Assembly: GCF_011806455.1 (NCBI RefSeq)
Contig: NZ_JAATOT010000002.1
Span: 124,001-188,000 of the forward strand
Source of the DNA: Celeribacter sp. HF31
Lineage (GTDB): Bacteria; Pseudomonadota; Alphaproteobacteria; Rhodobacterales; Rhodobacteraceae
Direction of reading: 5' to 3'
Length of the DNA stretch: 64,000 bases
The translations under genes and the position numbers were made by a program. This document shows, piece by piece, positions 1-64,000 of this stretch. Below the pieces are notes generated by a model. It was not told where the DNA came from, did no database searches, and worked only from the letters and a program-made list of their open reading frames with translations. Each line of letters opens with the position of its first letter. Positions within the stretch are counted from its first letter, which is position 1.

Positions 1-614
1 TGCGGCTCGAAATCATCCGCGATGTCGTCGGTATCGAGCGGCAGGATCGTATCCTCGTCTTCCACGTCTTCGATCAGAAAGATGCGCTCCACAGCGGCCA
101 CGAAGGTCCGCCGGGCGATCACCGGGCGCATGAGCTCCGCGCGGCCTTGCTGATCTACCATCAGATAAAACAGCGCCGGGCCATCAAACGGCTTCGGTGC
201 GTGAGGCAAGAGTTCACCAGCCCCGGCAACCTCGAACAGGTTCGGGCCACTGGCACGTTCTGCCCCAGCGCCTTTTTCCGAGCGCGGCTTAGGGTGGTCT
301 TGGCCACAGGCTTCATCGACGTTGCAGAACGAGACTTTGATACCGAGCGTATCGTTGCGGATTGCCTCGATCCCATCCTTGCGGTCGATTTCCCAATCGT
401 CACCAAGGTATTCACGACGCAGCGCGGCGACGCCATGGTGATAGGAAAACGTCCCGGCGGCATTGGACGGGTGCAGGCCTGTCGCGTTGTTGCGTTCAGC
501 AAGCGCGATGGCGACAACCCGCGAAAGCCCCTCAACCGTCAGGCCCAGTTGGGTGAGCCGGTGTGCGACGTCATCAACGTCGTGCAAGATGGTGGTCGGA
601 ATTTGTTCGGTCAT
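1..614 (-). CDS. Hypothetical island protein (C-terminus cut by window edge)
   Basis: The reading frame starts at the ATG at 614 and stays open through base 1, so 204 codons are visible and the C-terminus lies outside the window. The protein begins MTEQIPTT, has an N-terminal stretch like a helical bundle, and becomes acidic near the visible end (DTDDIADDF). I recognise no catalytic motif, signal peptide or membrane segment. It is the leftmost visible gene of the integrated island and is transcribed in the same direction as the other island genes. It may be an accessory or regulatory island protein, but no function can be assigned. Confidence 0.7.
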   Translation of the reverse strand, partial: MTEQIPTTILHDVDDVAHRLTQLGLTVEGLSRVVAIALAERNNATGLHPSNAAGTFSYHHGVAALRREYLGDDWEIDRKDGIEAIRNDTLGIKVSFCNVDEACGQDHPKPRSEKGAGAERASGPNLFEVAGAGELLPHAPKPFDGPALFYLMVDQQGRAELMRPVIARRTFVAAVERIFLIEDVEDEDTILPLDTDDIADDFEP

Positions 615-804
615 GCCTGCGCCTCGTGTCGATTTTCTTGACCTACAAGGTGGTCGAAAAAATCGGCAAGGTCAAGTACCATCTTACCCTTACCCCGGTT
701 CGAAGGCTATGCGCGGAGGGACCGCGTCCTACGCGCTCGCGAACAGGGTTCAGAGTTCATGCGTGATCCTCACGTTTCTAGCTGCTCTATACCCATACGC
801 CAGA

Positions 805-3800
805 TTACTCAAAGCGCTGTTCACGACTACTGTGCTCATCAGCCTCCTTTGCACGATTTTTGAGAACAGCCTGTTCGATCTCCTTCAATTTCTCCGTCAC
901 AAGCATTTTCACGTCTGGCGATGGATAATCGGACAAACTTGCCAACGCGCGGCCCCTTACTTCAAGGATATCTGCTAGCGAGCCGGACCAACCCGATGGC
1001 CATGTGCGTGAGAAGATGGTTTCAACTACCTCGGTCTTATTGTCGGATGCATCCAAGATGGCCATCATATGATCACTCAGCTTGACCTTACTTGGGTTTT
1101 CCAACGGTGCTCCCCCGCCTTCTAAAGTAGAGTATGGGCAAACCAACGTTGCAAGCTTACCCAGCTTCTCTTGATCTCCTCCACACCATGCAAGTAAGCG
1201 GTCAATTGAAGCTTCATTCAGCGAAGGCTCGTCCAAACCATAAGATCGGTCACGGAACACCATGTAACTTCGCAACTTTTCGCTGTCACCTCCCACGAGT
1301 ACGCAGTCAAGTACGAGTTCTGGGAAATTCTTGACCAAAGGTGAGATGAGGTCGCCGAGTTCAAAGCTGTACAGCCGGAAATTTTCGATCCCGTCAAATA
1401 CCAACTCCGCAATCTCGGAAACTTCCGAAATTGGTGCGCCTTCTCCAAGGCAGTAATTACACACGCGGCCGAGGCCGTGCGATTTGAGCTGGCGAACTTC
1501 ATCCTTTTCCTTGCCGGCCAATGACTTGATCACATGTCGGCCTGCGGACAAGATTTTTTCGTTGGGGAGGTAGGCACTGTCCCTCTCAATGAAAAAGCGC
1601 ATTTCTAGTATTTGAAGCGCCGCCGCAATTCCATTCGGGAGTTTTGCAATTGCCTCAATCAATTCAGTCAGGTCGTCGTCACAGATCGCCTCATGAACGC
1701 GACCAAAACTAATGTGAGCAAATGTCCATGCCTCAAGTTCCTTATCGCACGCCAGCTCAATGAGCCTTTTTATCCCCCAAGGTTCCAGCGGGGCCGCACA
1801 CAACAGATAGACAAAATGCTCTTTGAGTTTTGCGTTCTCAAGTACCGCTTCCTGTAGCTTCCTAGCTAGTACAGGGCTGTCCTCGTGAACTTCACGGATG
1901 AACCCGCTCAAAACAACAGGATTTACACGCGCAAGCGAAAAGCCATCTACAAGGCCAACAAGAAACTCAAAGGTTTCAACTTTGTTTTGACTTCCACGAG
2001 CTAGACCGCGCCCAAACGTCCAAATGGCATCAACGTGTTTCTCCCAAAGCCTATCCCCCAGACGTTCAATGTATGTGGGGTCGTTACAGGCAAGTTCGCC
2101 GAGTTTAATGATCTTCTCGTTGACGCCTTTCACTGCCTCTGAGTAATTGCCGCCTTTGACTTCGGCATGTTCCCAAGTGCTTGAGAGCACATAGGCTTCC
2201 ATCTCGGACATTGGGTCGCTCGGTGCTGCCAACCTTTCTAGTGCCTCTAGTCGATCAAGAAGCGCAGGATCATGCGTTTCGCCGTCGAAGTGGATCGTGT
2301 TCTTGATGGCTATCCAAAGGTCAGGCCAAATGCCACCCTTCGCATGATCTCGGACAATGCGTTCGAGCGCATCGAAGCAGCCCGCGAAAGCCCACAGTCC
2401 TCTGAACTTATTGGCAATCGCCATTCTTGCAGCGTCCACTTGCGAGCGTTCGTTCGATTGCAGCGCCTGCTCCAAAATAGCGATGTAGCCTTCGTACCAG
2501 TCAAGCTTCTCTCCGTGGGTCGTTGGACGCCATCCAGTGCCTCGCCTTCGTGCGCCAAAACCAAAGGTCGCAAAGGAGGACCAATGTGAAGCTTCCAGAG
2601 CTGAATTCAAAAGCTCAACAGCAATTTCCAAGTGCCTTGGATTGGGTGACGAAAACAATCTAGCGACAAATGCCTGACGCCGTGAGGGGCTTGCCTCTGT
2701 TCCCGACAAATAGAGCGAGAACAAGTGCTTCATTTGGCCGACAATGCTATTGTTTCTTTCACCTGCTCCCTCAGTCTCTGCGAACCGCAGCACCAAATCG
2801 GCAGCTCTTCCGAAGGTGCTGTCGTCGTAGGCGAGTTGACAAAGAAGCCGGACAATTTTCGTGAAGCTCGGGTTTTCTCTAGATGCAAACCCTGGCTGCG
2901 CAGAAGCACTCTCTAAGGCCGAGAGCACAGTTTCTGGAAAAACTGGAGCAATGTAGCTCAAGCAAGCCAACTGATCGGATGAACATGACGAAACGTCGTG
3001 CAAAGGTGCGCCCGCAGAAAGCCAGCTTTCAGCTAGGCCCCTAGCAGCTTCACAATCGTGCAGGTATCCAACCCGATGCGCACAAGACTTTAAGATGCGC
3101 TCGTTTCCCGGTTTAAAGAGTTCCGCATTGATCTGTGAAACTGTCAGATTTTCAAGGGCACGACGCGCTAGTCTGTTGGCAAGAGCGTGTGGGAGAACGG
3201 CTCGCCATTCCCCCCGTTTCTGTGCAATCTGCCTTCTTAACAATTCTGCTTGGTGGCGGTGTAATTCTGCACGGTCGATATTGGCAATCCTTCCAAGGGC
3301 TGACAACTCGTCGTTGAATTCAGCCTCGGAAGTATTGAATGAATAGACGAGCGACAATATTTCTGCGCTTTCAAGAAGGCTATCGCTTGCCCCTTTTCGT
3401 TGACTGAAGAGCCTTTGGAAAAGCTGTTGATCAGAGAAGTTTGCGAGAGTTTCGTCAGCTTCAACCCTACTCGCAAGAGCCAAAGCCACCCGTGCGTTTC
3501 CACCAGAGAATTCGGCAACTTTATCGCAATTAATGCGTCCTAGATCAGGAAGCCGCCGCTGAACAAGTTTCGAAACGGTCTCTTCGCTAGCAGGTTCCAG
3601 ATGGATGACCTCGGTTTCTTCGGGCCGGTCATCCGATATATCGTATTCGATTGAAAGTAACCTCAGCTTGGTCCCGCTTGAGGTGACCTTTTGCTGAAGA
3701 GTGCGATGCACATCTGGTGGGCAATTGTCTAGAACTAGGTAAGCGGCGATGTCATTGGCGATAAGGAATGTCACAAGCTCCGAGGCGGTTGGCGAAAGAT

Positions 3801-4632
3801 CATCACCAAGATCGGCGTAAATCGCATTGGAATGCGGCAGCGGGTCTTCGCCAACCCCATCTTCGAACAAAGCTTGGGCAAAACGGGATTTCCCAACTCC
3901 GGAAAGACCTGTTATGCGTGTAGCGCTTCCTCCAGATCGGAGCATATTCCTTACGAGTTCGATGCCCAATAATAACGTGATCGGCTCTTTGTTCGAAGAG
4001 CTTGCGGGAAAGACGCAAGGATGATCATCCGCAAGAAGTTCATCGTTCATACTGACCGGAGTTGCAGCCCATCGACCGTGCGGCTTCCAGCCCGACAAAG
4101 GCTTGCCCAACTTGGAACGTGCCCAAAGAGAAACTCCGGGGTGCTTTCGCAGCCAAGCGGCGATACGATCTCTCCCATAAAAGTCGAGTAGCAGATATTT
4201 TTTTTCGCTCAGCGAGGTCACGGCCTCATTCATGCCCTCCAAGCGATGCTTCAACATCTTGTCTGAACAGTCATCCTTGCCGCTTACGATTATATAGGCG
4301 CCTTTCCTCCGGGCGAGTTCAGCAATAATTGGTTTGACCGTACCCTTTTCGAGCATTTCTTTGGCGCATGCGGCTTTGCCCATTGTATGCTTCTTGACTT
4401 GAAACCCTGTATCGGCTTTTGGAACAAAATCAGGTGCTTTCAGTCCGTCTACTGCTGTAACACTGACGTCAAGCCCACCGTCTGCCGCCTCCTGTGCGCC
4501 CCCCCAAAGCACTCCTGAAGTTGGCAGCTCTTGCTGAAGTAGTTCTGCTTCGCATAGCCTTCCGATCAACTCTCGCAGGTCATCATCCCCAAGCTCAGAG
4601 ATATCTGCAGCGGAAAGCTCAAAGTATTTCAT
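805..4632 (-). CDS. PD-(D/E)xK nuclease - STAND NTPase fusion, candidate antiphage defence protein
   Basis: This 1275-residue protein has three parts. Residues about 1-180 look like an Mrr-type restriction-nuclease fold: GGLDV at 52-56 (D55) followed by FQVKKH (Q78, K80) fits the D...QxK active site of PD-(D/E)xK enzymes. Residues about 210-560 form a STAND-like P-loop ATPase, with Walker A ITGLSGVGKS at 240-249, a hydrophobic Walker B ending LVLDNCP (D302) and an SGGNARVALALA stretch near 376-388 like the GGxP region of STAND ATPases. The remaining ~700 residues are rich in helices and Leu/Ala and suggest a TPR/HEAT-like sensor. Nuclease-STAND-repeat order is typical of Avs-type proteins, which bind a phage protein, oligomerise and cut DNA; that role is inferred here. 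The gene stands alone, is visibly AT-richer than its neighbours, and lies in a tRNA-bounded island. It has only a weak ribosome-binding site (AGGCAGATTAA before ATG). A large single-gene restriction factor is the alternative. Confidence 0.75.
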   Translation of the reverse strand: MKYFELSAADISELGDDDLRELIGRLCEAELLQQELPTSGVLWGGAQEAADGGLDVSVTAVDGLKAPDFVPKADTGFQVKKHTMGKAACAKEMLEKGTVKPIIAELARRKGAYIIVSGKDDCSDKMLKHRLEGMNEAVTSLSEKKYLLLDFYGRDRIAAWLRKHPGVSLWARSKLGKPLSGWKPHGRWAATPVSMNDELLADDHPCVFPASSSNKEPITLLLGIELVRNMLRSGGSATRITGLSGVGKSRFAQALFEDGVGEDPLPHSNAIYADLGDDLSPTASELVTFLIANDIAAYLVLDNCPPDVHRTLQQKVTSSGTKLRLLSIEYDISDDRPEETEVIHLEPASEETVSKLVQRRLPDLGRINCDKVAEFSGGNARVALALASRVEADETLANFSDQQLFQRLFSQRKGASDSLLESAEILSLVYSFNTSEAEFNDELSALGRIANIDRAELHRHQAELLRRQIAQKRGEWRAVLPHALANRLARRALENLTVSQINAELFKPGNERILKSCAHRVGYLHDCEAARGLAESWLSAGAPLHDVSSCSSDQLACLSYIAPVFPETVLSALESASAQPGFASRENPSFTKIVRLLCQLAYDDSTFGRAADLVLRFAETEGAGERNNSIVGQMKHLFSLYLSGTEASPSRRQAFVARLFSSPNPRHLEIAVELLNSALEASHWSSFATFGFGARRRGTGWRPTTHGEKLDWYEGYIAILEQALQSNERSQVDAARMAIANKFRGLWAFAGCFDALERIVRDHAKGGIWPDLWIAIKNTIHFDGETHDPALLDRLEALERLAAPSDPMSEMEAYVLSSTWEHAEVKGGNYSEAVKGVNEKIIKLGELACNDPTYIERLGDRLWEKHVDAIWTFGRGLARGSQNKVETFEFLVGLVDGFSLARVNPVVLSGFIREVHEDSPVLARKLQEAVLENAKLKEHFVYLLCAAPLEPWGIKRLIELACDKELEAWTFAHISFGRVHEAICDDDLTELIEAIAKLPNGIAAALQILEMRFFIERDSAYLPNEKILSAGRHVIKSLAGKEKDEVRQLKSHGLGRVCNYCLGEGAPISEVSEIAELVFDGIENFRLYSFELGDLISPLVKNFPELVLDCVLVGGDSEKLRSYMVFRDRSYGLDEPSLNEASIDRLLAWCGGDQEKLGKLATLVCPYSTLEGGGAPLENPSKVKLSDHMMAILDASDNKTEVVETIFSRTWPSGWSGSLADILEVRGRALASLSDYPSPDVKMLVTEKLKEIEQAVLKNRAKEADEHSSREQRFE

Positions 4633-4813
4633 TTAATCTGCCTCAATACACTTTTTTGCCGAATTACATGTCTCGAAAGTTTTTCCGTTTAGCTTCGCAG
4701 ACGGCGACAGCCCCTATGGAAATCTCTTCAACCTCAACGATACTCTAAGCTCCATTCTCTTCAAGCAAAAGGCAAACCCCTTGGCCCCATCTGACCTTCT
4801 GTTTTCTCAGTCG

Positions 4814-5782
4814 TTACAACAGCGCGCCGGCCGCGTTCCCGTCGAACAAGCCCGCATCGCGCACATAGCGCGATAGCATCAGGTCCGATGCATGGCCTGT
4901 CTGTGCGCGTACCTTATAGGTCGGCACCCCGGCCTTGATGGCGCTGGTGGCGAGGCCTGCGCGGAGGCTGTGACCGCTGTAGCCCTCGGGGTTGATCCCG
5001 GCTCTGGCGAGGCGATTGCGCAGGATGGTGGACACGGCATCGGAGCGCAGGCGGTCGGATTGCACATTGCCGTGGCGGTCAACGGGACGGAAGATCGGGC
5101 CTTCTTCCGACGCAAGGACACTCAGCCACGCCGACAACGAGACCACGGGGCAATGACGGGTCCGACCGAGGGGGATGCCGATCTTGCGACCTTGGCCGGT
5201 CTGATCGGTTTTGGACCGGCGCAGGTGCAGCACCAGCCCCTCGCAGACCTCTTCGATATCGGCTAGATCAAGGCCGACCAGTTCCGAGGACCGGAACCCG
5301 CCCGCCCAACCGATCAGCAACAACGCTCGGTCACGTTTTCCACGGGCGTCATCCCCAAGCTTGTCCAGCAGAATGAACAGGTCTTCGCGCAGCAAGGGGC
5401 GGGCCTGATCCTGTGCTGTGCCCTTCAGTCGTTTGATCCCCCGCATTGTGGCGCGCACGATCTCGCTGCGGCACGGGTTCGGCCAGGCGTTCGCCTCGTG
5501 GACCTTGCTCAGGGTCGCCACACGCCGCGCGAGGCTGGACGGTGCCAGCGTGTCGGCGTGATCGGCCAGATAGCGGGCGACCAGATCAGCCGACGCGGGC
5601 AATTCCCCGCCGCAATCTGAGAAATGCGCCAGATCAGCCCGGTAGGCTTTTCGCGTGTTTGCAGACAGGCTTTCGCGAATGAAATGTTCGACGGCTTCGT
5701 CAGCGGTCAGTTCGGTGTTTTCCCCGCCCTTTGTGGGCCGGGATAAGAAAGGATTATGCCGGGTTAGGACGAGATCGCTCAT
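4814..5782 (-). CDS. Tyrosine recombinase (XerC/D-like phage integrase family)
   Basis: This 322-residue site-specific recombinase has a SAM-like core-binding domain (about 25-120) and a catalytic domain (about 130-315). The full catalytic set is visible: R164 in GGFRSSEL, K191 in RRSKTD, H271 and R274 in GHSLRAG, H297 in QTGHAS, and the nucleophile Y306 in SRYVRD. Its start ATG overlaps the stop of the upstream gene (ATGA at 5779-5782), so the two are probably translationally coupled. It differs from the P4-type integrase at 9073-10260. It may mobilise the STAND gene cargo or resolve circular intermediates, but its attachment site is not evident in the window. Confidence 0.9.
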   Translation of the reverse strand: MSDLVLTRHNPFLSRPTKGGENTELTADEAVEHFIRESLSANTRKAYRADLAHFSDCGGELPASADLVARYLADHADTLAPSSLARRVATLSKVHEANAWPNPCRSEIVRATMRGIKRLKGTAQDQARPLLREDLFILLDKLGDDARGKRDRALLLIGWAGGFRSSELVGLDLADIEEVCEGLVLHLRRSKTDQTGQGRKIGIPLGRTRHCPVVSLSAWLSVLASEEGPIFRPVDRHGNVQSDRLRSDAVSTILRNRLARAGINPEGYSGHSLRAGLATSAIKAGVPTYKVRAQTGHASDLMLSRYVRDAGLFDGNAAGALL

Positions 5783-6879
5783 GCCACGCCCTCCCGAACA
5801 ACCTCGGCCCGGATCGCGTTCAACTCCGGCATCGCATCCTTGAGAGCGGCCAGCCCGAATTCGAGCGCGTCACGCGGCAGACCTGAGCAGTCCCAATGCC
5901 ACCTGTCCCGAAGGCTGGCGCTCAGCGATCCGACCGCGTGACGGCGCAGGCACTGACCTTCGCCCCGAAAAAGCAACTCCCCGGCAACCTGCACCCGGTT
6001 TGTTCGCGGCAGGAACGCCCCGGCCCATGACGCCATGCCTTCATTTCGCAGGAGCAGCCGACCGAGGGCCGCCCGACCGGGCCGCGTGTACATGTCGAAA
6101 GCATAGGACGGCACCCCATTGATCCGCGTTTCAACCGGGGTTGGATCATCTTGAACCCCGGTTGCGACCACCCCGTTTTCGAGGGACAACAGAGCGACAA
6201 ACGGCGACAGCATGGCCGAGGTCTTGGTGAAGGTGGCTCGCGCGATCTGCACCATCGTTGGCGCGACGCCCAATTCAGCCAGGGTATCGAAGGCCATGCT
6301 TGGATCACCTTTGCGGGTCGGCAGGTGATCGCTCCGGCAACGGGCTGTGCCGACCAGATTCCAAAGCGCGAGAGCCTTTCGGTCGAGCGACGGACATCCC
6401 AGCACGATCTGGCGAAGGCGGTCATTGGACATCGCGGCGAACCGGGTGCGGTCCTCGGCCAAATCGGGCAGCCGTTCGAGGTTCATCAGCAGATCATCAG
6501 CCCCCCGAGATTTGCGGGCGTCGACCATGCGCCGGATGAGGTAGTCGGTGACTACAGCGTCCCCGCCAAGATCACGCCGCACCTTGGCGCTGGCAAGACA
6601 GGCGGCGGTGATCGCCACGGTTTCGATATCCGCCATGCCGATGTCTTCGGCGGCGATGACATTGAGACGACGCAGCAGGTGTTCCCTTTTGACCTCCAGC
6701 AAAAATCGTCCGGCTTGTCGCGCCGCATACGGGTCGCCCCGGCGTATGGCCTTCTGCAACAACGAGCTGGCGACCCACTGGGTGCTTGTGCACGGGGCGA
6801 TCCTTGGCCCCAGATCAACTGCGGCAATCCCTTGTGCGGCGATGGTCTGAAATCTGGTGAGTTTGGATGTGTCTATCAC
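5779..6879 (-). CDS. RarA/MgsA C-terminal-domain-like protein coupled to recombinase
   Basis: The 366-residue protein starts with GTG after a strong AAGGAGGG ribosome-binding site. Residues about 38-95 (AIRRGDPYAA...RRLNVIAAEDIGMAD) strongly resemble the helical C-terminal region of the RarA/MgsA AAA+ clamp-loader-like ATPases, which carry SIRGSDPDAA...RRL...ASEDIG. No Walker A or B motif is present, so the ATPase part is missing rather than hidden. The other ~270 residues are not recognised. The gene overlaps the recombinase start by 4 bp, pointing to a joint function, for example an accessory factor acting at stalled forks or recombination intermediates. That role is inference. Confidence 0.6.
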   Translation of the reverse strand: MIDTSKLTRFQTIAAQGIAAVDLGPRIAPCTSTQWVASSLLQKAIRRGDPYAARQAGRFLLEVKREHLLRRLNVIAAEDIGMADIETVAITAACLASAKVRRDLGGDAVVTDYLIRRMVDARKSRGADDLLMNLERLPDLAEDRTRFAAMSNDRLRQIVLGCPSLDRKALALWNLVGTARCRSDHLPTRKGDPSMAFDTLAELGVAPTMVQIARATFTKTSAMLSPFVALLSLENGVVATGVQDDPTPVETRINGVPSYAFDMYTRPGRAALGRLLLRNEGMASWAGAFLPRTNRVQVAGELLFRGEGQCLRRHAVGSLSASLRDRWHWDCSGLPRDALEFGLAALKDAMPELNAIRAEVVREGVA

Positions 6880-7185
6880 GTCGTGCCCTCCTTGGCATTT
6901 TCGGAGGGGGGCGAGATCGTCTCACCCACATTAAGCGTACCTTGTGACACCTACAGAGGAAGGGAAATCGGCCTGATGGACGCAATATATTGAGTGCAAT
7001 TGATTGAAATCCACCACCTGCATCCCACACGCCCACATTTTGTCGCTATTGGGACCCCCGCCAAATTCCCACTTTCAGAAAAGCGATTTCGCCCAATCCC
7101 CGCTGCCCGAAGCAAGGAAATTGGATTGTCGCGAAAACTGTCCCGGTCGGGTTCAGGGACATTTTTGTTTATCGAAGGAAACAGC
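6880..7185. other. Intergenic region upstream of the recombinase operon
   Basis: This 306-base gap has no convincing ORF. It contains the AAGGAGGG ribosome-binding site for the gene starting at 6879, an AT-rich stretch near 6980-7010 (CAATATATTG, TTGATTG) that could hold the minus-strand promoter of the recombinase operon, and a terminator-like hairpin near 7135-7166 belonging to the next operon. Confidence 0.4.
7135..7166 (-). terminator. Hairpin terminator of the replication-like island operon
   Basis: TGTCCC (7139-7144) pairs with GGGACA (7156-7161) around an 11-base loop. A T-run flanks the stem on both sides (TTTTT after 7161 on plus, TTTT after the stem on minus). It lies 20 bases beyond the stop of the 361-residue gene, so it probably ends that minus-strand operon. 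Confidence 0.45.
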
Positions 7186-8271
7186 CTAGCTTTGATTGAT
7201 GGAGCCAGGTTTCAGGTTCGGGTACTTTTCGTGAAATTCGGAACTGTCTTCCGCCATGACAGCTTGCACTTCCTCCCAGGACATCTTCTTCTTTTTCGGT
7301 GTGCTCTTCGCCTTCTTTCCAGTCGATGGCGTTGTCTGCACTGATGAAGGCCCCGGCGCTTCAACCTTCGGACCGACAGTGCCCTTGGATACAAACTCTC
7401 CGTTAGCCCATTCGAGATTGTACTCCTGCTGCCAGAGGAAAATCGCCGTTTGGATGAATTTTAACAGGAAACCCGCTGTCGGCGTATCTGGCACCTTGAA
7501 TGCAGCGTGGTGCGTCTTCGCGTAGCCGATAAACAATGGCCAGTTCTCAATCGCGTGCCGGAGAATGTTACCAGCGTAGTCTGGCGGACAGGCATTAACG
7601 AAATCTTTGAGCTGCTTGCCTTGTACGGGCGTAAGCGGCAGCAGAGTGCCGGGGTAGCTTTTTTCGACTGCCTCCTGCCAAACCTCAGCGATTGGTTCGT
7701 TCAGCGGTAGCGGAAGGCCTGCGGCTGTTTTCTTTTCTCCCTCCCCGGAAAAGAGATTTCCCGAAGGGGGACTTGGTGCGTCTTCCGAATAGGAAGCGCA
7801 AACTGTCGTATCTGTCGTATTGATCGTTCCTTTCGGTGTATGTGTGTAATCGGTTGGCGCACCGATTGGAGCATTCGGGGGTGCAGCCGGAGGTGCCCCC
7901 GGTGGTGAATAGGCCGCACCGAGGCGCTTGATGTCGTCAGGCCTTCCTGCGTAGTCGAGTGCACGGGAAGAGGGTTGCAGATGCGTAAGGACCTTGGAAC
8001 CGCCGAAACGGTGGCGCTCGCTCAAGACAAGGCCATCGGCGACGAGAACGCGCAACGCTCGCTTGTACTGGTCGAGCGAAAGCCCCGAATGCTTACACCA
8101 TTCATGTCTTGGGTATACTGCCCAAGGCCCAGGCTTTCCCCGCACCTTGATCGTGCAGACCCGCCATCTGAAAATGATTGTGTCGAGCAACTTGGCGGCG
8201 TTCGGATTTGCCAGTCTCCAGCCCTTGAAATCCTTCAAGTCGTTGATCTGATACACGTCGGTAAGTTTCAT
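7186..8271 (-). CDS. Winged-helix, replication-initiator-like island protein
   Basis: The 361-residue protein has an N-terminal region (about 1-110) with the look of a winged-helix domain found in phage or plasmid replication organisers (HEWCKHSGLSLDQYKRALRVL, then a hydrophilic wing), a Pro/Ala/Thr-rich linker (about 115-180), and a helical domain (about 195-290) rich in aromatic residues. A Lys-rich segment (KKAKSTPKKKK) lies near the end. No catalytic motif is evident. The start codon overlaps the stop of a 29-codon ORF (ATGA), so it is translationally coupled to the genes upstream. It may initiate replication or recruit helicase for the excised element; a transcriptional role is the alternative. 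Confidence 0.55.
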   Translation of the reverse strand: MKLTDVYQINDLKDFKGWRLANPNAAKLLDTIIFRWRVCTIKVRGKPGPWAVYPRHEWCKHSGLSLDQYKRALRVLVADGLVLSERHRFGGSKVLTHLQPSSRALDYAGRPDDIKRLGAAYSPPGAPPAAPPNAPIGAPTDYTHTPKGTINTTDTTVCASYSEDAPSPPSGNLFSGEGEKKTAAGLPLPLNEPIAEVWQEAVEKSYPGTLLPLTPVQGKQLKDFVNACPPDYAGNILRHAIENWPLFIGYAKTHHAAFKVPDTPTAGFLLKFIQTAIFLWQQEYNLEWANGEFVSKGTVGPKVEAPGPSSVQTTPSTGKKAKSTPKKKKMSWEEVQAVMAEDSSEFHEKYPNLKPGSINQS

Positions 8272-8357
8272 AGATCAGCCCCCGCCTTGCCTGCGAAAGC
8301 GTGGGGACCGCATTGGTTCGAAGCGAGGGCGCGGTTCTCTCGGGTGTAATCAAGCAT
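8268..8357 (-). CDS. 29-codon ORF translationally coupled on both sides
   Basis: The ORF begins at ATG 8357 inside the end of the upstream gene (AATGCTTGA, where the upstream stop and this ATG interlock) and ends in TGA overlapping the ATG of the next gene (ATGA at 8268-8271). The 29-residue product starts MLDYTREN and ends AGADL, with no recognisable domain. The double overlap is typical of phage-like gene packing and suggests it is translated, either as a micropeptide or only to carry ribosomes across the 78-base gap. Chance overlap cannot be excluded. Confidence 0.4.
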   Translation of the reverse strand: MLDYTRENRALASNQCGPHAFAGKAGADL

Positions 8358-8685
8358 TGTTCACCCTCGCATCAATTTCGGCATCCAACAGGTCGACGTA
8401 GTAGGTCGCCATCTCATTGAAAACTGCGGCTTCGGCTCTCTTATTTTTGTCCATTAGCGCTCGGCGCATCGTGGTTTTGAGTGCCTCGGCTTGATGTCGC
8501 GAGTATCTCGATCTGACATTTGCAATCATGGACTTCTTGCTGTCCTGAAGGTCTTGGATTTGGTCTTCGAGATCCTTCCAAGCCAAGTAAAACTGAAAGT
8601 CGAAATCAGGTGACAACAGATCACGTTCGCCCTCGCGCGTACGTGCACCGCGCGCGTGCGCGAAGGATTGGCTTTGCTTATTCAT
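8350..8685 (-). CDS. Hypothetical helical island protein
   Basis: This 111-residue charged protein is probably mostly alpha-helical, with a coiled-coil-like stretch around residues 35-75 (DLEDQIQDLQDSKK...). No known domain is recognised. It lies 15 bases after the excisionase-like gene and overlaps the 29-codon ORF, so it belongs to the same minus-strand operon as the replication-like gene. Confidence 0.6.
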   Translation of the reverse strand: MNKQSQSFAHARGARTREGERDLLSPDFDFQFYLAWKDLEDQIQDLQDSKKSMIANVRSRYSRHQAEALKTTMRRALMDKNKRAEAAVFNEMATYYVDLLDAEIDARVNNA

Positions 8686-8700
8686 CGAATTGCCCCCCGA

Positions 8701-8928
8701 TTAATCGACGCGGTTTGCGTCAAGAAACGCGAGTACGTCAGCCCGGCTGTAGCGAACGGTGCGGTGGCCAAGGTTGCTGTAGGGAATGGCCGGCGGGGTG
8801 CCATTCTGGCGGGCGACATGACGATCTTTGTCGAGGAAGCGGCGCGTCACACCCAGCAGCGCAGCGGCTTCTTCGGTGGTCAGCATTTCAGAGGCCGCAC
8901 GAGCGGTCGTTTCAGAGATGTGGGACAT
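8701..8928 (-). CDS. Excisionase-like helix-turn-helix protein (AlpA/MerR-type fold)
   Basis: The 75-residue protein carries a DNA-binding motif LTTEEAAALLGVTRRFLDKD (about 16-35), followed by a wing ending GHRTVRYSRADVLAFLDANRV, the pattern of helix_turn_helix 17/AlpA-like and excisionase proteins. Excisionases bend DNA at att sites and set the direction of integrase action. It starts after GGAG, is placed between the P4-type integrase and the replication-like operon, and has a compound inverted repeat immediately upstream. A role in controlling excision or early operon transcription is therefore likely. Confidence 0.75.
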   Translation of the reverse strand: MSHISETTARAASEMLTTEEAAALLGVTRRFLDKDRHVARQNGTPPAIPYSNLGHRTVRYSRADVLAFLDANRVD

Positions 8929-8945
8929 TACGTCTCTCCAAGGTA

Positions 8946-8995
8946 CGAAGCTGGCGGATCACCGTTCTACGATCCGCCGGATGACGGTAGCTTCG
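8946..8995. repeat. Nested inverted repeat between integrase and excisionase-like gene
   Basis: GGCGGATC (8953-8960) pairs perfectly with GATCCGCC (8971-8978). Outside it, CGAAGCT (8946-8952) pairs with AGCTTCG (8989-8995), and ACCGT (8961-8965) can instead pair with ACGGT (8984-8988). The result is two mutually exclusive structures. The repeat lies within the 5' leader of the excisionase-like gene and may be an operator, a recombinase-bound site or an RNA switch. Confidence 0.5.
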
Positions 8996-9072
8996 CGCTG
9001 CCTTTGCAATGCTCGGGCACAAACATCCTTGTTCTAACGCTGCTCATACACTGTACTATTGCGCGTCAGTTT

Positions 9073-10260
9073 TCAAGCCTCCCGTTGCTGATCTATGTAA
9101 TCGCTGATGGCCTGAGCTGCTTCTCGCATCATTTCGGGATCCGTAAGGATTTGATATCCCGCTGTAACATCGCCACCGATGGCATGGTTCATGAGCCGAC
9201 GGATTTTGGATTGCTGGACATCAAGACGGGTGGCCACCGTAGAAAAGCTACGGCGCAGATCATGGAAACTAACGGGCCAGCCAAGGGCCTCACGAAATGC
9301 CGTGAGCGTCTTGCGTGGGTCGCCATAGGGTGAAGGCCCCCAGACATAGGTTTCGCCCCCGGTGCGCCCTTTTTGAGCCTCCAAAAGCGTCACGGTTTGC
9401 TCGGCCAATGGAAGCGTCATGGCTTCACCATTTTTTGCCCTCTCGGCGATGATGGTCAACGTCTTAGCCTTCAGGTCTACATCGGCCCATTCGAGATGTG
9501 CGGCCTCCCCCTTTCGCAAACCTGTGCGAGCCAAAAGTTCAACATAGGTGCGGAATTTCTTGCCCGCCTCGGGGTACCGATTTGAATTGGTTTCAAGGTT
9601 GTCCAATGCCTCAAAAAACGCCTTCCAATCGCTCACAAACGTCTTGCGGCGCTTGGGCTTGGGCATGATCTTTTTGCGCTTCACAATATCGGCGGGGCAT
9701 TCAGGCAAAAGCGGGTTTCCCTCGGCGTCGGTCACGTCAGCCCGTGCCCAATTCCAACAAGATTTGAACGTGCGCACGGCCAGAGCGGCCCCGGCGGGGG
9801 TGCGGTCCTTGATTTCGTGAAAGCGGATCTGGAATTGCTTGGGTGTGATCCGGCGCATTTCCATGCTCAGCCAATCGCCAAACTCACGCTGCATCGTAGC
9901 CCGGTATGTCGCAGCCGTGCCCTCACGGTGTGGGCGCTCTTCTAGCCACCCATCGACAGCTTGGCCGAGGGTCATGAGCTTGGCCCGGTCTTGTCTGAGT
10001 TGAGCGTTGCGGTCTTTGCCGTCGGCCATTTCAGCCAGCGCCTTCATGGCGAGCTTTCGGGCATCATTGAGCGTCAAGGTGTCAGCCCGGCCAAGCGTGA
10101 CGCGCCGGGTTCTCCCCTTCACGCGGCTTTCAGCGAAATAGGATTTCGATCTCGTGCCAACCCTCACACCAAACCCCGGCAACGCGTCGTCTGTGATCAA
10201 CGACTGCCCGGTTCTAGCAAGCGGCAGGTCTCTGACGAATTGCGCTGTCAGCTTCGGCAT
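9073..10260 (-). CDS. P4-like tyrosine integrase of the genomic island
   Basis: The 395-residue integrase has an N-terminal DUF4102-like arm-binding domain (LPGFGVRV...ESRVKGRTRRVTLG, 27-57), a central core-binding domain (about 95-180) and a catalytic domain (about 205-385). Active-site residues are R249 (TGLRKGE), K277 (RAKNGE), H333 and R336 (FHDLRRS), H359 (MNHA) and Y369 (GYQIL). Enzymes of this class insert islands into tRNA 3' ends. Here the gene reads away from a tRNA-Asn 3' fragment about 165 bases upstream, with direct repeats in between. It is therefore very probably the integrase that placed this island. Confidence 0.93.
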   Translation of the reverse strand: MPKLTAQFVRDLPLARTGQSLITDDALPGFGVRVGTRSKSYFAESRVKGRTRRVTLGRADTLTLNDARKLAMKALAEMADGKDRNAQLRQDRAKLMTLGQAVDGWLEERPHREGTAATYRATMQREFGDWLSMEMRRITPKQFQIRFHEIKDRTPAGAALAVRTFKSCWNWARADVTDAEGNPLLPECPADIVKRKKIMPKPKRRKTFVSDWKAFFEALDNLETNSNRYPEAGKKFRTYVELLARTGLRKGEAAHLEWADVDLKAKTLTIIAERAKNGEAMTLPLAEQTVTLLEAQKGRTGGETYVWGPSPYGDPRKTLTAFREALGWPVSFHDLRRSFSTVATRLDVQQSKIRRLMNHAIGGDVTAGYQILTDPEMMREAAQAISDYIDQQREA

Positions 10261-10271
10261 CTCATCCCCAA

Positions 10272-10292
10272 TTTAGTAGGCGTTTAGTAGGC
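10272..10292. repeat. Tandem TTTAGTAGGC repeat upstream of integrase
   Basis: TTTAGTAGGC occurs twice (10272-10281 and 10283-10292), one helical turn apart, directly upstream of the integrase start. This is the usual layout of arm-type integrase binding sites or of an autoregulatory operator. Confidence 0.5.
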
Positions 10293-10370
10293 AGATATTG
10301 AGCAGATACCGACAAATATGGGGAGGAAAGAAACCATACGCAAGATGGTTTTTGTATTTAATTACAATGG

Positions 10371-10400
10371 TATGTGAGGGATTGTGAGGGGACGTGAGGT
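10371..10400. repeat. Three phased GTGAGG repeats, candidate integrase arm sites
   Basis: GTGAGG occurs at 10374-10379, 10384-10389 and 10394-10399 with an exact 10-base period. All copies are in the same orientation and lie between the integrase gene and the tRNA-Asn core. Helically phased direct repeats at this place match arm-type sites of P4-like integrases; the binding itself is inferred. Confidence 0.55.
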
Positions 10401-10425
10401 AATGGGATAAAACGACAATTGGTAA

Positions 10426-10470
10426 CTGTTAATCAATTGGTCGTAGGTTCGATCCCTACCGCCGGAGCCA
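10426..10470 (+). other. Attachment site: 3' fragment of tRNA-Asn (island boundary)
   Basis: CTGTTAATCAATTGG starts the 3' half of a tRNA-Asn (anticodon GTT): variable loop, T-stem GTAGG and CCTAC around TTCGATC, acceptor strand CGCCGGA, discriminator G and CCA at 10468-10470. The 5' half (D arm, 5' acceptor strand, 5' anticodon stem) is absent, so this is not a functional tRNA. It marks the displaced 3' end left at one end of an element integrated into tRNA-Asn. The restored full-length tRNA should lie at the other island end, left of the window. Confidence 0.8.
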
Positions 10471-10499
10471 ACCACACTCTAAATGGTTGGAAATAAATG

Positions 10500-10527
10500 A
10501 AAAAGCGCTCCTTTCCGGGGCGTTTTT
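10500..10527 (+). terminator. Former tRNA-Asn terminator just outside the island
   Basis: An AAAAA-GCGCTCC...GGGGCG-TTTTT imperfect hairpin begins about 30 bases after the tRNA CCA. It looks like the original terminator of the tRNA-Asn gene, which supports the reading that sequence right of 10470 is resident chromosome. Confidence 0.45.
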
Positions 10528-10604
10528 CGCATTTTGGACCCAGTTTGACGCACCGCCTTACACGCTCCGGTCACACCAGAGACACATAGGAGTCAGAGCT
10601 GGTG

Positions 10605-11736
10605 TCAAAACCCAGAAACCAATTCCTTCGCATCCCTCATCTCGAACTGCGCCCTCAGGGCTATCTCTGGCGCAGACGTTTGGTTGATATCATTTCTTTG
10701 CCAAGAAACCAGCGCCGGATGCTGACCGCCCAAGGCAGAATGCGGGCGCTGGTGGTTGTAGAAGGTCATCCATTTCCTGATGGCCGCCTTTGTCTGCGAA
10801 CCGGTCTCCCAAACATGCAGGTAGACACACTCGTAATTCAGGGTGCACCACAGCCTCTCGATGAAGATGTTGTCGAGGGTGAGCTTGCGAACGACCTTTC
10901 CCATCCATCGAAATCCGCACGCCAGATCGACGCAGCCGATCCGTCCAGGCGAAGGAGGTGACCTGGATTCCCTGATCGGTGTTCATGATCTCGGGCAGGC
11001 CGAACGTGTGGATGGCCTCGTTCAACGCGTCGATGCAGAACTGGGCTTCCAACGTGTTCGAGATCCGCCAGGACAGAGCTTTGCGGGTGTGCCAGTCCAT
11101 GATCGCCACGAGGTAGAGGACCCCGCGGCGCATCGGCAGATAAGTGATGTCCGAGCACCAGACCTGGTTCGGGCGATCCATGCGCAGGCCTCTCAGCAGA
11201 TAGGGATAGGTCTTGTGCCCCTTCGCTGGCCTGCTGGTCTTGGGTTTCCGGTAAATCGGCATGAGCCCATCAGGCGCATCAGCCGCCCTATCCGCTTCTC
11301 GTTCACCAGGGGACCGTCGTCACGCAGGTGCCAGGTCATCTGGCGGACGCCGAAGAACGGGGTCTCCCGGAGCTGCTCGTCAATCTGCCGCATCACGCCG
11401 AGGTTCTGTTCGGTCTCGCCCTTCGGGGAGTAGCAATAGGACGAGCGCGCCATTGACAGCAGCTTGCACGGCTGCCCAATCGACAAGATCCGGGAGGTCA
11501 GGCTCGATCATGCCGCGCCTCACTTGCCGGTCCACGGTTTGAGCTTTCGTTTTGCGGTTCCCGCCCTCGAACACGCAAGACGCGCCTTCGAACAGGGCTT
11601 GCTTCCATTGGTGGATCATCGTCGGATGCCCCCCGAACCGGCTTGCCAGCTCGGCGGCTGTCTCCTCGCCCTTCAGGGCTTCCAGCGCGACTTTCGCCTT
11701 GAACTCAGGCGCGTGCTGCTTGCGGTTCGACATCAT
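10605..11736 (-). pseudogene. Decayed IS3-family insertion sequence (orfA/orfB, frameshifted)
   Basis: Reading right to left, orfA begins MMSNRKQHAPEFKAKVALEALKG (typical IS3 helix-turn-helix) but loses its leucine-zipper end by deletion. orfB follows in at least three different frames: SIGQPCKLLSMARSS..., then RPNQVWCSDITYLPM...NTDQG, then DNIFIERLW...RPHSALGG. The DDE residues are all recognisable (D in SDITY, D in NTDQG, E in IERLW) but no single frame joins them, so the transposase is inactive. I could not identify the terminal inverted repeats or a target duplication. It sits just outside the tRNA attachment site. Confidence 0.85.
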
Positions 11737-11987
11737 TCGACCATTGTCCTCGGCCCAATGGCGGACAAGGTCTCATTCTCCGTCTCGTCGAAGATCAGCA
11801 GACTGCACATCGGAGCTTTTGTCAGTGTCCGAATTTCGGGGGGAAGCTCAGGTACCACTTATAGCGTTTGGCTGTTCGACGGTGCCCTACCAGGGCCGGC
11901 TAAAGGGCTCTTGTTTAGGTCGCGCCCCGCCTCTGAAACCACTATACCTTTGCTTCAGAGGTCGAGCGCGCTTTTAACGGAGAGACA

Positions 11988-12989
11988 ATGCCAGTATTTG
12001 ATCGGAACCTAATTTCGGACGTTCGCGGAATTCTCGTGGGCAATGCTGATGACGCAGCCCTCAAATCGGGTGTAACGGTTCTCACCTCTGACAGACCGTT
12101 CACTGCATCCGTGAGCATTATGGGGGGCTCACCGGGCACACGCGAAACCGATTTGCTCGCGCCGGATAAGCTGGTGGAGCGAGTAGACGCCTTGGTGTTG
12201 TCTGGGGGATCTGCCTATGGACTGGACGCCTGTAGCGGTGTGTCGGACGCGCTCCGGCTCCAAAATCGCGGATACACGGCGGGGCCGGCTGTCGTGCCGA
12301 TTGTTCCCGGGGCGATCCTGTTCGATTTGCTCAACGGAGGCGACAAAAACTGGTCTGAAACCCCCTATCGCGAACTGGGGCGGACGGCATATCTCACTGC
12401 GTCAGAGACCTTCGATATCGGGACGGCGGGCGCAGGCTACGGTGCCCTGACCGCGACGCTGAAAGGCGGGCTTGGCTCCGCCTCTGCGCGGATTGGCGAG
12501 ATCACGGTCGGCGCCTTGGTCGCGGTGAACCCGGTCGGCTCAGTGACACCCGAGAACAGCTGCCATTTCTGGGCGGCGCCCTTCGAGCAGAACGGTGAAT
12601 TCGGCGCATTGGGCGCCGATCCGGACACAGGTCACAGTGGCGCGCCCTTCGGGCATAAAATCGCCCCTCTTGAGCAGCGCAATACCACCATCGCAATTGT
12701 CGCGACGGATGCGAAACTGACCAAAGCGGAATGTTACCGCCTCTCGGTTGCGGCACACGATGGCATCGCCCGCGCGATTGTTCCTGCGCACACGCCTTTT
12801 GACGGGGATTTGGTGTTCGGAGTGTCCACAGGGCATTGCGACTTGCCGCAAGACCGCGCAATCGCTTTGGCTCGGATCGGTGCAGTCGCCTCGACCTGTC
12901 TTGCCCGCGCCATTGCACGCGGCGTCCATGCGGCACGACCTGAGGCGGGAGATCTTTTGCCGACCTGGTCTGAAACCACAAAGACCTAA
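11988..12989 (+). CDS. P1 family (DmpA/BapA-like) aminopeptidase
   Basis: The 333-residue protein belongs to the self-processing P1/S58 peptidases, which release N-terminal residues from small peptides and beta-peptides after cleaving themselves into two chains. Visible family features are SGGSAYGLDACSGV (72-85), NPVGSVTP (181-188) and the processing-site segment RNTTIAIVATDA (231-242), where the residue after N232 (T233/T234) becomes the N-terminal nucleophile. The start follows GGAGAGACA. No signal peptide is seen, so it is probably cytoplasmic. It is intact although both neighbours (an IS3 relic and an enoyl-CoA hydratase relic) are broken. Confidence 0.88.
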   Translation: MPVFDRNLISDVRGILVGNADDAALKSGVTVLTSDRPFTASVSIMGGSPGTRETDLLAPDKLVERVDALVLSGGSAYGLDACSGVSDALRLQNRGYTAGPAVVPIVPGAILFDLLNGGDKNWSETPYRELGRTAYLTASETFDIGTAGAGYGALTATLKGGLGSASARIGEITVGALVAVNPVGSVTPENSCHFWAAPFEQNGEFGALGADPDTGHSGAPFGHKIAPLEQRNTTIAIVATDAKLTKAECYRLSVAAHDGIARAIVPAHTPFDGDLVFGVSTGHCDLPQDRAIALARIGAVASTCLARAIARGVHAARPEAGDLLPTWSETTKT

Positions 12990-13468
12990 CAGCTCAACCA
13001 TGCCGCCAAGGCGGCTCTTTCTTGGCAAAGAACGCCGCGATGCCGTCTTTGGTGTCTTGAGTTTCCCAACGGTCTGCCAGAGCGGAGGCTGAGAAGTTCG
13101 CCGCATCCGCAGGGTTCGCACCCGCCAGAGCCCGCCAGAGCCCGACAGAGCGCCTTGGCTTCGACCACGGCTCCGGGGGCATATTGCAACAGCGCGGCTA
13201 CCTCACTTTCGATGGCTCCGTCCAACTCCGACGATGGGCATGATCGCGCCACACCTCCGGCCCGGGTCAGGACGTCTGCGCAAAAAGTTCTCCCTTCAGC
13301 CTGAAGAACAACCACTCGAACACCATCATCCATGGCGAGACGCTCTGCGGCGGCGGTGAGGTCCGCACTCATGACGGCGTCCATCGCATTGTGTTTCTCA
13401 GCGCGTGCCAGCGTCACCGTGGCCACCTCACGACTGCCGATCTCGATCCGGATTGTTTCAGACGTCAT
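12986..13468 (-). pseudogene. Enoyl-CoA hydratase/isomerase pseudogene
   Basis: The N-terminus (from ATG 13468) reads as a crotonase: VATVTLARAEKHNAMDAVM and AEGRTFCAD, the oxyanion-hole region. It then jumps to the family's C-terminal part (YAPGAVVEAKALCRAL), so roughly 100 central residues, including the catalytic region, are deleted. Near 13121-13150 a 10-base unit (CCCGCCAGAG) is repeated three times, which shifts the frame. The true C-terminus (ALADRWETQDTKDGIAAFF...WRHG, ending at 12994) continues in another frame. It overlaps the end of the convergent P1 peptidase. The crotonase was probably part of leucine or fatty-acid degradation before decay. Confidence 0.85.
13121..13150. repeat. 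Triple 10-bp tandem repeat inside the crotonase relic
   Basis: CCCGCCAGAG, CCCGCCAGAG and CCCGACAGAG follow each other without gaps. A 10-base unit changes the frame by one base per copy, so slippage here explains the frameshift in the overlapping pseudogene. Confidence 0.75.
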
Positions 13469-13484
13469 CGCAGTGTCCTCACAG

Positions 13485-13618
13485 GATATCGGCCGCACGA
13501 AACGACCGCACAGTGCGTTGGGCTATCGCCCACCAGCTCCGGAAACCATCGCCCCGATGGACCCGAGGCCGGTCCTGCACGAACACTCAAATCGGGCCAC
13601 TCGGGTGGGGCTGACTAG
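13485..13618 (+). pseudogene. IS3-family transposase C-terminal remnant
   Basis: The plus strand encodes TKRPHSALGYRPPAPETIAPMD, the characteristic end of IS3-group orfB transposases, with no catalytic part upstream. The fragment begins only about 17 bases beyond the crotonase relic's start. It comes from a different IS subgroup than the relic at 10605-11736, whose tail reads RPHSALGGQHP. Confidence 0.75.
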
Positions 13619-13977
13619 AACCCGGAGGCGAAGGGCGTCGTTCTCGAACCCGTCACAAATCGGTTGCCTACAGATACACATCCATGACTCATTGGACACA
13701 TGCGGAGTCAACCTGCATTCAAATTCAATTTTTCGTTTTATTTCTGGAACTTGAAGGGTTCATCATCCTGTCTGGGTTCTCTCTCATGAATAACGCCCAC
13801 AAGGCATCGCGGCCCTGAGAAAAGACGGTCGTGTCATCGGGATGTCGATGGCCCTTGCCGTCGATTTCGCCTTACAACGCCAGCGCGGAACATCCCTTAA
13901 GAAATTGTTTTCATATGATTTTGCCACTAGCCTAGGCACAAATCCCCCCAACGCGCATTTTGCGCAGTGAGAGCATC
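13619..13977. other. Gene-poor stretch before the MarR gene
   Basis: No coding frame with recognisable product is seen between the IS remnant and the MarR start. The last 100 bases are AT-rich (TTGTTTTCATATGATTTTG near 13900-13925) and probably contain the MarR promoter. An inverted repeat GCGCA-TTT-TGCGC (13953-13965) sits just before the ribosome-binding site. Confidence 0.4.
13953..13965. promoter_or_regulatory. Candidate MarR autoregulatory operator
   Basis: GCGCA and TGCGC form a perfect 5+5 inverted repeat around TTT, ending 12 bases before the MarR start codon. The position fits repression of its own gene; there is no direct evidence of binding. Confidence 0.3.
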
Positions 13978-14475
13978 ATGGCAAAAGACCCCCGCGAGAT
14001 GGCTGTCGCGTTTTTCAATGACGCCGACAAGACCGTGGCCTTTAACCGGCTGTGGTTCAACATCATGCGCGTGCATCGCAATTTTTACCCGCGCATTGCC
14101 AAAGACCTCAAGAAACGCGGCGTGCGCGATCTGATCTGGCACGAGATTCTCTGGGAGATTGAACGCGGTGGCGCTGAGGGGCGCAGAATGTCCGAGATCG
14201 AACAGGTGCTTTACCTGCCGCAATACGCCTTGTCGCGTCACATCAGCCGGATGGAAAAAGAGGGATTTCTCAGACGTGAATATATCCGCGACGGGCGGCG
14301 CAAACATGTGTTGTTTCTCAGCGAGAAAGGCGCCGGGATCAATGCGGAGATGTGGCCGATCTACCAAAGCGCCATTCAGGACGAATTGGGCCCGCTGATC
14401 TCTGAAGAAGACGCCTATTTGATGTCCTATCTCATGATCGGCATTCTGCGCGAGGACGAGAACGCCAGGGCCTGA
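13978..14475 (+). CDS. MarR-family transcriptional regulator
   Basis: The 165-residue protein has the MarR winged-helix layout: an N-terminal dimerisation helix, LIWHEILWEIERGG, a recognition region MSEIEQVLYLPQYALSRHISRMEKEGF (about 70-96) and a wing with REYIRDGRRKHVLFLSEKG. ATG 13978 is preferred to the upstream TTG at 13960 because GTGAGAG lies at ribosome-binding distance and the family start fits. It is convergent with the TonB-dependent receptor gene and may control it, or itself, in response to a small ligand. Confidence 0.85.
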   Translation: MAKDPREMAVAFFNDADKTVAFNRLWFNIMRVHRNFYPRIAKDLKKRGVRDLIWHEILWEIERGGAEGRRMSEIEQVLYLPQYALSRHISRMEKEGFLRREYIRDGRRKHVLFLSEKGAGINAEMWPIYQSAIQDELGPLISEEDAYLMSYLMIGILREDENARA

Positions 14476-14503
14476 GACCCGAGCAGCCGACGCAGTGCCA
14501 CAA

Positions 14504-14545
14504 AAAGCGGCCTTCGCACGCAACGCCCGCGAAGGCCCTTGTTTT
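14504..14545. terminator. Bidirectional terminator between MarR and TonB receptor genes
   Basis: GGCCTTCGC (14509-14517) pairs perfectly with GCGAAGGCC (14529-14537). AAAAA lies upstream and CTTGTTTT downstream, so it can stop transcription from both convergent genes. Confidence 0.75.
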
Positions 14546-14556
14546 CAGAACGGCTC

Positions 14557-16536
14557 TCAGAACTCTTTGGTGAGCATGAGGCTCACGCTGCGCCCCGGCT
14601 CCTTGAGCGTGTTGATCTCATCCTCGGTAAAGTCATTCCCGTAGGTGCCGCGATCGGCATAGGTTTCATCGAAGATATTGTTGATCTCGGCTCGAAGCGT
14701 CAGCCCATCAACACTGCGCGGACGGTATTCGGCAAAGACATTGGCCACGACATAGCCCGGCATTTTCTCCAAAAACCCGTCGCCTACGCCCGTGTCATAC
14801 TCCAGATCATACTCAAGTGCCGCATCAATGCTGCCGCCGATCACCATGTCATAGTCGATCAACTCCTGTTGCACCTCAAGCGAGAAAACACCGCCCAGAG
14901 GCGTGCCATAGTCCAGCACCGCATAGCTCGAAGCCGCCGCCCCGTTCAGCTCCGCCTCGCTGTAGGTATAGCTCATGCGCGCAAAGCCGGAGGTCCAGTC
15001 GTAAGACCCAGCCAGCGTAAACCCTTTGCTCTCAAAGTCTGCGTGGCCCGCGACATAGCCCCCCGCGCCCCCGTCATAGGCCGAGGTACGCACAGTGTAG
15101 AGCTTGGTCTGGAACAGCTCCGCGCCTAGGCGCAACGGCCCCTCCTCCCAATTCGCCCCCAGCACGATGTTCTCACCACGGGTCACCTCGGTCAGCCCAC
15201 TGTAATCCCAGGGATCGGCAAAGAGGTAGTTGTCCTCGACCGGAATGCCGCCAAACACATTGGAATAACCCGCCCGCACGGAAAAGCTCTGCGTGATGGC
15301 ATATTCGACGGAGAGGTTGCCGCTCAGCCCGTCATTTTCGTGTTTGGCGTCGTTCACATCGGTGAAGGTCTGCGTGTCATATCTGAGACCTGCCGAGAGG
15401 TTCAGCCCCGCCATCGGTTCAACGCGTGCCTGCGCGAAGAGGCCAAAGTTCTCGATCCGCTCGCGACCGAGTTTCTCCCCCGTCGAATAGATCGAATATT
15501 GGCTGGTCTTGTCGATGTAATCCACACCCGCCGTGATCGTGGCCGTCTCGCTCTGGTGAAAGTGGTTCTTTGCTGTAAAGCTCAGCGTGTCGGTCAGGCC
15601 GGAGCTGTCATAAGGCGTCTCCTTGTCCACCTCGGTCGCAGAATAGCCAAGGGTCAGCTCAGGGTCCCAAAGCCCCGCCGCCTGGGTGTTTTCATAGCGC
15701 AACGCATAGATTGTGCGCTCGGTCTCATAAAGCTCAAGCGGATTCCACGTGGCCGCGCCGAAGTTGGCGCGCCGGTTGCGCAAGGCGTCATCCTGCATCT
15801 TCTGCGCAGAAAACTCGACGCGATCCCCGGTCTCGGCCTCATAGGCCAGTTTGACAAGAGCGCTGTCGAGATCGGTGCTGGTGCCCAGAACGGTGTTGCC
15901 AGCGCCATCCTCGAAATCGTCCCCGTCCATCTGTTTGACATAGGCCAAGCCTTCAAAGCCCGCCTGACGGGCGGCCAAGGTCACGGAGCGGCCAAAGGTG
16001 TCGCCGTTCTCGCCATAGCTCAACCGCACACGCCCGCCGAAATTGTCGCCGGGATCAAGCATATCGCCCGCGTCGATGGTTTCCATCGTCACAGCCCCCG
16101 CCAGCGCCTCGAACCCCGCATCCGCAGGGGCCACGCCCGGATCGACCCGCACGAATTTCATCAGGCCCGGATCAAAGGCGTTGGCACTGACGTGGTGGAA
16201 AATACGATTGTTCTGCGCCACACCGTCGACCGTCACCCCGAGGTTGAGCATATCGACGCCGTTGACGAAGATCTTCTGCGCGATGGGGATCGCGCCCCCG
16301 ACAGAGACAGAGGAAATCCCCGCAAAGAGGTCTTTCAAATCGCCCATGCTGGCGGCCTCAAGTTCGGCCTCCGACACATAGGCCGAGGTCGCGCGGTCTG
16401 CCGCCCCGGCATTCGCGTCGGTCATCTCGACATAAATCGGATCGAGGTAAATGATATCGCTCTCTTGCGCCGACAGCGCCAGAGTATTCGCGCCAAGGAT
16501 GGTCGTCGCCAGCAACGCGGTGCTCAACTGTGTCAT
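14557..16536 (-). CDS. TonB-dependent outer-membrane receptor
   Basis: The 659-residue protein has an N-terminal signal peptide (MTQLSTALLATTILGANTLA, then LSAQES), a TonB-box-like DIIYLDPIYVE, a plug domain (about 50-170) and a beta-barrel ending in the family's terminal Phe (LTKEF). The start is set by AGGTGAGATC directly before ATG 16536; the longer frame upstream lacks family similarity. Such receptors import iron chelates, haem, cobalamin or other scarce nutrients with TonB energy. The substrate cannot be read from the sequence. The MarR gene converges on it, and a perfect palindrome lies in its promoter region. Confidence 0.9.
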   Translation of the reverse strand: MTQLSTALLATTILGANTLALSAQESDIIYLDPIYVEMTDANAGAADRATSAYVSEAELEAASMGDLKDLFAGISSVSVGGAIPIAQKIFVNGVDMLNLGVTVDGVAQNNRIFHHVSANAFDPGLMKFVRVDPGVAPADAGFEALAGAVTMETIDAGDMLDPGDNFGGRVRLSYGENGDTFGRSVTLAARQAGFEGLAYVKQMDGDDFEDGAGNTVLGTSTDLDSALVKLAYEAETGDRVEFSAQKMQDDALRNRRANFGAATWNPLELYETERTIYALRYENTQAAGLWDPELTLGYSATEVDKETPYDSSGLTDTLSFTAKNHFHQSETATITAGVDYIDKTSQYSIYSTGEKLGRERIENFGLFAQARVEPMAGLNLSAGLRYDTQTFTDVNDAKHENDGLSGNLSVEYAITQSFSVRAGYSNVFGGIPVEDNYLFADPWDYSGLTEVTRGENIVLGANWEEGPLRLGAELFQTKLYTVRTSAYDGGAGGYVAGHADFESKGFTLAGSYDWTSGFARMSYTYSEAELNGAAASSYAVLDYGTPLGGVFSLEVQQELIDYDMVIGGSIDAALEYDLEYDTGVGDGFLEKMPGYVVANVFAEYRPRSVDGLTLRAEINNIFDETYADRGTYGNDFTEDEINTLKEPGRSVSLMLTKEF

Positions 16537-16620
16537 GATCTCACCTGTGGTCAAAGGTTGGCAGGATCGCTGGCACGGGGGGCTGGCTTTGTGTCGTGGT
16601 GTTAGCGGCTCCTCTATTGT

Positions 16621-16634
16621 CATGCAATTGCATG
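16621..16634. promoter_or_regulatory. Perfect 14-bp palindrome CATGCAATTGCATG (candidate operator)
   Basis: CATGCAATTGCATG lies about 85 bases upstream of the TonB receptor start and 117 bases upstream of kdsA, in their shared divergent promoter region. Palindromes of this length bind dimeric regulators. The nearby MarR protein or a metal-responsive repressor (the half-site TGCAA resembles manganese/iron-type boxes of alphaproteobacteria) are candidates. Confidence 0.45.
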
Positions 16635-16750
16635 TTAGTGTGCGGGGTAAGATTTTTGCCGCCCCAGCCCTCCCTCGTACACGTCTGCAGACTTGCACCC
16701 AAACCCCGCTTCATGGGATAGGGTCTCAAACCCTTTGCGAGGATCCCGCC

Positions 16751-17590
16751 ATGCCCGCCACCACAGCGCCCAAAGACGTCACCATCGGCAATGTGACCTT
16801 CTCCAACGCCCGGCCTTTTGGCCTGATCGTCGGCCCTTGCCAGTTGGAAAGCCTCGATCACGCCCGGATGTTGGCGGAAAAGATCGCGGAGGCCTGTGCG
16901 CCCACGGGCACCGGGTTTGTGTTCAAGGGTTCCTATGACAAGGCCAACCGCAGCTCCCTGTCGGGCAAGCGCGGTTTGGGCGCAGAGAAAGGCCTCACCA
17001 TCTTGTCGAAAATCCGCGAGGAATTCGGCGTTCCGGTGATCACCGACGTGCATGAGCCAAGCCACTGCGCCAAGGCCGCCGAAGCGGTGGATGTCTTGCA
17101 AATCCCGGCGTTCCTGTGCCGCCAAACGGACCTGTTGCTCGCTGCGGGTGAGACCGGAAAGGCCGTGAACGTCAAGAAAGGCCAATTTCTGGCCCCGTGG
17201 GACATGGATAATGTGGCGGCGAAACTGGCCTCGACGGGCAACGATCAGATCATGCTCTGCGAGCGCGGCACGTCCTTTGGCTATAACACGTTGGTCAGCG
17301 ATTTCCGGGGCCTGCCGCGGATGGCCCAGACCGGCTATCCGGTGATCATGGACGCCACCCATTCGGTGCAACAACCGGGCGGCCAGGGCACCTCGACCGG
17401 CGGCGACCGCACCATGGTGCCTGTGCTGGCGCGCGCGGCAGTGGCCGTCGGGGTTGCGGGGCTGTTCATCGAGATCCACGAGGACCCGGACAACGCGCCC
17501 TCCGATGGGCCGAACATGCTCAAGATCGAAGACCTCGGCCCGCTTTTGGCGACACTGCATGCGCTGGACAGCGTGGTCAAACCCGCTTGA
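16751..17590 (+). CDS. kdsA: 3-deoxy-8-phosphooctulonate synthase (KdsA)
   Basis: The 279-residue enzyme condenses phosphoenolpyruvate with arabinose 5-phosphate to Kdo-8-phosphate, the committed step to the inner-core sugar of LPS, in the cytoplasm. Family signatures are IVGPCQLES, FKGSYDKANRSS, TDVHEP, QIPAFLCRQTDLL, KKGQF, MDATHSVQQPGG and FIEIHEDP. The start at 16751 gives the normal family length; the longer frame to 16451 is upstream DNA. It is divergent from the TonB receptor gene. No other Kdo gene is adjacent. Confidence 0.97.
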   Translation: MPATTAPKDVTIGNVTFSNARPFGLIVGPCQLESLDHARMLAEKIAEACAPTGTGFVFKGSYDKANRSSLSGKRGLGAEKGLTILSKIREEFGVPVITDVHEPSHCAKAAEAVDVLQIPAFLCRQTDLLLAAGETGKAVNVKKGQFLAPWDMDNVAAKLASTGNDQIMLCERGTSFGYNTLVSDFRGLPRMAQTGYPVIMDATHSVQQPGGQGTSTGGDRTMVPVLARAAVAVGVAGLFIEIHEDPDNAPSDGPNMLKIEDLGPLLATLHALDSVVKPA

Positions 17591-17726
17591 TTTGGAACAT
17601 GTCCGCCCTGCGGTTCACCCCGTGGGTCGACAAAATTTTTGATAAATCGGACGTATTTTTGCATCTGACTTCAGTCGCCTGAAACCTTCAGCCCCTAATC
17701 TGCTGTTGTGTAAAAGGAGAACTGTT

Positions 17727-17921
17727 ATGTCCGAGCAAATCCGTCCTGTCCCTGCACCTGTCCCTTCAGTGGCCCAACCTGTGCCGCAGCCCGTGCCACT
17801 TGCGATGCAGCAGCCCCTGCCACAGCAGAGCGCGCCCAAGCCGATGCGGGTCACGCCGGAGGTGCAGAGCGAGGCCGCGCCGGAGAAACTGTGTGTCATC
17901 TCCGATTGGGCGATGTTCTAA
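17727..17921 (+). CDS. Small proline/glutamine-rich hypothetical protein
   Basis: The 64-residue ORF begins at ATG 17727, seven bases after a strong AAGGAG site. Roughly the first 40 residues repeat the pattern xPVPxPVP with Gln, then the chain ends in a conserved-looking tail KLCVISDWAMF. No domain is known to me. The strong ribosome-binding site and abrupt end of the Pro-rich part suggest a real small protein rather than noise. It may be a low-complexity adaptor; function unknown. Confidence 0.55.
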   Translation: MSEQIRPVPAPVPSVAQPVPQPVPLAMQQPLPQQSAPKPMRVTPEVQSEAAPEKLCVISDWAMF

Positions 17922-17997
17922 ATCGGGCTCGCATATGCCTTGACCTCTGTAGGCCGCGCCTGACATTCTGGCGCTCGATCTGCCTTTTGAGGTCCCG

Positions 17998-18336
17998 ATG
18001 CCCACCCCCGTCTCCTCCATTCGAAACCTCGGCCCCGCCTCTGACGCGTCTTTCGCGCGCGCCGGGATCGACAGCGCCGAAGCGCTGCGCGAGCTGGGAC
18101 CGGATGCCGCCTACACCCGCCTGTTGGCCACCGGATCGCGACCGCATTTCATCGGCTATTACGCTATGGTCATGGGGCTTCAAGGCCGCCCTTGGAACGA
18201 TTGCAAGGGCGAGGAAAAAGACGCACTGCGCGCCCGCTTCGATGCGATCGTGGCCTCTGTGGCCGCCGACACCACGGCCGCGCCGACGGGCATCGAATCT
18301 GTGCTCAATGAGATCGGCACCGGGCTGCGGCGCTAA
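17998..18336 (+). CDS. TfoX C-terminal-domain-like protein
   Basis: The 112-residue protein carries the helical TfoX_C pattern: SIRNLGPASDASFARAGIDSAEALRELG (about 6-33), then AYTRLLATGSRPHFIGYYAMVMGLQGRPWNDC. TfoX_C domains are helix-hairpin-helix-like and occur alone in many proteobacteria. The competence role of full-length TfoX should not be assumed. It is followed by the small YqaE-type gene. Confidence 0.8.
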   Translation: MPTPVSSIRNLGPASDASFARAGIDSAEALRELGPDAAYTRLLATGSRPHFIGYYAMVMGLQGRPWNDCKGEEKDALRARFDAIVASVAADTTAAPTGIESVLNEIGTGLRR

Positions 18337-18398
18337 ACAAAACCGGAACCCGATCCGCATCACAGGCGTTCTCTTCTCAACACGAAAAGGAGAACACC

Positions 18399-18575
18399 AT
18401 GGACCTTATCCGCATTCTCGTCGCGATTTTGCTGCCGCCCCTGGGCGTCTTCTTGCAGGTGGGATTTGGCAAACACTTCTGGCTCAACATCCTGCTGACG
18501 CTTCTGGGCTACATCCCCGGCATCGTCCACGCCGTCTGGATCATCGCCCGTACGCCGGAGCACAGCCGTATTTGA
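18399..18575 (+). CDS. Pmp3/YqaE-family small membrane protein
   Basis: The 58-residue ORF begins at ATG 18399 after AAAAGGAGAACACC. It has the two-helix Pmp3/YqaE layout: LIRILVAILLPPLGVFLQVG, then FWLNILLTLLGYIPGIVHAVWII, with the family's PPLGVFLQVG and LGYIPGIVHA motifs. Such proteolipids sit in the inner membrane and are linked to salt or membrane-potential stress. Confidence 0.88.
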   Translation: MDLIRILVAILLPPLGVFLQVGFGKHFWLNILLTLLGYIPGIVHAVWIIARTPEHSRI

Positions 18576-18693
18576 ACGGGCCCCATTTGAGAATGGCCCG
18601 ATTTGATCCGGCGGTAACAGACCCGCCCTAAGATACCCGCGACAGGCCCAAAAGGCCGTCACGAATTTGCGTTTCTCATGAAAGCCGGAACGC

Positions 18694-18733
18694 AAAAGGC
18701 CGCCTCCTTTCACAGGGGGCGGCCACATTTTTG
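18694..18733. terminator. Terminator of ndk
   Basis: GGCCGCCTCC (18698-18707) pairs with GGGGGCGGCC (18715-18724) over 10 pairs including one G-U. AAAA/TTTTT tracts lie on both sides, so it can act for ndk on the minus strand and for the YqaE gene on the plus strand. A second hairpin (TTTGCGTT 18666-18673 with AACGCAAA 18689-18696) abuts it. Confidence 0.75.
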
Positions 18734-18748
18734 AGCGAAGACTTAGAC

Positions 18749-19171
18749 TTAGCCGACCAGTTCGAGACCGGAGAAGAAGTAAGCGATTTCCACCGCTGCG
18801 GTTTCCGGAGCGTCGGAGCCGTGCACGGAGTTTTCGCCGATGGAGAGCGCGAACTCTTTGCGGATGGTGCCTTCTGCGGCGTCGGCCGGGTTGGTGGCGC
18901 CCATGACTTCGCGGTTTTTCGCGATGGCGTTTTCACCTTCGAGAACCTGCACAACGATCGGCTCGGAGATCATGAATTCGCACAACTCGCCAAAGAACGG
19001 ACGGTCTTTGTGGACGCCGTAGAATTCCTGCGCCTGAGCCAGCGTCAGCTGGATGCGCTTGCTTGCTACGACACGCAGGCCGGCCTCTTCGAATTTGGCA
19101 ATGATCTTGCCGGTCAGGTTGCGCTTGGTTGCGTCGGGTTTGATGATGGAGAAGGTACGCTGGATCGCCAT
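18749..19171 (-). CDS. ndk: Nucleoside diphosphate kinase
   Basis: The 140-residue enzyme exchanges gamma-phosphates between nucleoside tri- and diphosphates, keeping NTP and dNTP pools balanced. Full family length is present, with the phosphorylated histidine H117 in ENSVHGSD and the nucleotide-binding K11 in IIKPDA. The start at 19171 gives the standard N-terminus [14 protein letters not shown]. It has its own terminator and is divergent from the interrupted gene at 19343. Confidence 0.97.
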
Positions 19172-19342
19172 GGGACAGAACCTCTTGGATGGGTCAAATG
19201 GAACGAACAGGGCAACACACCCCGCCCGAAAGATTGCGCGCCGGATAGCATGGGACGCACGCTTTGAAAAGCGGCGATTGACACTCTTTGGGCGACGCGA
19301 CACAGTTGCCGGGATTGAAGATTTCTTCAAAAGGCATTTGAA

Positions 19343-19789
19343 ATGAGCAAACTAAACCTCCTGATTGTCTGCACACTCTTTTCCGTATTCGGTCTCTTTC
19401 CTCTCTCGGTCAGCGCCCAGTCAAAGTTTAATGCAGATTACCCGATCTTTGAGAGCATAGCAGATGTCGACAAAATCATCGTGGATCTGACAAGCGCTCT
19501 AAAAATTGATTAGCTTCTGGTTAAAGTGTCAGGCGATCAAACCTTGACCGCTCAGAACCGGGCAGTCGTTCAACAGCAACTCACGGCTCTTTTCCCGCGC
19601 AAAATCAAAAACCACGCCGTCCTGATCGAGCGCGAGTCAGGCGAGGGTTTTCGGGAAAAAATCGACGTTTTCTGGGCAGATAAGCAGTATCTTTTCACAC
19701 AGACCATCACACATCAACGAGACGACGGGGTGATTGTCATGGAATTCAAAGTCAATACGTCGCTCTCGCAAATAAAACCCTACTTTTGA
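19343..19789 (+). pseudogene. Exported hypothetical protein interrupted by an in-frame amber codon
   Basis: From ATG 19343 one frame runs 56 codons (signal peptide [19 protein letters not shown], cleavage likely after SVSA-Q), meets TAG at 19511-19513, and continues in the same frame for 91 codons to 19789 (LLVKVSGDQTLTAQNR ... SLSQIKPYF). Both halves look like one mixed alpha/beta periplasmic protein of 148 residues. Possible readings are a recent nonsense mutation, amber read-through, or a sequencing error. No family is recognised. It lies between ndk and the ABC-F gene. Confidence 0.6.
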
Positions 19790-19845
19790 TGGCAGACAGC
19801 GCGCGGGCTCTGGACGCGTCAATAGCCCACTGCTAAGCCGCGCTT

Positions 19846-21696
19846 ATGCTTAAGATCCAGAACATCACCTATTCCGTCGAAGGCCGCACTCTGATCGAGG
19901 AGGCTTCCGTCACCATTCCCACCGGCCATAAGGTCGGGATCGTGGGGCGCAACGGTGCGGGCAAGACCACGCTGTTTCGCATCATCAAGGGCGAATTGGT
20001 GCTGGAAACCGGCGCCATCGAAATCCCGAAACGCGCCCGCATCGGCGGCGTCGCCCAGGAGGTGCCCGGAAACGAGGTGTCTTTGCTGGACACGGTTCTG
20101 GCAGAGGACAAGGAACGCGCGAGCCTGATGGCGGAGGCGGAAACCGCCACCGACCCGCACCGGATCGCCGACATCCAGACCCGTTTGGCGGATATTGATG
20201 CCTGGTCCGCCGAGGGCCGCGCCTCGTCGATCCTCAAAGGGCTTGGTTTTACCGAAGAGGAAATCAAGATGCCCTGCTCGGCCTTCTCCGGCGGGTGGCG
20301 GATGCGTGTGGCTCTGGCGGGGGTGCTGTTCTCGCAGCCCGATTTCCTGCTCTTGGACGAACCGACCAACTATCTCGACCTCGAAGGCGCGCTTTGGCTT
20401 GAGACCTATCTCGCCAAATACCCGCACACCGTGCTGTTGATTTCCCACGACCGCGCGCTGCTCAATCGTGCTGTCGGCGCGATCCTGCATCTCGAGAGCA
20501 AGAAACTGACGCTCTACTCCGGCGGCTACGACGATTTCGCCCGCACCCGGAGCGCACAGCGCGCCGTTCAGGCCGCCGCCGCGAAGAAACAAGAACTGCA
20601 ACGCGCGCATTTGCAGAGCTTTGTGGATCGCTTCAAGGCCAAGGCCTCGAAAGCCAAACAGGCGCAGTCGCGCGTCAAGATGCTCGAAAAGATGGAGACC
20701 ATCACCGCCCCCGAAGACGCGGCCCGCGTGGTGTTTTCCTTCCCCGAGCCCGAGGAACTATCGCCACCGATCATCAATATGGAGGGTGCCTCCGTCGGCT
20801 ATGATGGCAAGGCGATCCTGCAGCGTCTGAACCTGCGGATCGACCAAGACGACCGCATCGCTTTGCTGGGCCGCAACGGCGAGGGCAAATCGACGCTGTC
20901 GAAATTGCTGTCCAACCGTCTGGACCCGATGGGCGGCCAGATCACCCGGCACAACAAGCTGCGCATCGGCTTTTTCGCCCAGCACCAGGTGGACGAGTTG
21001 CACCTCAACGAGACCCCGCTTCAGCACCTGCAAAGCGCCCTGCCCGATTTCCACCCGCCGAAACTGCGGGCGAAACTTGCGGGCTTTGGTCTTGGGGCCG
21101 ATCAGGCCGACACCGAGGTGGGACGCCTGTCCGGTGGGCAAAAAGCGCGGCTCTCGCTGTTGCTCGCCACACTCGACGCGCCGCACCTCTTGATCCTCGA
21201 CGAACCCACCAACCACCTCGACATCGAAAGCCGCGAAGCGCTGGTCGAGGCGCTCACCGCCTACACCGGCGCCGTGGTTCTGGTGTCGCACGACATGCAC
21301 CTTTTGAGTCTCGTCGCCGACCGGCTTTGGTTGGTGAAAGACGGTCGCGTGGCCCCCTATGAGGAGGACCTCGACGCCTATCGCAAACTTTTGCTGCAAG
21401 GCGATGAAAAGCCGAAGGTCGAGAAGAAAGACAAACCCGCGCCAAAAGCCAAAAAGGCCAGCCGCGATGAAATTCTGGCGCTCCGGGCCGAGGTGCGCAA
21501 ATGTGAGGAACGTGTCGGCAAGCTGACCGACATGAGCAAAAAGCTTCAGGTCAAACTGGCCAACCCCGAGCTTTACGAGGACAAAGAGGCCGCCGTGGTC
21601 TGGCAAAAGAAATACGGCGAGGTGACGGAGGCGATGGATCGTGCCGAGGCGCTCTGGATGGATGCGCTCGAAAAGCTGGAGCAAGCGGGAGGCTAA
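19846..21696 (+). CDS. ABC-F family ATPase (YheS-like)
   Basis: The 616-residue protein has two ABC domains and no membrane segments. The first has Walker A VGRNGAGKT (about 34-42), signature FSGGWRMRV and Walker B LLLDEPTNYLD; the second has LGRNGEGKS, LSGGQKARLSL and LILDEPTNHLD. The interdomain linker is rich in Lys/Gln helices and there is a charged C-terminal extension with a coiled coil (about 535-610). ABC-F proteins act on ribosomes, relieving stalls or protecting against drugs; which applies here cannot be told. marC starts 4 bases after its stop. Confidence 0.93.
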   Translation: MLKIQNITYSVEGRTLIEEASVTIPTGHKVGIVGRNGAGKTTLFRIIKGELVLETGAIEIPKRARIGGVAQEVPGNEVSLLDTVLAEDKERASLMAEAETATDPHRIADIQTRLADIDAWSAEGRASSILKGLGFTEEEIKMPCSAFSGGWRMRVALAGVLFSQPDFLLLDEPTNYLDLEGALWLETYLAKYPHTVLLISHDRALLNRAVGAILHLESKKLTLYSGGYDDFARTRSAQRAVQAAAAKKQELQRAHLQSFVDRFKAKASKAKQAQSRVKMLEKMETITAPEDAARVVFSFPEPEELSPPIINMEGASVGYDGKAILQRLNLRIDQDDRIALLGRNGEGKSTLSKLLSNRLDPMGGQITRHNKLRIGFFAQHQVDELHLNETPLQHLQSALPDFHPPKLRAKLAGFGLGADQADTEVGRLSGGQKARLSLLLATLDAPHLLILDEPTNHLDIESREALVEALTAYTGAVVLVSHDMHLLSLVADRLWLVKDGRVAPYEEDLDAYRKLLLQGDEKPKVEKKDKPAPKAKKASRDEILALRAEVRKCEERVGKLTDMSKKLQVKLANPELYEDKEAAVVWQKKYGEVTEAMDRAEALWMDALEKLEQAGG

Positions 21697-21699
21697 GCC

Positions 21700-22326
21700 A
21701 TGGAGTGGCAGGTTCTGATCACGGCCTTCATGACGCTTTTCGTCATCATCGACCCGATCGGCCTTGCGCCTTTGTTCGTGGCGCTGACACAAGGGGCCTC
21801 TGCCAAACACCGCCGCGCGGTGGGCCTGCGCGCCGTGCTGATCGCTTTCGTGATCCTGACGCTCTTTGGATTGTTCGGCGATCATGTGCTTGAATTCGTG
21901 GGCATTTCCATGCCTGCTTTCCGTATCGCAGGCGGGCTTTTGCTGTTCCTCACCGCGCTTGAAATGCTCTTTGAGAAACGCTCGAAACGTCGCAGCGAAC
22001 ATGCCGAGCACCCGGAACACCAGCCCGTCGAAGACCCCTCCGTCTTCCCGCTTGCCACGCCTCTGCTGGCCGGTCCCGGTGCGATCACCTCGATGATCCT
22101 GTTGATCGATCAGGCCGATGGCGTCCCCGGCGTGCTGTTGATGCTCGGCGTGATGGTCGCCGTTTTGGGCGTCTGTCTGATTTTCTTTGCCCTGAGCAAC
22201 GTGATGGAACGCGGTTTGGGCGCAACGGGGATCAATGTGGTGACGCGTCTGATGGGCATGCTTTTGGCCGCTTTGTCGGTGCAATTCGTGGCCGACGGCA
22301 TCAAGGCGCTGTTTTTCGTCGCTTAA
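21700..22326 (+). CDS. MarC family integral membrane protein
   Basis: The 208-residue protein has six predicted membrane helices with family motifs IIDPIGLAPLFVALT (near 16-30), FRIAGGLLLFLTALEML and PLATPLLAGPGAITSMI. A charged loop (KRSKRRSEHAEHPEHQ) separates the two halves. MarC proteins were once tied to multiple antibiotic resistance but their transport substrate is unknown. The gene starts directly after the ABC-F stop, so the two are co-transcribed. Confidence 0.92.
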   Translation: MEWQVLITAFMTLFVIIDPIGLAPLFVALTQGASAKHRRAVGLRAVLIAFVILTLFGLFGDHVLEFVGISMPAFRIAGGLLLFLTALEMLFEKRSKRRSEHAEHPEHQPVEDPSVFPLATPLLAGPGAITSMILLIDQADGVPGVLLMLGVMVAVLGVCLIFFALSNVMERGLGATGINVVTRLMGMLLAALSVQFVADGIKALFFVA

Positions 22327-22403
22327 TCGTTATGCAGAGCGCGATTTGTCCCACTACAAAATGTCCCACTGACAAATCCAAAACGCGTGCCTATCTATAG
22401 CGC

Positions 22404-22982
22404 ATGGATCAAATGGACACCGCCCGCATTCTCTATCTGTCGCTGCTGTTAGGCGCCGTCGGCTTTTATTACGTCGTCGCCAATCGCCGCAATCTTGGCC
22501 AGATGGCGCGTCACGCCGCACTTTGGGCACTGATTTTCATCGGTGCTCTGGCCGCTGTGGGTCTCTGGCAGGACGTGCGCCCGCGTCTGGCCCCCGCACA
22601 GATCAGCGACGGTGCCGGTGTGATCACCGTGGATCGCGACAGGACCGGGCATTTTTCCGTGATCGCCGAGGTGAACGGCGCACCGGTGGAGTTTCTGGTC
22701 GACACAGGTGCGTCGAATGTCGTGCTCTCGCTGGAAGACGCCGAAAAGGCCGGGATTGACGTGGACAATTTGGCCTTCACGGGCCGCGCCCAGACGGCCA
22801 ACGGCACGGTGCGCACCGCGCCTGTACGGATCGACACGCTGGGGCTTGAGGGCATCACGGACGATGGCGTGCGCGCCTATGTCACGGATGGCGAGCTGTT
22901 CGGGTCGTTGTTGGGCATGGACTATCTGCGGCGGTACGACACGATTGAGATCAAACAGGACAAGTTGGTGTTGACGCGGTGA
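22404..22982 (+). CDS. Membrane-anchored retropepsin-like aspartic protease (TIGR02281 type)
   Basis: The 192-residue protein has two N-terminal hydrophobic segments (about 9-25 and 36-55), then a periplasmic clan AA protease domain: VDRDRTGHFSVIAEVNG, the catalytic FLVDTGASNVVLS (about 99-111) and the end LLGMDYLRRYDTIEIKQDKLVL. One DTG per chain means it must dimerise to be active. The substrate is not known. Confidence 0.9.
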   Translation: MDQMDTARILYLSLLLGAVGFYYVVANRRNLGQMARHAALWALIFIGALAAVGLWQDVRPRLAPAQISDGAGVITVDRDRTGHFSVIAEVNGAPVEFLVDTGASNVVLSLEDAEKAGIDVDNLAFTGRAQTANGTVRTAPVRIDTLGLEGITDDGVRAYVTDGELFGSLLGMDYLRRYDTIEIKQDKLVLTR

Positions 22983-22985
22983 GTT

Positions 22986-23019
22986 GAGGGGCTCTGCCCC
23001 TCTTGGCCCTTCGGTCCAA
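22986..23019. repeat. Tandem hairpins between convergent genes (REP-like)
   Basis: GAGGGGC-TCT-GCCCCTC (22986-23002) is followed by a second hairpin TTGGCCC-TTCG-GTCCAA (23003-23019) and an AT-rich tail with AATATTTCGCGGGGGATATTT. The structured unit lies between convergent genes and resembles intergenic repeats common in Rhodobacterales. It may also act as a terminator. Confidence 0.5.
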
Positions 23020-23070
23020 TTCAAACTGAAATATTTCGCGGGGGATATTTAAAGACAAAAGAAGGCCAAA

Positions 23071-23529
23071 TCAGCCCTTCTTGCTCTCCGCCTTCTTCTC
23101 CCAACGACCGCTTTCCTCGGACCAATATTGCGCCTCTGCTCCGGCGGCGGTCAACGTCTTCCATTGCACGCGGGCGTGTTGCACCGCGTCCGGGTCGTCG
23201 CCGTCGAAGAGGATGCAGGCGCGGTCGAGCGCGGCGATGTCTTCGGCGTCCAGATCCGCCCCGCCGACGCTCATTACACAGGACGCCGCGTTGCCGCCCG
23301 CCCCGGTTGTAAACAGGATCGGCTGCTCCGCGTCATGCGGTCCGCCTTTGATGCCATGCGGCAGAAAGCCTTCGCGCAGCCAAAGTGCTTGATCCAACGC
23401 GCGGAGCATCTCATCCGAGCGTCCACGCACCTCCACGCGCCAGCCCGCTTGCAAAGATTTCTCAGCAAGCGTGGCCAGCGTCTCCGCCAGAGGCGCGCGG
23501 GTCAGGTGGTAGAAATAGACTGCGCCCAT
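23071..23529 (-). CDS. holC: DNA polymerase III chi subunit
   Basis: The 152-residue protein has the HolC fold signature: FYHLTRAPLAETLATLAEKSLQAGWRV at the start, then LWLREGFLPHG and ARVQWKTL. Chi links the clamp loader to single-stranded-DNA-binding protein at the replication fork. It begins 7 bases after pepA ends, the usual pepA-holC pair of alphaproteobacteria. The extra basic tail (KKAESKKG) is short and unremarkable. Confidence 0.93.
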   Translation of the reverse strand: MGAVYFYHLTRAPLAETLATLAEKSLQAGWRVEVRGRSDEMLRALDQALWLREGFLPHGIKGGPHDAEQPILFTTGAGGNAASCVMSVGGADLDAEDIAALDRACILFDGDDPDAVQHARVQWKTLTAAGAEAQYWSEESGRWEKKAESKKG

Positions 23530-23535
23530 AGGGGG

Positions 23536-25014
23536 TTAGCCCTCTTTTTTCAGATCGGCATTCATCTCGTCGATCATCCGGTTGAGCGCCAGAACGCCCC
23601 AGCCGGTCGCCCCTTTCGGGGCCAAGGTGGTCGGCGTCGAGACAGAGGCCACGCCCGCGATGTCGAGGTGAATCCAGGGCGTCTCATCCTTGACGAAGCG
23701 CTTGAGGAATTGCGCGGCCGTGATGGCCCCGCCCCAACGCGGACCGACGTTTTTCATATCGGCCACATCGGATTTGATCAGCGCATCGTAGCCCGCCCCA
23801 AGAGGCAGGCGCCAGGCGCCCTCGCCCTCAGTCTCGGCGGCTTTCAGGAAGCCGTTGCAGAAGGCGTCGTCGTTGGAGAAGACCCCGGCGTTTTCATGGC
23901 CCAGAGCCACCAGACAAGCGCCGGTGAGCGTCGCGAGGTTGACCATGGCGCGGGGCGCAAAAGTTTCTTGCGCGTACCAAAGCACATCGGCCAGAACGAG
24001 ACGGCCTTCGGCGTCGGTGTTGATGATCTCGACGGTGTCGCCCTTCATGGATTTGACCACATCGCCGGGGCGTGTGGCCTGACCGTCGGGCATGTTCTCG
24101 ACGAGGCCCACGAGGCCCACGACATTGACGGGCGCCTTGCGCAGAGCGAGCGATTTCATCACGCCGGACACAGTGCCCGCGCCGCCCATGTCCATGGTCA
24201 TGTCTTCCATGCCCGCACCGGGTTTCAGGGAAATGCCGCCGGTGTCAAAGACAACCCCCTTGCCCACAAGCGCAATCGGGGCCTCATCGCCACCCTCAGA
24301 CCATGTCATCACCACCATTTTCGTGGGCGTCACAGAGCCTTGGCCGACGGAGAGCAAGAGGTTCATGCCCAACTCGGCGAGACGGTCCTCTTCGAACACC
24401 TCGACTTTGAGACCGAGACTTTCAAGCTCCACCAGACGTTTGGCGAATTCCGTGGTGGTCAACACATTGGCGGGCTCGGAGACCAGATCGCGGGTGAAGA
24501 ACACGCCCTCGGCCAGCGCGGTGACGGTTGAGAGATCAACACTCTCGGGTTTGGTCACGGCGAGCGTTACGGCAGGAACGGTGACCGGCTCATTGAGCGT
24601 TTTGTGATCGGTGAAGCTGTAATGTTTCAGCGCAATCCCCAAGGCCAGGTCTTCGACACGTTTGACACTGCCCGGAAGCACCAGCGCATCGGCTTTGCCA
24701 AGACCCGCACCAATCGCCCCACCGGCTTTGCGGCACAGCTCTGTCGAGGCCTGGTTGGAGAGTTTGACGACCTGAACAGCGTCGGCCTCCAGCCCAGTCG
24801 GATAGGCGAGATCCTTGGCCTCGCCCTCTTTCATCGCTTCGAACCCGTCGCTTTCGACGAACCGCGCCAGAGCGCCCTTGGTCAGCCGGTTGATCCGCCG
24901 CGCGGGCAGCCCCAGTTTGCCATCGGGGGCGACAATCACGACCACGCGGCCTTGAGCGGTGGCAATGGCATCGAGATCGAGGGCGGCAACGGAAAGTTGG
25001 GCAAGCGCGGTCAT
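23536..25014 (-). CDS. pepA: Leucyl aminopeptidase
   Basis: The 492-residue M17 metallopeptidase removes N-terminal residues from peptides in the cytoplasm. Motifs are VGKGVVFDTGGISLKPG (metal and catalytic lysine region), MDMGGAGTV and the M17 signature NTDAEGRLVLAD, all in the C-terminal catalytic domain; the N-terminal third is the smaller alpha/beta domain. It heads the pepA-holC operon and is divergent from lptF. Confidence 0.97.
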   Translation of the reverse strand: MTALAQLSVAALDLDAIATAQGRVVVIVAPDGKLGLPARRINRLTKGALARFVESDGFEAMKEGEAKDLAYPTGLEADAVQVVKLSNQASTELCRKAGGAIGAGLGKADALVLPGSVKRVEDLALGIALKHYSFTDHKTLNEPVTVPAVTLAVTKPESVDLSTVTALAEGVFFTRDLVSEPANVLTTTEFAKRLVELESLGLKVEVFEEDRLAELGMNLLLSVGQGSVTPTKMVVMTWSEGGDEAPIALVGKGVVFDTGGISLKPGAGMEDMTMDMGGAGTVSGVMKSLALRKAPVNVVGLVGLVENMPDGQATRPGDVVKSMKGDTVEIINTDAEGRLVLADVLWYAQETFAPRAMVNLATLTGACLVALGHENAGVFSNDDAFCNGFLKAAETEGEGAWRLPLGAGYDALIKSDVADMKNVGPRWGGAITAAQFLKRFVKDETPWIHLDIAGVASVSTPTTLAPKGATGWGVLALNRMIDEMNADLKKEG

Positions 25015-25192
25015 GGGAGATCCTGTTTGTTTTCAGCTCCGTTATAGGTAGCGGTCAATGCCCCGACTGACCAGTGCGAGTTTGCGCCAGGGCGTCCCGC
25101 GAAGGGTCCCAAGGCGAGATTGGACCTTTCTCCTTGCGCGCTGTGACGATAAAGTCCGGCGAAAATATGTGTACGGGAACGGGACCACGGGT

Positions 25193-26344
25193 TTGGGAAG
25201 ATTCGACAAATACATGCTTCAGCAATTGCTGATGCTGTTCGGGTTCTTTTCGCTCGTGCTGGCGCTCGTATTCTGGGTGAATGGCGCTGTCGGGCTTTTG
25301 GACTGGCTGATGGGCGACGGCCAATCGGCCTCGACCTTTGTTCAGCTCACCTTGCTGTCCATTCCCTCTATTCTGTTGAATTTACTTCCGATTGCGGCCT
25401 TCGGCGCCACCGTCTACGTCACCAACCGGCTGTCGTCTGAATCGGAACTGGTCGTGGTTCAGGCGGCGGGCTATTCGCCCTTTCGGCTGGCGCGCTCGGT
25501 CCTTGTGTTTGGCGTCATCGTCGGGCTGATGATTGCCGTGCTGGCGCATATGCTGGTGCCTCTGGCGCAACGCGAACTGGAGCTGCGCCGCGCCGAGATC
25601 GCCAGCGACGTGACCGCGCGGCTTTTAACCGAGGGCTCTTTCGTGCACCCGGCCAAGGGGGTGACCTTCTATGTGCGCAATATCACGACGGCGGGCGAGC
25701 TTGAGGATGTCTTTATCTCGAACAGCCGCACCGAGGGCGAGCGCCAAGGCTTCATGGCCAACAAGGCGCTGATCGTGAAGGACGACGAGGGCCCGATGCT
25801 GTTGATGTTCGACGGCATGACACAGACCTATGATCTCGCGGACAACCGCCTGTCCGTCACCCGCTTTGACAGTTTCGCCTATAGTCTTTCCGGTCTTTTG
25901 AGCAAGGACCCGAGCCAGAAGCGGTCCATGCGCTCGACCGACAGCCTTTCACTGGTGCGTGCCGACGCGGCGCTTTTGGCCGAGTTGGGTGCCAGCCGGC
26001 TGCAGATTCTGGCCGAGATCACCCAACGCACGAACAAGGCCGTGCAGGCCGTTGTCATATCTCTGGTGGGCTTTGCCGCGCTGCTGATCGGTGGATTTTC
26101 GCGCTTCGGTCTGTGGCGACAAATCCTTTTGGCCATTACACTTCTGGTCGTCGTGAAATCTCTCGACAACACCTTTGAGGGCATGATCGATCGTGATCCG
26201 ACGCTTTGGCCTTTGCGTTATGTCGCCTCGCTCCTGGCCATCGTCATGGCCTATGGTCTGTTGTGGAAAACCGCCCGCCCGCGTCTGCGCCCGCATCCCC
26301 GCGGCTCTCAGGAAGGGTCAAAGACGGAAAGGACAGGATCATGA
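25193..26344 (+). CDS. lptF: LPS export permease LptF
   Basis: LptF is one of the two inner-membrane subunits of the LptB2FG transporter that extracts LPS and passes it to LptC/LptA. The protein has the usual three N-terminal helices, a periplasmic jellyroll domain (about 125-260) and three C-terminal helices. I choose TTG 25193 because it gives the family N-terminus (xGRFDKYMLQQLLMLFGFF); GTG 25169 and ATG 25058 are longer in-frame alternatives without family support. Its stop overlaps the lptG start (ATGA). Confidence 0.9.
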   Translation: MGRFDKYMLQQLLMLFGFFSLVLALVFWVNGAVGLLDWLMGDGQSASTFVQLTLLSIPSILLNLLPIAAFGATVYVTNRLSSESELVVVQAAGYSPFRLARSVLVFGVIVGLMIAVLAHMLVPLAQRELELRRAEIASDVTARLLTEGSFVHPAKGVTFYVRNITTAGELEDVFISNSRTEGERQGFMANKALIVKDDEGPMLLMFDGMTQTYDLADNRLSVTRFDSFAYSLSGLLSKDPSQKRSMRSTDSLSLVRADAALLAELGASRLQILAEITQRTNKAVQAVVISLVGFAALLIGGFSRFGLWRQILLAITLLVVVKSLDNTFEGMIDRDPTLWPLRYVASLLAIVMAYGLLWKTARPRLRPHPRGSQEGSKTERTGS

Positions 26345-27438
26345 GGCTCGATCTCTATTTTGCCCGTCGTTACATCCGCGCGCTTCTGATGGTGCTGGGC
26401 ATCTTTGCCGGTCTCATCGCCATGGTCGAAAGCCTCGATCAAATCGGTAAATTTTCGGACGTTCAGGCCGGCGGCACCACGATCCTGATCATGGCCTTGC
26501 TGCGTGTGCCGCGCACCCTCTACGAGATTCTGCCCATCATCGTGATGATCGCCACGCTGGTTTTGTTTCTCGGCCTCGCGCGCTCTTCCGAACTGGTGGT
26601 GGCGCGGGCTTCGGGACGCGGGGCGATGCGATCGCTGGTGCCGATCGCGATCGTCGCCTTTGCCTTTGGCGTCTTGACCGTGGCTGTGCTCAACCCCTTC
26701 AGAGCGGCCACCGAGCACGCCTATGAAACCCGCGAAAACCTGTTGCTAAAGGGCGAGCGTCAGGTGTTTTCCGTCTCTGACGAAGGGCTTTGGCTTCGAG
26801 AAGGCGATGCGAATGGGCAAATGGTGATCCGCGCCAGCCGCTCGAACCTGGATGGCTCTCTGCTGCAAGACGTCAGTTTCATCGGCTACAGCCACGACAG
26901 TTTGCCGATGTTCCGCATCGAAGCCAAAGATGCGCGCATCGAAGACGGTCAATGGGTGCTCACCGAGGCCAAGCGCTGGCCGCTGACAGGCGCCGCCAAC
27001 CCCGAAGCCGCCGCCACATTTCACGACCGGCTGACCCTGCCGACCAGCCTGAGCCTCGATGAAATCCGCGACCGCTTTGGCTCGGCGAAGGCCGTCTCGA
27101 TCTGGGAAATGTCCAGCTTTATCGACAAGCTCGAAATTGCCGGGTTTTCGGCACGCAGCTATCGCATGTGGCTGCAAAGCGAGTTGGCGCTGCCCTTTGC
27201 CTTTGTCGCCATGATGTTGATCGCGGCCGGGTTCACCATGCGTCACACCCGGCTGGGGCGCACCTCGACCCTGGTTGTGACGGCGATCATTCTGGCCTTT
27301 GGATTTTATTTCCTCCGCTCTTTCGCCATTGTCATGGGACAGAACGGATTGCTGCCCATTGCTTTGGCGGCCTGGGCGCCACCGCTGGCGGCCATCCTCG
27401 CCACGCTTGCACTTCTGCTGCATCTGGAAGATGGATAG
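26341..27438 (+). CDS. lptG: LPS export permease LptG
   Basis: The 365-residue partner of LptF has the same 3-helix / jellyroll / 3-helix layout, starting MRLDLYFARRYIRALLMVLGIF. ATG 26341 overlaps the lptF stop by 4 bases and is preceded by GGAAAGGACAGG, which supports this start over the longer frame. It is followed at once by lptD, so inner- and outer-membrane LPS export parts are co-expressed. Confidence 0.95.
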   Translation: MRLDLYFARRYIRALLMVLGIFAGLIAMVESLDQIGKFSDVQAGGTTILIMALLRVPRTLYEILPIIVMIATLVLFLGLARSSELVVARASGRGAMRSLVPIAIVAFAFGVLTVAVLNPFRAATEHAYETRENLLLKGERQVFSVSDEGLWLREGDANGQMVIRASRSNLDGSLLQDVSFIGYSHDSLPMFRIEAKDARIEDGQWVLTEAKRWPLTGAANPEAAATFHDRLTLPTSLSLDEIRDRFGSAKAVSIWEMSSFIDKLEIAGFSARSYRMWLQSELALPFAFVAMMLIAAGFTMRHTRLGRTSTLVVTAIILAFGFYFLRSFAIVMGQNGLLPIALAAWAPPLAAILATLALLLHLEDG

Positions 27439-27442
27439 GGAT

Positions 27443-29668
27443 ATGACTGCTGCTTCGCCTTCTTCCTCTGCCCTGCGCCTTTTGCAACGCGCTGTGCCGC
27501 GTCTTTTGCCCGGTCTTTTGACACGTCTTCTGACCGGGGTGTCGCGGCGCGCCTGTCAGGTCGCTTTGGTGGCGATGCTGTCGCAAGTCCCCCTGCCCCA
27601 CGCCGCCATGGCGCAAGACGCGGCATCTTCGCCGCCGACCGCGCTTTTGGCCAATGGCGTGACCTTCGATGGCGAGCTGTTGATCGCCACAGGAGATGTC
27701 GAGGTGCTGCAAGGCACCAGACGCCTCACGGCCAGCCGCATCACCTACAATCAGACCACCGGCGCGCTCAGTATCGAGGGGCCGATCCGCCTCACGCAAA
27801 ACGACGCGGACGCGGTCATCCTGGCCTCGACCGCCGAGCTCGACATCGCGCTCAGGAACGGCATCCTGACCTCTGCGCGCATGGTGATCGACCGCCAGAT
27901 GCAATTGGCCGCCGCGCGCCTCGACGTGGTCGACGGACGCTATATCCGGATGCAGAAATCCGTCGCCTCGACCTGTGAGGTCTGCGTCAATCGCCCGGTG
28001 CCTCTGTGGGAAATCCGCGCAAAAGAGATCATTCACGACAGCGAGGCGCGCCAGCTCTATTTCACCAATGCGCAGTTCCGCCTGATGGATGTGCCGGTGC
28101 TCTGGCTGCCGCATCTGCGGGTGCCCGATCCGACGCTAAAACGCGCAAACGGCTTTCTTGTGCCGGAAATTCGCACCGACTCGACACTCGGCACCGGCAT
28201 CGTTGTGCCCTATTTCATCACCCTGGGCGATCACCGCGATCTGACCGTCGCTCCCTATCTTGCGACCAAGACCACGACGCTGAACCTGCGCTATCGTCAG
28301 GCCTTTGCAAAGGGCGATCTGGAGTTGAACGGCGCGGTCAGTTCCGATGACACCCGCGACGGCCTGCGTGCCTATCTCTATGCCCAGGGCCAATGGGACA
28401 TCGGGCGCGGGCTCGATTTCGGCCTCGACCTGCGCGCCGCCTCCGACATCGCCTATCTGGCGGATTATGGCATCGACGATGGCGATTACCTGACATCGAA
28501 AGTCACGCTGACGCGCTACCGCGCCGATGAGGCGCTGGACGCCCAGCTCGCCTATTCGCGCAGCCTGCGGGCCTCGGATGTGGTGATCGAGGACGAGCTG
28601 CCGTTTCTTTTGGGCGAGTTCAGCTATGAGCGCCTCGTGACCGTGCCGCAATTGCCCGGACGGCTGAGTTTCGGGCTTTCGGCGTCGACCTCTTATCGCG
28701 ACTCGGAAGACGACATCGACGGCTATGATGTCATCCGTCTGGGGGCCGAGACCCGTTGGCGGGGCGGTGCGGTCTTTGGGCCGGGGCTCAAGATCGAGAG
28801 CACGGCGGCGCTCTTCGCCGACGGTTACCTGCAGCAACAGTATTCCGCCTATGAAAACAAACTGATCCGTCTGACGGGCGAAGCGGAAACCCGGCTAAGC
28901 TGGCCCCTGCTGCGCCAAACTGCGTCTGGCGCTTCGCAACTTTTGGAACCGATGCTCCAGCTCGGCTGGTCGGACACCTCCGGCGGCGATGTGCCCAATA
29001 CGGATTCGCGCTTTGTCGAATTCGACGAGGGCAACCTTTTGACGCTGGCGCGTTTTCCCGGCGCGGACCGGCGCGAAACCGGCCTGACCGGAGCCGCAGG
29101 GCTGCATTTCGCGCATTTCGGTCAACATTCCGAATATGGGCTGACGCTGGGGCGTGTGCTCTATCTGGAAGACATCCGCGCCTATACCGAAAGCTCGGGG
29201 CTCTCGACGCGGCAATCCGACTGGCTTTTGGCCGCCAATATGCAATTCGACACCGGCCTCGCCTTCACATCGCGGGCGCTGTTCGATGACACGGCGGACA
29301 TTACGAAATGGGAAACCCGCCTCGATTACATGCGCCCGCAGTATAGCCTTGGCACCAGCTACGCCTATGTGATTGCCGACGCGATGGAAGAGCGGGATAC
29401 GGACCTCAATGAATTCGGCTTCGACGGCGCCGTGAAAATTGCCCGGAACTGGTCGGCGACGGCGCAATATCTTTACGATTTCACCGAAGATAGCGAGACG
29501 CGTGTGGGCTTTGGTCTGGAATTTCAGAACGAATGCACGCGGTTCAACCTTGGGTTGAGCCGACGCTATTGGGACACGGATGACCTTGACCCGACCACCC
29601 GCGTGTCCTTTTCTGTGGGCTTCGGCGCCTTCGCCTCCGAGGAACAGGCCGGGTCATGCGCATTTTAA
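27443..29668 (+). CDS. lptD: LPS assembly outer-membrane protein LptD
   Basis: The 741-residue protein has a long, arginine-rich export signal (cleavage likely after AAMA-Q, near residue 55), a periplasmic OstA/LptA-like domain (about 65-220) and a C-terminal LptD beta-barrel. C in STCEVCVNRPVPLWEIRA and in the tail (FQNECTRF, EQAGSCAF) are the likely disulphide partners seen in LptD. LptD with LptE inserts LPS into the outer leaflet. ATG 27431, 12 bases upstream, is an equally possible start. Confidence 0.93.
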   Translation: MTAASPSSSALRLLQRAVPRLLPGLLTRLLTGVSRRACQVALVAMLSQVPLPHAAMAQDAASSPPTALLANGVTFDGELLIATGDVEVLQGTRRLTASRITYNQTTGALSIEGPIRLTQNDADAVILASTAELDIALRNGILTSARMVIDRQMQLAAARLDVVDGRYIRMQKSVASTCEVCVNRPVPLWEIRAKEIIHDSEARQLYFTNAQFRLMDVPVLWLPHLRVPDPTLKRANGFLVPEIRTDSTLGTGIVVPYFITLGDHRDLTVAPYLATKTTTLNLRYRQAFAKGDLELNGAVSSDDTRDGLRAYLYAQGQWDIGRGLDFGLDLRAASDIAYLADYGIDDGDYLTSKVTLTRYRADEALDAQLAYSRSLRASDVVIEDELPFLLGEFSYERLVTVPQLPGRLSFGLSASTSYRDSEDDIDGYDVIRLGAETRWRGGAVFGPGLKIESTAALFADGYLQQQYSAYENKLIRLTGEAETRLSWPLLRQTASGASQLLEPMLQLGWSDTSGGDVPNTDSRFVEFDEGNLLTLARFPGADRRETGLTGAAGLHFAHFGQHSEYGLTLGRVLYLEDIRAYTESSGLSTRQSDWLLAANMQFDTGLAFTSRALFDDTADITKWETRLDYMRPQYSLGTSYAYVIADAMEERDTDLNEFGFDGAVKIARNWSATAQYLYDFTEDSETRVGFGLEFQNECTRFNLGLSRRYWDTDDLDPTTRVSFSVGFGAFASEEQAGSCAF

Positions 29669-29842
29669 GCCGAGGTCTAAAGGATCCGCGGCGGACTTCC
29701 GCGATGTTTCGCCATCGTGATGTCCCGGCCCGTGGCAATCCGCTTGGCCCGCGCCAAGAAACCTCTTAAGAAAGAAGCGAACACCCCGGGGCGCGTGAGG
29801 CGCGGCCCGAACGGGGGTAAAGATTGGAATATGGGAGTTGGC

Positions 29843-31099
29843 ATGACACGCAAATTCGGGGCTGATCTGATCGCCGGGCTGAAGAAAGCCACCCTCGGGA
29901 CATTCTGCGCTGCGGTTTTGGCGCTGTCCTCCGGCCTCGCGCCCGCCGCCGCACAGAACCTCTTTGCCCCGGTCGCCTATGTCAACGACAAGGTGGTGAC
30001 CAACTATGAGCTCAATCAACGCATTCAATTCATGTCCGTTCTGGGCAGCGTTCCCACCCGTCAGGCCGCCCTCGATGCGCTGATCGAGGACCGCCTCAAG
30101 GCCGATGAAATGGAGCGTGTTGGCCTCGAGTTGACCGAGGAACAGATCGCCCAGGGCATTCAGGAATTCGCCAGCCGTGGCGGTCTCAAGCCAGAGCAAT
30201 TCCTGAGCCTGATGGCGCGCGAAGGCGTCAGTGCCCAGACCGTGCGCGATTTCGTAGCCACCGGCAACGCCTGGCGCGAATATGCCCGCGCGCGCTTTGC
30301 TTCCAAGGCCCAGGTCTCCGAGGTCGAGGTCGATCGCGCCCTGCAAAACAACGGACCGTCGGGCGGTTTGCGCGTGCTCCTTTCGGAACTCTTCCTGCCA
30401 GCGCGCACGCCTGAAGAACGCGCGAAATCCGAAGCTCTGGCCAAACAGATCGCCGCGCGTCCGACCATCGGCGCCTTTGCCGCCGCCGCCCGCGAATATT
30501 CCGTCGCGCCCTCGCGCGAAAAAGCCGGGCGGATGGATTGGGTCAACATCGGCGATCTGCCGCCCGCTCTGCGCGGCACGGTCGCGGGTCTTAAACCCGG
30601 CGAAATCACCGCGCCGCTCTCGACGCAGAACGCCATCGGCATGTTCCAGCTGCGCTCCGTCGCGGAAACCACCCGTCCGACGCCGAAAGCCGATGCGATC
30701 AAATATGCCGCCTATTACATCGCGGGCGGACGTTCCGAAGCCGCTTTGAAACGGGCCGCTGAGGTCAAGGCCAGCGTGGACAGCTGCGAAGACCTGTACA
30801 CCGTCGCCAAGGGAGAGCCTGCGGAGGTGTTGCAAATCGACACGCTGCCTGCGGGCGATATTCCGACGGATGTGGCGATCGAGCTGGCCAAGCTCGATCC
30901 CGGCGAAGTCTCCACCGCGTTGACCCGCGCCAATGGGCAGACGCTGGTGTTCCTGATGATGTGCGGCCGCACCTATGGCAACTCGGCCGAAGCCGACCGC
31001 GATCAGGTCCGCAATCAGTTGCAGACCCGACGCCTCGCGGCCCTCGCGGACAGCTTTGTCGCCGAAATGCGGGCCGATGCGACCATCGTCTACCCCTGA
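29843..31099 (+). CDS. surA: Periplasmic chaperone/peptidyl-prolyl isomerase SurA
   Basis: The 418-residue protein has a signal peptide ending SGLAPAAAQ, a SurA N-terminal domain (VAYVNDKVVTNYELNQRI...), and one recognisable parvulin PPIase domain (about 175-285: VLLSELFLPA...AAREYSVAPSREKAGRMDWVNIGDLP). SurA carries outer-membrane proteins to the BAM complex. ATG 29843 follows GGGAGTTGGC. It lies between lptD and pdxA, the conserved place of surA. A Cys pair in the C-terminal part (DSCEDL, MMCGR) could form a disulphide. Confidence 0.93.
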   Translation: MTRKFGADLIAGLKKATLGTFCAAVLALSSGLAPAAAQNLFAPVAYVNDKVVTNYELNQRIQFMSVLGSVPTRQAALDALIEDRLKADEMERVGLELTEEQIAQGIQEFASRGGLKPEQFLSLMAREGVSAQTVRDFVATGNAWREYARARFASKAQVSEVEVDRALQNNGPSGGLRVLLSELFLPARTPEERAKSEALAKQIAARPTIGAFAAAAREYSVAPSREKAGRMDWVNIGDLPPALRGTVAGLKPGEITAPLSTQNAIGMFQLRSVAETTRPTPKADAIKYAAYYIAGGRSEAALKRAAEVKASVDSCEDLYTVAKGEPAEVLQIDTLPAGDIPTDVAIELAKLDPGEVSTALTRANGQTLVFLMMCGRTYGNSAEADRDQVRNQLQTRRLAALADSFVAEMRADATIVYP

Positions 31100-31137
31100 T
31101 CTGACGCCCGGGAAGGGCCTGTTATGAAAGAAGAGAT

Positions 31138-32121
31138 ATGAGCCCGGCTGCTTTTGCCCCCATCGCACTCAGTTGCGGCGAACCGGCGGGCGTCGGGCCC
31201 GAGCTGGCCGTCACGGCCGCGAAAATGCTCGACGGATCGGTGCCGTTTTTCTGGATCGGCGACCCGCGCCACCTGCCCGATGGCGCGCATTACATCGAAA
31301 TCTCCGCCGCCCACGAGGCGCATCACGTCGCCTCCGGCACACTTCCCGTGCTGCGCCATGAGTTCGCCGCTCCCGCAACGCCAGGCCACCCGGACCTGAG
31401 CAATGCGCAGGGCGTGATCGACGTGATCGCACGCGGCGTGTCTCTGGTGCAATCGGGGGCCGCTTCGGCGCTTTGCACCGCACCGATCCACAAGAAAGTC
31501 CTGAAAGACGGCGCCGGGTTCGCCTTTCCCGGCCACACCGAATATCTCGCCCATCTGGGCGGCGTGGAGCGCGTGGTGATGATGCTCGCCTGCCCTGAAT
31601 TGCGCGTGGTGCCGGTGACCATCCACATCGCGCTCAAGGAGGTGCCCGCCGCGTTCACCCCCGAGCTGCTCGAAGAGACCATTCGCATCACCGCTCATGA
31701 TCTGAGCCGGTTCTGGGGGATTGAACGCCCGCGCATCGCGCTTGCGGGTCTTAATCCGCATGCGGGCGAAGGCGGTGCGATGGGTCTGGAAGAACTCGAT
31801 TGGATGATCCCTCTGATCGAACGCCTGTCTGTCGAAGGCTTTGATCTCAAAGGCCCCATGCCGCCCGACACGATGTTTCACGCGAGGGCGCGGGCGGGCT
31901 ATGACGTGGCGCTCTGCGGCTATCACGACCAAGCGCTCATTCCGATCAAGACCATCGATTTTTCCGGCGGCGTCAATGTCACGCTGGGCCTGCCCTTCAT
32001 CCGCACCTCGCCCGATCACGGCACAGCGTTTGACATCGCGGGCAAAGGCCTTGCCGACCCGACAAGCCTGATCGCGGCGCTCAAAATGGCGGCAGACATG
32101 GCCGAAAAAGGAGTGCGCTGA
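31138..32121 (+). CDS. pdxA: 4-hydroxythreonine-4-phosphate dehydrogenase
   Basis: The 327-residue NAD-dependent enzyme oxidises and decarboxylates 4-phosphohydroxy-threonine for pyridoxal phosphate synthesis. Family motifs: [14 protein letters not shown] at the start, [19 protein letters not shown] (metal histidine), [12 protein letters not shown] and [11 protein letters not shown]...[17 protein letters not shown]. Its stop overlaps the rsmA start by one base (TGATG), so they are coupled. Confidence 0.96.
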
Positions 32122-32963
32122 TGGCCACCGTTGACGGGCTTCCGCCGCTGCGCGATGTGATCGAAACCCACGGTCTCGTCGCCAAGAAGTCTCTCGGGCA
32201 GAACTTTCTTCTCGACCTGAACCTGACATCGAAAATTGCCCGCCAGGCTGGCGACCTGACGCAATCCGACGTCTTGGAAGTGGGCCCCGGACCCGGCGGG
32301 TTGACCCGTGGTCTTCTGGCCGAGGGTGCGCGCAAGGTTCTGGCCGTTGAGAAAGACAGCCGCGCCATGGGGCCTTTGTCGGAAATCTCCGCCGCCTACC
32401 CCGGACGGCTTGAGGTGATCAATGCCGACGCGTTGGAGATCGACCCGCTGGAGCGTCTGACGCCGCCTGTGCGCGTGGTCGCCAACCTGCCCTATAATGT
32501 CGGCACGGAGCTTTTGGTGCGCTGGCTCACGCCCCCCTCATGGCCGCCCTATTGGGCCTCGCTGACGCTGATGTTCCAGAAAGAAGTGGCGGAGCGCATC
32601 GTCGCAGAACCCGGGTCGAAAAAATACGGCCGGCTCGCGATCCTCAGCCAATGGCGCACGCGGCCCCGGATTGTGATGGAACTGCCGCCCGAAGCCTTTA
32701 GCCCGCCGCCGAAAATCCACTCTGCCGTGGTGCATCTCAAAGCCCTGCCCGCGCCGCGGTTCGAGGCCGATCCCAAAGTGTTGGAGCGCATCGTCGCGGC
32801 CGGGTTCAACCAGCGCCGCAAGATGCTCCGCGCCTCGCTCAAGGGGGTTGCGCCGGAGATCGAGGACCGGCTGATCGCCGCCGGGATCAAACCCACGGAC
32901 CGCGCCGAACAGGTGCCGATCGAAGGGTGGTGCGCCTTAGCACGCGAAATTGCGAAAGGATAA
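32121..32963 (+). CDS. rsmA: 16S rRNA dimethyladenosine transferase
   Basis: The 280-residue enzyme (also KsgA) dimethylates two adenines near the 3' end of 16S rRNA during late 30S assembly. It shows SLGQNFLLD, the SAM-binding loop [13 protein letters not shown], acidic VEKDSRA, and the catalytic ANLPYNVGT. The C-terminal helical domain is complete ([14 protein letters not shown]). It is coupled to pdxA and followed by a VOC protein gene. Confidence 0.97.
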
Positions 32964-32966
32964 GCC

Positions 32967-33389
32967 ATGTTTTCCCATGTCACCGTCGGCGCCGACGATC
33001 TCGACCTGGCCGCTGCCTTTTATGACGCCGTGCTGATCCCTTTGGGGCTTAAGCAACGCGAGGTGATCCCCGATGGCGGCCCGGACTCGCGCTGTTGGGT
33101 CCGGCCGGAAGCGCCTTATCCCAGGTTTTACGTCTATAAACCCTTCGATGGCACGCCTACGCGCGCGGGCAATGGCACGATGCTGGCCTTTGTCGCCCCC
33201 ACCCGCGCCGCCGTGGACAGGGCCCATGCTGCCGGACTGGCGCAGGGCGGCACGGACGAGGGCGCGCCGGGTCGCCGACCGCAGTATGCGCCGGATTACT
33301 ATGGCGCTTACCTGCGCGATCCCTCGGGCAACAAGATCCATATCGTGCACCGCGCCGAGTTGACCGAGAGTTTCGGTATTCTGCCCTAG
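32967..33389 (+). CDS. VOC (glyoxalase/bleomycin-resistance fold) family protein
   Basis: The 140-residue protein starts with the VOC pattern FSHVTVGADDLDLAAAFYDAVLIPLGL and ends with YGAYLRDPSGNKIHIVHRA. The metal-type positions H4 and E-to-H at the last strand fit this fold, but the substrate is not evident. It starts 3 bases after rsmA, so it is the last gene of the lptFGD-surA-pdxA-rsmA operon. Confidence 0.9.
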   Translation: MFSHVTVGADDLDLAAAFYDAVLIPLGLKQREVIPDGGPDSRCWVRPEAPYPRFYVYKPFDGTPTRAGNGTMLAFVAPTRAAVDRAHAAGLAQGGTDEGAPGRRPQYAPDYYGAYLRDPSGNKIHIVHRAELTESFGILP

Positions 33390-33398
33390 GGGATCGTC

Positions 33399-33902
33399 AT
33401 GGCCACCTCTCGACAAACACCCCCTGCGGCCATGATCCTCCTGATCCTGGCGCAGGCCTTTTGCGCGCTGTTTTTCGTCAGTGATGTGATCACCGATCTG
33501 AATGAAGTTGGCGGCAAGCCGCCTCTGCATCTGTCGATCGAAGCCATCGCCGCCGCCACTTTGGTGGTTGCTATTCTGTTGGATATCAGGGTCCTGCGCG
33601 CGCTTGTCACCCGCAAAGCGCGGTTAGAGGACAGCCTCAAAGAGGCCTCGCGCGCCGTGTTTGAGGTGATCGAAGCGCATTTCGACGGCTGGGCGCTGTC
33701 GCCTGCGGAGCGCGATGTTGCGGGGTTTCTTGTCAAGGGCCTGTCGATCACCGAGATCGCCGCGCTGCGGGGCAATAAGGAGGGCACGATCAAGGCGCAT
33801 CTCAACGCGATCTACCGCAAATCCGGCACCAAAAACCGTGCCGAACTGATGTCTGCGGTCATCGACACCTTGATCGACGCGGATATGACCGGCGACGCCT
33901 AA
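33399..33902 (+). CDS. Membrane-anchored LuxR-type helix-turn-helix protein
   Basis: The 167-residue protein has two transmembrane segments (about 11-30 and 47-65), a short charged coiled coil (KARLEDSLKEASRAVFEVIEA) and a C-terminal GerE/LuxR helix-turn-helix (LSPAERDVAGFLVKGLSITEIAALRGNKEGTIKAHLNAIYRKSG). There is no receiver or autoinducer domain. Such short membrane-bound LuxR proteins occur in roseobacters; signal and target are unknown. It begins 9 bases after the VOC gene and ends at a terminator. Confidence 0.82.
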   Translation: MATSRQTPPAAMILLILAQAFCALFFVSDVITDLNEVGGKPPLHLSIEAIAAATLVVAILLDIRVLRALVTRKARLEDSLKEASRAVFEVIEAHFDGWALSPAERDVAGFLVKGLSITEIAALRGNKEGTIKAHLNAIYRKSGTKNRAELMSAVIDTLIDADMTGDA

Positions 33903-33911
33903 GCCCCTCAA

Positions 33912-33948
33912 CAGAAAAACCCCCGCCGAGAGCGAGGGTTTCATCTGT
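33912..33948. terminator. Bidirectional terminator between LuxR-type and DUF4167 genes
   Basis: AAACCCCCGC (33917-33926) pairs with GCGAGGGTTT (33932-33941) with one mismatch and a 5-base loop. A and T runs flank both sides, fitting convergent genes. Confidence 0.7.
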
Positions 33949-33956
33949 TCTCCGCC

Positions 33957-34565
33957 TTATTCGGCGGCGTCCGGAGCGGCCTCTGGCGCCGGTTGCGGTG
34001 CGTCAGAGGAAGCCTCTTGCGCCGCTTTCGCAGCCGCTTCCGCATCCTTTTCCGCCTTGGTCTTGCGCGGTTTGCGCGGCGCCCGCGGTTTTTTCGGCTT
34101 CGGCGCCTCGGTCCCCTCTTTCGGGGCCTCCTCCGGCGTCTCTACGAGACCGGTGTCGCCATCGTCCGCTTTGCGGTCGACAAAGACCAAATCGGGCTGA
34201 TCGCCTTCGCCAGCCGCCTGGTGCTCGTCGCGTTTGCGCTGACGCTCGGCACGCTCAGATTCCTGACGCTCACGACGCTCGGCCTGTTCGCGCTCCTGCT
34301 GTTCGCGCTGCGCTTCCTGTTCTTTTTGGGCCTGGCCCAAAAGGCGAAGATAATGCTCCGCGTGCTGTTGAAAGTTCTCAGCGGCCACGCGGTCGTTACC
34401 AAGCTGGGCATCACGGGCAAGCTGGTTGTATTTCTCGATGATCTGCTGTGGCGTGCCACGCACCTTGCCTTCGGGGCCGGAGCTGTCGAAGACGCGGTTG
34501 ACGATATTGCCAACGGAACGGCTGCGGTTGTTCTTGGACCGCGAACGGTTTTTAGAAGATCTCAT
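33957..34565 (-). CDS. DUF4167 domain protein
   Basis: The 202-residue protein begins with a basic Arg/Ser/Asn-rich segment (MRSSKNRSRSKNNRSRS), followed by the conserved alphaproteobacterial DUF4167 block (NRVFDSSGPEGKVRGTPQQIIEKYNQLARDAQ...ENFQQHAEHYLRLL, about 24-82). A long Gln/Glu/Arg coiled coil and a Lys/Pro/Ala-rich acidic tail complete it. The basic head suggests RNA or DNA binding, but the function is unknown. The start at 34565 matches the family; the frame stays open upstream to 34889 without similarity. It lies downstream of prfA-prmC. Confidence 0.88.
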   Translation of the reverse strand: MRSSKNRSRSKNNRSRSVGNIVNRVFDSSGPEGKVRGTPQQIIEKYNQLARDAQLGNDRVAAENFQQHAEHYLRLLGQAQKEQEAQREQQEREQAERRERQESERAERQRKRDEHQAAGEGDQPDLVFVDRKADDGDTGLVETPEEAPKEGTEAPKPKKPRAPRKPRKTKAEKDAEAAAKAAQEASSDAPQPAPEAAPDAAE

Positions 34566-34952
34566 ATGTTGTTCTTTCGAGCCTATATCTCGGTAAGTCG
34601 AGCCTGTTGCCGGATTCTTGGACCGGCTTGTCCTGGAACTGGCTTGTCTGTCCTTGTTTATCTGCACTTCATGTTGTGGTCTGCGCTCCCCGAAATGAGA
34701 GCCCTCAACGTCAAAGCTGTGCAGGGTAACCGCGTTGGGGAGTGTCCTCCGCCTGACGCTTCCCCCAGTAACCATGTACATCCGCGCATTACAAGAGGTT
34801 TTTGCACGTGGGTTTCGCCAAATTGAACCGTTTTGCCCGGATTTTGCCAATCCATGCTTGGCTCCACAAAGGGTATCGCTAACAGGCACTCTGGCGCAAA
34901 AGGATTAGCAAATCCCTTATTGCCGCTGAACCGGGCGCATTCGTTTTCCGGA
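34566..34952. other. Long leader region upstream of the DUF4167 gene
   Basis: This 387-base gap lies between the prmC stop and the DUF4167 start, both on the minus strand. I see no separate gene and no strong promoter. The DUF4167 frame continues through it without a stop to 34889, which is unusual for a random leader. It may be a long 5' UTR, or hold a small RNA that I cannot identify. Confidence 0.4.
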
Positions 34953-35819
34953 TCATTTTCCCGCATTGCGTGGATGTGGATTCGGGGCCTGTGCCGTGAC
35001 CACGCGATCACGCCCATCGAGATCGGCGATGACCCGCACGGCCTTGAGGCCCTGAGCCAGAAACAGATCGGAGACGGCAGCGCCTTGGCTGGGGCCGATC
35101 TCCACCATGATCCGCCCACGCGGCGCCAAATGCGCCCGCGCGCCCGCGGCAATCGCACGATAGCACATCAACCCATCGGCCTCATCCGTCAGCGCCATGC
35201 GCGGCTCATGCGCAAGCTCTGGCGACAGCCCCGCCATCTCGTCCACGGCGATGTAGGGCGGGTTGGAGACGATCAGATCGAACTGGCCCGCGATGCCGTC
35301 CCACCAATCGGCCTGTAGAAACCGCGCGCGTGTGACAAGGCCAAGCGCCTCCGCGTTGCGCTTTGCGACCGTCAAAGCGGCCTCGGAGAGATCCGTCGCA
35401 AGGCCCTTGGCCAACACCTGTTCCGCCAGCAATGTCAAAAGGATAGCGCCCGATCCTGTGCCAAGATCCAAGACAGAGGTGAAAGGTTTCGACAGCGCCT
35501 CCCCGATCAGGATTTCCGTCTCGGGGCGCGGGTCGAGCACATCAGACGAGACCTGAAACCGCCGCCCGTAAAAGTCGCGATAGCCCAAGATATGCGAGAC
35601 GGGTTCACGGGCCAGACGGCGCTCAATCGCCGCTTCAAACGCCGCTCTGTGATCCGCTGAAATTTGATCCGGCATCACAAGCGTCAGCCGCCCCGGCTCC
35701 AGCCCCAAGACATGCGCCATCAACAGCCGCGCGTCCCGCGGCGCGCCGTCAACCCCGGCCTCTGTGAGGCGTTTGGTGCCGGCGATCAAAGACGCCTGAA
35801 CACTCCCCTGCGCACTCAC
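34953..35819 (-). CDS. prmC: Release factor glutamine methyltransferase
   Basis: The 288-residue SAM-dependent enzyme methylates the GGQ glutamine of release factors RF1/RF2. It has the helical N-terminal domain, [14 protein letters not shown] (SAM loop) and the catalytic [10 protein letters not shown]. It starts with GTG 35819, overlapping the stop of prfA, whose product is its substrate, so enzyme and substrate are co-translated. Confidence 0.95.
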
Positions 35820-36865
35820 CCTTCCATCTCCGCCAAAAGCGCGGATTGATGATCCGAAATCAGCGCGTCAATCACCTCATCGAGGTCACCCTGCATCACC
35901 TGATCGAGCTTGTAGAGCGTCAGGTTGATGCGGTGATCCGTCATGCGCCCTTGCGGGAAATTATAGGTGCGGATGCGCTCGGACCGATCGCCCGAGCCGA
36001 CCTGAGATTTGCGATCGGCAGAGCGCGCGTCATGCAGTTTTTGCCGTTCTGCATCATAAAGCCGGGCTTTGAGCACATTCATCGCGATCTCGCGGTTGCG
36101 GTGCTGGGATTTCTCCGACGAGGTCACAACGATTCCCGTCGGGATATGGGTGATCCGCACCGCCGAATCCGTGGTGTTGACGTGCTGGCCGCCCGCGCCG
36201 GAGCTGCGCATGGTGTCGATGCGGATGTCATTGGCGTTGATCTCAATGTCCACGTCCTGCGCCTCAGGCAGCACGGCGACGGTGGCCGCAGAGGTGTGAA
36301 TGCGCCCGCCGCTTTCGGTCTCCGGCACACGTTGCACCCGATGTACGCCGCTCTCGAATTTCATCCGGGCAAAGACGCCCTCGCCCTTGATATTGGCGAC
36401 AACCTCTTTGACGCCGCCCAACTCGCCCTCGGACAGTTCGATGATCTCGAATTGCCAGCCCTTGGCCTCGCTATAGCGCTGATACATCCGCAAAAGATCT
36501 CCGGCGAACAACCCCGCCTCATCGCCGCCCGTGCCGGGGCGAATTTCGATGATGGCGGAGCCGGTGTCGGCGGCATCCTTCGGCAAAAGCGCGATTTGAA
36601 GCGCCTCCTCGGCCTCCGGCAGCGCAGCTTTGAGACCAGGCAGTTCCTCTTCGGCCAGTGCCTTCATCTCCGGGTCCGCGAGCATCTCCTCGGCCTCGGC
36701 GATCTGGGAACGCAGGCTCTGGTAGCCCCGGATTTGATCCACCACGGGGCGCAACTCGGCATATTCGCGGCCAAGGGCCACGATGTCCCCGGTGCCTTGC
36801 GACATCGAGGCCTCAAGGAATTCAAAACGCTGAAGGATTTGGTATAGGCGATCTTCTGGTATCAT
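35816..36865 (-). CDS. prfA: Peptide chain release factor 1
   Basis: The 349-residue RF1 terminates translation at UAA and UAG. It has the peptidyl-hydrolysis GGQ in [14 protein letters not shown], the PxT-type codon-reading region ([14 protein letters not shown]) and the N-terminal helical domain. It is the first gene of prfA-prmC. Confidence 0.96.
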
Positions 36866-36911
36866 GGCGTGATCTGTTGCCCGCGATCCGGGCCAGCGTC
36901 AAGAGACATCG

Positions 36912-37334
36912 CTAAAACCCAGCGGCCTCGATCCACGCCTCCGCGCGCCGCCCGTTGACGCCCATATCGGATTTACCAAAGCGCAGGCGGGCGAGGATCA
37001 CCACTTCGGCGCCGCTCTCATGCGGCCGCGCGGCGATGGTGGTGAAATCCGGGAATCCCCAAAATGCGGTGCGGGTGCGATAGGTCAGACGCCCCTCCTC
37101 GACCGATCCGGCGATGTGACGCGTGCGCGGTTCGGTCTCGGCAATGGCCGCCAGCCGGGTGAGCGCCTCTTCGGGGTCCATCGGCACGCTCAACAGACGT
37201 TTGACGCCCCCGGGCGCGGGATCGGCGGCGGCGAAGGGGTCGACATGCCAGCGCGCAGGATCGGTGGGCGCCAGACGGATCAGCGCCTGCAAGGCGACAA
37301 ATGCGATGATGATGCCCCAGAATACCATTTTCAT
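36912..37334 (-). CDS. DUF1499 family protein
   Basis: The 140-residue protein has one N-terminal membrane helix (MVFWGIIIAFVALQALIRL) and a DUF1499 domain (RLLSVPMDPEEALTRLAAIAET...RTRTAFWGFPDFTTIAA...ILARLRFGKSDMGVNGRRAEAWI). ATG 37334 overlaps the speB stop (ATGA), so it is coupled to the agmatinase gene. The family's role is unknown; it is likely anchored on the periplasmic face. Confidence 0.85.
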   Translation of the reverse strand: MKMVFWGIIIAFVALQALIRLAPTDPARWHVDPFAAADPAPGGVKRLLSVPMDPEEALTRLAAIAETEPRTRHIAGSVEEGRLTYRTRTAFWGFPDFTTIAARPHESGAEVVILARLRFGKSDMGVNGRRAEAWIEAAGF

Positions 37335-38296
37335 GCGTCCTTCCGGCGTGTCCATCCATAGAGGCTGATGATCTCCATCAGCACATGCGCGCCTGCGATG
37401 GCTGTGGCGCCGGTGGTGTCATAGGGCGGAGAGACCTCGACGACATCGCCGCCGGTGAGGTTGACGCCCGCGAGATCGCGCAGGATCGCGGCAGCTTGCC
37501 ATGAGGCCAAGCCCCCCCAGACCGGCGTGCCGGTGCCGGGGGCGAAGGCCGGGTCGAGACAGTCAATGTCGAAGGTCAGGTAGCAGTTGCGGTCGCCGAC
37601 GATCTTTTTCACCTCAGAGGCCACCCATCCGGCGCCGCGTTCATGCACGCTGCGCGCGTCGATGATATTGACGCCCATCGTGTCTGGGTTGTCGGTGCGA
37701 ATGCCGATCTGAACCGAGGTTTTCGGATCGATAAGGCCGGTTTTCACAGCCTTGTAAAACATGGTCCCGTGGTCGATCCGGGTCAGATCGTCGTCTTGCC
37801 ACGTGTCGGAATGCGCGTCGAAATGAATAAGGCTCAGGGGGCCAAATTTTTCGGCATGTGCTTTCAGGATCGGATAGCTGATATAGTGATCACCGCCCAT
37901 CACGAGGCTTCCGGCACCGGCGGCCAGAATCGTGCGGATGTGATCGGTCAGACGATCGGGAAATTCGGAGACCATGGCGTAGTCAAAGGCCAGATCGCCG
38001 TAATCCACGACATTGAACTCATCAAACGGCGAATAGCCCCAGCCATAAGGCGCATCAAAGGCCTGCAAAGCCGAGGCCTCGCGAATGGCGCGCGGGCCAA
38101 GGCGCGTGCCGGGGCGGTTGGTCACGGCCTGGTCAAAAGGCACGCCGGTGATCGCCAGATCGACGCCCGCGAGATCCTTGGTATAGCGGCGACGAAAGGC
38201 CGAGAGCGCACCGCCAAAGGCGTTCTCAAAGGCCAGCCCCCGCCCCGTGCCGGTAAAGGCCAGATCGATCTGAGTTTTCGCGTCTTCCAGCGCCAT
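37331..38296 (-). CDS. speB: Agmatinase / ureohydrolase family enzyme
   Basis: The 321-residue enzyme has all manganese-binding motifs of the arginase/agmatinase family: GGDHYISYP, HFDAHSDTW and FDIDCLDPAFAPGTGTP. The expected reaction is agmatine to putrescine and urea. Sequence class favours agmatinase, but guanidinobutyrase or similar activities cannot be excluded. ATG 38296 follows AAAAGGGTGCGG. The DUF1499 gene follows with a 4-base overlap. Confidence 0.88.
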   Translation of the reverse strand: MALEDAKTQIDLAFTGTGRGLAFENAFGGALSAFRRRYTKDLAGVDLAITGVPFDQAVTNRPGTRLGPRAIREASALQAFDAPYGWGYSPFDEFNVVDYGDLAFDYAMVSEFPDRLTDHIRTILAAGAGSLVMGGDHYISYPILKAHAEKFGPLSLIHFDAHSDTWQDDDLTRIDHGTMFYKAVKTGLIDPKTSVQIGIRTDNPDTMGVNIIDARSVHERGAGWVASEVKKIVGDRNCYLTFDIDCLDPAFAPGTGTPVWGGLASWQAAAILRDLAGVNLTGGDVVEVSPPYDTTGATAIAGAHVLMEIISLYGWTRRKDA

Positions 38297-38373
38297 CACC
38301 GCACCCTTTTGTCTATCCTGCGCCAGTGTAGCTATCGTATCCGGCTTGGCAATCGCATCCCGGAAATTCAACA

Positions 38374-38404
38374 CAAAAAAGCCCCCCGCAAATCTGCGAG
38401 GGGC
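38374..38404 (-). terminator. Terminator of the outer-membrane barrel gene
   Basis: On the minus strand GCCCCTCGCA pairs with TGCGGGGGGC around GATT, then TTTTTT follows. It lies about 90 bases after the barrel gene's stop and just upstream of speB. Confidence 0.75.
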
Positions 38405-38461
38405 CGTGGCGGTTCACGTGTGTGTGGGGGGGAACGAACCGCCTGTCATGATCTGCTCAGA

Positions 38462-38506
38462 TCAGAACTTTCCGGATTAGAACTTGCCGGATTAGAATTT
38501 GAACGA
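38462..38506 (-). repeat. 15-bp tandem repeat duplicating the Lys-Phe-stop end of the barrel gene
   Basis: On the minus strand the end AAATTCTAATCCGG is repeated with a 15-base period: stops TAA at 38494-38492 and 38479-38477 and TGA at 38464-38462, each preceded by a Lys-Phe codon pair. The unit is in frame (KF-stop-SG). The result is three stops in the same frame, each able to give a barrel ending in Phe. Confidence 0.7.
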
Positions 38507-39085
38507 CACACGGGCGCCCAAGGTGGTGGCCGAAAGGTCCGTGCCGCTGTTGTCGAATTCGTCGAATTCGTTCTGCAAAAGCTCGGCACCGACGTTGATG
38601 CTGTCGGTCACGGCGTAGTCCACACCGATACCATAGGTGTAGCCGGTGTCATCGTAAGACACGCCACCGATGTCGGCATTGGCATATGCCGCACCGACCA
38701 CACCGTAGATCAGGGCCGGACCGGCGTCATAACCGGCGCGCAGTTTCAGACGGGTCAGGTCATCGAGGTTCGCGGTGTCGTTTTCGATCTCAGAGCCGAG
38801 ATATTCCAATTCGCCGCCGAGCACGAAATCGCCGAAGTCATAGTTGTAGCCGCCGAAGAGACCGTAGGTCATATCGTCCGCGTCATCGAGCGCGTCGTTG
38901 CCCCAGCCATAGCCAAGCGTCGCACCGGCGTAGCCACCGGTCCAATCGGTGCCAGACACCGGCACGACGGGTGCGGGCGCGATGGTCGGTTGCTCGATCA
39001 CCGGCTCGGAATAGCCGCCAGCGAAAGCCGGTGCGGACAGGGCCATGGCGCTCAGAACCAATACGGGGGTTGCGATACGTTTCAT
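38492..39085 (-). CDS. Outer-membrane beta-barrel protein (OmpA-like, 8-strand)
   Basis: The 197-residue protein has a signal peptide (MKRIATPVLVLSAMALSAPAFA), a short Pro-rich linker (QPTIAPAPVVPVSGTDW) and a beta-barrel of alternating strands (WTGGYAGATLGYGWG...YGLFGGYNYDFGDFVLGGELEYLG) ending in the C-terminal Phe signature SFKF. The start follows GGAGAATACA. The size suits an 8-stranded barrel, possibly a porin-like or adhesion protein. It has its own terminator, so it is probably monocistronic. Confidence 0.85.
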   Translation of the reverse strand: MKRIATPVLVLSAMALSAPAFAGGYSEPVIEQPTIAPAPVVPVSGTDWTGGYAGATLGYGWGNDALDDADDMTYGLFGGYNYDFGDFVLGGELEYLGSEIENDTANLDDLTRLKLRAGYDAGPALIYGVVGAAYANADIGGVSYDDTGYTYGIGVDYAVTDSINVGAELLQNEFDEFDNSGTDLSATTLGARVSFKF

Positions 39086-39290
39086 TGTATTCTCCTTTAC
39101 TGCCTCGTTCTTGAGGTGATGTCTTGATCGACATCTCAACCGAAGAGATAGCGAAGTTGTTCCGAGAAAACAGAGGGGCAGCGGTCACGCCCGCGTGAGG
39201 GAACCGTGAAGTACCATAAATCGGAGAAATGCCGCTTATGGCCGGGGGCGAACCGGCAAAAAGCAGCTTATTCCATAGAATGTTAACAGA

Positions 39291-41120
39291 TCACGCGTCG
39301 GAATTTTTCTCTTCGAGCGTAAGCCATTCTTCCTCGGCGGCCTCCAAGGCAGATTGACGTTCTGTCAACATATCCGTGGCCTTTTGGAACTTCACAGGCT
39401 CGCGGGTGAACAGCTCCGGATCGGACAAAAGCTCGCCCAATTTGGCGATCTCCGCCTCCAGCCGCTCGATCTCCGCAGGAAGGGCTTCGAGACGGTGCTT
39501 TTCGGTGAAGGACAGCTTGGATTTCGCCGCAGGCTTCGGTTCAGGCGCGGCAGGTGCCGCCGGTTTCTCGACCGGCTTCGGCGCGGTTTTCACAGCCGAT
39601 ACGGCAGGTTTCTCGCCGCGCTGTGCCCTATAATCCGTCCAGCCCCCCGCATAGACGAGCGCCTCGCCATCGCCCTCCATCGCCACCGTTTGCGTCGCCA
39701 CACGGTCGATGAAATCACGGTCGTGCGAGACCAAAAGCACGGTACCCTCGAACTCCGTCAGCAGCTCTTGCAACAGGTCCAGAGTTTCGATGTCGAGATC
39801 GTTGGTCGGCTCGTCGAGCACCAAAAGGTTCGACGGTTTCGCCATGATCTTGGCCAGCAAAAGCCGCGCCTTTTCGCCCCCCGACAGCGACGCCACGGGC
39901 GCGCGGGCCTGGGCATCGGTGAAGAGAAATTCCTTGAGATAGCCGACCACATGTTTCGGCGTGCCGCGCACCATGACCTGATCGGCCTTGCCCGACACAC
40001 GCATGTCCTTGTCGGAGGTCATCGCCTCCCAAAGCGTCAGATCATCGCGCAGATTCGAACGCGTCTGGTCAAAGACCGCCATTTCGAGTTTCGTGCCCAG
40101 TTTGACGCTGCCGCTGTCGGGCTCCATCTCGCCGGTGAGCATTTTCAACAGCGTCGTCTTGCCTGCCCCGTTCGGACCGACAAAAGCGATCCGGTCGCCG
40201 CGCGCCACTTTGATCGAGAGATCACGGACGATGATCTTGTCCTCGAACCTCTTGGAAATGTGATCGGCCTCGACCACGCGCTTGCCGGATTTCTCGGCGA
40301 CTTCCAATTCCATCGCCGCCGTGCCTTGCCGTTTGATCTGGCCCGCACGCTCGGCGCGCAGGTCCTGAAGCGCACGCACCCGGCCTTGGTTGCGTTTGCG
40401 CCGGGCAGAGATGCCCTCGACCGCCCAACGCGCCTCGGCCTTGATCTTGCGATCCAACTTGTGGCGCTGCATGTCCTCGTCGTCCCAAACCTTGTCACGC
40501 CAGGTTTCGAAAGCTTCGAATCCTTCCTCCTGACGCCGCACCTGGCCGCGGTCGATCCAAAGCGTCGCGCGGGTAAGGTGATTGAGAAACGCCCGGTCGT
40601 GGGAGATCAGCACATAGGCGGTTTTCGTCGTGCGCAGCTCTTCTTCGAGCCAGGCGATGGCCTCGATGTCCAAATGGTTGGTCGGCTCATCGAGCAACAT
40701 CAGCCCCGGCCCCTCGGCCAGAAGTTTCGCCAAAGCCGCCCGGCGCCGCTCGCCGCCCGAGGCGGTCTCAATCGGCGTGTCGGGGTTAAATTTCAGGCCC
40801 TCGGCGACCATATCGACCTTATAGGTCTCGCTTGGGTCCAGTTCGGAGGCGGCAAATTCGCCCAAAGTGGTGTACCCCGACAAATCCGGGTCCTGCTCCA
40901 TATAGCCGACCGTGATCCCCGGCCCCAACACGCGGGCGCCCCTGTCGGCCTCGACGAGACCAGCCATGACCTTCATCAGCGTGGATTTGCCGGAGCCATT
41001 GCGGCCCACAAGAGCGACGCGGTCGCCCTCCTGGACCACAAGGTTCAGATCATCGAATACGGGATCGCCCCCAAAGGTGAGGGAAATGTCGGAGAGCTGT
41101 AAAACGGGTGCGCGTGCCAT
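39291..41120 (-). CDS. ABC-F family ATPase (Uup-like)
   Basis: The 609-residue protein has two ABC domains: Walker A VGRNGSGKS and VGPNGAGKT, signatures ASGGERRRAAL and LSGGEKARLLL, Walker B MLLDEPTNHLD and LVLDEPTNDLD. It has no membrane helices, and its C-terminal coiled coil (about 535-605, after a Pro/Ala-rich linker) is typical of Uup, which binds branched DNA and acts on ribosomes. It differs from the ABC-F at 19846, so the genome keeps at least two ABC-F types. Confidence 0.92.
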   Translation of the reverse strand: MARAPVLQLSDISLTFGGDPVFDDLNLVVQEGDRVALVGRNGSGKSTLMKVMAGLVEADRGARVLGPGITVGYMEQDPDLSGYTTLGEFAASELDPSETYKVDMVAEGLKFNPDTPIETASGGERRRAALAKLLAEGPGLMLLDEPTNHLDIEAIAWLEEELRTTKTAYVLISHDRAFLNHLTRATLWIDRGQVRRQEEGFEAFETWRDKVWDDEDMQRHKLDRKIKAEARWAVEGISARRKRNQGRVRALQDLRAERAGQIKRQGTAAMELEVAEKSGKRVVEADHISKRFEDKIIVRDLSIKVARGDRIAFVGPNGAGKTTLLKMLTGEMEPDSGSVKLGTKLEMAVFDQTRSNLRDDLTLWEAMTSDKDMRVSGKADQVMVRGTPKHVVGYLKEFLFTDAQARAPVASLSGGEKARLLLAKIMAKPSNLLVLDEPTNDLDIETLDLLQELLTEFEGTVLLVSHDRDFIDRVATQTVAMEGDGEALVYAGGWTDYRAQRGEKPAVSAVKTAPKPVEKPAAPAAPEPKPAAKSKLSFTEKHRLEALPAEIERLEAEIAKLGELLSDPELFTREPVKFQKATDMLTERQSALEAAEEEWLTLEEKNSDA

Positions 41121-41229
41121 GCCGCCTGCGCTACTGTGAAGTGCTGCAAAGGTCAATATCAACTGCTGTGACACAGGCTGACACAAAAGCTGATTTGGGC
41201 TTTTTGAGCCCTGCGTCTAACCTTCCCGC

Positions 41230-41886
41230 ATGTTCGATTATACCCTCCTCCACTGGACCACCTTCTTCTCCGCAGCCCTCGTGTTGAACCTCGCACCGGG
41301 GCCGGATTTTGCCTTTATCTTAGGCCAGACCTTTCGCGGCGGACGCCGCGCGGGCTTTGTCGCCATGTTCGGCATCTGGACCGGCGCCATGGTGCATGTG
41401 CTGATGGCCGCTCTCGGGTTGTCGGCCATTCTGATGACCTCGGCCACCGCCTTTGCCATCGTCAAATGGGTGGGCGCGGCGTATCTTTTGTGGCTCGGGA
41501 TTTCCGCACTGCGCGCGAAAAGCGCGAGTTTCCTGCCAGATCAGACCGAAAAAGGCCCGAGTTTCACAGGCCCGAGTTTCCGGGTCGCCACAATCTTTCG
41601 CCAAGGCATGTTGACCAACATCCTCAACCCGAAAGTCGCGCTGTTTTTCCTCGCCTTCCTGCCGCAATTCGTGGTCGAGGGCGCAGGGCCGATCTCGGCG
41701 CAGCTTTTCCTACATGGCATCCTGATCATCTGCATCGCCGCCTTCATCGAACCGCCGCTCATCCTGATGGCGGATCGCCTCGGTCAGTCCCTGCGCCGCA
41801 GCAAACGGCTGGCGCTGTGGATGGAACGCTCCGTGGGTGCAATCTTTATCGCGCTGGGGCTGCGATTGGCACTGGATAAGCGCTGA
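41230..41886 (+). CDS. LysE/RhtB family amino-acid exporter
   Basis: The 218-residue protein has about six membrane helices with the family pattern LNLAPGPDFAFILGQTFRGGRRAGFVAMFGIWTGAMVHVLMAALG at the start and FRQGMLTNILNPKVALFFLAFLPQF in the middle. These proteins export lysine, homoserine, threonine or related solutes. The substrate is not evident. It stands alone, divergent from the ABC-F gene. Confidence 0.92.
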   Translation: MFDYTLLHWTTFFSAALVLNLAPGPDFAFILGQTFRGGRRAGFVAMFGIWTGAMVHVLMAALGLSAILMTSATAFAIVKWVGAAYLLWLGISALRAKSASFLPDQTEKGPSFTGPSFRVATIFRQGMLTNILNPKVALFFLAFLPQFVVEGAGPISAQLFLHGILIICIAAFIEPPLILMADRLGQSLRRSKRLALWMERSVGAIFIALGLRLALDKR

Positions 41887-41889
41887 GCC

Positions 41890-42642
41890 TTACCCCGCAA
41901 CCGCCCGCAGCAGTTTCTTGCGCGCGGGCGGGATCGATTTGATCTCCACGCCGGTAAACACATGCATCGTGTTCAGTTCCGCGTCCACAACCGCGTGATC
42001 CGACACCCAACCGCCCATCATCAGATAGGTCTTGAGCAAAGGCGGCATTTTGAGCATCGCGCGACGTGCGTCCGGTTTGCGACGCAAACGCGCGGCATAT
42101 TTAAAGACATTCGGCGCTTTGACCTTGGGCAGGAATCGTTTCGGGCCGAGGTGACGGTGTTTGAGCATCGCCAAGGCGTCCGCATGCTCTTTCCATTCCG
42201 TGCCATGGAACGAAGAGCAACCGAACAACAGATCGACCCCCTGCTCGTCCACATAACGCGTCATCGCCCCCCAGGCGACGCGCAGGATGTCCGGGTCGCG
42301 TGCCTCGGGATGGATGCAGAACCGGCCCATTTCGAGCATACGACCTTCGTAATCCGCCAAGCCGTCCAACCCGTAAAACTGCGCCGCATAGCTCTGCGCG
42401 ATCTGCGCGCCGCCCTCGAGGTCCAAAAACCGATAGGTGCAGACAAGCCGCCCGCTCTTGCGCTCTTCGATCAAGACATGACGGCAAAGCGCATCGAAAT
42501 CATCGGCCTCAAGCCCGTCTTCGCGCGCCATCGCCCCGGTGCCCGCCACGAAAGCCAGATAGCGCAACCGCTGCGCCGCTTCGATATCGGCACGGCTGTC
42601 CGCGAAACGCACCGTGTAACGGCCCTTCAAAAGCTTGAACAT
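41890..42642 (-). CDS. olsB: OlsB-like ornithine lipid N-acyltransferase (GNAT family)
   Basis: The 250-residue protein has the OlsB/acetyltransferase_5 pattern: LRYLAFVAGTGA, DDFDALCRHVLIEE, VCTYRFL, MLEMGRFCIHPE and the conserved LLFGCSSFHGTEW. OlsB adds a 3-hydroxyacyl chain from ACP to ornithine, the first step to phosphate-free ornithine lipids. The usual partner olsA is not next to it, so it may be elsewhere. A hemolysin-like or other ACP-dependent acyltransferase is the alternative. Confidence 0.78.
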   Translation of the reverse strand: MFKLLKGRYTVRFADSRADIEAAQRLRYLAFVAGTGAMAREDGLEADDFDALCRHVLIEERKSGRLVCTYRFLDLEGGAQIAQSYAAQFYGLDGLADYEGRMLEMGRFCIHPEARDPDILRVAWGAMTRYVDEQGVDLLFGCSSFHGTEWKEHADALAMLKHRHLGPKRFLPKVKAPNVFKYAARLRRKPDARRAMLKMPPLLKTYLMMGGWVSDHAVVDAELNTMHVFTGVEIKSIPPARKKLLRAVAG

Positions 42643-42814
42643 CGCCCGGATCCTTCCGCTTGTCCTAAACAGACTATGGGGTCGCCCCCTCTTGGCTGCA
42701 AGAATGGACGCAAGATATGTCGGTTTTTTGACGTCTTGCCCAACATCTTGCCCCACATCTTGCCCTGCGCCAAAGGCCGCCTATGTTTGACACAGCACAA
42801 AAAGGACTTTCGCC

Positions 42815-43225
42815 ATGGCCAAAATCGAAAAAACAGACGCCGAATGGCGCGAAGAACTGGACCCGGAAACCTTCCGCGTCACCCGCCAAGCGGGCACCGA
42901 GCGTCCATTTTCGCATCCGGGCTTCCCGAAAACCCCCGGCGTTTTCACCTGTGCCTGCTGCGGCGCCGAATTGTTCGCGCAAGACAATAAATTCGAATCG
43001 CATTGCGGCTGGCCCTCGTTCGACGCCACAAAAGCGGGCGCGCCCGTGGCCGAAACCCGCGACACCACGCATGGCATGGTCCGCACCGAGGTGCATTGCG
43101 ACGATTGCGGCGCGCATCTGGGCCATGTCTTCCCGGATGGTCCGCGCGAGACCACCGGCATGCGCTATTGCATCAACGGCGTCTCGATCCGTTTTCAACC
43201 GGATGACGGTGCGGTCGAGACCTGA
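42815..43225 (+). CDS. msrB: Peptide-methionine (R)-S-oxide reductase
   Basis: The 136-residue enzyme repairs methionine-R-sulphoxide in proteins. Zinc cysteines C46/C49 and C95/C98 are present, together with CGWPSF (64-69) and the catalytic C119 in MRYCINGVSIRF. A strong bidirectional terminator follows the gene. Confidence 0.96.
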   Translation: MAKIEKTDAEWREELDPETFRVTRQAGTERPFSHPGFPKTPGVFTCACCGAELFAQDNKFESHCGWPSFDATKAGAPVAETRDTTHGMVRTEVHCDDCGAHLGHVFPDGPRETTGMRYCINGVSIRFQPDDGAVET

Positions 43226-43256
43226 CGCCCCGCTTTTCCGTGGTTCAAATACTCAC

Positions 43257-43284
43257 AAAAAAGCCGCCTCATGAGGCGGCTTTT
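43257..43284. terminator. Terminator between convergent msrB and bamE
   Basis: A perfect hairpin GCCGCCTCATGAGGCGGC is flanked by A and T runs, so it stops transcription from both sides. Confidence 0.9.
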
Positions 43285-43306
43285 CTCATGACGATCACAG
43301 ATCGGT

Positions 43307-43795
43307 TTACTGCAACAATTGCTCGGCGGAGACATTGCCCAGGTTGCCAAAGAGCTGTTGCAGGAAGGTGATGCCCTGCACGCCGCCATCCGTCACTCGG
43401 CGCGACAACACGACAACGCGGCCCTGTTCCAGCCCGAAACGCTCGATATTGCTCACCCGGCCCCGCGCATCGAAAGAAATCGCCACCACCTGGCGGTCCA
43501 CTTCTTTCGGCTCGAACGCGCCCAGATGACGGAATTGCGAGCGCACATAATACCAGGCAGCGCCATCGAGAATACCCTCGGTGCCCGGCGCGCCGATCTC
43601 TTCTGCAAGCGTCTCCTTGGTGTCGACACCCACGTCGATCTGCGCCAACTGGGCATCGGACGGCACGTAGCCATGATTGCGGAACTGCGCGACACAGGCC
43701 GTCAATGAAAACACGAGCACCAGCCCAAGCAGGGCCTTCACCAGAATGCCAAGCCCGGAAGATGCGGGTTTTTGCGGGAAAATGCGGTCGGCCAT
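43307..43795 (-). CDS. bamE: Outer-membrane assembly lipoprotein BamE
   Basis: The 162-residue lipoprotein has a long N-terminal segment with the lipobox FSLTAC (C34), then the BamE/SmpA domain (HGYVPSDAQLAQIDVGVDTKETLAEEIGAP...AWYYVRSQFRHLGAF...VVAISFDARGRVSNIERFGL). BamE supports the BAM complex that inserts beta-barrels. It is divergent from the DUF177 gene, a pairing common in this group. The C-terminal extension (LFGNLGNVSAEQLLQ) is typical for alphaproteobacteria. Confidence 0.93.
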   Translation of the reverse strand: MADRIFPQKPASSGLGILVKALLGLVLVFSLTACVAQFRNHGYVPSDAQLAQIDVGVDTKETLAEEIGAPGTEGILDGAAWYYVRSQFRHLGAFEPKEVDRQVVAISFDARGRVSNIERFGLEQGRVVVLSRRVTDGGVQGITFLQQLFGNLGNVSAEQLLQ

Positions 43796-43874
43796 GTGCC
43801 CCCTCTTGCCTTGTGCGCGTGCGCCTCTTATCCGCTTATAGAAACAGTGCCCGACGTTCAAGGAGACATCGACT

Positions 43875-44438
43875 ATGGGACATGACGGTTTGACCAGCTG
43901 GGGGGTGGAATTGCGCTTGCGTGATCTCTCCGACGCCCATGCGCATCCCTTTCGGCTCAAACCCACTTCCGAAGATCTGGAAGAAATGGCCGCCACTCTG
44001 GGCCTTTCTTCGGTCAAGAAAGTCAGCTTCGAGGGCAAGATGGTCCCGGTCGGCAAACGCGACTGGCGGCTTGAGGGCGTCTTGGGCGCCACGGTGGTGC
44101 AGCCCTGCGTGGCCACTTTGGCGCCGGTGACGACGCGCATCGACACGGAAGTGACCCGCACCTATCTGGCCGAACTCAAGGAAGAGCACGCGTCCGAGGA
44201 AGAGGTCGAGATGCCGGAGGACGAGACGACAGAGCCCCTGCCCGCCTCTCTTTTGCTGTCCGCCGTGGCCGAAGAGGCGCTGGCGCTCGCCGCACCGGAT
44301 TATCCGCGCGTCGAAGGGGCCGAGCTGGCCGTCACGCAATTTACCGAATCTGGCAAAGAGGCGATGAGCGATGACGACGCCAAACCTTTCGCCAGTTTGA
44401 AAGCACTGCGCGACAAACTCGGCAAAGACGACACGTAA
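43875..44438 (+). CDS. DUF177 (YceD) family protein
   Basis: The 187-residue acidic protein belongs to the YceD family (FEGKMVPVGKRDWRLEGVLGATVVQPCVATLAPVTTRID, about 52-90). YceD is encoded next to rpmF (L32) in most bacteria and is linked to 23S rRNA or L32 production; here rpmF is the next gene, 332 bases on. The plant relative acts in 23S maturation. Confidence 0.87.
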   Translation: MGHDGLTSWGVELRLRDLSDAHAHPFRLKPTSEDLEEMAATLGLSSVKKVSFEGKMVPVGKRDWRLEGVLGATVVQPCVATLAPVTTRIDTEVTRTYLAELKEEHASEEEVEMPEDETTEPLPASLLLSAVAEEALALAAPDYPRVEGAELAVTQFTESGKEAMSDDDAKPFASLKALRDKLGKDDT

Positions 44439-44770
44439 GCCCGCAAAAGACCTCCAAACGGGCCGAAACAGAGGGGAAATCAGGCGTTAACCCTCTGAAA
44501 ACACAGGCGCGAACAAAAGACTTGCAAGATAGCGGAATCCGAGTATGTTCCCGGCCTCGCTTCCATGCATGTTTTCGCGCCTGATGCAGACAGGATCCGC
44601 AGTTTCGAGACCTTGGCACAAACCATGGTTTACACGCTGCTCACGAAGGCCTATGAAGCGCCAAAGTTTTGCCGGGCAAGAGGTCCGGAGATGAATGGGG
44701 GCAGCTGCCCCGCCCACCTGTGGCACAGGTCTTTATCGACCTTATGCCCTACAAACACCGAGGTTGAGAC
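44439..44770. other. Intergenic region upstream of rpmF
   Basis: There is no ORF with a recognisable product here. It contains a promoter candidate at 44522-44549 and then a ~220-base leader for rpmF. A short hairpin-like GGGGGCAGCTGCCCC lies near 44696-44710. The long leader may be regulatory, but I see no known riboswitch. Confidence 0.4.
44522..44549 (+). promoter_or_regulatory. Candidate sigma70-type promoter of rpmF operon
   Basis: TTGCAA (44522-44527) and TATGTT (44544-44549) are separated by 16 bases. A GANTC methylation site (GAATC) lies in the spacer, which could tie expression to the CcrM cell-cycle methylation seen in alphaproteobacteria. Confidence 0.4.
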
Positions 44771-44977
44771 ATGGCTGTCCCTCAGAATAAAATCACCCGC
44801 TCCAAGCGGAACATGCGCCGCGCTCACGACTCCCTGGTCGCTGGCAACCCGGCGGAATGCCCGAACTGTGGCGAGCTGAAACGCCCCCACCACGTCTGCG
44901 GCGCTTGCGGCCATTACGACGACCGTGAAGTCGTTGCTCAGGCCGACGAGATCGATCTCGACGAAGACGCAGCATAA
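44771..44977 (+). CDS. rpmF: 50S ribosomal protein L32
   Basis: The 68-residue protein starts [22 protein letters not shown] and carries the zinc-type ECPNCGELK and CGACGHY cysteines. It heads the rpmF-plsX-fabH-ihfA-merR cluster that couples ribosome and lipid synthesis genes. Confidence 0.97.
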
Positions 44978-45003
44978 GCGCAACTTTGTTTGACGTCTGA
45001 CGC

Positions 45004-46140
45004 ATGACCTCTTCTCAGCCTTCCGTTGATCCGATGTCCGCCGCTTCCGCGGAGACCGAGGCCCAACGCAAAGGCCGTTTGGGGGCGCGTGCGGGCGTGA
45101 AAGTGACGCTTTCGGTCGACGCCATGGGCGGAGATCGTGGACCGGCGACCGTGGTCGCCGGTATTGCGCGTTCAGCCTCCAAAAATCCCGATCTCAACTT
45201 CATCCTCCACGGCCCCGCCGCGGAGCTTGAAAAGCTCGTGCGCAAACGCCGCGTGCTGCGGGATCGTGTCGAGATCAGGGATGTGCCGGGCGTCGTCACC
45301 ATGGACGAAAAGCCCAGCCAGGCCATGCGCCGCACCGACACCTCGATGCGCTCCGCCATCGATGCGGTGAAAGACGGCGCGGCTCAGGCCTGTGTGTCTT
45401 GCGGCAACACCGGTGCTTTGATGGCCACCTCGATGATCCGCCTGCGCAAGCTCGACGGCATCAACCGGCCTGCGATTGCCTGCCTCTGGCCCTCGCGCAA
45501 CGATCAGGGCTTCAACGTCATGTTGGACGTGGGCGCCGACATTCGCGCCGATGCCCGTGACCTGCTGCAATACGCCATGATGGGCGCCTCTTATGCGCGC
45601 AACGGGCTTGGCCTCGATGTGCCGCGTGTCGGACTTTTGAACGTCGGCACCGAAGAGCACAAAGGCCGCGCGGAACTCAAAGAGGCCAACGATCTGATCA
45701 CCAATGCGGCCCAGATCGGCGGCTATGATTTCAAAGGCTTCGTCGAAGGTGGCGACATCCCCGGTGACCGGGTCGATGTGATCGTCACCGATGGCTTCAC
45801 CGGCAATATCGCGCTGAAAACCGGCGAAGGCACCGCGAAACTTGTGGGCGATTTTCTGAAAGAGGCCTTTAAAGCCACGCCTTTGTCGCGCATCGCCGCA
45901 CTTTTGGCGCTGACCTCCCTGAAACGTCTGCAAAAACGAATCGACCCGCGCCGCGTCAACGGCGGCGTGTTCCTGGGCCTCAAGGGCACCGTGGTCAAAT
46001 CGCATGGCTCGGCGGACGCGACCGGCGTCTCCGCCGCCATCAAACTGGCCTATGAACTGGCCTCTACCGGGTTCACCGAACGTTTGGCCGCACGGGTTGC
46101 ATCCGCCGACGCCTCGGCGCAAAATGACCCAACGTCATAA
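45004..46140 (+). CDS. plsX: Phosphate acyltransferase PlsX
   Basis: The 378-residue enzyme converts acyl-ACP to acyl-phosphate, the first step of glycerophospholipid synthesis with PlsY. Family motifs are VDAMGGDRGPATVV, SCGNTGALMA, LNVGTEEHKG and VTDGFTGNIALKTGEG. The N-terminus has an extra ~30 residues; ATG 45037 is a shorter in-frame alternative and better matches the family. It lies 26 bases after rpmF and 22 before fabH. Confidence 0.95.
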   Translation: MTSSQPSVDPMSAASAETEAQRKGRLGARAGVKVTLSVDAMGGDRGPATVVAGIARSASKNPDLNFILHGPAAELEKLVRKRRVLRDRVEIRDVPGVVTMDEKPSQAMRRTDTSMRSAIDAVKDGAAQACVSCGNTGALMATSMIRLRKLDGINRPAIACLWPSRNDQGFNVMLDVGADIRADARDLLQYAMMGASYARNGLGLDVPRVGLLNVGTEEHKGRAELKEANDLITNAAQIGGYDFKGFVEGGDIPGDRVDVIVTDGFTGNIALKTGEGTAKLVGDFLKEAFKATPLSRIAALLALTSLKRLQKRIDPRRVNGGVFLGLKGTVVKSHGSADATGVSAAIKLAYELASTGFTERLAARVASADASAQNDPTS

Positions 46141-46162
46141 ATAACAAAAAGGCTTAGCCGCC

Positions 46163-47137
46163 ATGACAATCCGGGCAGTCGTCACCGGCGTGGGTCACTA
46201 CCTCCCCGCACGCGTGGTCGAAAACGCAGAGTTCGAACAAACCCTCGACACGACAGACGAATGGATTCGGACGCGCTCCGGCATCGAACGCCGTCATTTC
46301 GCAGCCGAGGGCGAAACCACCTCGATGCTCGGCGCCGCCGCCGCGCGCGCCGCGTTGGAAGATGCCGGGATTGACACCTCCGAGATCGACGCGGTGATCG
46401 TCGCCACCTCGACGCCCGATCTCACCTTTCCCTCGGTCGCCACGATGATCCAGAACGAACTGGGCATGAGCTGCGGCTTTGCCTTCGACGTTCAGGCCGT
46501 CTGCGCCGGGTTCATCTACGCGCTCTCCAATGCCAACGCCCAGATCGTTTCCGGTCAGGCGAAAAAGGTGCTGGTGATCGGCGCGGAGACCTTTAGCCGC
46601 ATCATGGATTGGGAAGACCGCGCCACCTGCGTGCTCTTTGGCGATGGCGCCGGTGCTCTGGTGCTCGAAGCCCAAGAGGGTGCCGGTACGCCCGAAGATC
46701 GCGGCATTCTCGCGGTCGATCTGAATTCCGACGGCCAATATAAAGACATGCTCTATGTCGATGGCGGCGTCTCCACCACCGGGACTGCGGGCAAACTGCG
46801 GATGCAGGGCAATGCGCTCTTCCGTCAGGCCGTGCAGAAACTCGCCTCCACCGCCGAAACCGCGATTGAAAAAGCCGGGCTCAGCTCCGACGACATCGAC
46901 TGGATCGTGCCGCATCAGGCCAATATCCGCATCATCGAGGGCACCGCGAAGAAACTCGGTCATGCGATGGATCAGGTTGTCGTCACCGTGCAGGATCACG
47001 GCAACACCTCCGCCGCCTCCATTCCCTTGGCCATGTCCGTGGGCGTCGCACGCGGTCAGATCAAAAAGGGCGATCTTTGCGTCGCCGAGGCGATCGGGGG
47101 CGGTCTGGCCTGGGGTGCGGTGGTCATCCGCTGGTGA
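46163..47137 (+). CDS. fabH: 3-oxoacyl-ACP synthase III (FabH)
   Basis: The 324-residue enzyme starts fatty acid synthesis by condensing acetyl-CoA with malonyl-ACP. The catalytic triad is visible: C114 in AVCAGF, His in [10 protein letters not shown] and Asn in DHGNTSAAS. It follows plsX directly, as in most alphaproteobacteria. A long imperfect hairpin lies after its stop. Confidence 0.97.
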
Positions 47138-47142
47138 AACAG

Positions 47143-47176
47143 GTCTCTCAGGTTAGGTTTACCTGACCTAGGAGAC
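47143..47176. repeat. Long imperfect hairpin between fabH and ihfA
   Basis: AGGTTAGGT (47150-47158) pairs with ACCTGACCT (47161-47169) around TT. One mismatch further out, GTCTCT pairs with GGAGAC, including one wobble, giving a stem of about 15 pairs. There is no T-run, so it is not an ordinary rho-independent terminator. It may be an operator, an RNA processing site, or an mRNA-stabilising stem. Confidence 0.55.
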
Positions 47177-47276
47177 AGGTTCGCGCGCCTCAAGACCTCG
47201 GCCCAAGTCATTGATATTGACGCAAGCTTGGCAAACTGCCACTGTCGCTCCAACCTATAGAAACAGGGGGAGAGAT

Positions 47277-47576
47277 ATGAGCAAGACTTTGACACGTATG
47301 GACCTGAGCGAAGCCGTGTTTCGCGAGGTGGGCCTGAGCCGAAATGAATCCGCCACGCTGGTCGAAAGCGTGCTCGCCCATATTTCCGACGCGCTCGTCG
47401 AGGGCGAAACCGTCAAAATCTCCTCCTTCGGGACTTTCTCCGTGCGCGCCAAATCCGAACGCGTGGGCCGCAACCCGAAGACCGGCGACGAGGCCCCGAT
47501 CCCGGCGCGCCGCGTGCTGACCTTCCGCCCGTCGCATCTCATGAAAGATCGGGTTGCCGACGGCAACAAAGCGTAA
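47277..47576 (+). CDS. ihfA: Integration host factor alpha subunit
   Basis: The 99-residue DNA-bending protein has the IHF/HU signature [41 protein letters not shown], including the P of the intercalating arm. It partners with IHF-beta (ihfB elsewhere). ATG 47277 follows GGGGGAGAG; the longer frame from 47211 lacks similarity. It precedes the merR-type gene, as in other Rhodobacterales. Confidence 0.96.
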
Positions 47577-47603
47577 GAACAACAGCTAAGGCTTTGATGA
47601 CAC

Positions 47604-48911
47604 ATGGATAAATCACCGGACGCCTTCCGCACCATCAGCGAGGTTGCCGATTGGCTCGACACGCCAGCCCATGTGCTGCGCTTTTGGGAGAGCCGCTTTA
47701 CCCAGGTCAAACCGGTCAAACGCGCCGGCGGGCGGCGGTATTATCGCCCCGCCGATATGGCGCTTTTGGGCGGCATCAAAAAGCTGTTGCACGATGACGG
47801 TATGACCATTCGCGGCGTGCAGAAACTTCTGCGCGAACATGGCGTTAAATATGTCGCCTCGCTGTCGCCGATCATCGAGGGCGTTGCTCCGATCACGGCG
47901 CCGACACCGCCCAACACACCGATTCCCTCCGCGCCGATTCCTTCCGCCCCCGTCCCGCCCGCGCCGATGGCCGAAATGGTGCCGCAAGACGACGATCCGA
48001 TCGGTTTTGGGGCAGAGACCACAGCTCCGCCGGAAACCGTTGTGCCTTTTGCGCGCCCCGAAGCGGCGCCTCTGCCGGAACCGACGGAGAACTCTGAGCC
48101 CGCGCCCGAGCCTGTCGAAGACCTCGCCGAAGACACGAGCCCCACGACAGAGAGTTTCGCCCCCCATGGCTTTGAACCGCCTGCGCATGTTCAAGAGGAC
48201 AGTGTCGAACTGCCAGAGGTGGCGTTGAATGTCCCGGAGGCTCCGCCCTCTGATTTTGCCGACAGCTATGCCGCTGCGGAGCCTGAGACACCGGATCAGC
48301 CCGAGCCGGTTCTGACCTCGGACTCTGATCCCGTTGCGGAAGCCCTTTTCGATATGAACGCCACGCCGGAGCCTGCAGCGCCGGAACCGCCGCAAGACGC
48401 CTTGCCGGGTCAGGCCGCCTTCGATTTCGACATGTCGCCCCCTGCGATGGATGGGACGTCCGGTGAGGCCACAGAGGTGCTGCCGCCGATTGCCGCCGAA
48501 GACGACCAATTTGCGACGGAATTTCCGCCGTTTGAGGCCGAGATGCCGCCCGCCGTCGACACCCCGGACGCGCCCTTTGTCGATGTGCCGGAGCCCGCGT
48601 TCGATGTGGCACCCGAAGAGGTCGCGGAGGACATCACGCTCCCCGATCTTCCGGCCGATCTTCCGGCCGATCTTCCGGCCGATCACCCCTCCGAGCCGGA
48701 GGCACCCTTCGTTGCAACCGAATTCCGACCGACACCGCTCGGCGTCGGGCTCGACCTGCCCGCGGACCTCGATGATGACGATCCGCAGCTTACCCCGACC
48801 GCGGGCGTTCTCGGTCAGCTCAACCGCAGGCATCTCACCGCCCTGACCGCGCAGGAGCTTCAGGCCCTGGTCGCCCGGGTCGAAACTCTGCGGGATCGCT
48901 TGGCCAGTTGA
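47604..48911 (+). CDS. MerR-family regulator with long acidic proline-rich tail
   Basis: The 435-residue protein has an N-terminal MerR DNA-binding domain ([69 protein letters not shown], about 8-77), then ~310 residues rich in Pro, Glu, Ala and Asp with no globular domain. A short helical C-terminus follows ([31 protein letters not shown]). Residues about 348-359 repeat DLPA, encoded by three 12-base repeats. It follows ihfA in the conserved place for this group. The target genes are not known. Confidence 0.9.
48645..48680 (+). repeat. Three tandem 12-bp repeats in the MerR-type gene
   Basis: GATCTTCCGGCC is repeated exactly at 48645, 48657 and 48669, coding for D-L-P-A units. The unit is a multiple of three, so copy number can vary without breaking the frame. 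Confidence 0.85.
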
Positions 48912-48980
48912 CGGTTCTACGTGTGGATGACACTGGATCGGGGATTTCCAAGTTCATCGCAGAATTTGCGAAAATAGCCC

Positions 48981-49008
48981 TTGCCCCCAGCACGGAAATC
49001 ACTATTTA
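48981..49008 (+). promoter_or_regulatory. Candidate promoter of tRNA-Pro
   Basis: TTGCCC (48981-48986) and TATTTA (49003-49008) are 16 bases apart and end 11 bases before the tRNA 5' end. Confidence 0.45.
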
Positions 49009-49019
49009 GGTCTCCACGT

Positions 49020-49096
49020 CGGGCTATAGCGCAGCCTGGTAGCGCGTCCGTCTGGGGGACGGAAGGTCGCAGGTTCGAGTCCTGCTAGCCCGACCA
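49020..49096 (+). tRNA. tRNA-Pro (anticodon GGG)
   Basis: The 77-base sequence folds as a cloverleaf: acceptor CGGGCTA with TAGCCCG, discriminator A and encoded CCA at 49094-49096; anticodon stem TCCGT/ACGGA with loop CTGGGGG, giving anticodon GGG for CCC codons; T-arm GCAGG-TTCGAGT-CCTGC. It lies between the merR gene and dcd. Confidence 0.96.
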
Positions 49097-49106
49097 ATAT
49101 ACACTC

Positions 49107-49144
49107 AAAACCGCTCGCAACCCTCTGGGCTTGCGGGCGGTTTT
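49107..49144 (+). terminator. Terminator after tRNA-Pro
   Basis: AAAACCGCTCGCAA pairs with TTGCGGGCGGTTTT with one wobble, and the T-run of the stem itself completes a rho-independent terminator. Confidence 0.8.
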
Positions 49145-49210
49145 GCGTTATGCCGGGGGCCAAACCGGAAACCGGTAGAACAAGCCTGAAAGAGGGGTGG
49201 AGGGACGAAA

Positions 49211-50293
49211 ATGGGTGTAGAGCTGGGTGTATTGGCGGATCATGCCATTCGCGAGATGCTGACGCGCGGCGAGATTACCGCCGCCCCGGAGGTGATCGAC
49301 GCACAAGTCCAACCCGCCTCTTTGGACCTTCGTCTGGGCACCCGCGCCTGGCGGGTGCGCGCCTCGTTTCTTGCGGGGGCTGGCCGGAGCGTCAAAGAGC
49401 GCCTCGAAGAATTCGAAATGCATCAGATCGATCTGTCCGAGGGGGCCGTGCTCGAAAAAGGCTGCGTCTATGTCGTGCCTTTGATGGAAAGCCTGTCGCT
49501 GCCGGAGGGGATTCAGGCCGTCGCCAACGCCAAAAGCTCGACCGGGCGGCTGGATTTGTTGACCCGCTTGATCACCGACGAAGGCGTGGAATTCGACCGT
49601 ATCGCACCGGGGTATGACGGCCCGCTTTATGCCGAGATTTGCCCCCGCTCCTTTTCGGTGCTGGTGCGTCCGGGGATGCGGCTCAATCAGGTGCGGTTTC
49701 GCGCCGGTCAGGCGCAGCTGAGCGACGAAGAACTCACCGCGCTTCATCAAGACAGCCCGCTGGTGGACGGCCCCGCCGTGATCGATCAGGGGCTTGGGTT
49801 CTCTGTCGATCTCGAACCCGCAGAGAGCGATCTCGTTGGCTACCGGGCCAAGCCGCACACCGGCGTGATTGATCTCGACAACATCGGGCATTACGACCCC
49901 GCGGAGTATTGGGAGCCGATCTATTCCAAGACCGGTCAGATCATCCTCGACCCCGGCGCCTTCTACATTCTGGTGAGCCGCGAAGCTGTGCATATCCCGC
50001 CGGATTACGCCGCCGAAATGGCGCCCTACCTTGCCATGGTGGGCGAATTCCGGGTGCATTACGCGGGCTTTTTCGATCCCGGCTTTGGCAATGTCGATGC
50101 GGGCGGCGCGGGTGCGCGTGGTGTTTTGGAAGTGCGCTGTCACGAGGCGCCCTTTGTCCTTGAGCACGGTCAGATCGTCGGGCGGCTGGTCTATGAGCGG
50201 ATGCAAAGCCGACCGGATCGGCTTTATGGCGCTGATCTGGCCTCGAATTATCAGGGTCAGGGCCTGAAGCTGTCGAAACATTTCCGCAGCTGA
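49211..50293 (+). CDS. dcd: 2'-deoxycytidine 5'-triphosphate deaminase (double-length)
   Basis: The 360-residue enzyme belongs to the alphaproteobacterial long dCTP deaminases made of two dUTPase-fold halves. The first half has QPASLDLRLGTRAWRV and NAKSSTGRLDLL; the second has DPGAFYILVSREAVHIP and FFDPGFGN, ending KHFRS. dCTP deamination supplies dUTP for dTMP synthesis. The usual enzyme is about 190 residues, so the doubled length is a lineage feature. It follows tRNA-Pro. Confidence 0.9.
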   Translation: MGVELGVLADHAIREMLTRGEITAAPEVIDAQVQPASLDLRLGTRAWRVRASFLAGAGRSVKERLEEFEMHQIDLSEGAVLEKGCVYVVPLMESLSLPEGIQAVANAKSSTGRLDLLTRLITDEGVEFDRIAPGYDGPLYAEICPRSFSVLVRPGMRLNQVRFRAGQAQLSDEELTALHQDSPLVDGPAVIDQGLGFSVDLEPAESDLVGYRAKPHTGVIDLDNIGHYDPAEYWEPIYSKTGQIILDPGAFYILVSREAVHIPPDYAAEMAPYLAMVGEFRVHYAGFFDPGFGNVDAGGAGARGVLEVRCHEAPFVLEHGQIVGRLVYERMQSRPDRLYGADLASNYQGQGLKLSKHFRS

Positions 50294-50318
50294 TCCGTAG
50301 CTTCTTAGAAAGCCGTGT

Positions 50319-51746
50319 TTAATGCAACGCCGCGGCTTTCGGTCGATAGTCCGCAATCGTTTTCGACTGTGCCCCACTTCCGGGCGCGTTGTGACACAAC
50401 ACCCGGTTGCGGCCCTGAGACTTGGCGGCATAAAGCGCCGTATCGGCCTTTTGGATCGCTTGTTCAAGGCTTTCTGTCCCATCGGCGGTATAGATCGCCA
50501 CGCCGATCGACAGGGTCACAGGCTCCCTCTGGCCATCCTTTTCCCAGCTGATATGAGAGGCGACAGCCGCTCGCAGCACCTGCGCCATATTCATGGTTTG
50601 CTCAAGATTGGCGCCCGGCAGCAAGATGAGAAACTCCTCACCGCCCCAGCGCGCCACAAGATCAGAGGGGCGCAACTTGCTTTGCAGTTTCTTACCAAGC
50701 TCACTGAGCACAGCATCGCCGGTCATATGGCCGACCGTATCGTTCACCCGTTTGAAATGGTCAATATCAGCCAAGAGCACCCCGACCGTCTCCATGCGCC
50801 CGTCGGCAACCGTGTGTTGGTCGATATAGGCCCGCACGGCGCGGCGGTTCAACAGTCCGGTCAGAGGGTCCCGGCGCGCCTGCCTGTGCATTTCGCGTGA
50901 CAGGCCGCGCCGTTCGCGTTCAATCCGCTCAAAGATCGGACCCGCCGCCAAAAGGATCACAAGAGACAGCCAGAACACAGCGGAGAGAAGCGCGCCAGCC
51001 AGCCCTGTGTCATCAGGACCATGAAACACCACGCCGAGAAAGAACACACCCACGGTCGCAGCCGTCGCCTGACGGCGTGCCATACGCCCCCAAGGCGTTT
51101 CACTCAGAAAGGGCCGTAACAGCGGGGTGCGAAAAAAGACAAAAAGCTGCGAGAGCCCAGCGAGGCTGAGCAAAACAAGTGTCGGGGGCGACATCGCGCC
51201 GTAGCCGCTCGGCATATCGAAGAAATAGGAAAACATCGCATGGCTGACAGGGACAAGGCCCAGAACCGTCACCACGAAAGCCACCGTCGAGGCGCGTCCC
51301 CGCATAAGGGCGCCGAGGCTGAACAGCCCCAAAGAGAGCGCCGTATTGGCGCCCATAGAGATCCCGACCGACGGTGCATCGCGATAAAATGTCATCGCGA
51401 GACCCGAGAGTGGTGCGGATTTCAGGAGGAAAATTTCCGCCAAACGGGTGACACAGATCATCAGGACCAGAGCGAAAAGCCCGCGCCGCCACCAGGTCTG
51501 CACCTTAAAGGGGCTGCGCCGGAGAATGGCAAAGCTGAAGATGCAGATTGAAAGGATGCTGAGTGGATGTGGTCCGTTGCCTTTGGAGAGAAACACCATC
51601 GGAACATGACCGGAAAATTCGCTCAGAGCAATGAGAAGAGCAATCGACAGAGCCGAGAGGGCCAACACGGATTGGACATACAACAGAAAAAGCGCTGGCC
51701 GATACGCCGTCACGCGGTGCCCCATGCTGGCGGACAGCGCTGTCAC
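50319..51746 (-). CDS. Membrane-bound diguanylate cyclase (GGDEF)
   Basis: The 475-residue protein has about eight transmembrane segments in its first 290 residues (a 7TM-like sensor), then a GGDEF domain (about 305-460) with RRDPLTGLLNRRA, LLADIDHFKRVNDT and the active site RWGGEEF. An RxxD inhibitory site (RPSD) lies five residues before it. It should make c-di-GMP and be product-inhibited. The start is GTG 51746 after AAGGAGAGAAACC. It is transcribed alone. Confidence 0.9.
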   Translation of the reverse strand: MTALSASMGHRVTAYRPALFLLYVQSVLALSALSIALLIALSEFSGHVPMVFLSKGNGPHPLSILSICIFSFAILRRSPFKVQTWWRRGLFALVLMICVTRLAEIFLLKSAPLSGLAMTFYRDAPSVGISMGANTALSLGLFSLGALMRGRASTVAFVVTVLGLVPVSHAMFSYFFDMPSGYGAMSPPTLVLLSLAGLSQLFVFFRTPLLRPFLSETPWGRMARRQATAATVGVFFLGVVFHGPDDTGLAGALLSAVFWLSLVILLAAGPIFERIERERRGLSREMHRQARRDPLTGLLNRRAVRAYIDQHTVADGRMETVGVLLADIDHFKRVNDTVGHMTGDAVLSELGKKLQSKLRPSDLVARWGGEEFLILLPGANLEQTMNMAQVLRAAVASHISWEKDGQREPVTLSIGVAIYTADGTESLEQAIQKADTALYAAKSQGRNRVLCHNAPGSGAQSKTIADYRPKAAALH

Positions 51747-52097
51747 GGTTTCTCTCCTTTGGTCTCTTCCAGGCGTCTCATGATCCGACCTCCTCGTCCT
51801 TTCAAAACGTGGCAATGTCGTCCTTGGCAGGCGCAACGCGGATACACCTGTCCTTCAAACGGAAAAACAAACGCAGCCGCAGTAGTTTTATAGACAATTC
51901 GGCCTTCTATGGCATATTTTTCAAGGAGTGTTGGGGGAAACGATTAAAATAAACTGAAGAATTGAGCAAAGTTTAACAAAAAAAGCCCATCGCTCTCAAA
52001 ACATGAGCTTTGGTTTTCTCATCCAAGCCTCGGACACATCTGTATCGAGGAGCCCGGCGAGCTTCACCTTTGTCGCGTTTGAGATCAAGGAAGGCGG
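51747..52097. other. Intergenic region between the GGDEF gene and the 85-residue ORF
   Basis: No ORF with a recognisable product is seen in these 351 bases. It holds the upstream region of the GGDEF gene (AT-rich around 51885-51975) and the terminator of the 85-residue ORF at 51978-52011. Confidence 0.4.
51978..52011 (-). terminator. Terminator downstream of the 85-residue ORF
   Basis: On the minus strand AAAGCTCAT pairs with ATGGGCTTT around a 12-base loop and ends in seven T residues. It lies about 90 bases after the stop at 52098. Confidence 0.7.
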
Positions 52098-52355
52098 TTA
52101 GAACTTGCCAATGCGGCGTCCCATACGGGCGAATTGGCGTGCATTTTTCGCGGCTTTCTTGCCCTGCGCGGCCATCCGGGCCTGATCTTTCGTTTGCTGG
52201 CGTTGCTCCTCTTCGGTCAGCACCGCCTCATCACCGGGTTTGCGTCGCTTGGCCAGTGCCGAAGACCCTGCATCGATCCCGGCATTCACCCCCTTGTTCA
52301 CGAGGGTGCGGATCACGCGGTTGATGACCATATTGATCAGTCTGTCCAAATTCAT
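52098..52355 (-). CDS. Small basic hypothetical protein
   Basis: The 85-residue protein (MNLDRLINMVINRVIRTLVNKG start) has an N-terminal amphipathic helix and a very basic C-terminal helix (KKAAKNARQFARMGRRIGKF). Small proteins of this type occur next to scpB in Rhodobacterales, but no function is known to me. It occupies the place where tatABC often lies in related genomes. Its basic character suggests binding to nucleic acid or membrane. Confidence 0.65.
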   Translation of the reverse strand: MNLDRLINMVINRVIRTLVNKGVNAGIDAGSSALAKRRKPGDEAVLTEEEQRQQTKDQARMAAQGKKAAKNARQFARMGRRIGKF

Positions 52356-52482
52356 GTCGCATCGCCTTTTGGCTCGAGTGGTGCGCAGAGCGCCATTTCC
52401 TAACGTGTATACCACATAAAAATGAAATGCGCCCTTTCCACGTCACAAAGATGAAAACCTGCGGCACAAATTCCTGTGAGGA

Positions 52483-53127
52483 TCAGGATTCATCTTCAAA
52501 CAGATCGTCCTGATCGTCCTCTTCATCGCGCTCATCCAGCCCCGGCATCGGACGGCTTTCCAAAAGACCGGCGGCCCGCAGCTCCTTGACCCCCGGCAGA
52601 TCGCGCGCGCTCTCAAGCCCGAAGTGGTCGAGGAATTGCGCGGTCACCACATAGGTCACGGGCCGTCCGGGGCTCATGCGGCGGCGCCCGAACCGGATCC
52701 ATTCCAGCTCCATGAGCTGATCCAAGGTGCCACGCGACACGGAGACGCCGCGGATTTCCTCGATCTCGGCGCGGGTGCAGGGTTGGTGATAGGAGATGAT
52801 CGCCAGCGTCTCGATCGCCGCACGGCTGAGCTTGCGCGTCTCAACCGTTTCTTTTTGCATCAGAAAACCAAGGTCCGGCGCGGTGCGCAAAGCCCAATTG
52901 TCGCCCACACGCACCACCCGCACGCCGCGCCCCTCGTAGCGTTTCTGCAATTGCTCCAAGGCCGCTTTCGGTTCACAGCCATGCGGCATCCGGGCGGCAA
53001 GATCGGTGAGGCTCACGGGATCGGCGGAGGCGAAAAGCACCGCTTCGACCATGCGCTCCTGCTCCGCCAAAGGCGGCGCCTCGAACAGGCTTTCCTCTTG
53101 TGCAACCTCTGCCTGATCGTCCGACAT
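52483..53127 (-). CDS. scpB: Segregation and condensation protein ScpB
   Basis: The 214-residue protein has the two winged-helix halves of ScpB (MVEAVLFASADPVSLTDLAARM and AAIETLAIISYHQPCTRAEIEEIRGVSVSRGTLDQLMELEWI) and an acidic C-terminal tail. ScpB dimers bind ScpA in the Smc complex that compacts and separates chromosomes. It follows scpA directly. Confidence 0.95.
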   Translation of the reverse strand: MSDDQAEVAQEESLFEAPPLAEQERMVEAVLFASADPVSLTDLAARMPHGCEPKAALEQLQKRYEGRGVRVVRVGDNWALRTAPDLGFLMQKETVETRKLSRAAIETLAIISYHQPCTRAEIEEIRGVSVSRGTLDQLMELEWIRFGRRRMSPGRPVTYVVTAQFLDHFGLESARDLPGVKELRAAGLLESRPMPGLDERDEEDDQDDLFEDES

Positions 53128-53128
53128 G

Positions 53129-53920
53129 TTATCTCCGTCTCGCTTTGATCTGAATGGGCGCGAAGGTGCCGCCCTGACGCAATTCGATCTGGCCCTGTTT
53201 CGCCAGCTCCAAAGAGGCCGCGAATGTCGCCGCTGTGGCCGAGCGCCGTTTTTTGGGGTCCAATTCCCACCCCTCAGGCAGGTAGGACGACAGATCCGCC
53301 CAGTCCACCGCGAAAGGAATGAGCCCCCGCATCCGTTCCAGCGCCTGTTCCATCGACAGGATCGCCTCGCGGTCCATCACGAAGGGGCGAAATTCGTCTT
53401 TCGTCCGCACCCGTGCGTAGGCCTGCATCAGGTCCAAAAGCGTCGCCGTATAGGTCACATTGCGCAGGCGCTGGACCTCTTCGGGGATGCCGCGCACGAA
53501 AAAATCGCGGCCCTTCTGGTCGCGCGCCATGAGTTTGGCGGCCGCGTCCCGCATCGCCTCCAAACGCTGCAACTGAAAGGCAAGATGCGCGGCCAGTTCT
53601 TCGCCCGAGGGGCCCTCGTCCGTCGGATCGGGCGGCAACAAAAGCCGCGATTTCAGGAACGCCAGCCAAGCCGCCATCACCAGATAGTCGGCGGCCAGTT
53701 CGATCCTAAGCTCCTTGGCCTTCTCGACGAAGATCAGATATTGCTGCGCCAAATGCAGGATCGAGATTTTCATCAAATCGACCTTCTGCGTGCGCGACAA
53801 TTGCAGGAGCAAATCCAAAGGGCCCTCGAAACCGTCGACATCCACGATCAAAGCCTCAGCGGCGAGACGGTCCTCGACGCTGAGAATATCGCTGAGATCG
53901 AATTGGTCGTTGTCGGCCAT
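53129..53920 (-). CDS. scpA: Segregation and condensation protein ScpA
   Basis: The 263-residue kleisin subunit of the Smc-ScpAB condensin shows the family pattern VDGFEGPLDLLLQLSRTQKVDLMKISILHLAQQYL at the N-terminus and a winged-helix end that binds Smc. It lies between nagZ and scpB in the standard order. Confidence 0.95.
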   Translation of the reverse strand: MADNDQFDLSDILSVEDRLAAEALIVDVDGFEGPLDLLLQLSRTQKVDLMKISILHLAQQYLIFVEKAKELRIELAADYLVMAAWLAFLKSRLLLPPDPTDEGPSGEELAAHLAFQLQRLEAMRDAAAKLMARDQKGRDFFVRGIPEEVQRLRNVTYTATLLDLMQAYARVRTKDEFRPFVMDREAILSMEQALERMRGLIPFAVDWADLSSYLPEGWELDPKKRRSATAATFAASLELAKQGQIELRQGGTFAPIQIKARRR

Positions 53921-53942
53921 CGGATGCCTTCGGGTTGCGAAA

Positions 53943-54932
53943 TTACGTTCTGGAAAACTCTTCCGCCAGCGCATTGATGTCAATGGGCGTGTAGGCCGGG
54001 CGGCGGGCAATGGCGCGGTCTGCGCGGGCCTGTGCCGCCTCCGACATCTCTCCCAGCCGTGCGATCTCCTGCATCTCCGTGAGATCGCCATTGCAATGCA
54101 GAACCATGTCGCAGCCTGCCGCAAGCGCCGTTTCGCCGCGTTCCAACACGGTGCCCGCAAGCGCGCCCATGGAAATGTCGTCGGTCATCAAAAGCCCGTC
54201 AAAGCCGATCTCGTCGCGGATCACCCGGATCGCTTTCGGGCTTTGCGTGGCGGGTCGTTCAGGGTCGATGGCATCGAGGATGATATGCGCGCTCATCCCC
54301 ATCGACAGATCGCTCAGCGCCTCGAAGGGGGCGAAATCCTCGGCCAGGTCCGCGCGCGAAGCGGTGACGCGTGGCAGGCCCTTATGGCTGTCCACCGTGC
54401 CGCGCCCGTGGCCGGGCAGATGTTTCATCACTGGCGACACGCCGCCTGCGGCCATGCCTTCGACCAAGGCGCGGCCCATGCGAGCCACCATGCCGTGATC
54501 CTCGGAGAAACAGCGGTTTTTCAGGAAAGGATGGGTCTCATCGCGGGCCACATCGAGGCCGGGCACACAGTTCACGTCGATGCCCGCGCGGAACAAATCC
54601 TCGGCCAATAACCGCCCCCTGAGCCACAGAGCGCGGTCGGGGTCCTTTGCTGTCAGGACCTGATCCAAAGGCGGCAGGAATTCACGCCAATGCGGCGCGC
54701 GCATCCGCTGCACCCGGCCGCCCTCTTGGTCGATCAGCACCGGCGCATGCCAGCCAACGGCCTCCCGCAGATCAGAGGTCAGTGCGCGCAGTTGATCGGG
54801 TGTGTCGACATTGCGGGCGAAAAGGATAAAGCCCCAGGGCTGCGCCTCACGGAAAAACGCCGCCTCCGAGGGAGACAGCGTCAGAGTTTCGCACCCGAAA
54901 ATGTAAGCGCCCTGCCCTCGATCCAGTCCCAT
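53943..54932 (-). CDS. nagZ: Beta-N-acetylhexosaminidase NagZ
   Basis: The 329-residue family 3 glycosidase removes GlcNAc from cell-wall muropeptides during recycling. Motifs: LIDQEGGRVQRMR, MKHLPGHGRGTVDSH (catalytic His/Asp loop) and MTDDISMGAL with the catalytic nucleophile Asp. The start ATG 54932 gives MGLDRGQG; the longer frame begins inside the SPOR gene. It is cytoplasmic (no signal peptide). Confidence 0.94.
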   Translation of the reverse strand: MGLDRGQGAYIFGCETLTLSPSEAAFFREAQPWGFILFARNVDTPDQLRALTSDLREAVGWHAPVLIDQEGGRVQRMRAPHWREFLPPLDQVLTAKDPDRALWLRGRLLAEDLFRAGIDVNCVPGLDVARDETHPFLKNRCFSEDHGMVARMGRALVEGMAAGGVSPVMKHLPGHGRGTVDSHKGLPRVTASRADLAEDFAPFEALSDLSMGMSAHIILDAIDPERPATQSPKAIRVIRDEIGFDGLLMTDDISMGALAGTVLERGETALAAGCDMVLHCNGDLTEMQEIARLGEMSEAAQARADRAIARRPAYTPIDINALAEEFSRT

Positions 54933-54936
54933 CGCC

Positions 54937-56184
54937 TTAGCGCTGAACGGTCGGCACACAGGCCGCGTTCATCGCGGTCAAAGCGGCACAGAAGCGGTTG
55001 GCGTCAGACGCATCGGCAAAGCCATAGGCGCGCAGGCGGTAAAAAGATTTACCGCCGCTTTCCGCCTGTTCGATCACGCGGGTTTTGCCCTCCATCAGCT
55101 CTTCGAACCGGCCCGAGAGACGGGTCCATTCGCTGCGCGCGATGTCTTCGGACTGAAACGCGCCGAATTGCACCAGACGCGATCCCGCGGGCACCTCAGA
55201 GGGCGTCATCTCATTCACGCCACCGATCGCAGCCAGAATATCGCCCGCAACCCCATCGAGGCTCGCGGCATCCGTGCGTGTCGTGGAGGTGGTCGCGGAT
55301 TGCGCCAGAGAGGCCAGTCGCACCGGACGCGGTTTCGGGATTGGCGAGATCATCACATCGGTTGTGGCCATGTCTTCCGCCATATCCTCGACAGAGGCGG
55401 CCAGATCCTCGACACTTTGAAGCTCAAGCGGGTCTTCGTTCACCGCGACTTGCTCAAGCGCCTCAGGAGCGGCCTCCAACGCGAAAGCATCATTCGACGG
55501 CTCGTAGGACGACAACACCGGCTGAACCTCCGACATCGGTTGATCTTCATCTGTCAGGCTGGCCGTGGCAGGCGCCAGAACATAGCGATCCGCAGGGGCC
55601 GCCGCAGAGCCATCGGCGGTGACGGAATTGACCGCGAGGCCCTGATGCATCGCAAGTTGGCCGCCCGGATCATCGGGCAAAAGCCGCGCCGAGCCTTCGA
55701 GCGCGCGGATAACCGGCACGCCGGTCACATCGCGCACCATCAGCTTATAGCCCCAAATACCGAGGCCCAGGATCAGCGCCAGAGAGACGAGTGCGCCGCC
55801 GATCTGCGCGGGACCAAGATGCGGACGGGCCGCAGCCTCCGTCTCCGCTGCGCCGTCGGGGGTTCCGAGCGCGTCGTAGACATAGGCGGGTCCCGCCTCG
55901 TAGCTGGCGCGCGGGTCTTGGAACCCCTGTGCCATATGGCTGTAATCTTGCGACGCGGCGCGGTCCGACTGTGGCGGAAAGTGCACATTCTCGTTGGAAA
56001 ACAACCGATCCGCATCCGGCGCGCCGGCCAGCCCGGGGTGGCTGTGACCGCCATAATGGCCCTGCCGCGAGACTTGCGGCTCGGGTCTTTGCCAATGATA
56101 GTCACGGGGATTTTCACGAGAAGTGAAGCCGCGATCCTGCGCCTGCGCATAGGGGGAACCGGGGCCGTTATAAACGTCCTGCAT
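54937..56184 (-). CDS. SPOR-domain membrane protein
   Basis: The 415-residue protein has a hydrophilic Tyr/Gln/Pro-rich N-terminus, one transmembrane helix (about 127-150, IGGALVSLALILGLGIWGYKL), a long acidic periplasmic linker and a C-terminal SPOR domain (about 335-413, RLVQFGAFQSEDIARSEWTRL...FYRLRAYGFADASDANRFCAAL). SPOR domains bind glycan strands stripped of peptides at the division site, so a role in septal wall synthesis is likely. It sits between argS and nagZ. Confidence 0.9.
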   Translation of the reverse strand: MQDVYNGPGSPYAQAQDRGFTSRENPRDYHWQRPEPQVSRQGHYGGHSHPGLAGAPDADRLFSNENVHFPPQSDRAASQDYSHMAQGFQDPRASYEAGPAYVYDALGTPDGAAETEAAARPHLGPAQIGGALVSLALILGLGIWGYKLMVRDVTGVPVIRALEGSARLLPDDPGGQLAMHQGLAVNSVTADGSAAAPADRYVLAPATASLTDEDQPMSEVQPVLSSYEPSNDAFALEAAPEALEQVAVNEDPLELQSVEDLAASVEDMAEDMATTDVMISPIPKPRPVRLASLAQSATTSTTRTDAASLDGVAGDILAAIGGVNEMTPSEVPAGSRLVQFGAFQSEDIARSEWTRLSGRFEELMEGKTRVIEQAESGGKSFYRLRAYGFADASDANRFCAALTAMNAACVPTVQR

Positions 56185-56325
56185 AGTCTTCGCCTCGTTC
56201 TTTTCCCGCTTGTTTTCTGCGGGTTATCGTCTGCTCTTGAGAGGCCGCGTGAGGATCTTTTGCCCTCGTTTCAGATGCGGCCCCTCCCGGGGGTCCCGGT
56301 CAGTTTGGCGCGAAGCTCTTGAAGA

Positions 56326-58044
56326 TCAACGCATTTCTTTCGCCGGGGTTACGCCAAGGATAGCAAGTCCGGCAGAAATCACAACGGCCACGGCACGCGG
56401 AAGTGCAATTTTTGCCGCGGACACGTCTGCATCCTCCTGCAAGAAGCGCAGCGCCTCATTGTCGTTGCCCTTGTTCCAAAGCGCATGGAAGTCGGAGGCC
56501 AGTTCGTAGAGGTAGAACGCAATCCGGTGCGGCTCGTGGCCTTTGGCGGCGATCTCCACCTGACGCGGGAAATCCGCGATCTTGCGCGCCACGGCAATTT
56601 CGGCTGGGTCGTCGAAGCGGGGGCTGTTGGAGAGCGTGATCCCCTGCTCCTCTGCCTTGCGCAGCACGGATGAGACCCGCGCATGGGCGTATTGCACGTA
56701 GAACACCGGGTTGTCTTTCGACTGTTCCAGCACACGCGCGAAATCGAAATCCAGCGGCGCGTCGTTTTTGCGGGTGAGCATGATGAAGCGGGTCACATCC
56801 TTGCCCGCCTGTTCGACCACATCGCGCAGGGTCACAAACGTCCCTGCCCGTTTCGACATTTTGAACGGCTCGCCGTTCTTGAACAGCTTGACCAACTGAA
56901 TGAGCTTGATGTCGCAATCGACCTTGCCATCGGACAGCGCCGAGACAGCCGCCTTCATCCGTTTGACATAGCCGCCATGGTCGGCGCCGAAAACGTCGAT
57001 GATGCCGTCATAGCCGCGCTTCACCTTATCGTAGTGATAGGCGATGTCAGGGGCGAAATAGGTCCATGCGCCGTCGGATTTCTGGATCGGACGGTCGACG
57101 TCGTCGCCATGTTCGGTGGATTTGAACAGCGTCTGCTCACGCGGCTCCCAGTCCTCGGGCAGCTTGCCCTTCGGCGGCTCAAGCGTGCCGCGATAGATCA
57201 GGCCCTTGTCTTTCAGCTCTTGAATCGCCGCTTCGATCAGGCCGGTGTTGTAGAGCGATTTTTCCGAGAAGAACTTGTCCATCTCGACGCCCAAAAGCGC
57301 CAGATCCTCGCGGATCATCGCCATCATCGCATCGGTCGCAAAGACGCGGACATCGGCCAGCCAGACCTCTTCGGGCTGATCCAAAAGGCTGTCGCCATAT
57401 TTCTCTTTCAGAGCCTCGCCCACGGGCACAAGGTAATCGCCCGGGTACAGCCCCTCGGCAATCTCGGGGCTGAGACCATTGGCCTCGCGGTAGCGTTCAA
57501 ACACGGAGCGCGCCAGCACATCGACCTGCGCACCGCCGTCGTTGATGTAATATTCGCGCGTCACGTCATAGCCCGCGAAATCCAACAGAGACGCCAAAGC
57601 ATCGCCAAACACAGCGCCGCGCGTGTGCCCCACATGCATCGGACCGGTCGGGTTGGCGGAGACATATTCGACGTTGATCTTGGCCTTGGCCCCCATGGTC
57701 GAGCGGCCATAGCCCTCGCTGGAGAGCACGGTTTCCACGAGACCGGACCAGACGCTTTCATCGAGACGCAGGTTGATGAACCCCGGCCCTGCCACATCGA
57801 CGGACGTAATCCGCGCGTCAGCCGAGAGTTTCTCCGACAATTTGTCGGCAATGTCGCGCGGCTTCATTTTGGCCGGTTTCGCCAAAACCATCGCGGCATT
57901 GGTCGCCATATCTCCATGCAGCGGATCGCGCGGCGGCTCGACGGCCACATTGGCAAACTCCAGACCTTCGGGCAAAACGCCCTCTTTGGTCAGAGCCTCA
58001 AGGCTGTCGATCACAAGGGCACGGATATCGGCGAACAGGTTCAT
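56326..58044 (-). CDS. argS: Arginyl-tRNA synthetase
   Basis: The 572-residue class I enzyme charges tRNA-Arg. It has the HIGH-type motif HVGH (137-140, in [13 protein letters not shown]) and the KMSK-type motif [10 protein letters not shown], plus the N-terminal Add1 domain and the C-terminal anticodon-binding domain. It heads the argS-SPOR-nagZ-scpA-scpB cluster. Confidence 0.97.
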
Positions 58045-58117
58045 GGTCTCTCTCTTTATAAGTCCAGCGCGGGTTTACCACGCGGGCGCGCCACGTCAAC
58101 GGCTTCAATGGGCGGGG

Positions 58118-60058
58118 TTAGCCGGCCTTTGCGCTTTCCGCCTCCGGCGGCACAAGCGAGACAAGCTTCACCCCCGGCGACATCCGCCCGCGCGCCGTGT
58201 TGACCCGCAACTCTGTGCGCCGCCGCTTCAAGGCCTCACGCGCACTTTCACGCTGGTCCTCGGGCAGGTCCTTGATCGCTGCCTCGGCGCGGCCCGGGAA
58301 CAGAAGCTCGGCATCTTCGGGCAGGAAACGTTTGAACACGCCATCGGTGCCCATCCGCCCCAAAAGCATCGCATTGGGCCGGTCCTCTTTCCACTGATCG
58401 AACCCGTAGTCCTCAGAGAGCGGCGTGACCGACAGTTTCCAGCCCTGCCGCATCAGATCGTCCAGCTCGCCGTAAGTCTTGCCGCCGCCAAAAGGTCGCC
58501 CTCCCAGTTGCGTGGGCAATGCATGGCGTGCACGCTCGCCTTTGACACGGGCCAGTTGCCAGACCTGATCCCGCCCGAATTCCGATCCGAAATCGGTGGC
58601 CACGAGCGTGTTATAGGCGTCATTCTCCGTCGCCGCGATCAGTGTCTCAAAGGACAGCACCTCAAGGCTGTCCTCCGCCGCCTCACCCAGAATATCGCCG
58701 TAAAACACCGGCAGACCCGCCGCCCGCGGGCGCACCAGACGCGCGTGGTTGGGATCGGCGATCAGGACCGGCACCTCTTCGCGCTTCAACGCCTCAGCCA
58801 GCGCCGTGGTGAACCGCGAGCCGCCAAGGATCAACACCCCGGGCTTGCCTGTCGCCGCCAGCCCCAGCGCGCGCGCCATTGGCGCCAGCGTGAAGCCGTG
58901 CAACACCACCGTGACCAGCACCAGCACAAAGGCCAAAGGCCCGACAACGGCACCATCCGTGACCCCATTGGCGGCCAGACGTTCACCAAAGAGACCGGCA
59001 ACGGCCACCAAAACCACGCCGCGCGGGCCGGTCAATGCGATCAACAGTTTCTCATTGCGTGGCAGCCCCGTGCCGATGAGCGAAATCAACACCGTCAAAG
59101 GCCGCGCCACAAAGATCACCAAGGCCACGAACAGACCGGCGCGCCAGGTGAGTTGCCCCAAAGAGGCGAAATCCATCGACGACGCCAAGAGAATGAAGAC
59201 ACCGGAGACCAAGAGGATCGTGGCATGTTCCTTGAAGCGCCGCAGCTCTTCGAAGGACGGCAGATCGGCATTGGCGATGATCAACCCCATGACGGTGACC
59301 GCCAAAAGCCCGCTTTCGTGCAACATCATGTTCGGGAAAGCAAAGGTCGCCAAAAGCGTCGCGAAGAGCACCGGCACCTTCATATATTCCGGCACAAACG
59401 CGCGGCGGAACGTGTAGGAAATCGCGGCGCCTGAGGCGATGCCCACGGCCATGGCGATGGCAATGCCGAGCGCCAATTGCATCACCGCATCGGGAAAGCT
59501 CTCCGCCTCGCGGCCCACAAGCACGAATTCGAACGCCAGAACGGCCGCGAGCGCCCCCACAGGGTCGTTGACGATGGCCTCCCATTGCAACAGGTTCGCG
59601 GGGCGTTTTTGCAATTTGGCCTGACGCAGAAGTGGCGCGATCACCGTTGGCCCGGTCACCACCATGATGCCGCCAAAGACCGCCGAAGCCTCCCAGCCAA
59701 GCCCCGCGCCCCAATGCAGCGCCGCCGACGACAGGAACCACCCCAAAGGCGCCCCGATCAGCACCAGCCGCGTCACGCCTTTGCGTGCGTCGCCCAGTTT
59801 GTGGAGATCGAGTGTCAGCCCGCCTTCGAACAGGATCACCGCAACCGCAAGTGAAATCAAAGGCTGTACCAGCTCGCCGATGTCACGCTGCGGCTCAAGC
59901 ACGCCCAGTGCTGGCCCGACCAAAAGCCCCGCCGCCAGCATCAGCACAATCGCAGGCAGTTTCAGCCGCCACGCGAGCCACTGCGAGCCAACACCCAGCA
60001 CACCCACAAGGGCAAAGGCCTCGACCGGTCCCAGACCCGTCAGTTGTTCTGTGGCCAT
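58118..60058 (-). CDS. Cation:proton antiporter with TrkA-N-like domain
   Basis: The 646-residue protein has about 12 transmembrane helices of the CPA1/NhaP type (ILFEGGLTLDL; NDPVGALAAVLAFEF with the transport Asp) and a cytoplasmic RCK/TrkA_N-like domain (PGVLILGGSRFTTALAEALKREEVPVLIADPN, about 400-430). It exchanges Na+ or K+ for H+ and may be controlled by a bound nucleotide. It lies between argS and dgt, which are usually adjacent in this group. Confidence 0.9.
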   Translation of the reverse strand: MATEQLTGLGPVEAFALVGVLGVGSQWLAWRLKLPAIVLMLAAGLLVGPALGVLEPQRDIGELVQPLISLAVAVILFEGGLTLDLHKLGDARKGVTRLVLIGAPLGWFLSSAALHWGAGLGWEASAVFGGIMVVTGPTVIAPLLRQAKLQKRPANLLQWEAIVNDPVGALAAVLAFEFVLVGREAESFPDAVMQLALGIAIAMAVGIASGAAISYTFRRAFVPEYMKVPVLFATLLATFAFPNMMLHESGLLAVTVMGLIIANADLPSFEELRRFKEHATILLVSGVFILLASSMDFASLGQLTWRAGLFVALVIFVARPLTVLISLIGTGLPRNEKLLIALTGPRGVVLVAVAGLFGERLAANGVTDGAVVGPLAFVLVLVTVVLHGFTLAPMARALGLAATGKPGVLILGGSRFTTALAEALKREEVPVLIADPNHARLVRPRAAGLPVFYGDILGEAAEDSLEVLSFETLIAATENDAYNTLVATDFGSEFGRDQVWQLARVKGERARHALPTQLGGRPFGGGKTYGELDDLMRQGWKLSVTPLSEDYGFDQWKEDRPNAMLLGRMGTDGVFKRFLPEDAELLFPGRAEAAIKDLPEDQRESAREALKRRRTELRVNTARGRMSPGVKLVSLVPPEAESAKAG

Positions 60059-60104
60059 GTCGCCGTTTCCTTTGTGCTTTAAATACTCAACTCACCCTAA
60101 CGCA

Positions 60105-61277
60105 TCAGGCGCAAAGTCGTTCAAATTCCTGAATGGCGAAACGGTCGGTCATGCCCGCGACATAATCAAGCACGATCCGCGCCAGCTCGGTTTCCGACTG
60201 CGCCGCCTCGACCTCGTGGCGCCATTCGGCGGGCAAAAGCTCGGGTTTTTCCGTGAACAGCGGGAAGAGCGTGTTGACCATTTGGGTGACGCGCTTGCGT
60301 TCCTTGACCACCGAAGGGGCGCGATACATCCGTTTGAACAAAAAGGATTTAATCGCTTTGAGGTTTTGGAAGAACGGCTTTGAGAAGCGAATGATCGTCC
60401 GGTCCATATCGCGAATGTCCTGCGCCGTTTCGGGTTTGGCGGCCTCCAACCGGTTGGTGGCGATGGTCAGCACATCCTCGACCATATAGCCGAAAATCCG
60501 CCGCAGAGCCTCGTGATCGCGCCGGTTGCGCTCAAGTCCGGGGTACAGCCGGTCAACTTCTTCGTAGGCCGGTCCCGTCAGAGGCAGTTCCATCAGGTCC
60601 TCGGCGGTGAACAGCCCGGCGCGCAGCCCGTCGTGCAGGTCGTGGTGGTTGTAGGCCACATCATCGGCAATCGCCGCCACCTGCGCCTCGGCGGAGGCAA
60701 AGGTGTGCAGTTCCAGATCGAAGAGATCGTTCACCTCCTTGAGCGCATAGGGCAACGGCGCATCGTCGGGGTGTTTCTTTTTGTCGGCGTTGGGGCCCAC
60801 GATGGGCCCGTTGTGTTTGGCGATGCCCTCAAGGCTCTCCCAGGTCAGGTTCAGCCCATCGAAGGTCGCGTAATGCTTTTCCAGTTTGGTCACGATCCGA
60901 AGCGCCTGCGCGTTGTGATCGAAGCCCCCGTAAGGCTCCATCAACAGCTCAAGCGCATCCTCCCCGGTGTGCCCGAAAGGCGAATGGCCCAGATCATGCG
61001 CCAGAGCGATGGCCTCCGCCAGACCTTCGTTCAGCCCCAAAGCCCCCGCCATGGTGCGCGCCACCTGCGCCACCTCGATCGAATGGGTCAACCGCGTCCG
61101 GTAGTAATCGCCCTCGTGTTCGACGAAGACCTGCGTCTTGTGTTTCAGCCGGCGAAAGGCCGAGGAGTGGATGATCCGGTCGCGGTCGCGTTGAAAGGGC
61201 GAGCGGAATGTCGACAGTTCCTCGGGATAGAGACGGCCCCGCGTCTCATTGGGCTGGCTTGCGTAGGGTTTTAACAT
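60105..61277 (-). CDS. dgt: Deoxyguanosinetriphosphate triphosphohydrolase-like protein
   Basis: The 390-residue HD-domain enzyme hydrolyses dNTPs to nucleoside and triphosphate. It shows RIIHSSAFRRLKHKTQVF, TRLTHSIEVAQVAR, the HD motif AHDLGHSPFGHTGE, and DDVAYNHHDL. ATG 61277 gives the family start MLKPYASQPNETRG. It is divergent from erpA, a frequent pairing in alphaproteobacteria. Substrate preference (dGTP or all dNTPs) is not clear. Confidence 0.92.
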   Translation of the reverse strand: MLKPYASQPNETRGRLYPEELSTFRSPFQRDRDRIIHSSAFRRLKHKTQVFVEHEGDYYRTRLTHSIEVAQVARTMAGALGLNEGLAEAIALAHDLGHSPFGHTGEDALELLMEPYGGFDHNAQALRIVTKLEKHYATFDGLNLTWESLEGIAKHNGPIVGPNADKKKHPDDAPLPYALKEVNDLFDLELHTFASAEAQVAAIADDVAYNHHDLHDGLRAGLFTAEDLMELPLTGPAYEEVDRLYPGLERNRRDHEALRRIFGYMVEDVLTIATNRLEAAKPETAQDIRDMDRTIIRFSKPFFQNLKAIKSFLFKRMYRAPSVVKERKRVTQMVNTLFPLFTEKPELLPAEWRHEVEAAQSETELARIVLDYVAGMTDRFAIQEFERLCA

Positions 61278-61432
61278 CTGTTCTCTTTTCCACAGCGGGG
61301 CTGACAGCACCCCACCTTGTCGCCTGAGTTTTCCACAACTATATTGTGCTCAGAGACCCGCGACAAACAGATGACGTCGCTTTTTCGCAATAAAGGACTG
61401 TTTTTTCAGTCTGAACCCCCGGGATCGACATC

Positions 61433-61765
61433 ATGGCCCTCACCCTGCCCCCGAAAGTGACCTCTCGCGCATATGCGCGTCTGGCGGAAATCAACGCCGC
61501 GACCGGCGAGGACAAGGCGCTGCGTGTGGCGGTCGAGGGCGGCGGCTGTTCGGGGTTTCAATATGACATCACGCTGGACGCGCCTGCCGAAGACGACGTG
61601 GTTCTGGCAGGCGATGGCGGCACGGTGGTGATCGACCCTGTGTCCCTGCCATTTCTCGAAAACGCGACGATCGATTTCACCGAAGAGTTGATCGGCGCAC
61701 GGTTCGTGATCGACAATCCGAACGCGACCTCGGCCTGCGGCTGCGGCGTGTCCTTTTCGATGTAA
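61433..61765 (+). CDS. erpA: Iron-sulphur cluster insertion protein ErpA-type
   Basis: The 110-residue A-type carrier has the three cluster-binding cysteines (C39 in GGCSGFQY, C102 and C104 in ACGCGVSF). These proteins pass Fe-S clusters to enzymes of isoprenoid and energy metabolism. The short length and the dgt-neighbouring position support ErpA over IscA, but the two cannot be fully separated by sequence. Confidence 0.92.
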   Translation: MALTLPPKVTSRAYARLAEINAATGEDKALRVAVEGGGCSGFQYDITLDAPAEDDVVLAGDGGTVVIDPVSLPFLENATIDFTEELIGARFVIDNPNATSACGCGVSFSM

Positions 61766-61795
61766 GAGGCCCGCTCTCTCAAACATCCAAAAGAC

Positions 61796-61818
61796 GGAGG
61801 CCTTTTGGCCTCCTTTTT
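61796..61818 (+). terminator. Terminator of erpA
   Basis: GGAGGCC-TTTT-GGCCTCC is a perfect 7-bp stem and loop, followed by TTTTT. Confidence 0.9.
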
Positions 61819-61980
61819 GACGTCTGCACCTATATTCGCACAGATAAACACTTCGTGATGTTATTTCATGCACACAGCCTTGTGAAGTTTCACGGACTAC
61901 CCGTCCCGCCCGAAAGCACCATATGAGGTGGCAAGAAGAGAGCATTCCTGTCGCTCTCTCACGCAAAAGGACCGATACTC

Positions 61981-62325
61981 ATGACCAAACATTCCGTTAA
62001 AACCGTTCTCGCCGCTGCTGTTGTCACCCTCGCAGGCTCCGCCGCCTTCGCAGGCACCAATTACATCAAACCCGGTTACGCCCAAAACACGAACTCCGGC
62101 GTGACCCTTGAGTTGGTGCGCGCCGACAGCGCCGGTGTGATCTACGCTTACGACGCCCGTGACGGTGTCGAAGGCAAAGTGCTCGGCTCCGCGCCGGTGA
62201 AAGCGGGCGCGAACACCGACGTGCGCATCGACTTTCGCACACCTGCCCTGAAAGATGTGCTGACCGTGCTCTACACCGGCGACACCACCACGCCTGCTGC
62301 GAGTGCCGAAGTGAACGACAACTAA
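61981..62325 (+). CDS. Small exported hypothetical protein
   Basis: The 114-residue protein has a clear signal peptide (MTKHSVKTVLAAAVVTLAGSAAFA-G) and a mature part of ~90 residues with alternating beta-type sequence (VTLELVRADSAGVIYAYDARDGVEGKVLGSAPV). No domain is recognised. A GAGAGC...GCTCTC hairpin lies in its leader and it is followed by a strong terminator, so it appears monocistronic and regulated. Function unknown; a stress-related periplasmic protein is a guess only. Confidence 0.7.
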   Translation: MTKHSVKTVLAAAVVTLAGSAAFAGTNYIKPGYAQNTNSGVTLELVRADSAGVIYAYDARDGVEGKVLGSAPVKAGANTDVRIDFRTPALKDVLTVLYTGDTTTPAASAEVNDN

Positions 62326-62357
62326 GATACGATAGACTGTCCCTCCCACAGTCGAGA

Positions 62358-62390
62358 GAAAGGCTCCCGTTTCGGGGGCCTTTTCTTTCT
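62358..62390. terminator. Bidirectional terminator between the exported and Hint proteins
   Basis: AAGGCTCCCG pairs with CGGGGGCCTT over ten pairs including one wobble, with A and T runs on both sides; it serves both converging genes. Confidence 0.85.
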
Positions 62391-63468
62391 ATTGCCGCGC
62401 GCCGAGAGCAACACGCAGCACATTCTCCGACCGGCGCACTCTGTCATGGCCGCCAGAAAGCGGCTCAAGGTCATAACCACCAGCAAGCGGCGCAAGCCCG
62501 AGACGCCGTCGAAAAGACCCGACCTTTTCAACCGGACAGACATCTTTAAAGACACGAGAGGTGGTGACCGACGGATAGCGGGCCATCAAAAGCAGGCGGT
62601 CCGCGGGCGCGAGCGCGCGAAGCGCCTGCGGCCCCGGGTTGAAACTTTCACTCCAGACGCCTTCCACCTCCAGCAACGCGTGATGGTCCAGCATAAGATG
62701 CACATAGTGCTGTCTCTGCTTCGGACAGCGGGTCACATCTTGCCAGCCAAGGAAGGCTCGCGCAGGCACAAGTCGACTTTCCGCCAGCCTATCCGAACTC
62801 GGCCAGATCATACGGTGTTGCGGGCTGACCCGAATGCCTTTCGAGGCAAACCCAAGGGCCCGACAGGCCTTGGGGCCGAACTGAATCGCGGCCTGTGCCC
62901 CCATGGCAGGAACATGGGACTGGCCCGCCCATATCAGCGGCTGCGCCCCATTCTGTGTCCACACCGGATCACCGGCACGCAGCGCCTCCACCCGGCATGC
63001 GCCCTCTGGCGTGGCAATGCGTTGCCCCGCCGCGAAACAGACATAGAGCGCACTATAGGCAACAGACGGATCGTTACTGTCCTCGGCCATGATTTCATAG
63101 GTGACACCAGGCACAAGCCGATCCGTCGCGGCGATGCCCATGACATCGCCTTCGACCTCAAAGGCATAGACGATAATATCATCGGAGCCGTCTGTCGCGC
63201 CGCCAACCGGCCGCAAAACATAGGAATATTCGTTCTCGGCCTCTGAACCGGCCGCATAGGTCACTCCGCCCAGGGTCATCTCAGAGGCGGTTTGCGACCC
63301 GTCCGCGTCCTCAAAATACCCATCATCATCGGAGACATCGACCACAATGGGCGGGCCGTTGATGGTCAGAAACGTCCCGACATCGTGACTATCGGCCGTG
63401 GCATTTGACGCAAAGGGCGTCCCCGTCACGGACACATTCTGTAAATCCCAGACCGCAACCACAGTCAT
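62389..63468 (-). CDS. Hint_2 domain (intein/hedgehog-like) protein
   Basis: The 359-residue protein has an acidic, Asp/Gly-rich N-terminal region (about 1-150, DVSDDDGYFEDADGSQ) and a Hint_2 domain (about 155-300): start VCFAAGQRIATPEGACRVEALRAGD with the nucleophile-type Cys, GIRVSPQHRMIW, and the roseobacter-type end LMLDHHALLEVEGVWSESFNPG. Hint domains of this kind are common in marine alphaproteobacteria, often on secreted proteins, but splicing is not shown. No signal peptide is seen; the Asp-rich head resembles RTX-type calcium-binding exports. ATG 63468 is preferred to the upstream frame. Confidence 0.82.
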   Translation of the reverse strand: MTVVAVWDLQNVSVTGTPFASNATADSHDVGTFLTINGPPIVVDVSDDDGYFEDADGSQTASEMTLGGVTYAAGSEAENEYSYVLRPVGGATDGSDDIIVYAFEVEGDVMGIAATDRLVPGVTYEIMAEDSNDPSVAYSALYVCFAAGQRIATPEGACRVEALRAGDPVWTQNGAQPLIWAGQSHVPAMGAQAAIQFGPKACRALGFASKGIRVSPQHRMIWPSSDRLAESRLVPARAFLGWQDVTRCPKQRQHYVHLMLDHHALLEVEGVWSESFNPGPQALRALAPADRLLLMARYPSVTTSRVFKDVCPVEKVGSFRRRLGLAPLAGGYDLEPLSGGHDRVRRSENVLRVALGARQ

Positions 63469-63674
63469 AACACACGCGCCCCTTCCGCCAAGACGATCTT
63501 GTTTCGCGCGACCCACACGCGATCCTCGCCCTCTTAGAAACCACAACAAAGTTAAATTGGGCCTAAAGCCGCCCCGACTGTGCAGGAAACCGAAAAGACA
63601 TGTCGCGCGGTCTGTGCCGCGATACAGCAAGACTCAGGCTTGCAATACCTACGCCACCCTGCTCAAACCGGGCC

Positions 63675-64000
63675 ATGGAACAGTTTGACACGATCATCTT
63701 GGGCGCGGGCGCTGCCGGGCTGTTTTGCGCGAAATTCGCCACCGAGCGAGGCGGCTCCGTGTTGGTCGTCGATCACGCCAAACGCCCCGCCGACAAGGTC
63801 CGCATTTCCGGCGGAGGGCGGTGCAATTTCACCAATCTCTACGCCGAGGCGCAAAACTACCTCTCCGCCAATCCACATTTCATGAAATCGGCTCTGGCGC
63901 GTTACACGCAATGGGATTTCATCGACCTTCTGGCCACACATGGCATCACCTGGCATGAGAAAAATCCTGAGAAAGGGCTGGGCCAACTGTTCTGTGACGG
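63675..64000 (+). CDS. BaiN/HI0933-family flavoprotein (partial, cut by window end)
   Basis: The first 108 codons are visible and the gene continues past base 64000. MEQFDTIILGAGAAGLFCAKF is a dinucleotide-binding Rossmann start (GxGxxG), followed by KVRISGGGRCNFTNL, the hallmark of the HI0933/BaiN-type NAD(P)/FAD-dependent oxidoreductases. Reaction and substrate are unclear. Confidence 0.9.
   Translation, partial: MEQFDTIILGAGAAGLFCAKFATERGGSVLVVDHAKRPADKVRISGGGRCNFTNLYAEAQNYLSANPHFMKSALARYTQWDFIDLLATHGITWHEKNPEKGLGQLFCD

Follow-up and report, generated by a model that had tools for sequence, protein, structure and literature searches.

An island-borne PD-Lambda-4_A-type STAND protein of Celeribacter sp. 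HF31, a probable Avs-like antiphage sensor

Introduction

Does the large minus-strand gene at positions 805–4632 of the window, the 64,000-nucleotide stretch of Celeribacter sp. HF31 DNA analysed here, represent a new kind of antiphage defence, and how might its product act? The first-pass annotation had read the protein as an N-terminus with a nuclease motif, followed by a STAND ATPase and a long helical C-terminus, and had presented it as a candidate new antiphage defence type encoded by a single gene. Most of this description is borne out by our analysis; the claim of novelty is not.

Family identity and sample

The open reading frame starts with ATG and encodes 1275 amino acids with no internal stop. 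It matches the PADLOC model PD-Lambda-4_A (PDLC03991) over its full length (residues 1–1275 on profile positions 1–1283, 994.2 bits). On sequence grounds, the gene product is thus a member of the catalogued PD-Lambda-4_A family, described in 2022, and the match of the whole protein rules out a new antiphage defence type. Among PADLOC models, those of PD-Lambda-4_A alone reached E ≤ 1 and none of the Avs models did, in agreement with the earlier remark that the protein could not be matched to a known Avs group. Among Pfam and NCBIfam profiles no family was found at E ≤ 0.1, and a search of phage records for homologues returned no matches. A weak second match in the same genome (C6:491787) was considered as a second copy and rejected: the protein there is another large one, for which PADLOC gave nothing at E ≤ 0.01. 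A simple promoter and terminator scan yielded nothing useful; its sigma-70 part, over positions 600–5000, gave no promoter-like sites (shuffle mean 2.4).

According to PMC10952713, PD-λ-4 is a system from the 2022 Escherichia coli screen of Vassallo et al. and includes a P-loop NTPase. This paper and PMC9519451 present it as antiphage, recovered by phage selection; the term 'lambda-4' is absent from the main text of PMC9519451 (Vassallo 2022). Our literature searches for the mechanism of PD-λ-4 found no description.

Relatives were aligned in 112 rows, including the window protein, after removal of L018 (contained in L113) and L101 (from the same record as L012); motif residues were counted on 109 rows, leaving out three hydrolase-type rows. 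Since the genome scan contributed the best 80 of 371 relatives, the sample is weighted towards close, nuclease-type relatives, and the frequencies of effector types in it are not estimates. Domain boundaries were set by eye from predicted models.

Genomic island

The gene lies within a 13-kb island integrated in a tRNA-Asn gene. The island ends in an exact 47-bp repeat, and its inner end (10425–10471, plus strand) is a copy of the 3′ end of the tRNA. The earlier description of the island as tRNA-bounded holds in substance, although this is not visible as such within the window: the complete tRNA-Asn lies upstream of it on the contig (C6:121400–121474), and the only complete tRNA inside is a tRNA-Pro at 49020. 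The two recombinases reported beside the gene are both present on the minus strand, with Phage_integrase domains above the Pfam cut-off. One is a tyrosine recombinase of the Xer/integrase family upstream of the gene (4814–5782; PF00589, 54.9 bits), and the other is the island integrase beside the inner att copy (9073–10260; PF00589, 55.5 bits, and the Arm-DNA-bind_3 domain PF13356, 43.4 bits).

The same tRNA-Asn island carries other defence genes, which supports its reading as a defence island. The RosmerTA toxin RmrT (1–614, minus strand; PADLOC, 247.6 bits) is cut by the window edge, beyond which RmrA (PADLOC, 559.5 bits) and PDC-S11 (412.9 bits) come next. In sister genomes, the tRNA-Asn site is occupied by a prophage or another element. 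This location on an integrated element, together with the occurrence of homologues on plasmids (43 records) and at 15 loci of contigs classified as viral, could indicate a role in competition between mobile elements, such as plasmid or prophage exclusion or island maintenance, rather than host defence against lytic phages. We consider such a role unlikely: PD-λ-4 is listed as antiphage and came from a phage selection, although the two readings are compatible.

N-terminal domain

Residues 1–182 (4087–4632, minus strand) form a predicted α/β domain, modelled with pLDDT mostly between 80 and 95 and below 50 at residues 47–50. The residues singled out by the first-pass annotation, D55 (codon 4468–4470, minus strand), Q78 and K80 (Q78-V79-K80 codons 4393–4401, minus strand), are present at the claimed positions and conserved in the family beyond chance. 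Aspartate occupies position 55 in 105 of 109 rows (gap in four), whereas Q78 and K80 are each found in 106 of 109 (gap in three). In the 106-row alignment of the N-terminal domain, D55, Q78, K80, E92 and R130 are all invariant, so the nuclease motif is real as a motif. In the model, D55 adjoins strand 56–58, and Q78 and K80 lie inside strand 75–80. An aspartate near a strand followed by QxK within a strand is the arrangement of Mrr-type nucleases. The order of strands and helices in residues 1–182, as read from a model whose fold search covered the whole of residues 1–620, is compatible with a restriction-endonuclease-like fold.

Conservation, the model and hhalign together suggest that residues 1–182 are a probable DNA-cutting front end of the PD-(D/E)xK, Mrr-like type. 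Alternatively, the domain could be a DNA or protein binder with no nuclease activity, the STAND part serving as an ATP-dependent translocase or blocking phage in some other way. The domain has no significant sequence match to a characterised nuclease: a single one of 106 N-terminal domains matched Mrr_cat (E 0.051), a search of the PDB with the domain profile found no nuclease of the D-QxK type, and PDB sequence searches gave a best value of 0.021, to Walker regions, with nothing nuclease-like of this type. Moreover, E92 and R130 equal the motif residues in conservation and could serve other chemistry. However, the invariant D-x(22)-Q-x-K is placed by strands 56–58 and 75–80, the domain profile resembles the Avs4 nuclease (hhalign probability 86.9% with a template of four sequences), and both an Avs4-type domain and hydrolases substitute for it at the same junction. 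A binding or translocating protein therefore appears improbable to us.

STAND module and C-terminal solenoid

The putative nuclease is followed by a STAND NTPase with a winged-helix-like region (residues 195–500; 3133–4050, minus strand; delimited by eye from the model). The Walker motifs claimed earlier are intact: Walker A is GLSGVGKS at residues 242–249 (3886–3909, minus strand) and Walker B ends at D302 (3727–3729, minus strand). K248 of Walker A is lysine in all 109 rows, and D302 is aspartate in 108 and glutamate in one. Foldseek matched the model of residues 1–620 (pLDDT 89.8) to Avs3 in the Avs3–terminase structure 8dgc (E 8.3e-8), the STAND protein 6mfv (1.4e-7), Apaf-1 (1.6e-6) and Avs4 in the Avs4–portal structure 8dgf (4.8e-6), as well as to CED-4, NOD2 and plant NLRs; TM-scores on the query were low for the first 20 matches (0.20–0.31), as for a multi-domain chain. 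Sequence and model thus place Walker A, Walker B and a NOD-type fold in the window protein, which confirms it as a STAND NTPase.

The long helical C-terminus was equally confirmed by modelling. Residues 480–1275 (pLDDT 90.6) are all-helical, and their Foldseek matches include HEAT proteins, transportin-3 among them (4c0p, E 1.6e-6). Residues 501–1270 (823–3132, minus strand) accordingly form a HEAT-like solenoid in the model, a repeat region that would act as the sensor, as had been supposed. This end of the protein varies most: over 108 rows, mean pairwise identity is 27% for residues 791–1275 versus 46–51% for the nuclease, NTPase and winged-helix parts. The protein ends in a conserved tail, EQRFE (808–822, minus strand), and the exact -FE ending is retained in 100 of the 112 family rows despite its place within this least conserved region.

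Component B and gene neighbours

In E. coli PD-λ-4, a second gene, PD-Lambda-4_B, lies directly downstream of A. No match to B was found in the HF31 genome, so we file the window protein as a PD-Lambda-4_A protein and not as a complete two-gene system. If PD-λ-4 required B, the window locus would be decayed, incomplete or dependent on an unrelated partner elsewhere. This seems unlikely to us, as the absence of B is usual in the sampled family: B was present at 2 of 113 loci searched (111 distinct loci) and in none of five whole records holding A homologues. The query was one 248-aa piece of B, so that a diverged B would escape this search, and some loci end near the gene. The reading frame is also intact, with conserved motifs. 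A conserved partner gene was rejected: the surroundings of the gene, examined up to 4 kb away at 109 loci, contain 838 ORFs of 80 aa or more, and the largest family among these occurs at nine of the loci, on either side of the gene and in either orientation. The single-gene description is thus true of the window locus.

Relatives with exchanged front domains

Three relatives (L025, L027 and L028) carry an α/β-hydrolase front while keeping the STAND and sensor parts; their match to PD-Lambda-4_A starts at profile position 158 or 168, and L025 and L028 pass the hydrolase Pfam cut-offs. In a fourth (L029), residues 3–248 match Avs4 (225 bits) and residues 163–810 match PD-Lambda-4_A (423 bits); its first 167 residues are 46.6–50.6% identical to E. 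coli and Salmonella plasmid proteins, many of them annotated as Avs4, among the matches listed. Both kinds of front join the PD-λ-4 body at the same junction. All four examples come from plasmid records, and a search of viral contigs for more Avs4-type chimeras found none.

Discussion

Relatives bearing other weapons at the front suggest that PD-λ-4_A would work like the Avs immune proteins, as proposed in the first-pass annotation; motif conservation, the Foldseek matches to Avs3, Avs4, Apaf-1 and CED-4, the HEAT solenoid and the natural exchange of the front with an Avs4 nuclease point the same way. The gene product, a PD-λ-4_A-type protein, is most likely a one-protein sensor, switch and effector of the STAND kind directed against phage. 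At rest it would be an ADP-bound monomer. Binding of a phage product by the solenoid could lead to ATP binding and oligomerisation through the STAND module; the oligomer would gather the N-terminal domains, which would then cleave the DNA of the phage, and perhaps also that of the host, and so stop the infection.

We give about even chances to a broader proposal, in which PD-λ-4_A is a further Avs-type branch, that is, a stand-alone STAND/HEAT sensor module spread across several phyla and swapping effectors (D-QxK nuclease, Avs4-type nuclease, α/β-hydrolase), with B as a lineage-specific accessory and the conserved -RFE tail essential to the sensor or the switch. The claim of a new defence type is replaced by testable proposals on the catalogued PD-λ-4: that A acts alone, has an Avs-like build and carries an exchangeable effector. 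If these are true, PD-λ-4 would be added to the NLR-like sensors of bacteria, the natural Avs4 chimeras would be ready-made tools to take sensing and killing apart, and activation could be approached anew through the conserved C-terminal tail.

Comparison with known systems

The closest comparison is with the E. coli reference of PD-λ-4 (WP_217823150, L032:8001–11852), which matches the PD-Lambda-4_A model over its whole length (2524 bits). It is collinear with the window protein from end to end at about 33% identity and shares its invariant residues and -FE tail. Of 5426 E. coli genomes, 151 have the PD-λ-4 A gene, and in 131 of these a single location contains 80% of it or more. In a quick tree of 109 of the 112 rows, built with no bootstrap, the two proteins fall in one clade (the 48 rows holding both join with SH-aLRT 100). 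The window protein differs in belonging to the sister subclade of the E. coli one and in coming from a genome without PD-Lambda-4_B.

The C-terminal sensor part of Avs proteins is TPR-like, whereas that of the window protein appears HEAT-like. Models, Foldseek and relatives otherwise give the window protein the layout of Avs3 and Avs4, with an N-terminal effector, a STAND ATPase and a C-terminal repeat sensor in their presumed roles. It is shorter, at 1275 aa against 1534 and 2028 in the chains of the solved structures. An Avs4-type N-terminal domain occurs on the PD-λ-4 body in L029. The E. coli Avs4 examined does not end in FE, unlike the window protein. Avs5 has a similar effector–STAND–sensor layout, with a Sir2 effector and an nSTAND3 domain according to PMC12931631; neither of these has a Pfam match in the window protein. 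Apaf-1, CED-4 and the NLRs have the STAND core in common with the window protein, as judged by Foldseek, and differ in their effector and sensor domains, so that only the switch is comparable.

Identity and distribution

The gene at 805-4632 on the minus strand is an intact ORF that starts with ATG and encodes 1275 residues, and a search of the whole genome (13 contigs, 3.6 Mb) found it in single copy at C6:124808-128632, C6 being the contig that holds the window. The first-pass annotation had read it as a Mrr-like nuclease/STAND/repeat protein and a candidate new defence type. The residues that it named were correctly placed (D55, Q78 and K80; the Walker A spans 242-249 and D302 closes the Walker B) and the finding is real. 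The novelty did not stand, as the protein is, judging from its sequence, a B-less member of the already known PD-Lambda-4_A family. Residues 1-1275 match positions 1-1283 of the PADLOC PD-Lambda-4_A profile at 994 bits; no other PADLOC family matched at E <= 1, and nothing in Pfam or NCBIfam at E <= 0.1. PD-λ-4 appears in a review table (PMC10952713), credited to Vassallo et al. 2022 and given a P-loop NTPase; the name 'lambda-4' is absent from the main text of that 2022 study (PMC9519451). An E. coli protein (L032:8001-11852) scores 2524 bits against the PD-Lambda-4_A profile, and its gene is present in 151 of 5426 complete E. coli genomes. The E. coli copies H73 and H96 have an IS3-family transposase annotated inside the stretch matching PD-Lambda-4_A. 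A second large protein of the Celeribacter genome (1330 aa, L015:5919-9911) weakly matches profile positions 559-664 at C6:491787-492128; it has no PADLOC match at E <= 0.01, and its gene lies near one that, by eye, resembles a type III restriction/helicase subunit.

We gathered 113 loci with relatives: 80 genome contigs (the best 80 of 371), 15 viral contigs and 18 loci from other searches, including plasmids, family genomes and one E. coli genome. Without two duplicates (L018, contained in L113, and L101, the same as L012) and with the window protein, 112 rows were aligned; motifs were counted in 109 of them, three hydrolase-type rows being set aside. K248 is kept in all 109 rows, D302 is D in 108 and E in one, D55 is D in 105 with four gaps, and Q78 and K80 are kept in 106 with three gaps each. 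Three gap rows (L046, L119 and L082) miss the protein start in the ORF used, and the fourth (L029) has a different N-terminal domain. A separate alignment of 106 N-terminal domains has D55, Q78, K80, E92 and R130 invariant. The PD-Lambda-4-type open frame of L132 (1579 residues), read by eye, carries about 330 extra N-terminal residues that open with an HTH-like stretch, followed by a domain with a D...QxK motif.

The nearest relative among the best 80 of 371 is from Hyphomonas atlantica (63% identity). The gene occurs in one of 20 genomes of the genus, and seven of 198 genomes of the family have some match, long in four, the Celeribacter genome included. In a tree of 109 core sequences built by a quick method, the window protein clusters with Hyphomonas and two Pseudomonas proteins (SH-aLRT 100) inside a 28-row clade; this clade plus one row is the sister of a 19-row clade containing the E. 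coli protein, and the joint 48 rows have a support of 100. The wider family spans Bacillota, Chloroflexota, Acidobacteriota, Nitrospirota, Bacteroidota and others, and the intermixing of phyla is suggestive, though no proof, of transfer.

Component B and the genomic island

PD-Lambda-4_B lies directly downstream of A in E. coli; strain EC71 has it as two ORFs overlapping in different frames (L032:11898-12810, model positions 1-245 and 245-303). The B model found no match in the window's genome or in five whole records holding close homologues. Comparison of a 248-residue piece of B with the ORFs of the 113 loci gave two loci, one in E. coli and one on a viral contig that carries a near-identical copy. 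The 838 ORFs lying within 4 kb of the gene, counted over 109 loci, include no gene family shared by more than nine loci, and the commonest (nine loci) lies on either side of the gene and on either strand. A is thus a stand-alone gene in this sample, and B looks like a local addition, although a diverged B would escape the search.

A tRNA-Asn gene lies at C6:121400-121474, and its 3' end (C6:121429-121475, or 13429-13475 of L010, the C6 stretch overlapping the window start) is repeated exactly and directly over 47 bp at C6:134425-134471 (window 10425-10471). The two copies, 12,996 bp apart from start to start, are the ends of a 13-kb island, and an integrase (9073-10260) adjoins the inner one. 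In two of the 19 other genomes of the genus, a copy of 47 or 50 bp lies 14.5 or 17.2 kb away from this tRNA-Asn, and the contents differ; at this tRNA, G593 (L150) carries a prophage whose genes include portal, capsid, terminase, tape-measure and integrase, and G606 (L149) another element. The tRNA-Asn is thus an integration site, and the gene arrived on a mobile defence island.

Inside the island, the transcription order on one strand is tyrosine recombinase (Xer-like, 4814-5782), PD-Lambda-4_A, RmrT, RmrA and PDC-S11. The last three lie directly downstream of PD-Lambda-4_A on the minus strand (window 1-614, cut, and L010:13845-16614), with 190 bp between PD-Lambda-4_A and RmrT and gaps of 8 and 11 bp along RmrT, RmrA and PDC-S11. 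RmrT/RmrA is RosmerTA, described as a defence system of a toxin and an ImmA-protease antitoxin (PMC10440598), and PDC-S11, a candidate nuclease gene, may form one operon with it. PDC-S11 has a weak NucS_C match, under Pfam's cut-off. A 366-aa ORF, whose end the recombinase start overlaps, matches MgsA_C below threshold (22 bits vs a cut-off of 27) and has nothing in PHROGs at E <= 0.001; the pair (4814-6879) is possibly a mobile cassette within the island. For a 361-aa ORF of the island (7186-8271, minus strand), Pfam, NCBIfam and PHROGs gave nothing at the limits used. An IS3-type transposase (10605-11736, minus strand; rve, rve_3, HTH_21 and HTH_Tnp_1 domains) lies immediately beyond the inner att copy, its frame split over several overlapping ORFs.

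Exchange of the N-terminal domain

In plasmid proteins from Lelliottia (L025), Vibrio halioticoli (L027) and Enterobacter roggenkampii (L028), the PD-Lambda-4_A match starts at profile position 158 or 168, and the front consists of about 250-260 residues of α/β-hydrolase instead of the nuclease domain. The hydrolase is above Pfam cut-offs in L025 and L028; all three have a GHSLGG- or CHSLGG-type elbow and are matched by PADLOC DUF626_VIII at 70-77 bits. On a Moraxella osloensis plasmid (AP031474.1), one ORF of 1248 residues (L029:4503-8249) joins an Avs4-type front to a PD-Lambda-4 STAND body: residues 3-248 match Avs4 at 225 bits and residues 163-810 match PD-Lambda-4_A at 423 bits. Over the first 167 residues this protein shares 46.6-50.6% identity with E. 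coli and Salmonella plasmid proteins, many annotated Avs4. This chimera is known from one record. An effector-switch-sensor protein would be expected to exchange its front while the STAND/sensor body stays conserved, and the exchange links PD-λ-4 with Avs by sequence, not by analogy.

Predicted structure and the C-terminal tail

AlphaFold2 gave confident models for residues 1-620 (94 sequences, pLDDT 89.8) and for 480-1275 (92 sequences, pLDDT 90.6). In Foldseek searches of the PDB, the best match to residues 1-620 was Avs3 with terminase (E 8.3e-8), followed by a STAND-TPR protein, Apaf-1, Avs4 with portal, CED-4 and NOD2; TM-scores were low, as expected when a multi-domain chain is superposed whole. 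Residues 480-1275 matched HEAT solenoids (transportin-3 at E 1.6e-6, importins, FANCI), and Avs was absent among the 50 matches listed. In the N-terminal model D55 lies beside strand 56-58 and Q78 and K80 within strand 75-80, the arrangement of Mrr-type PD-(D/E)xK nucleases. The profile of this domain aligns to the Avs4 nuclease at 86.9% probability, a modest result since the template has only four sequences, and Pfam Mrr_cat matches one of 106 family members (E 0.051). Taken together, these indications make a nuclease probable.

Mean pairwise identity among the 108 nuclease-type rows is 48% for residues 1-182, 46% for 195-400, 51% for 401-500, 37% for 501-790 and 27% for 791-1275; in the 27 rows of the window clade the same parts give 67, 71, 69, 57 and 47%. 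The far C-terminus thus diverges fastest, as would be expected of a sensor. Although this region is the least conserved, the tail (window 808-822, minus strand) ends exactly in FE in 100 of 112 family rows and in RFE in 85. Among the remaining 12 rows, several have FEW, FES, FEP or FDW at the end, three (L052, L056 and L126) come from truncated or broken ORFs, and the motif is missing from L014 and L026, the most distant two. In the model the final four residues are disordered. The tail travels with the STAND/sensor part: hydrolase-type rows end in ERFE, ERFEW and ENFEP, and the Moraxella chimera in RFDW, whereas an E. coli Avs4 is without it.

Relation to Avs systems

The most likely mechanism would be Avs-like sensing with nucleotide-driven activation of a putative N-terminal nuclease; the structure matches and the domain exchange speak for the former part, the conserved motif for the latter. 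By PADLOC the protein does not belong to Avs types 1-5, and it is therefore filed as working like Avs and not as a member of Avs.
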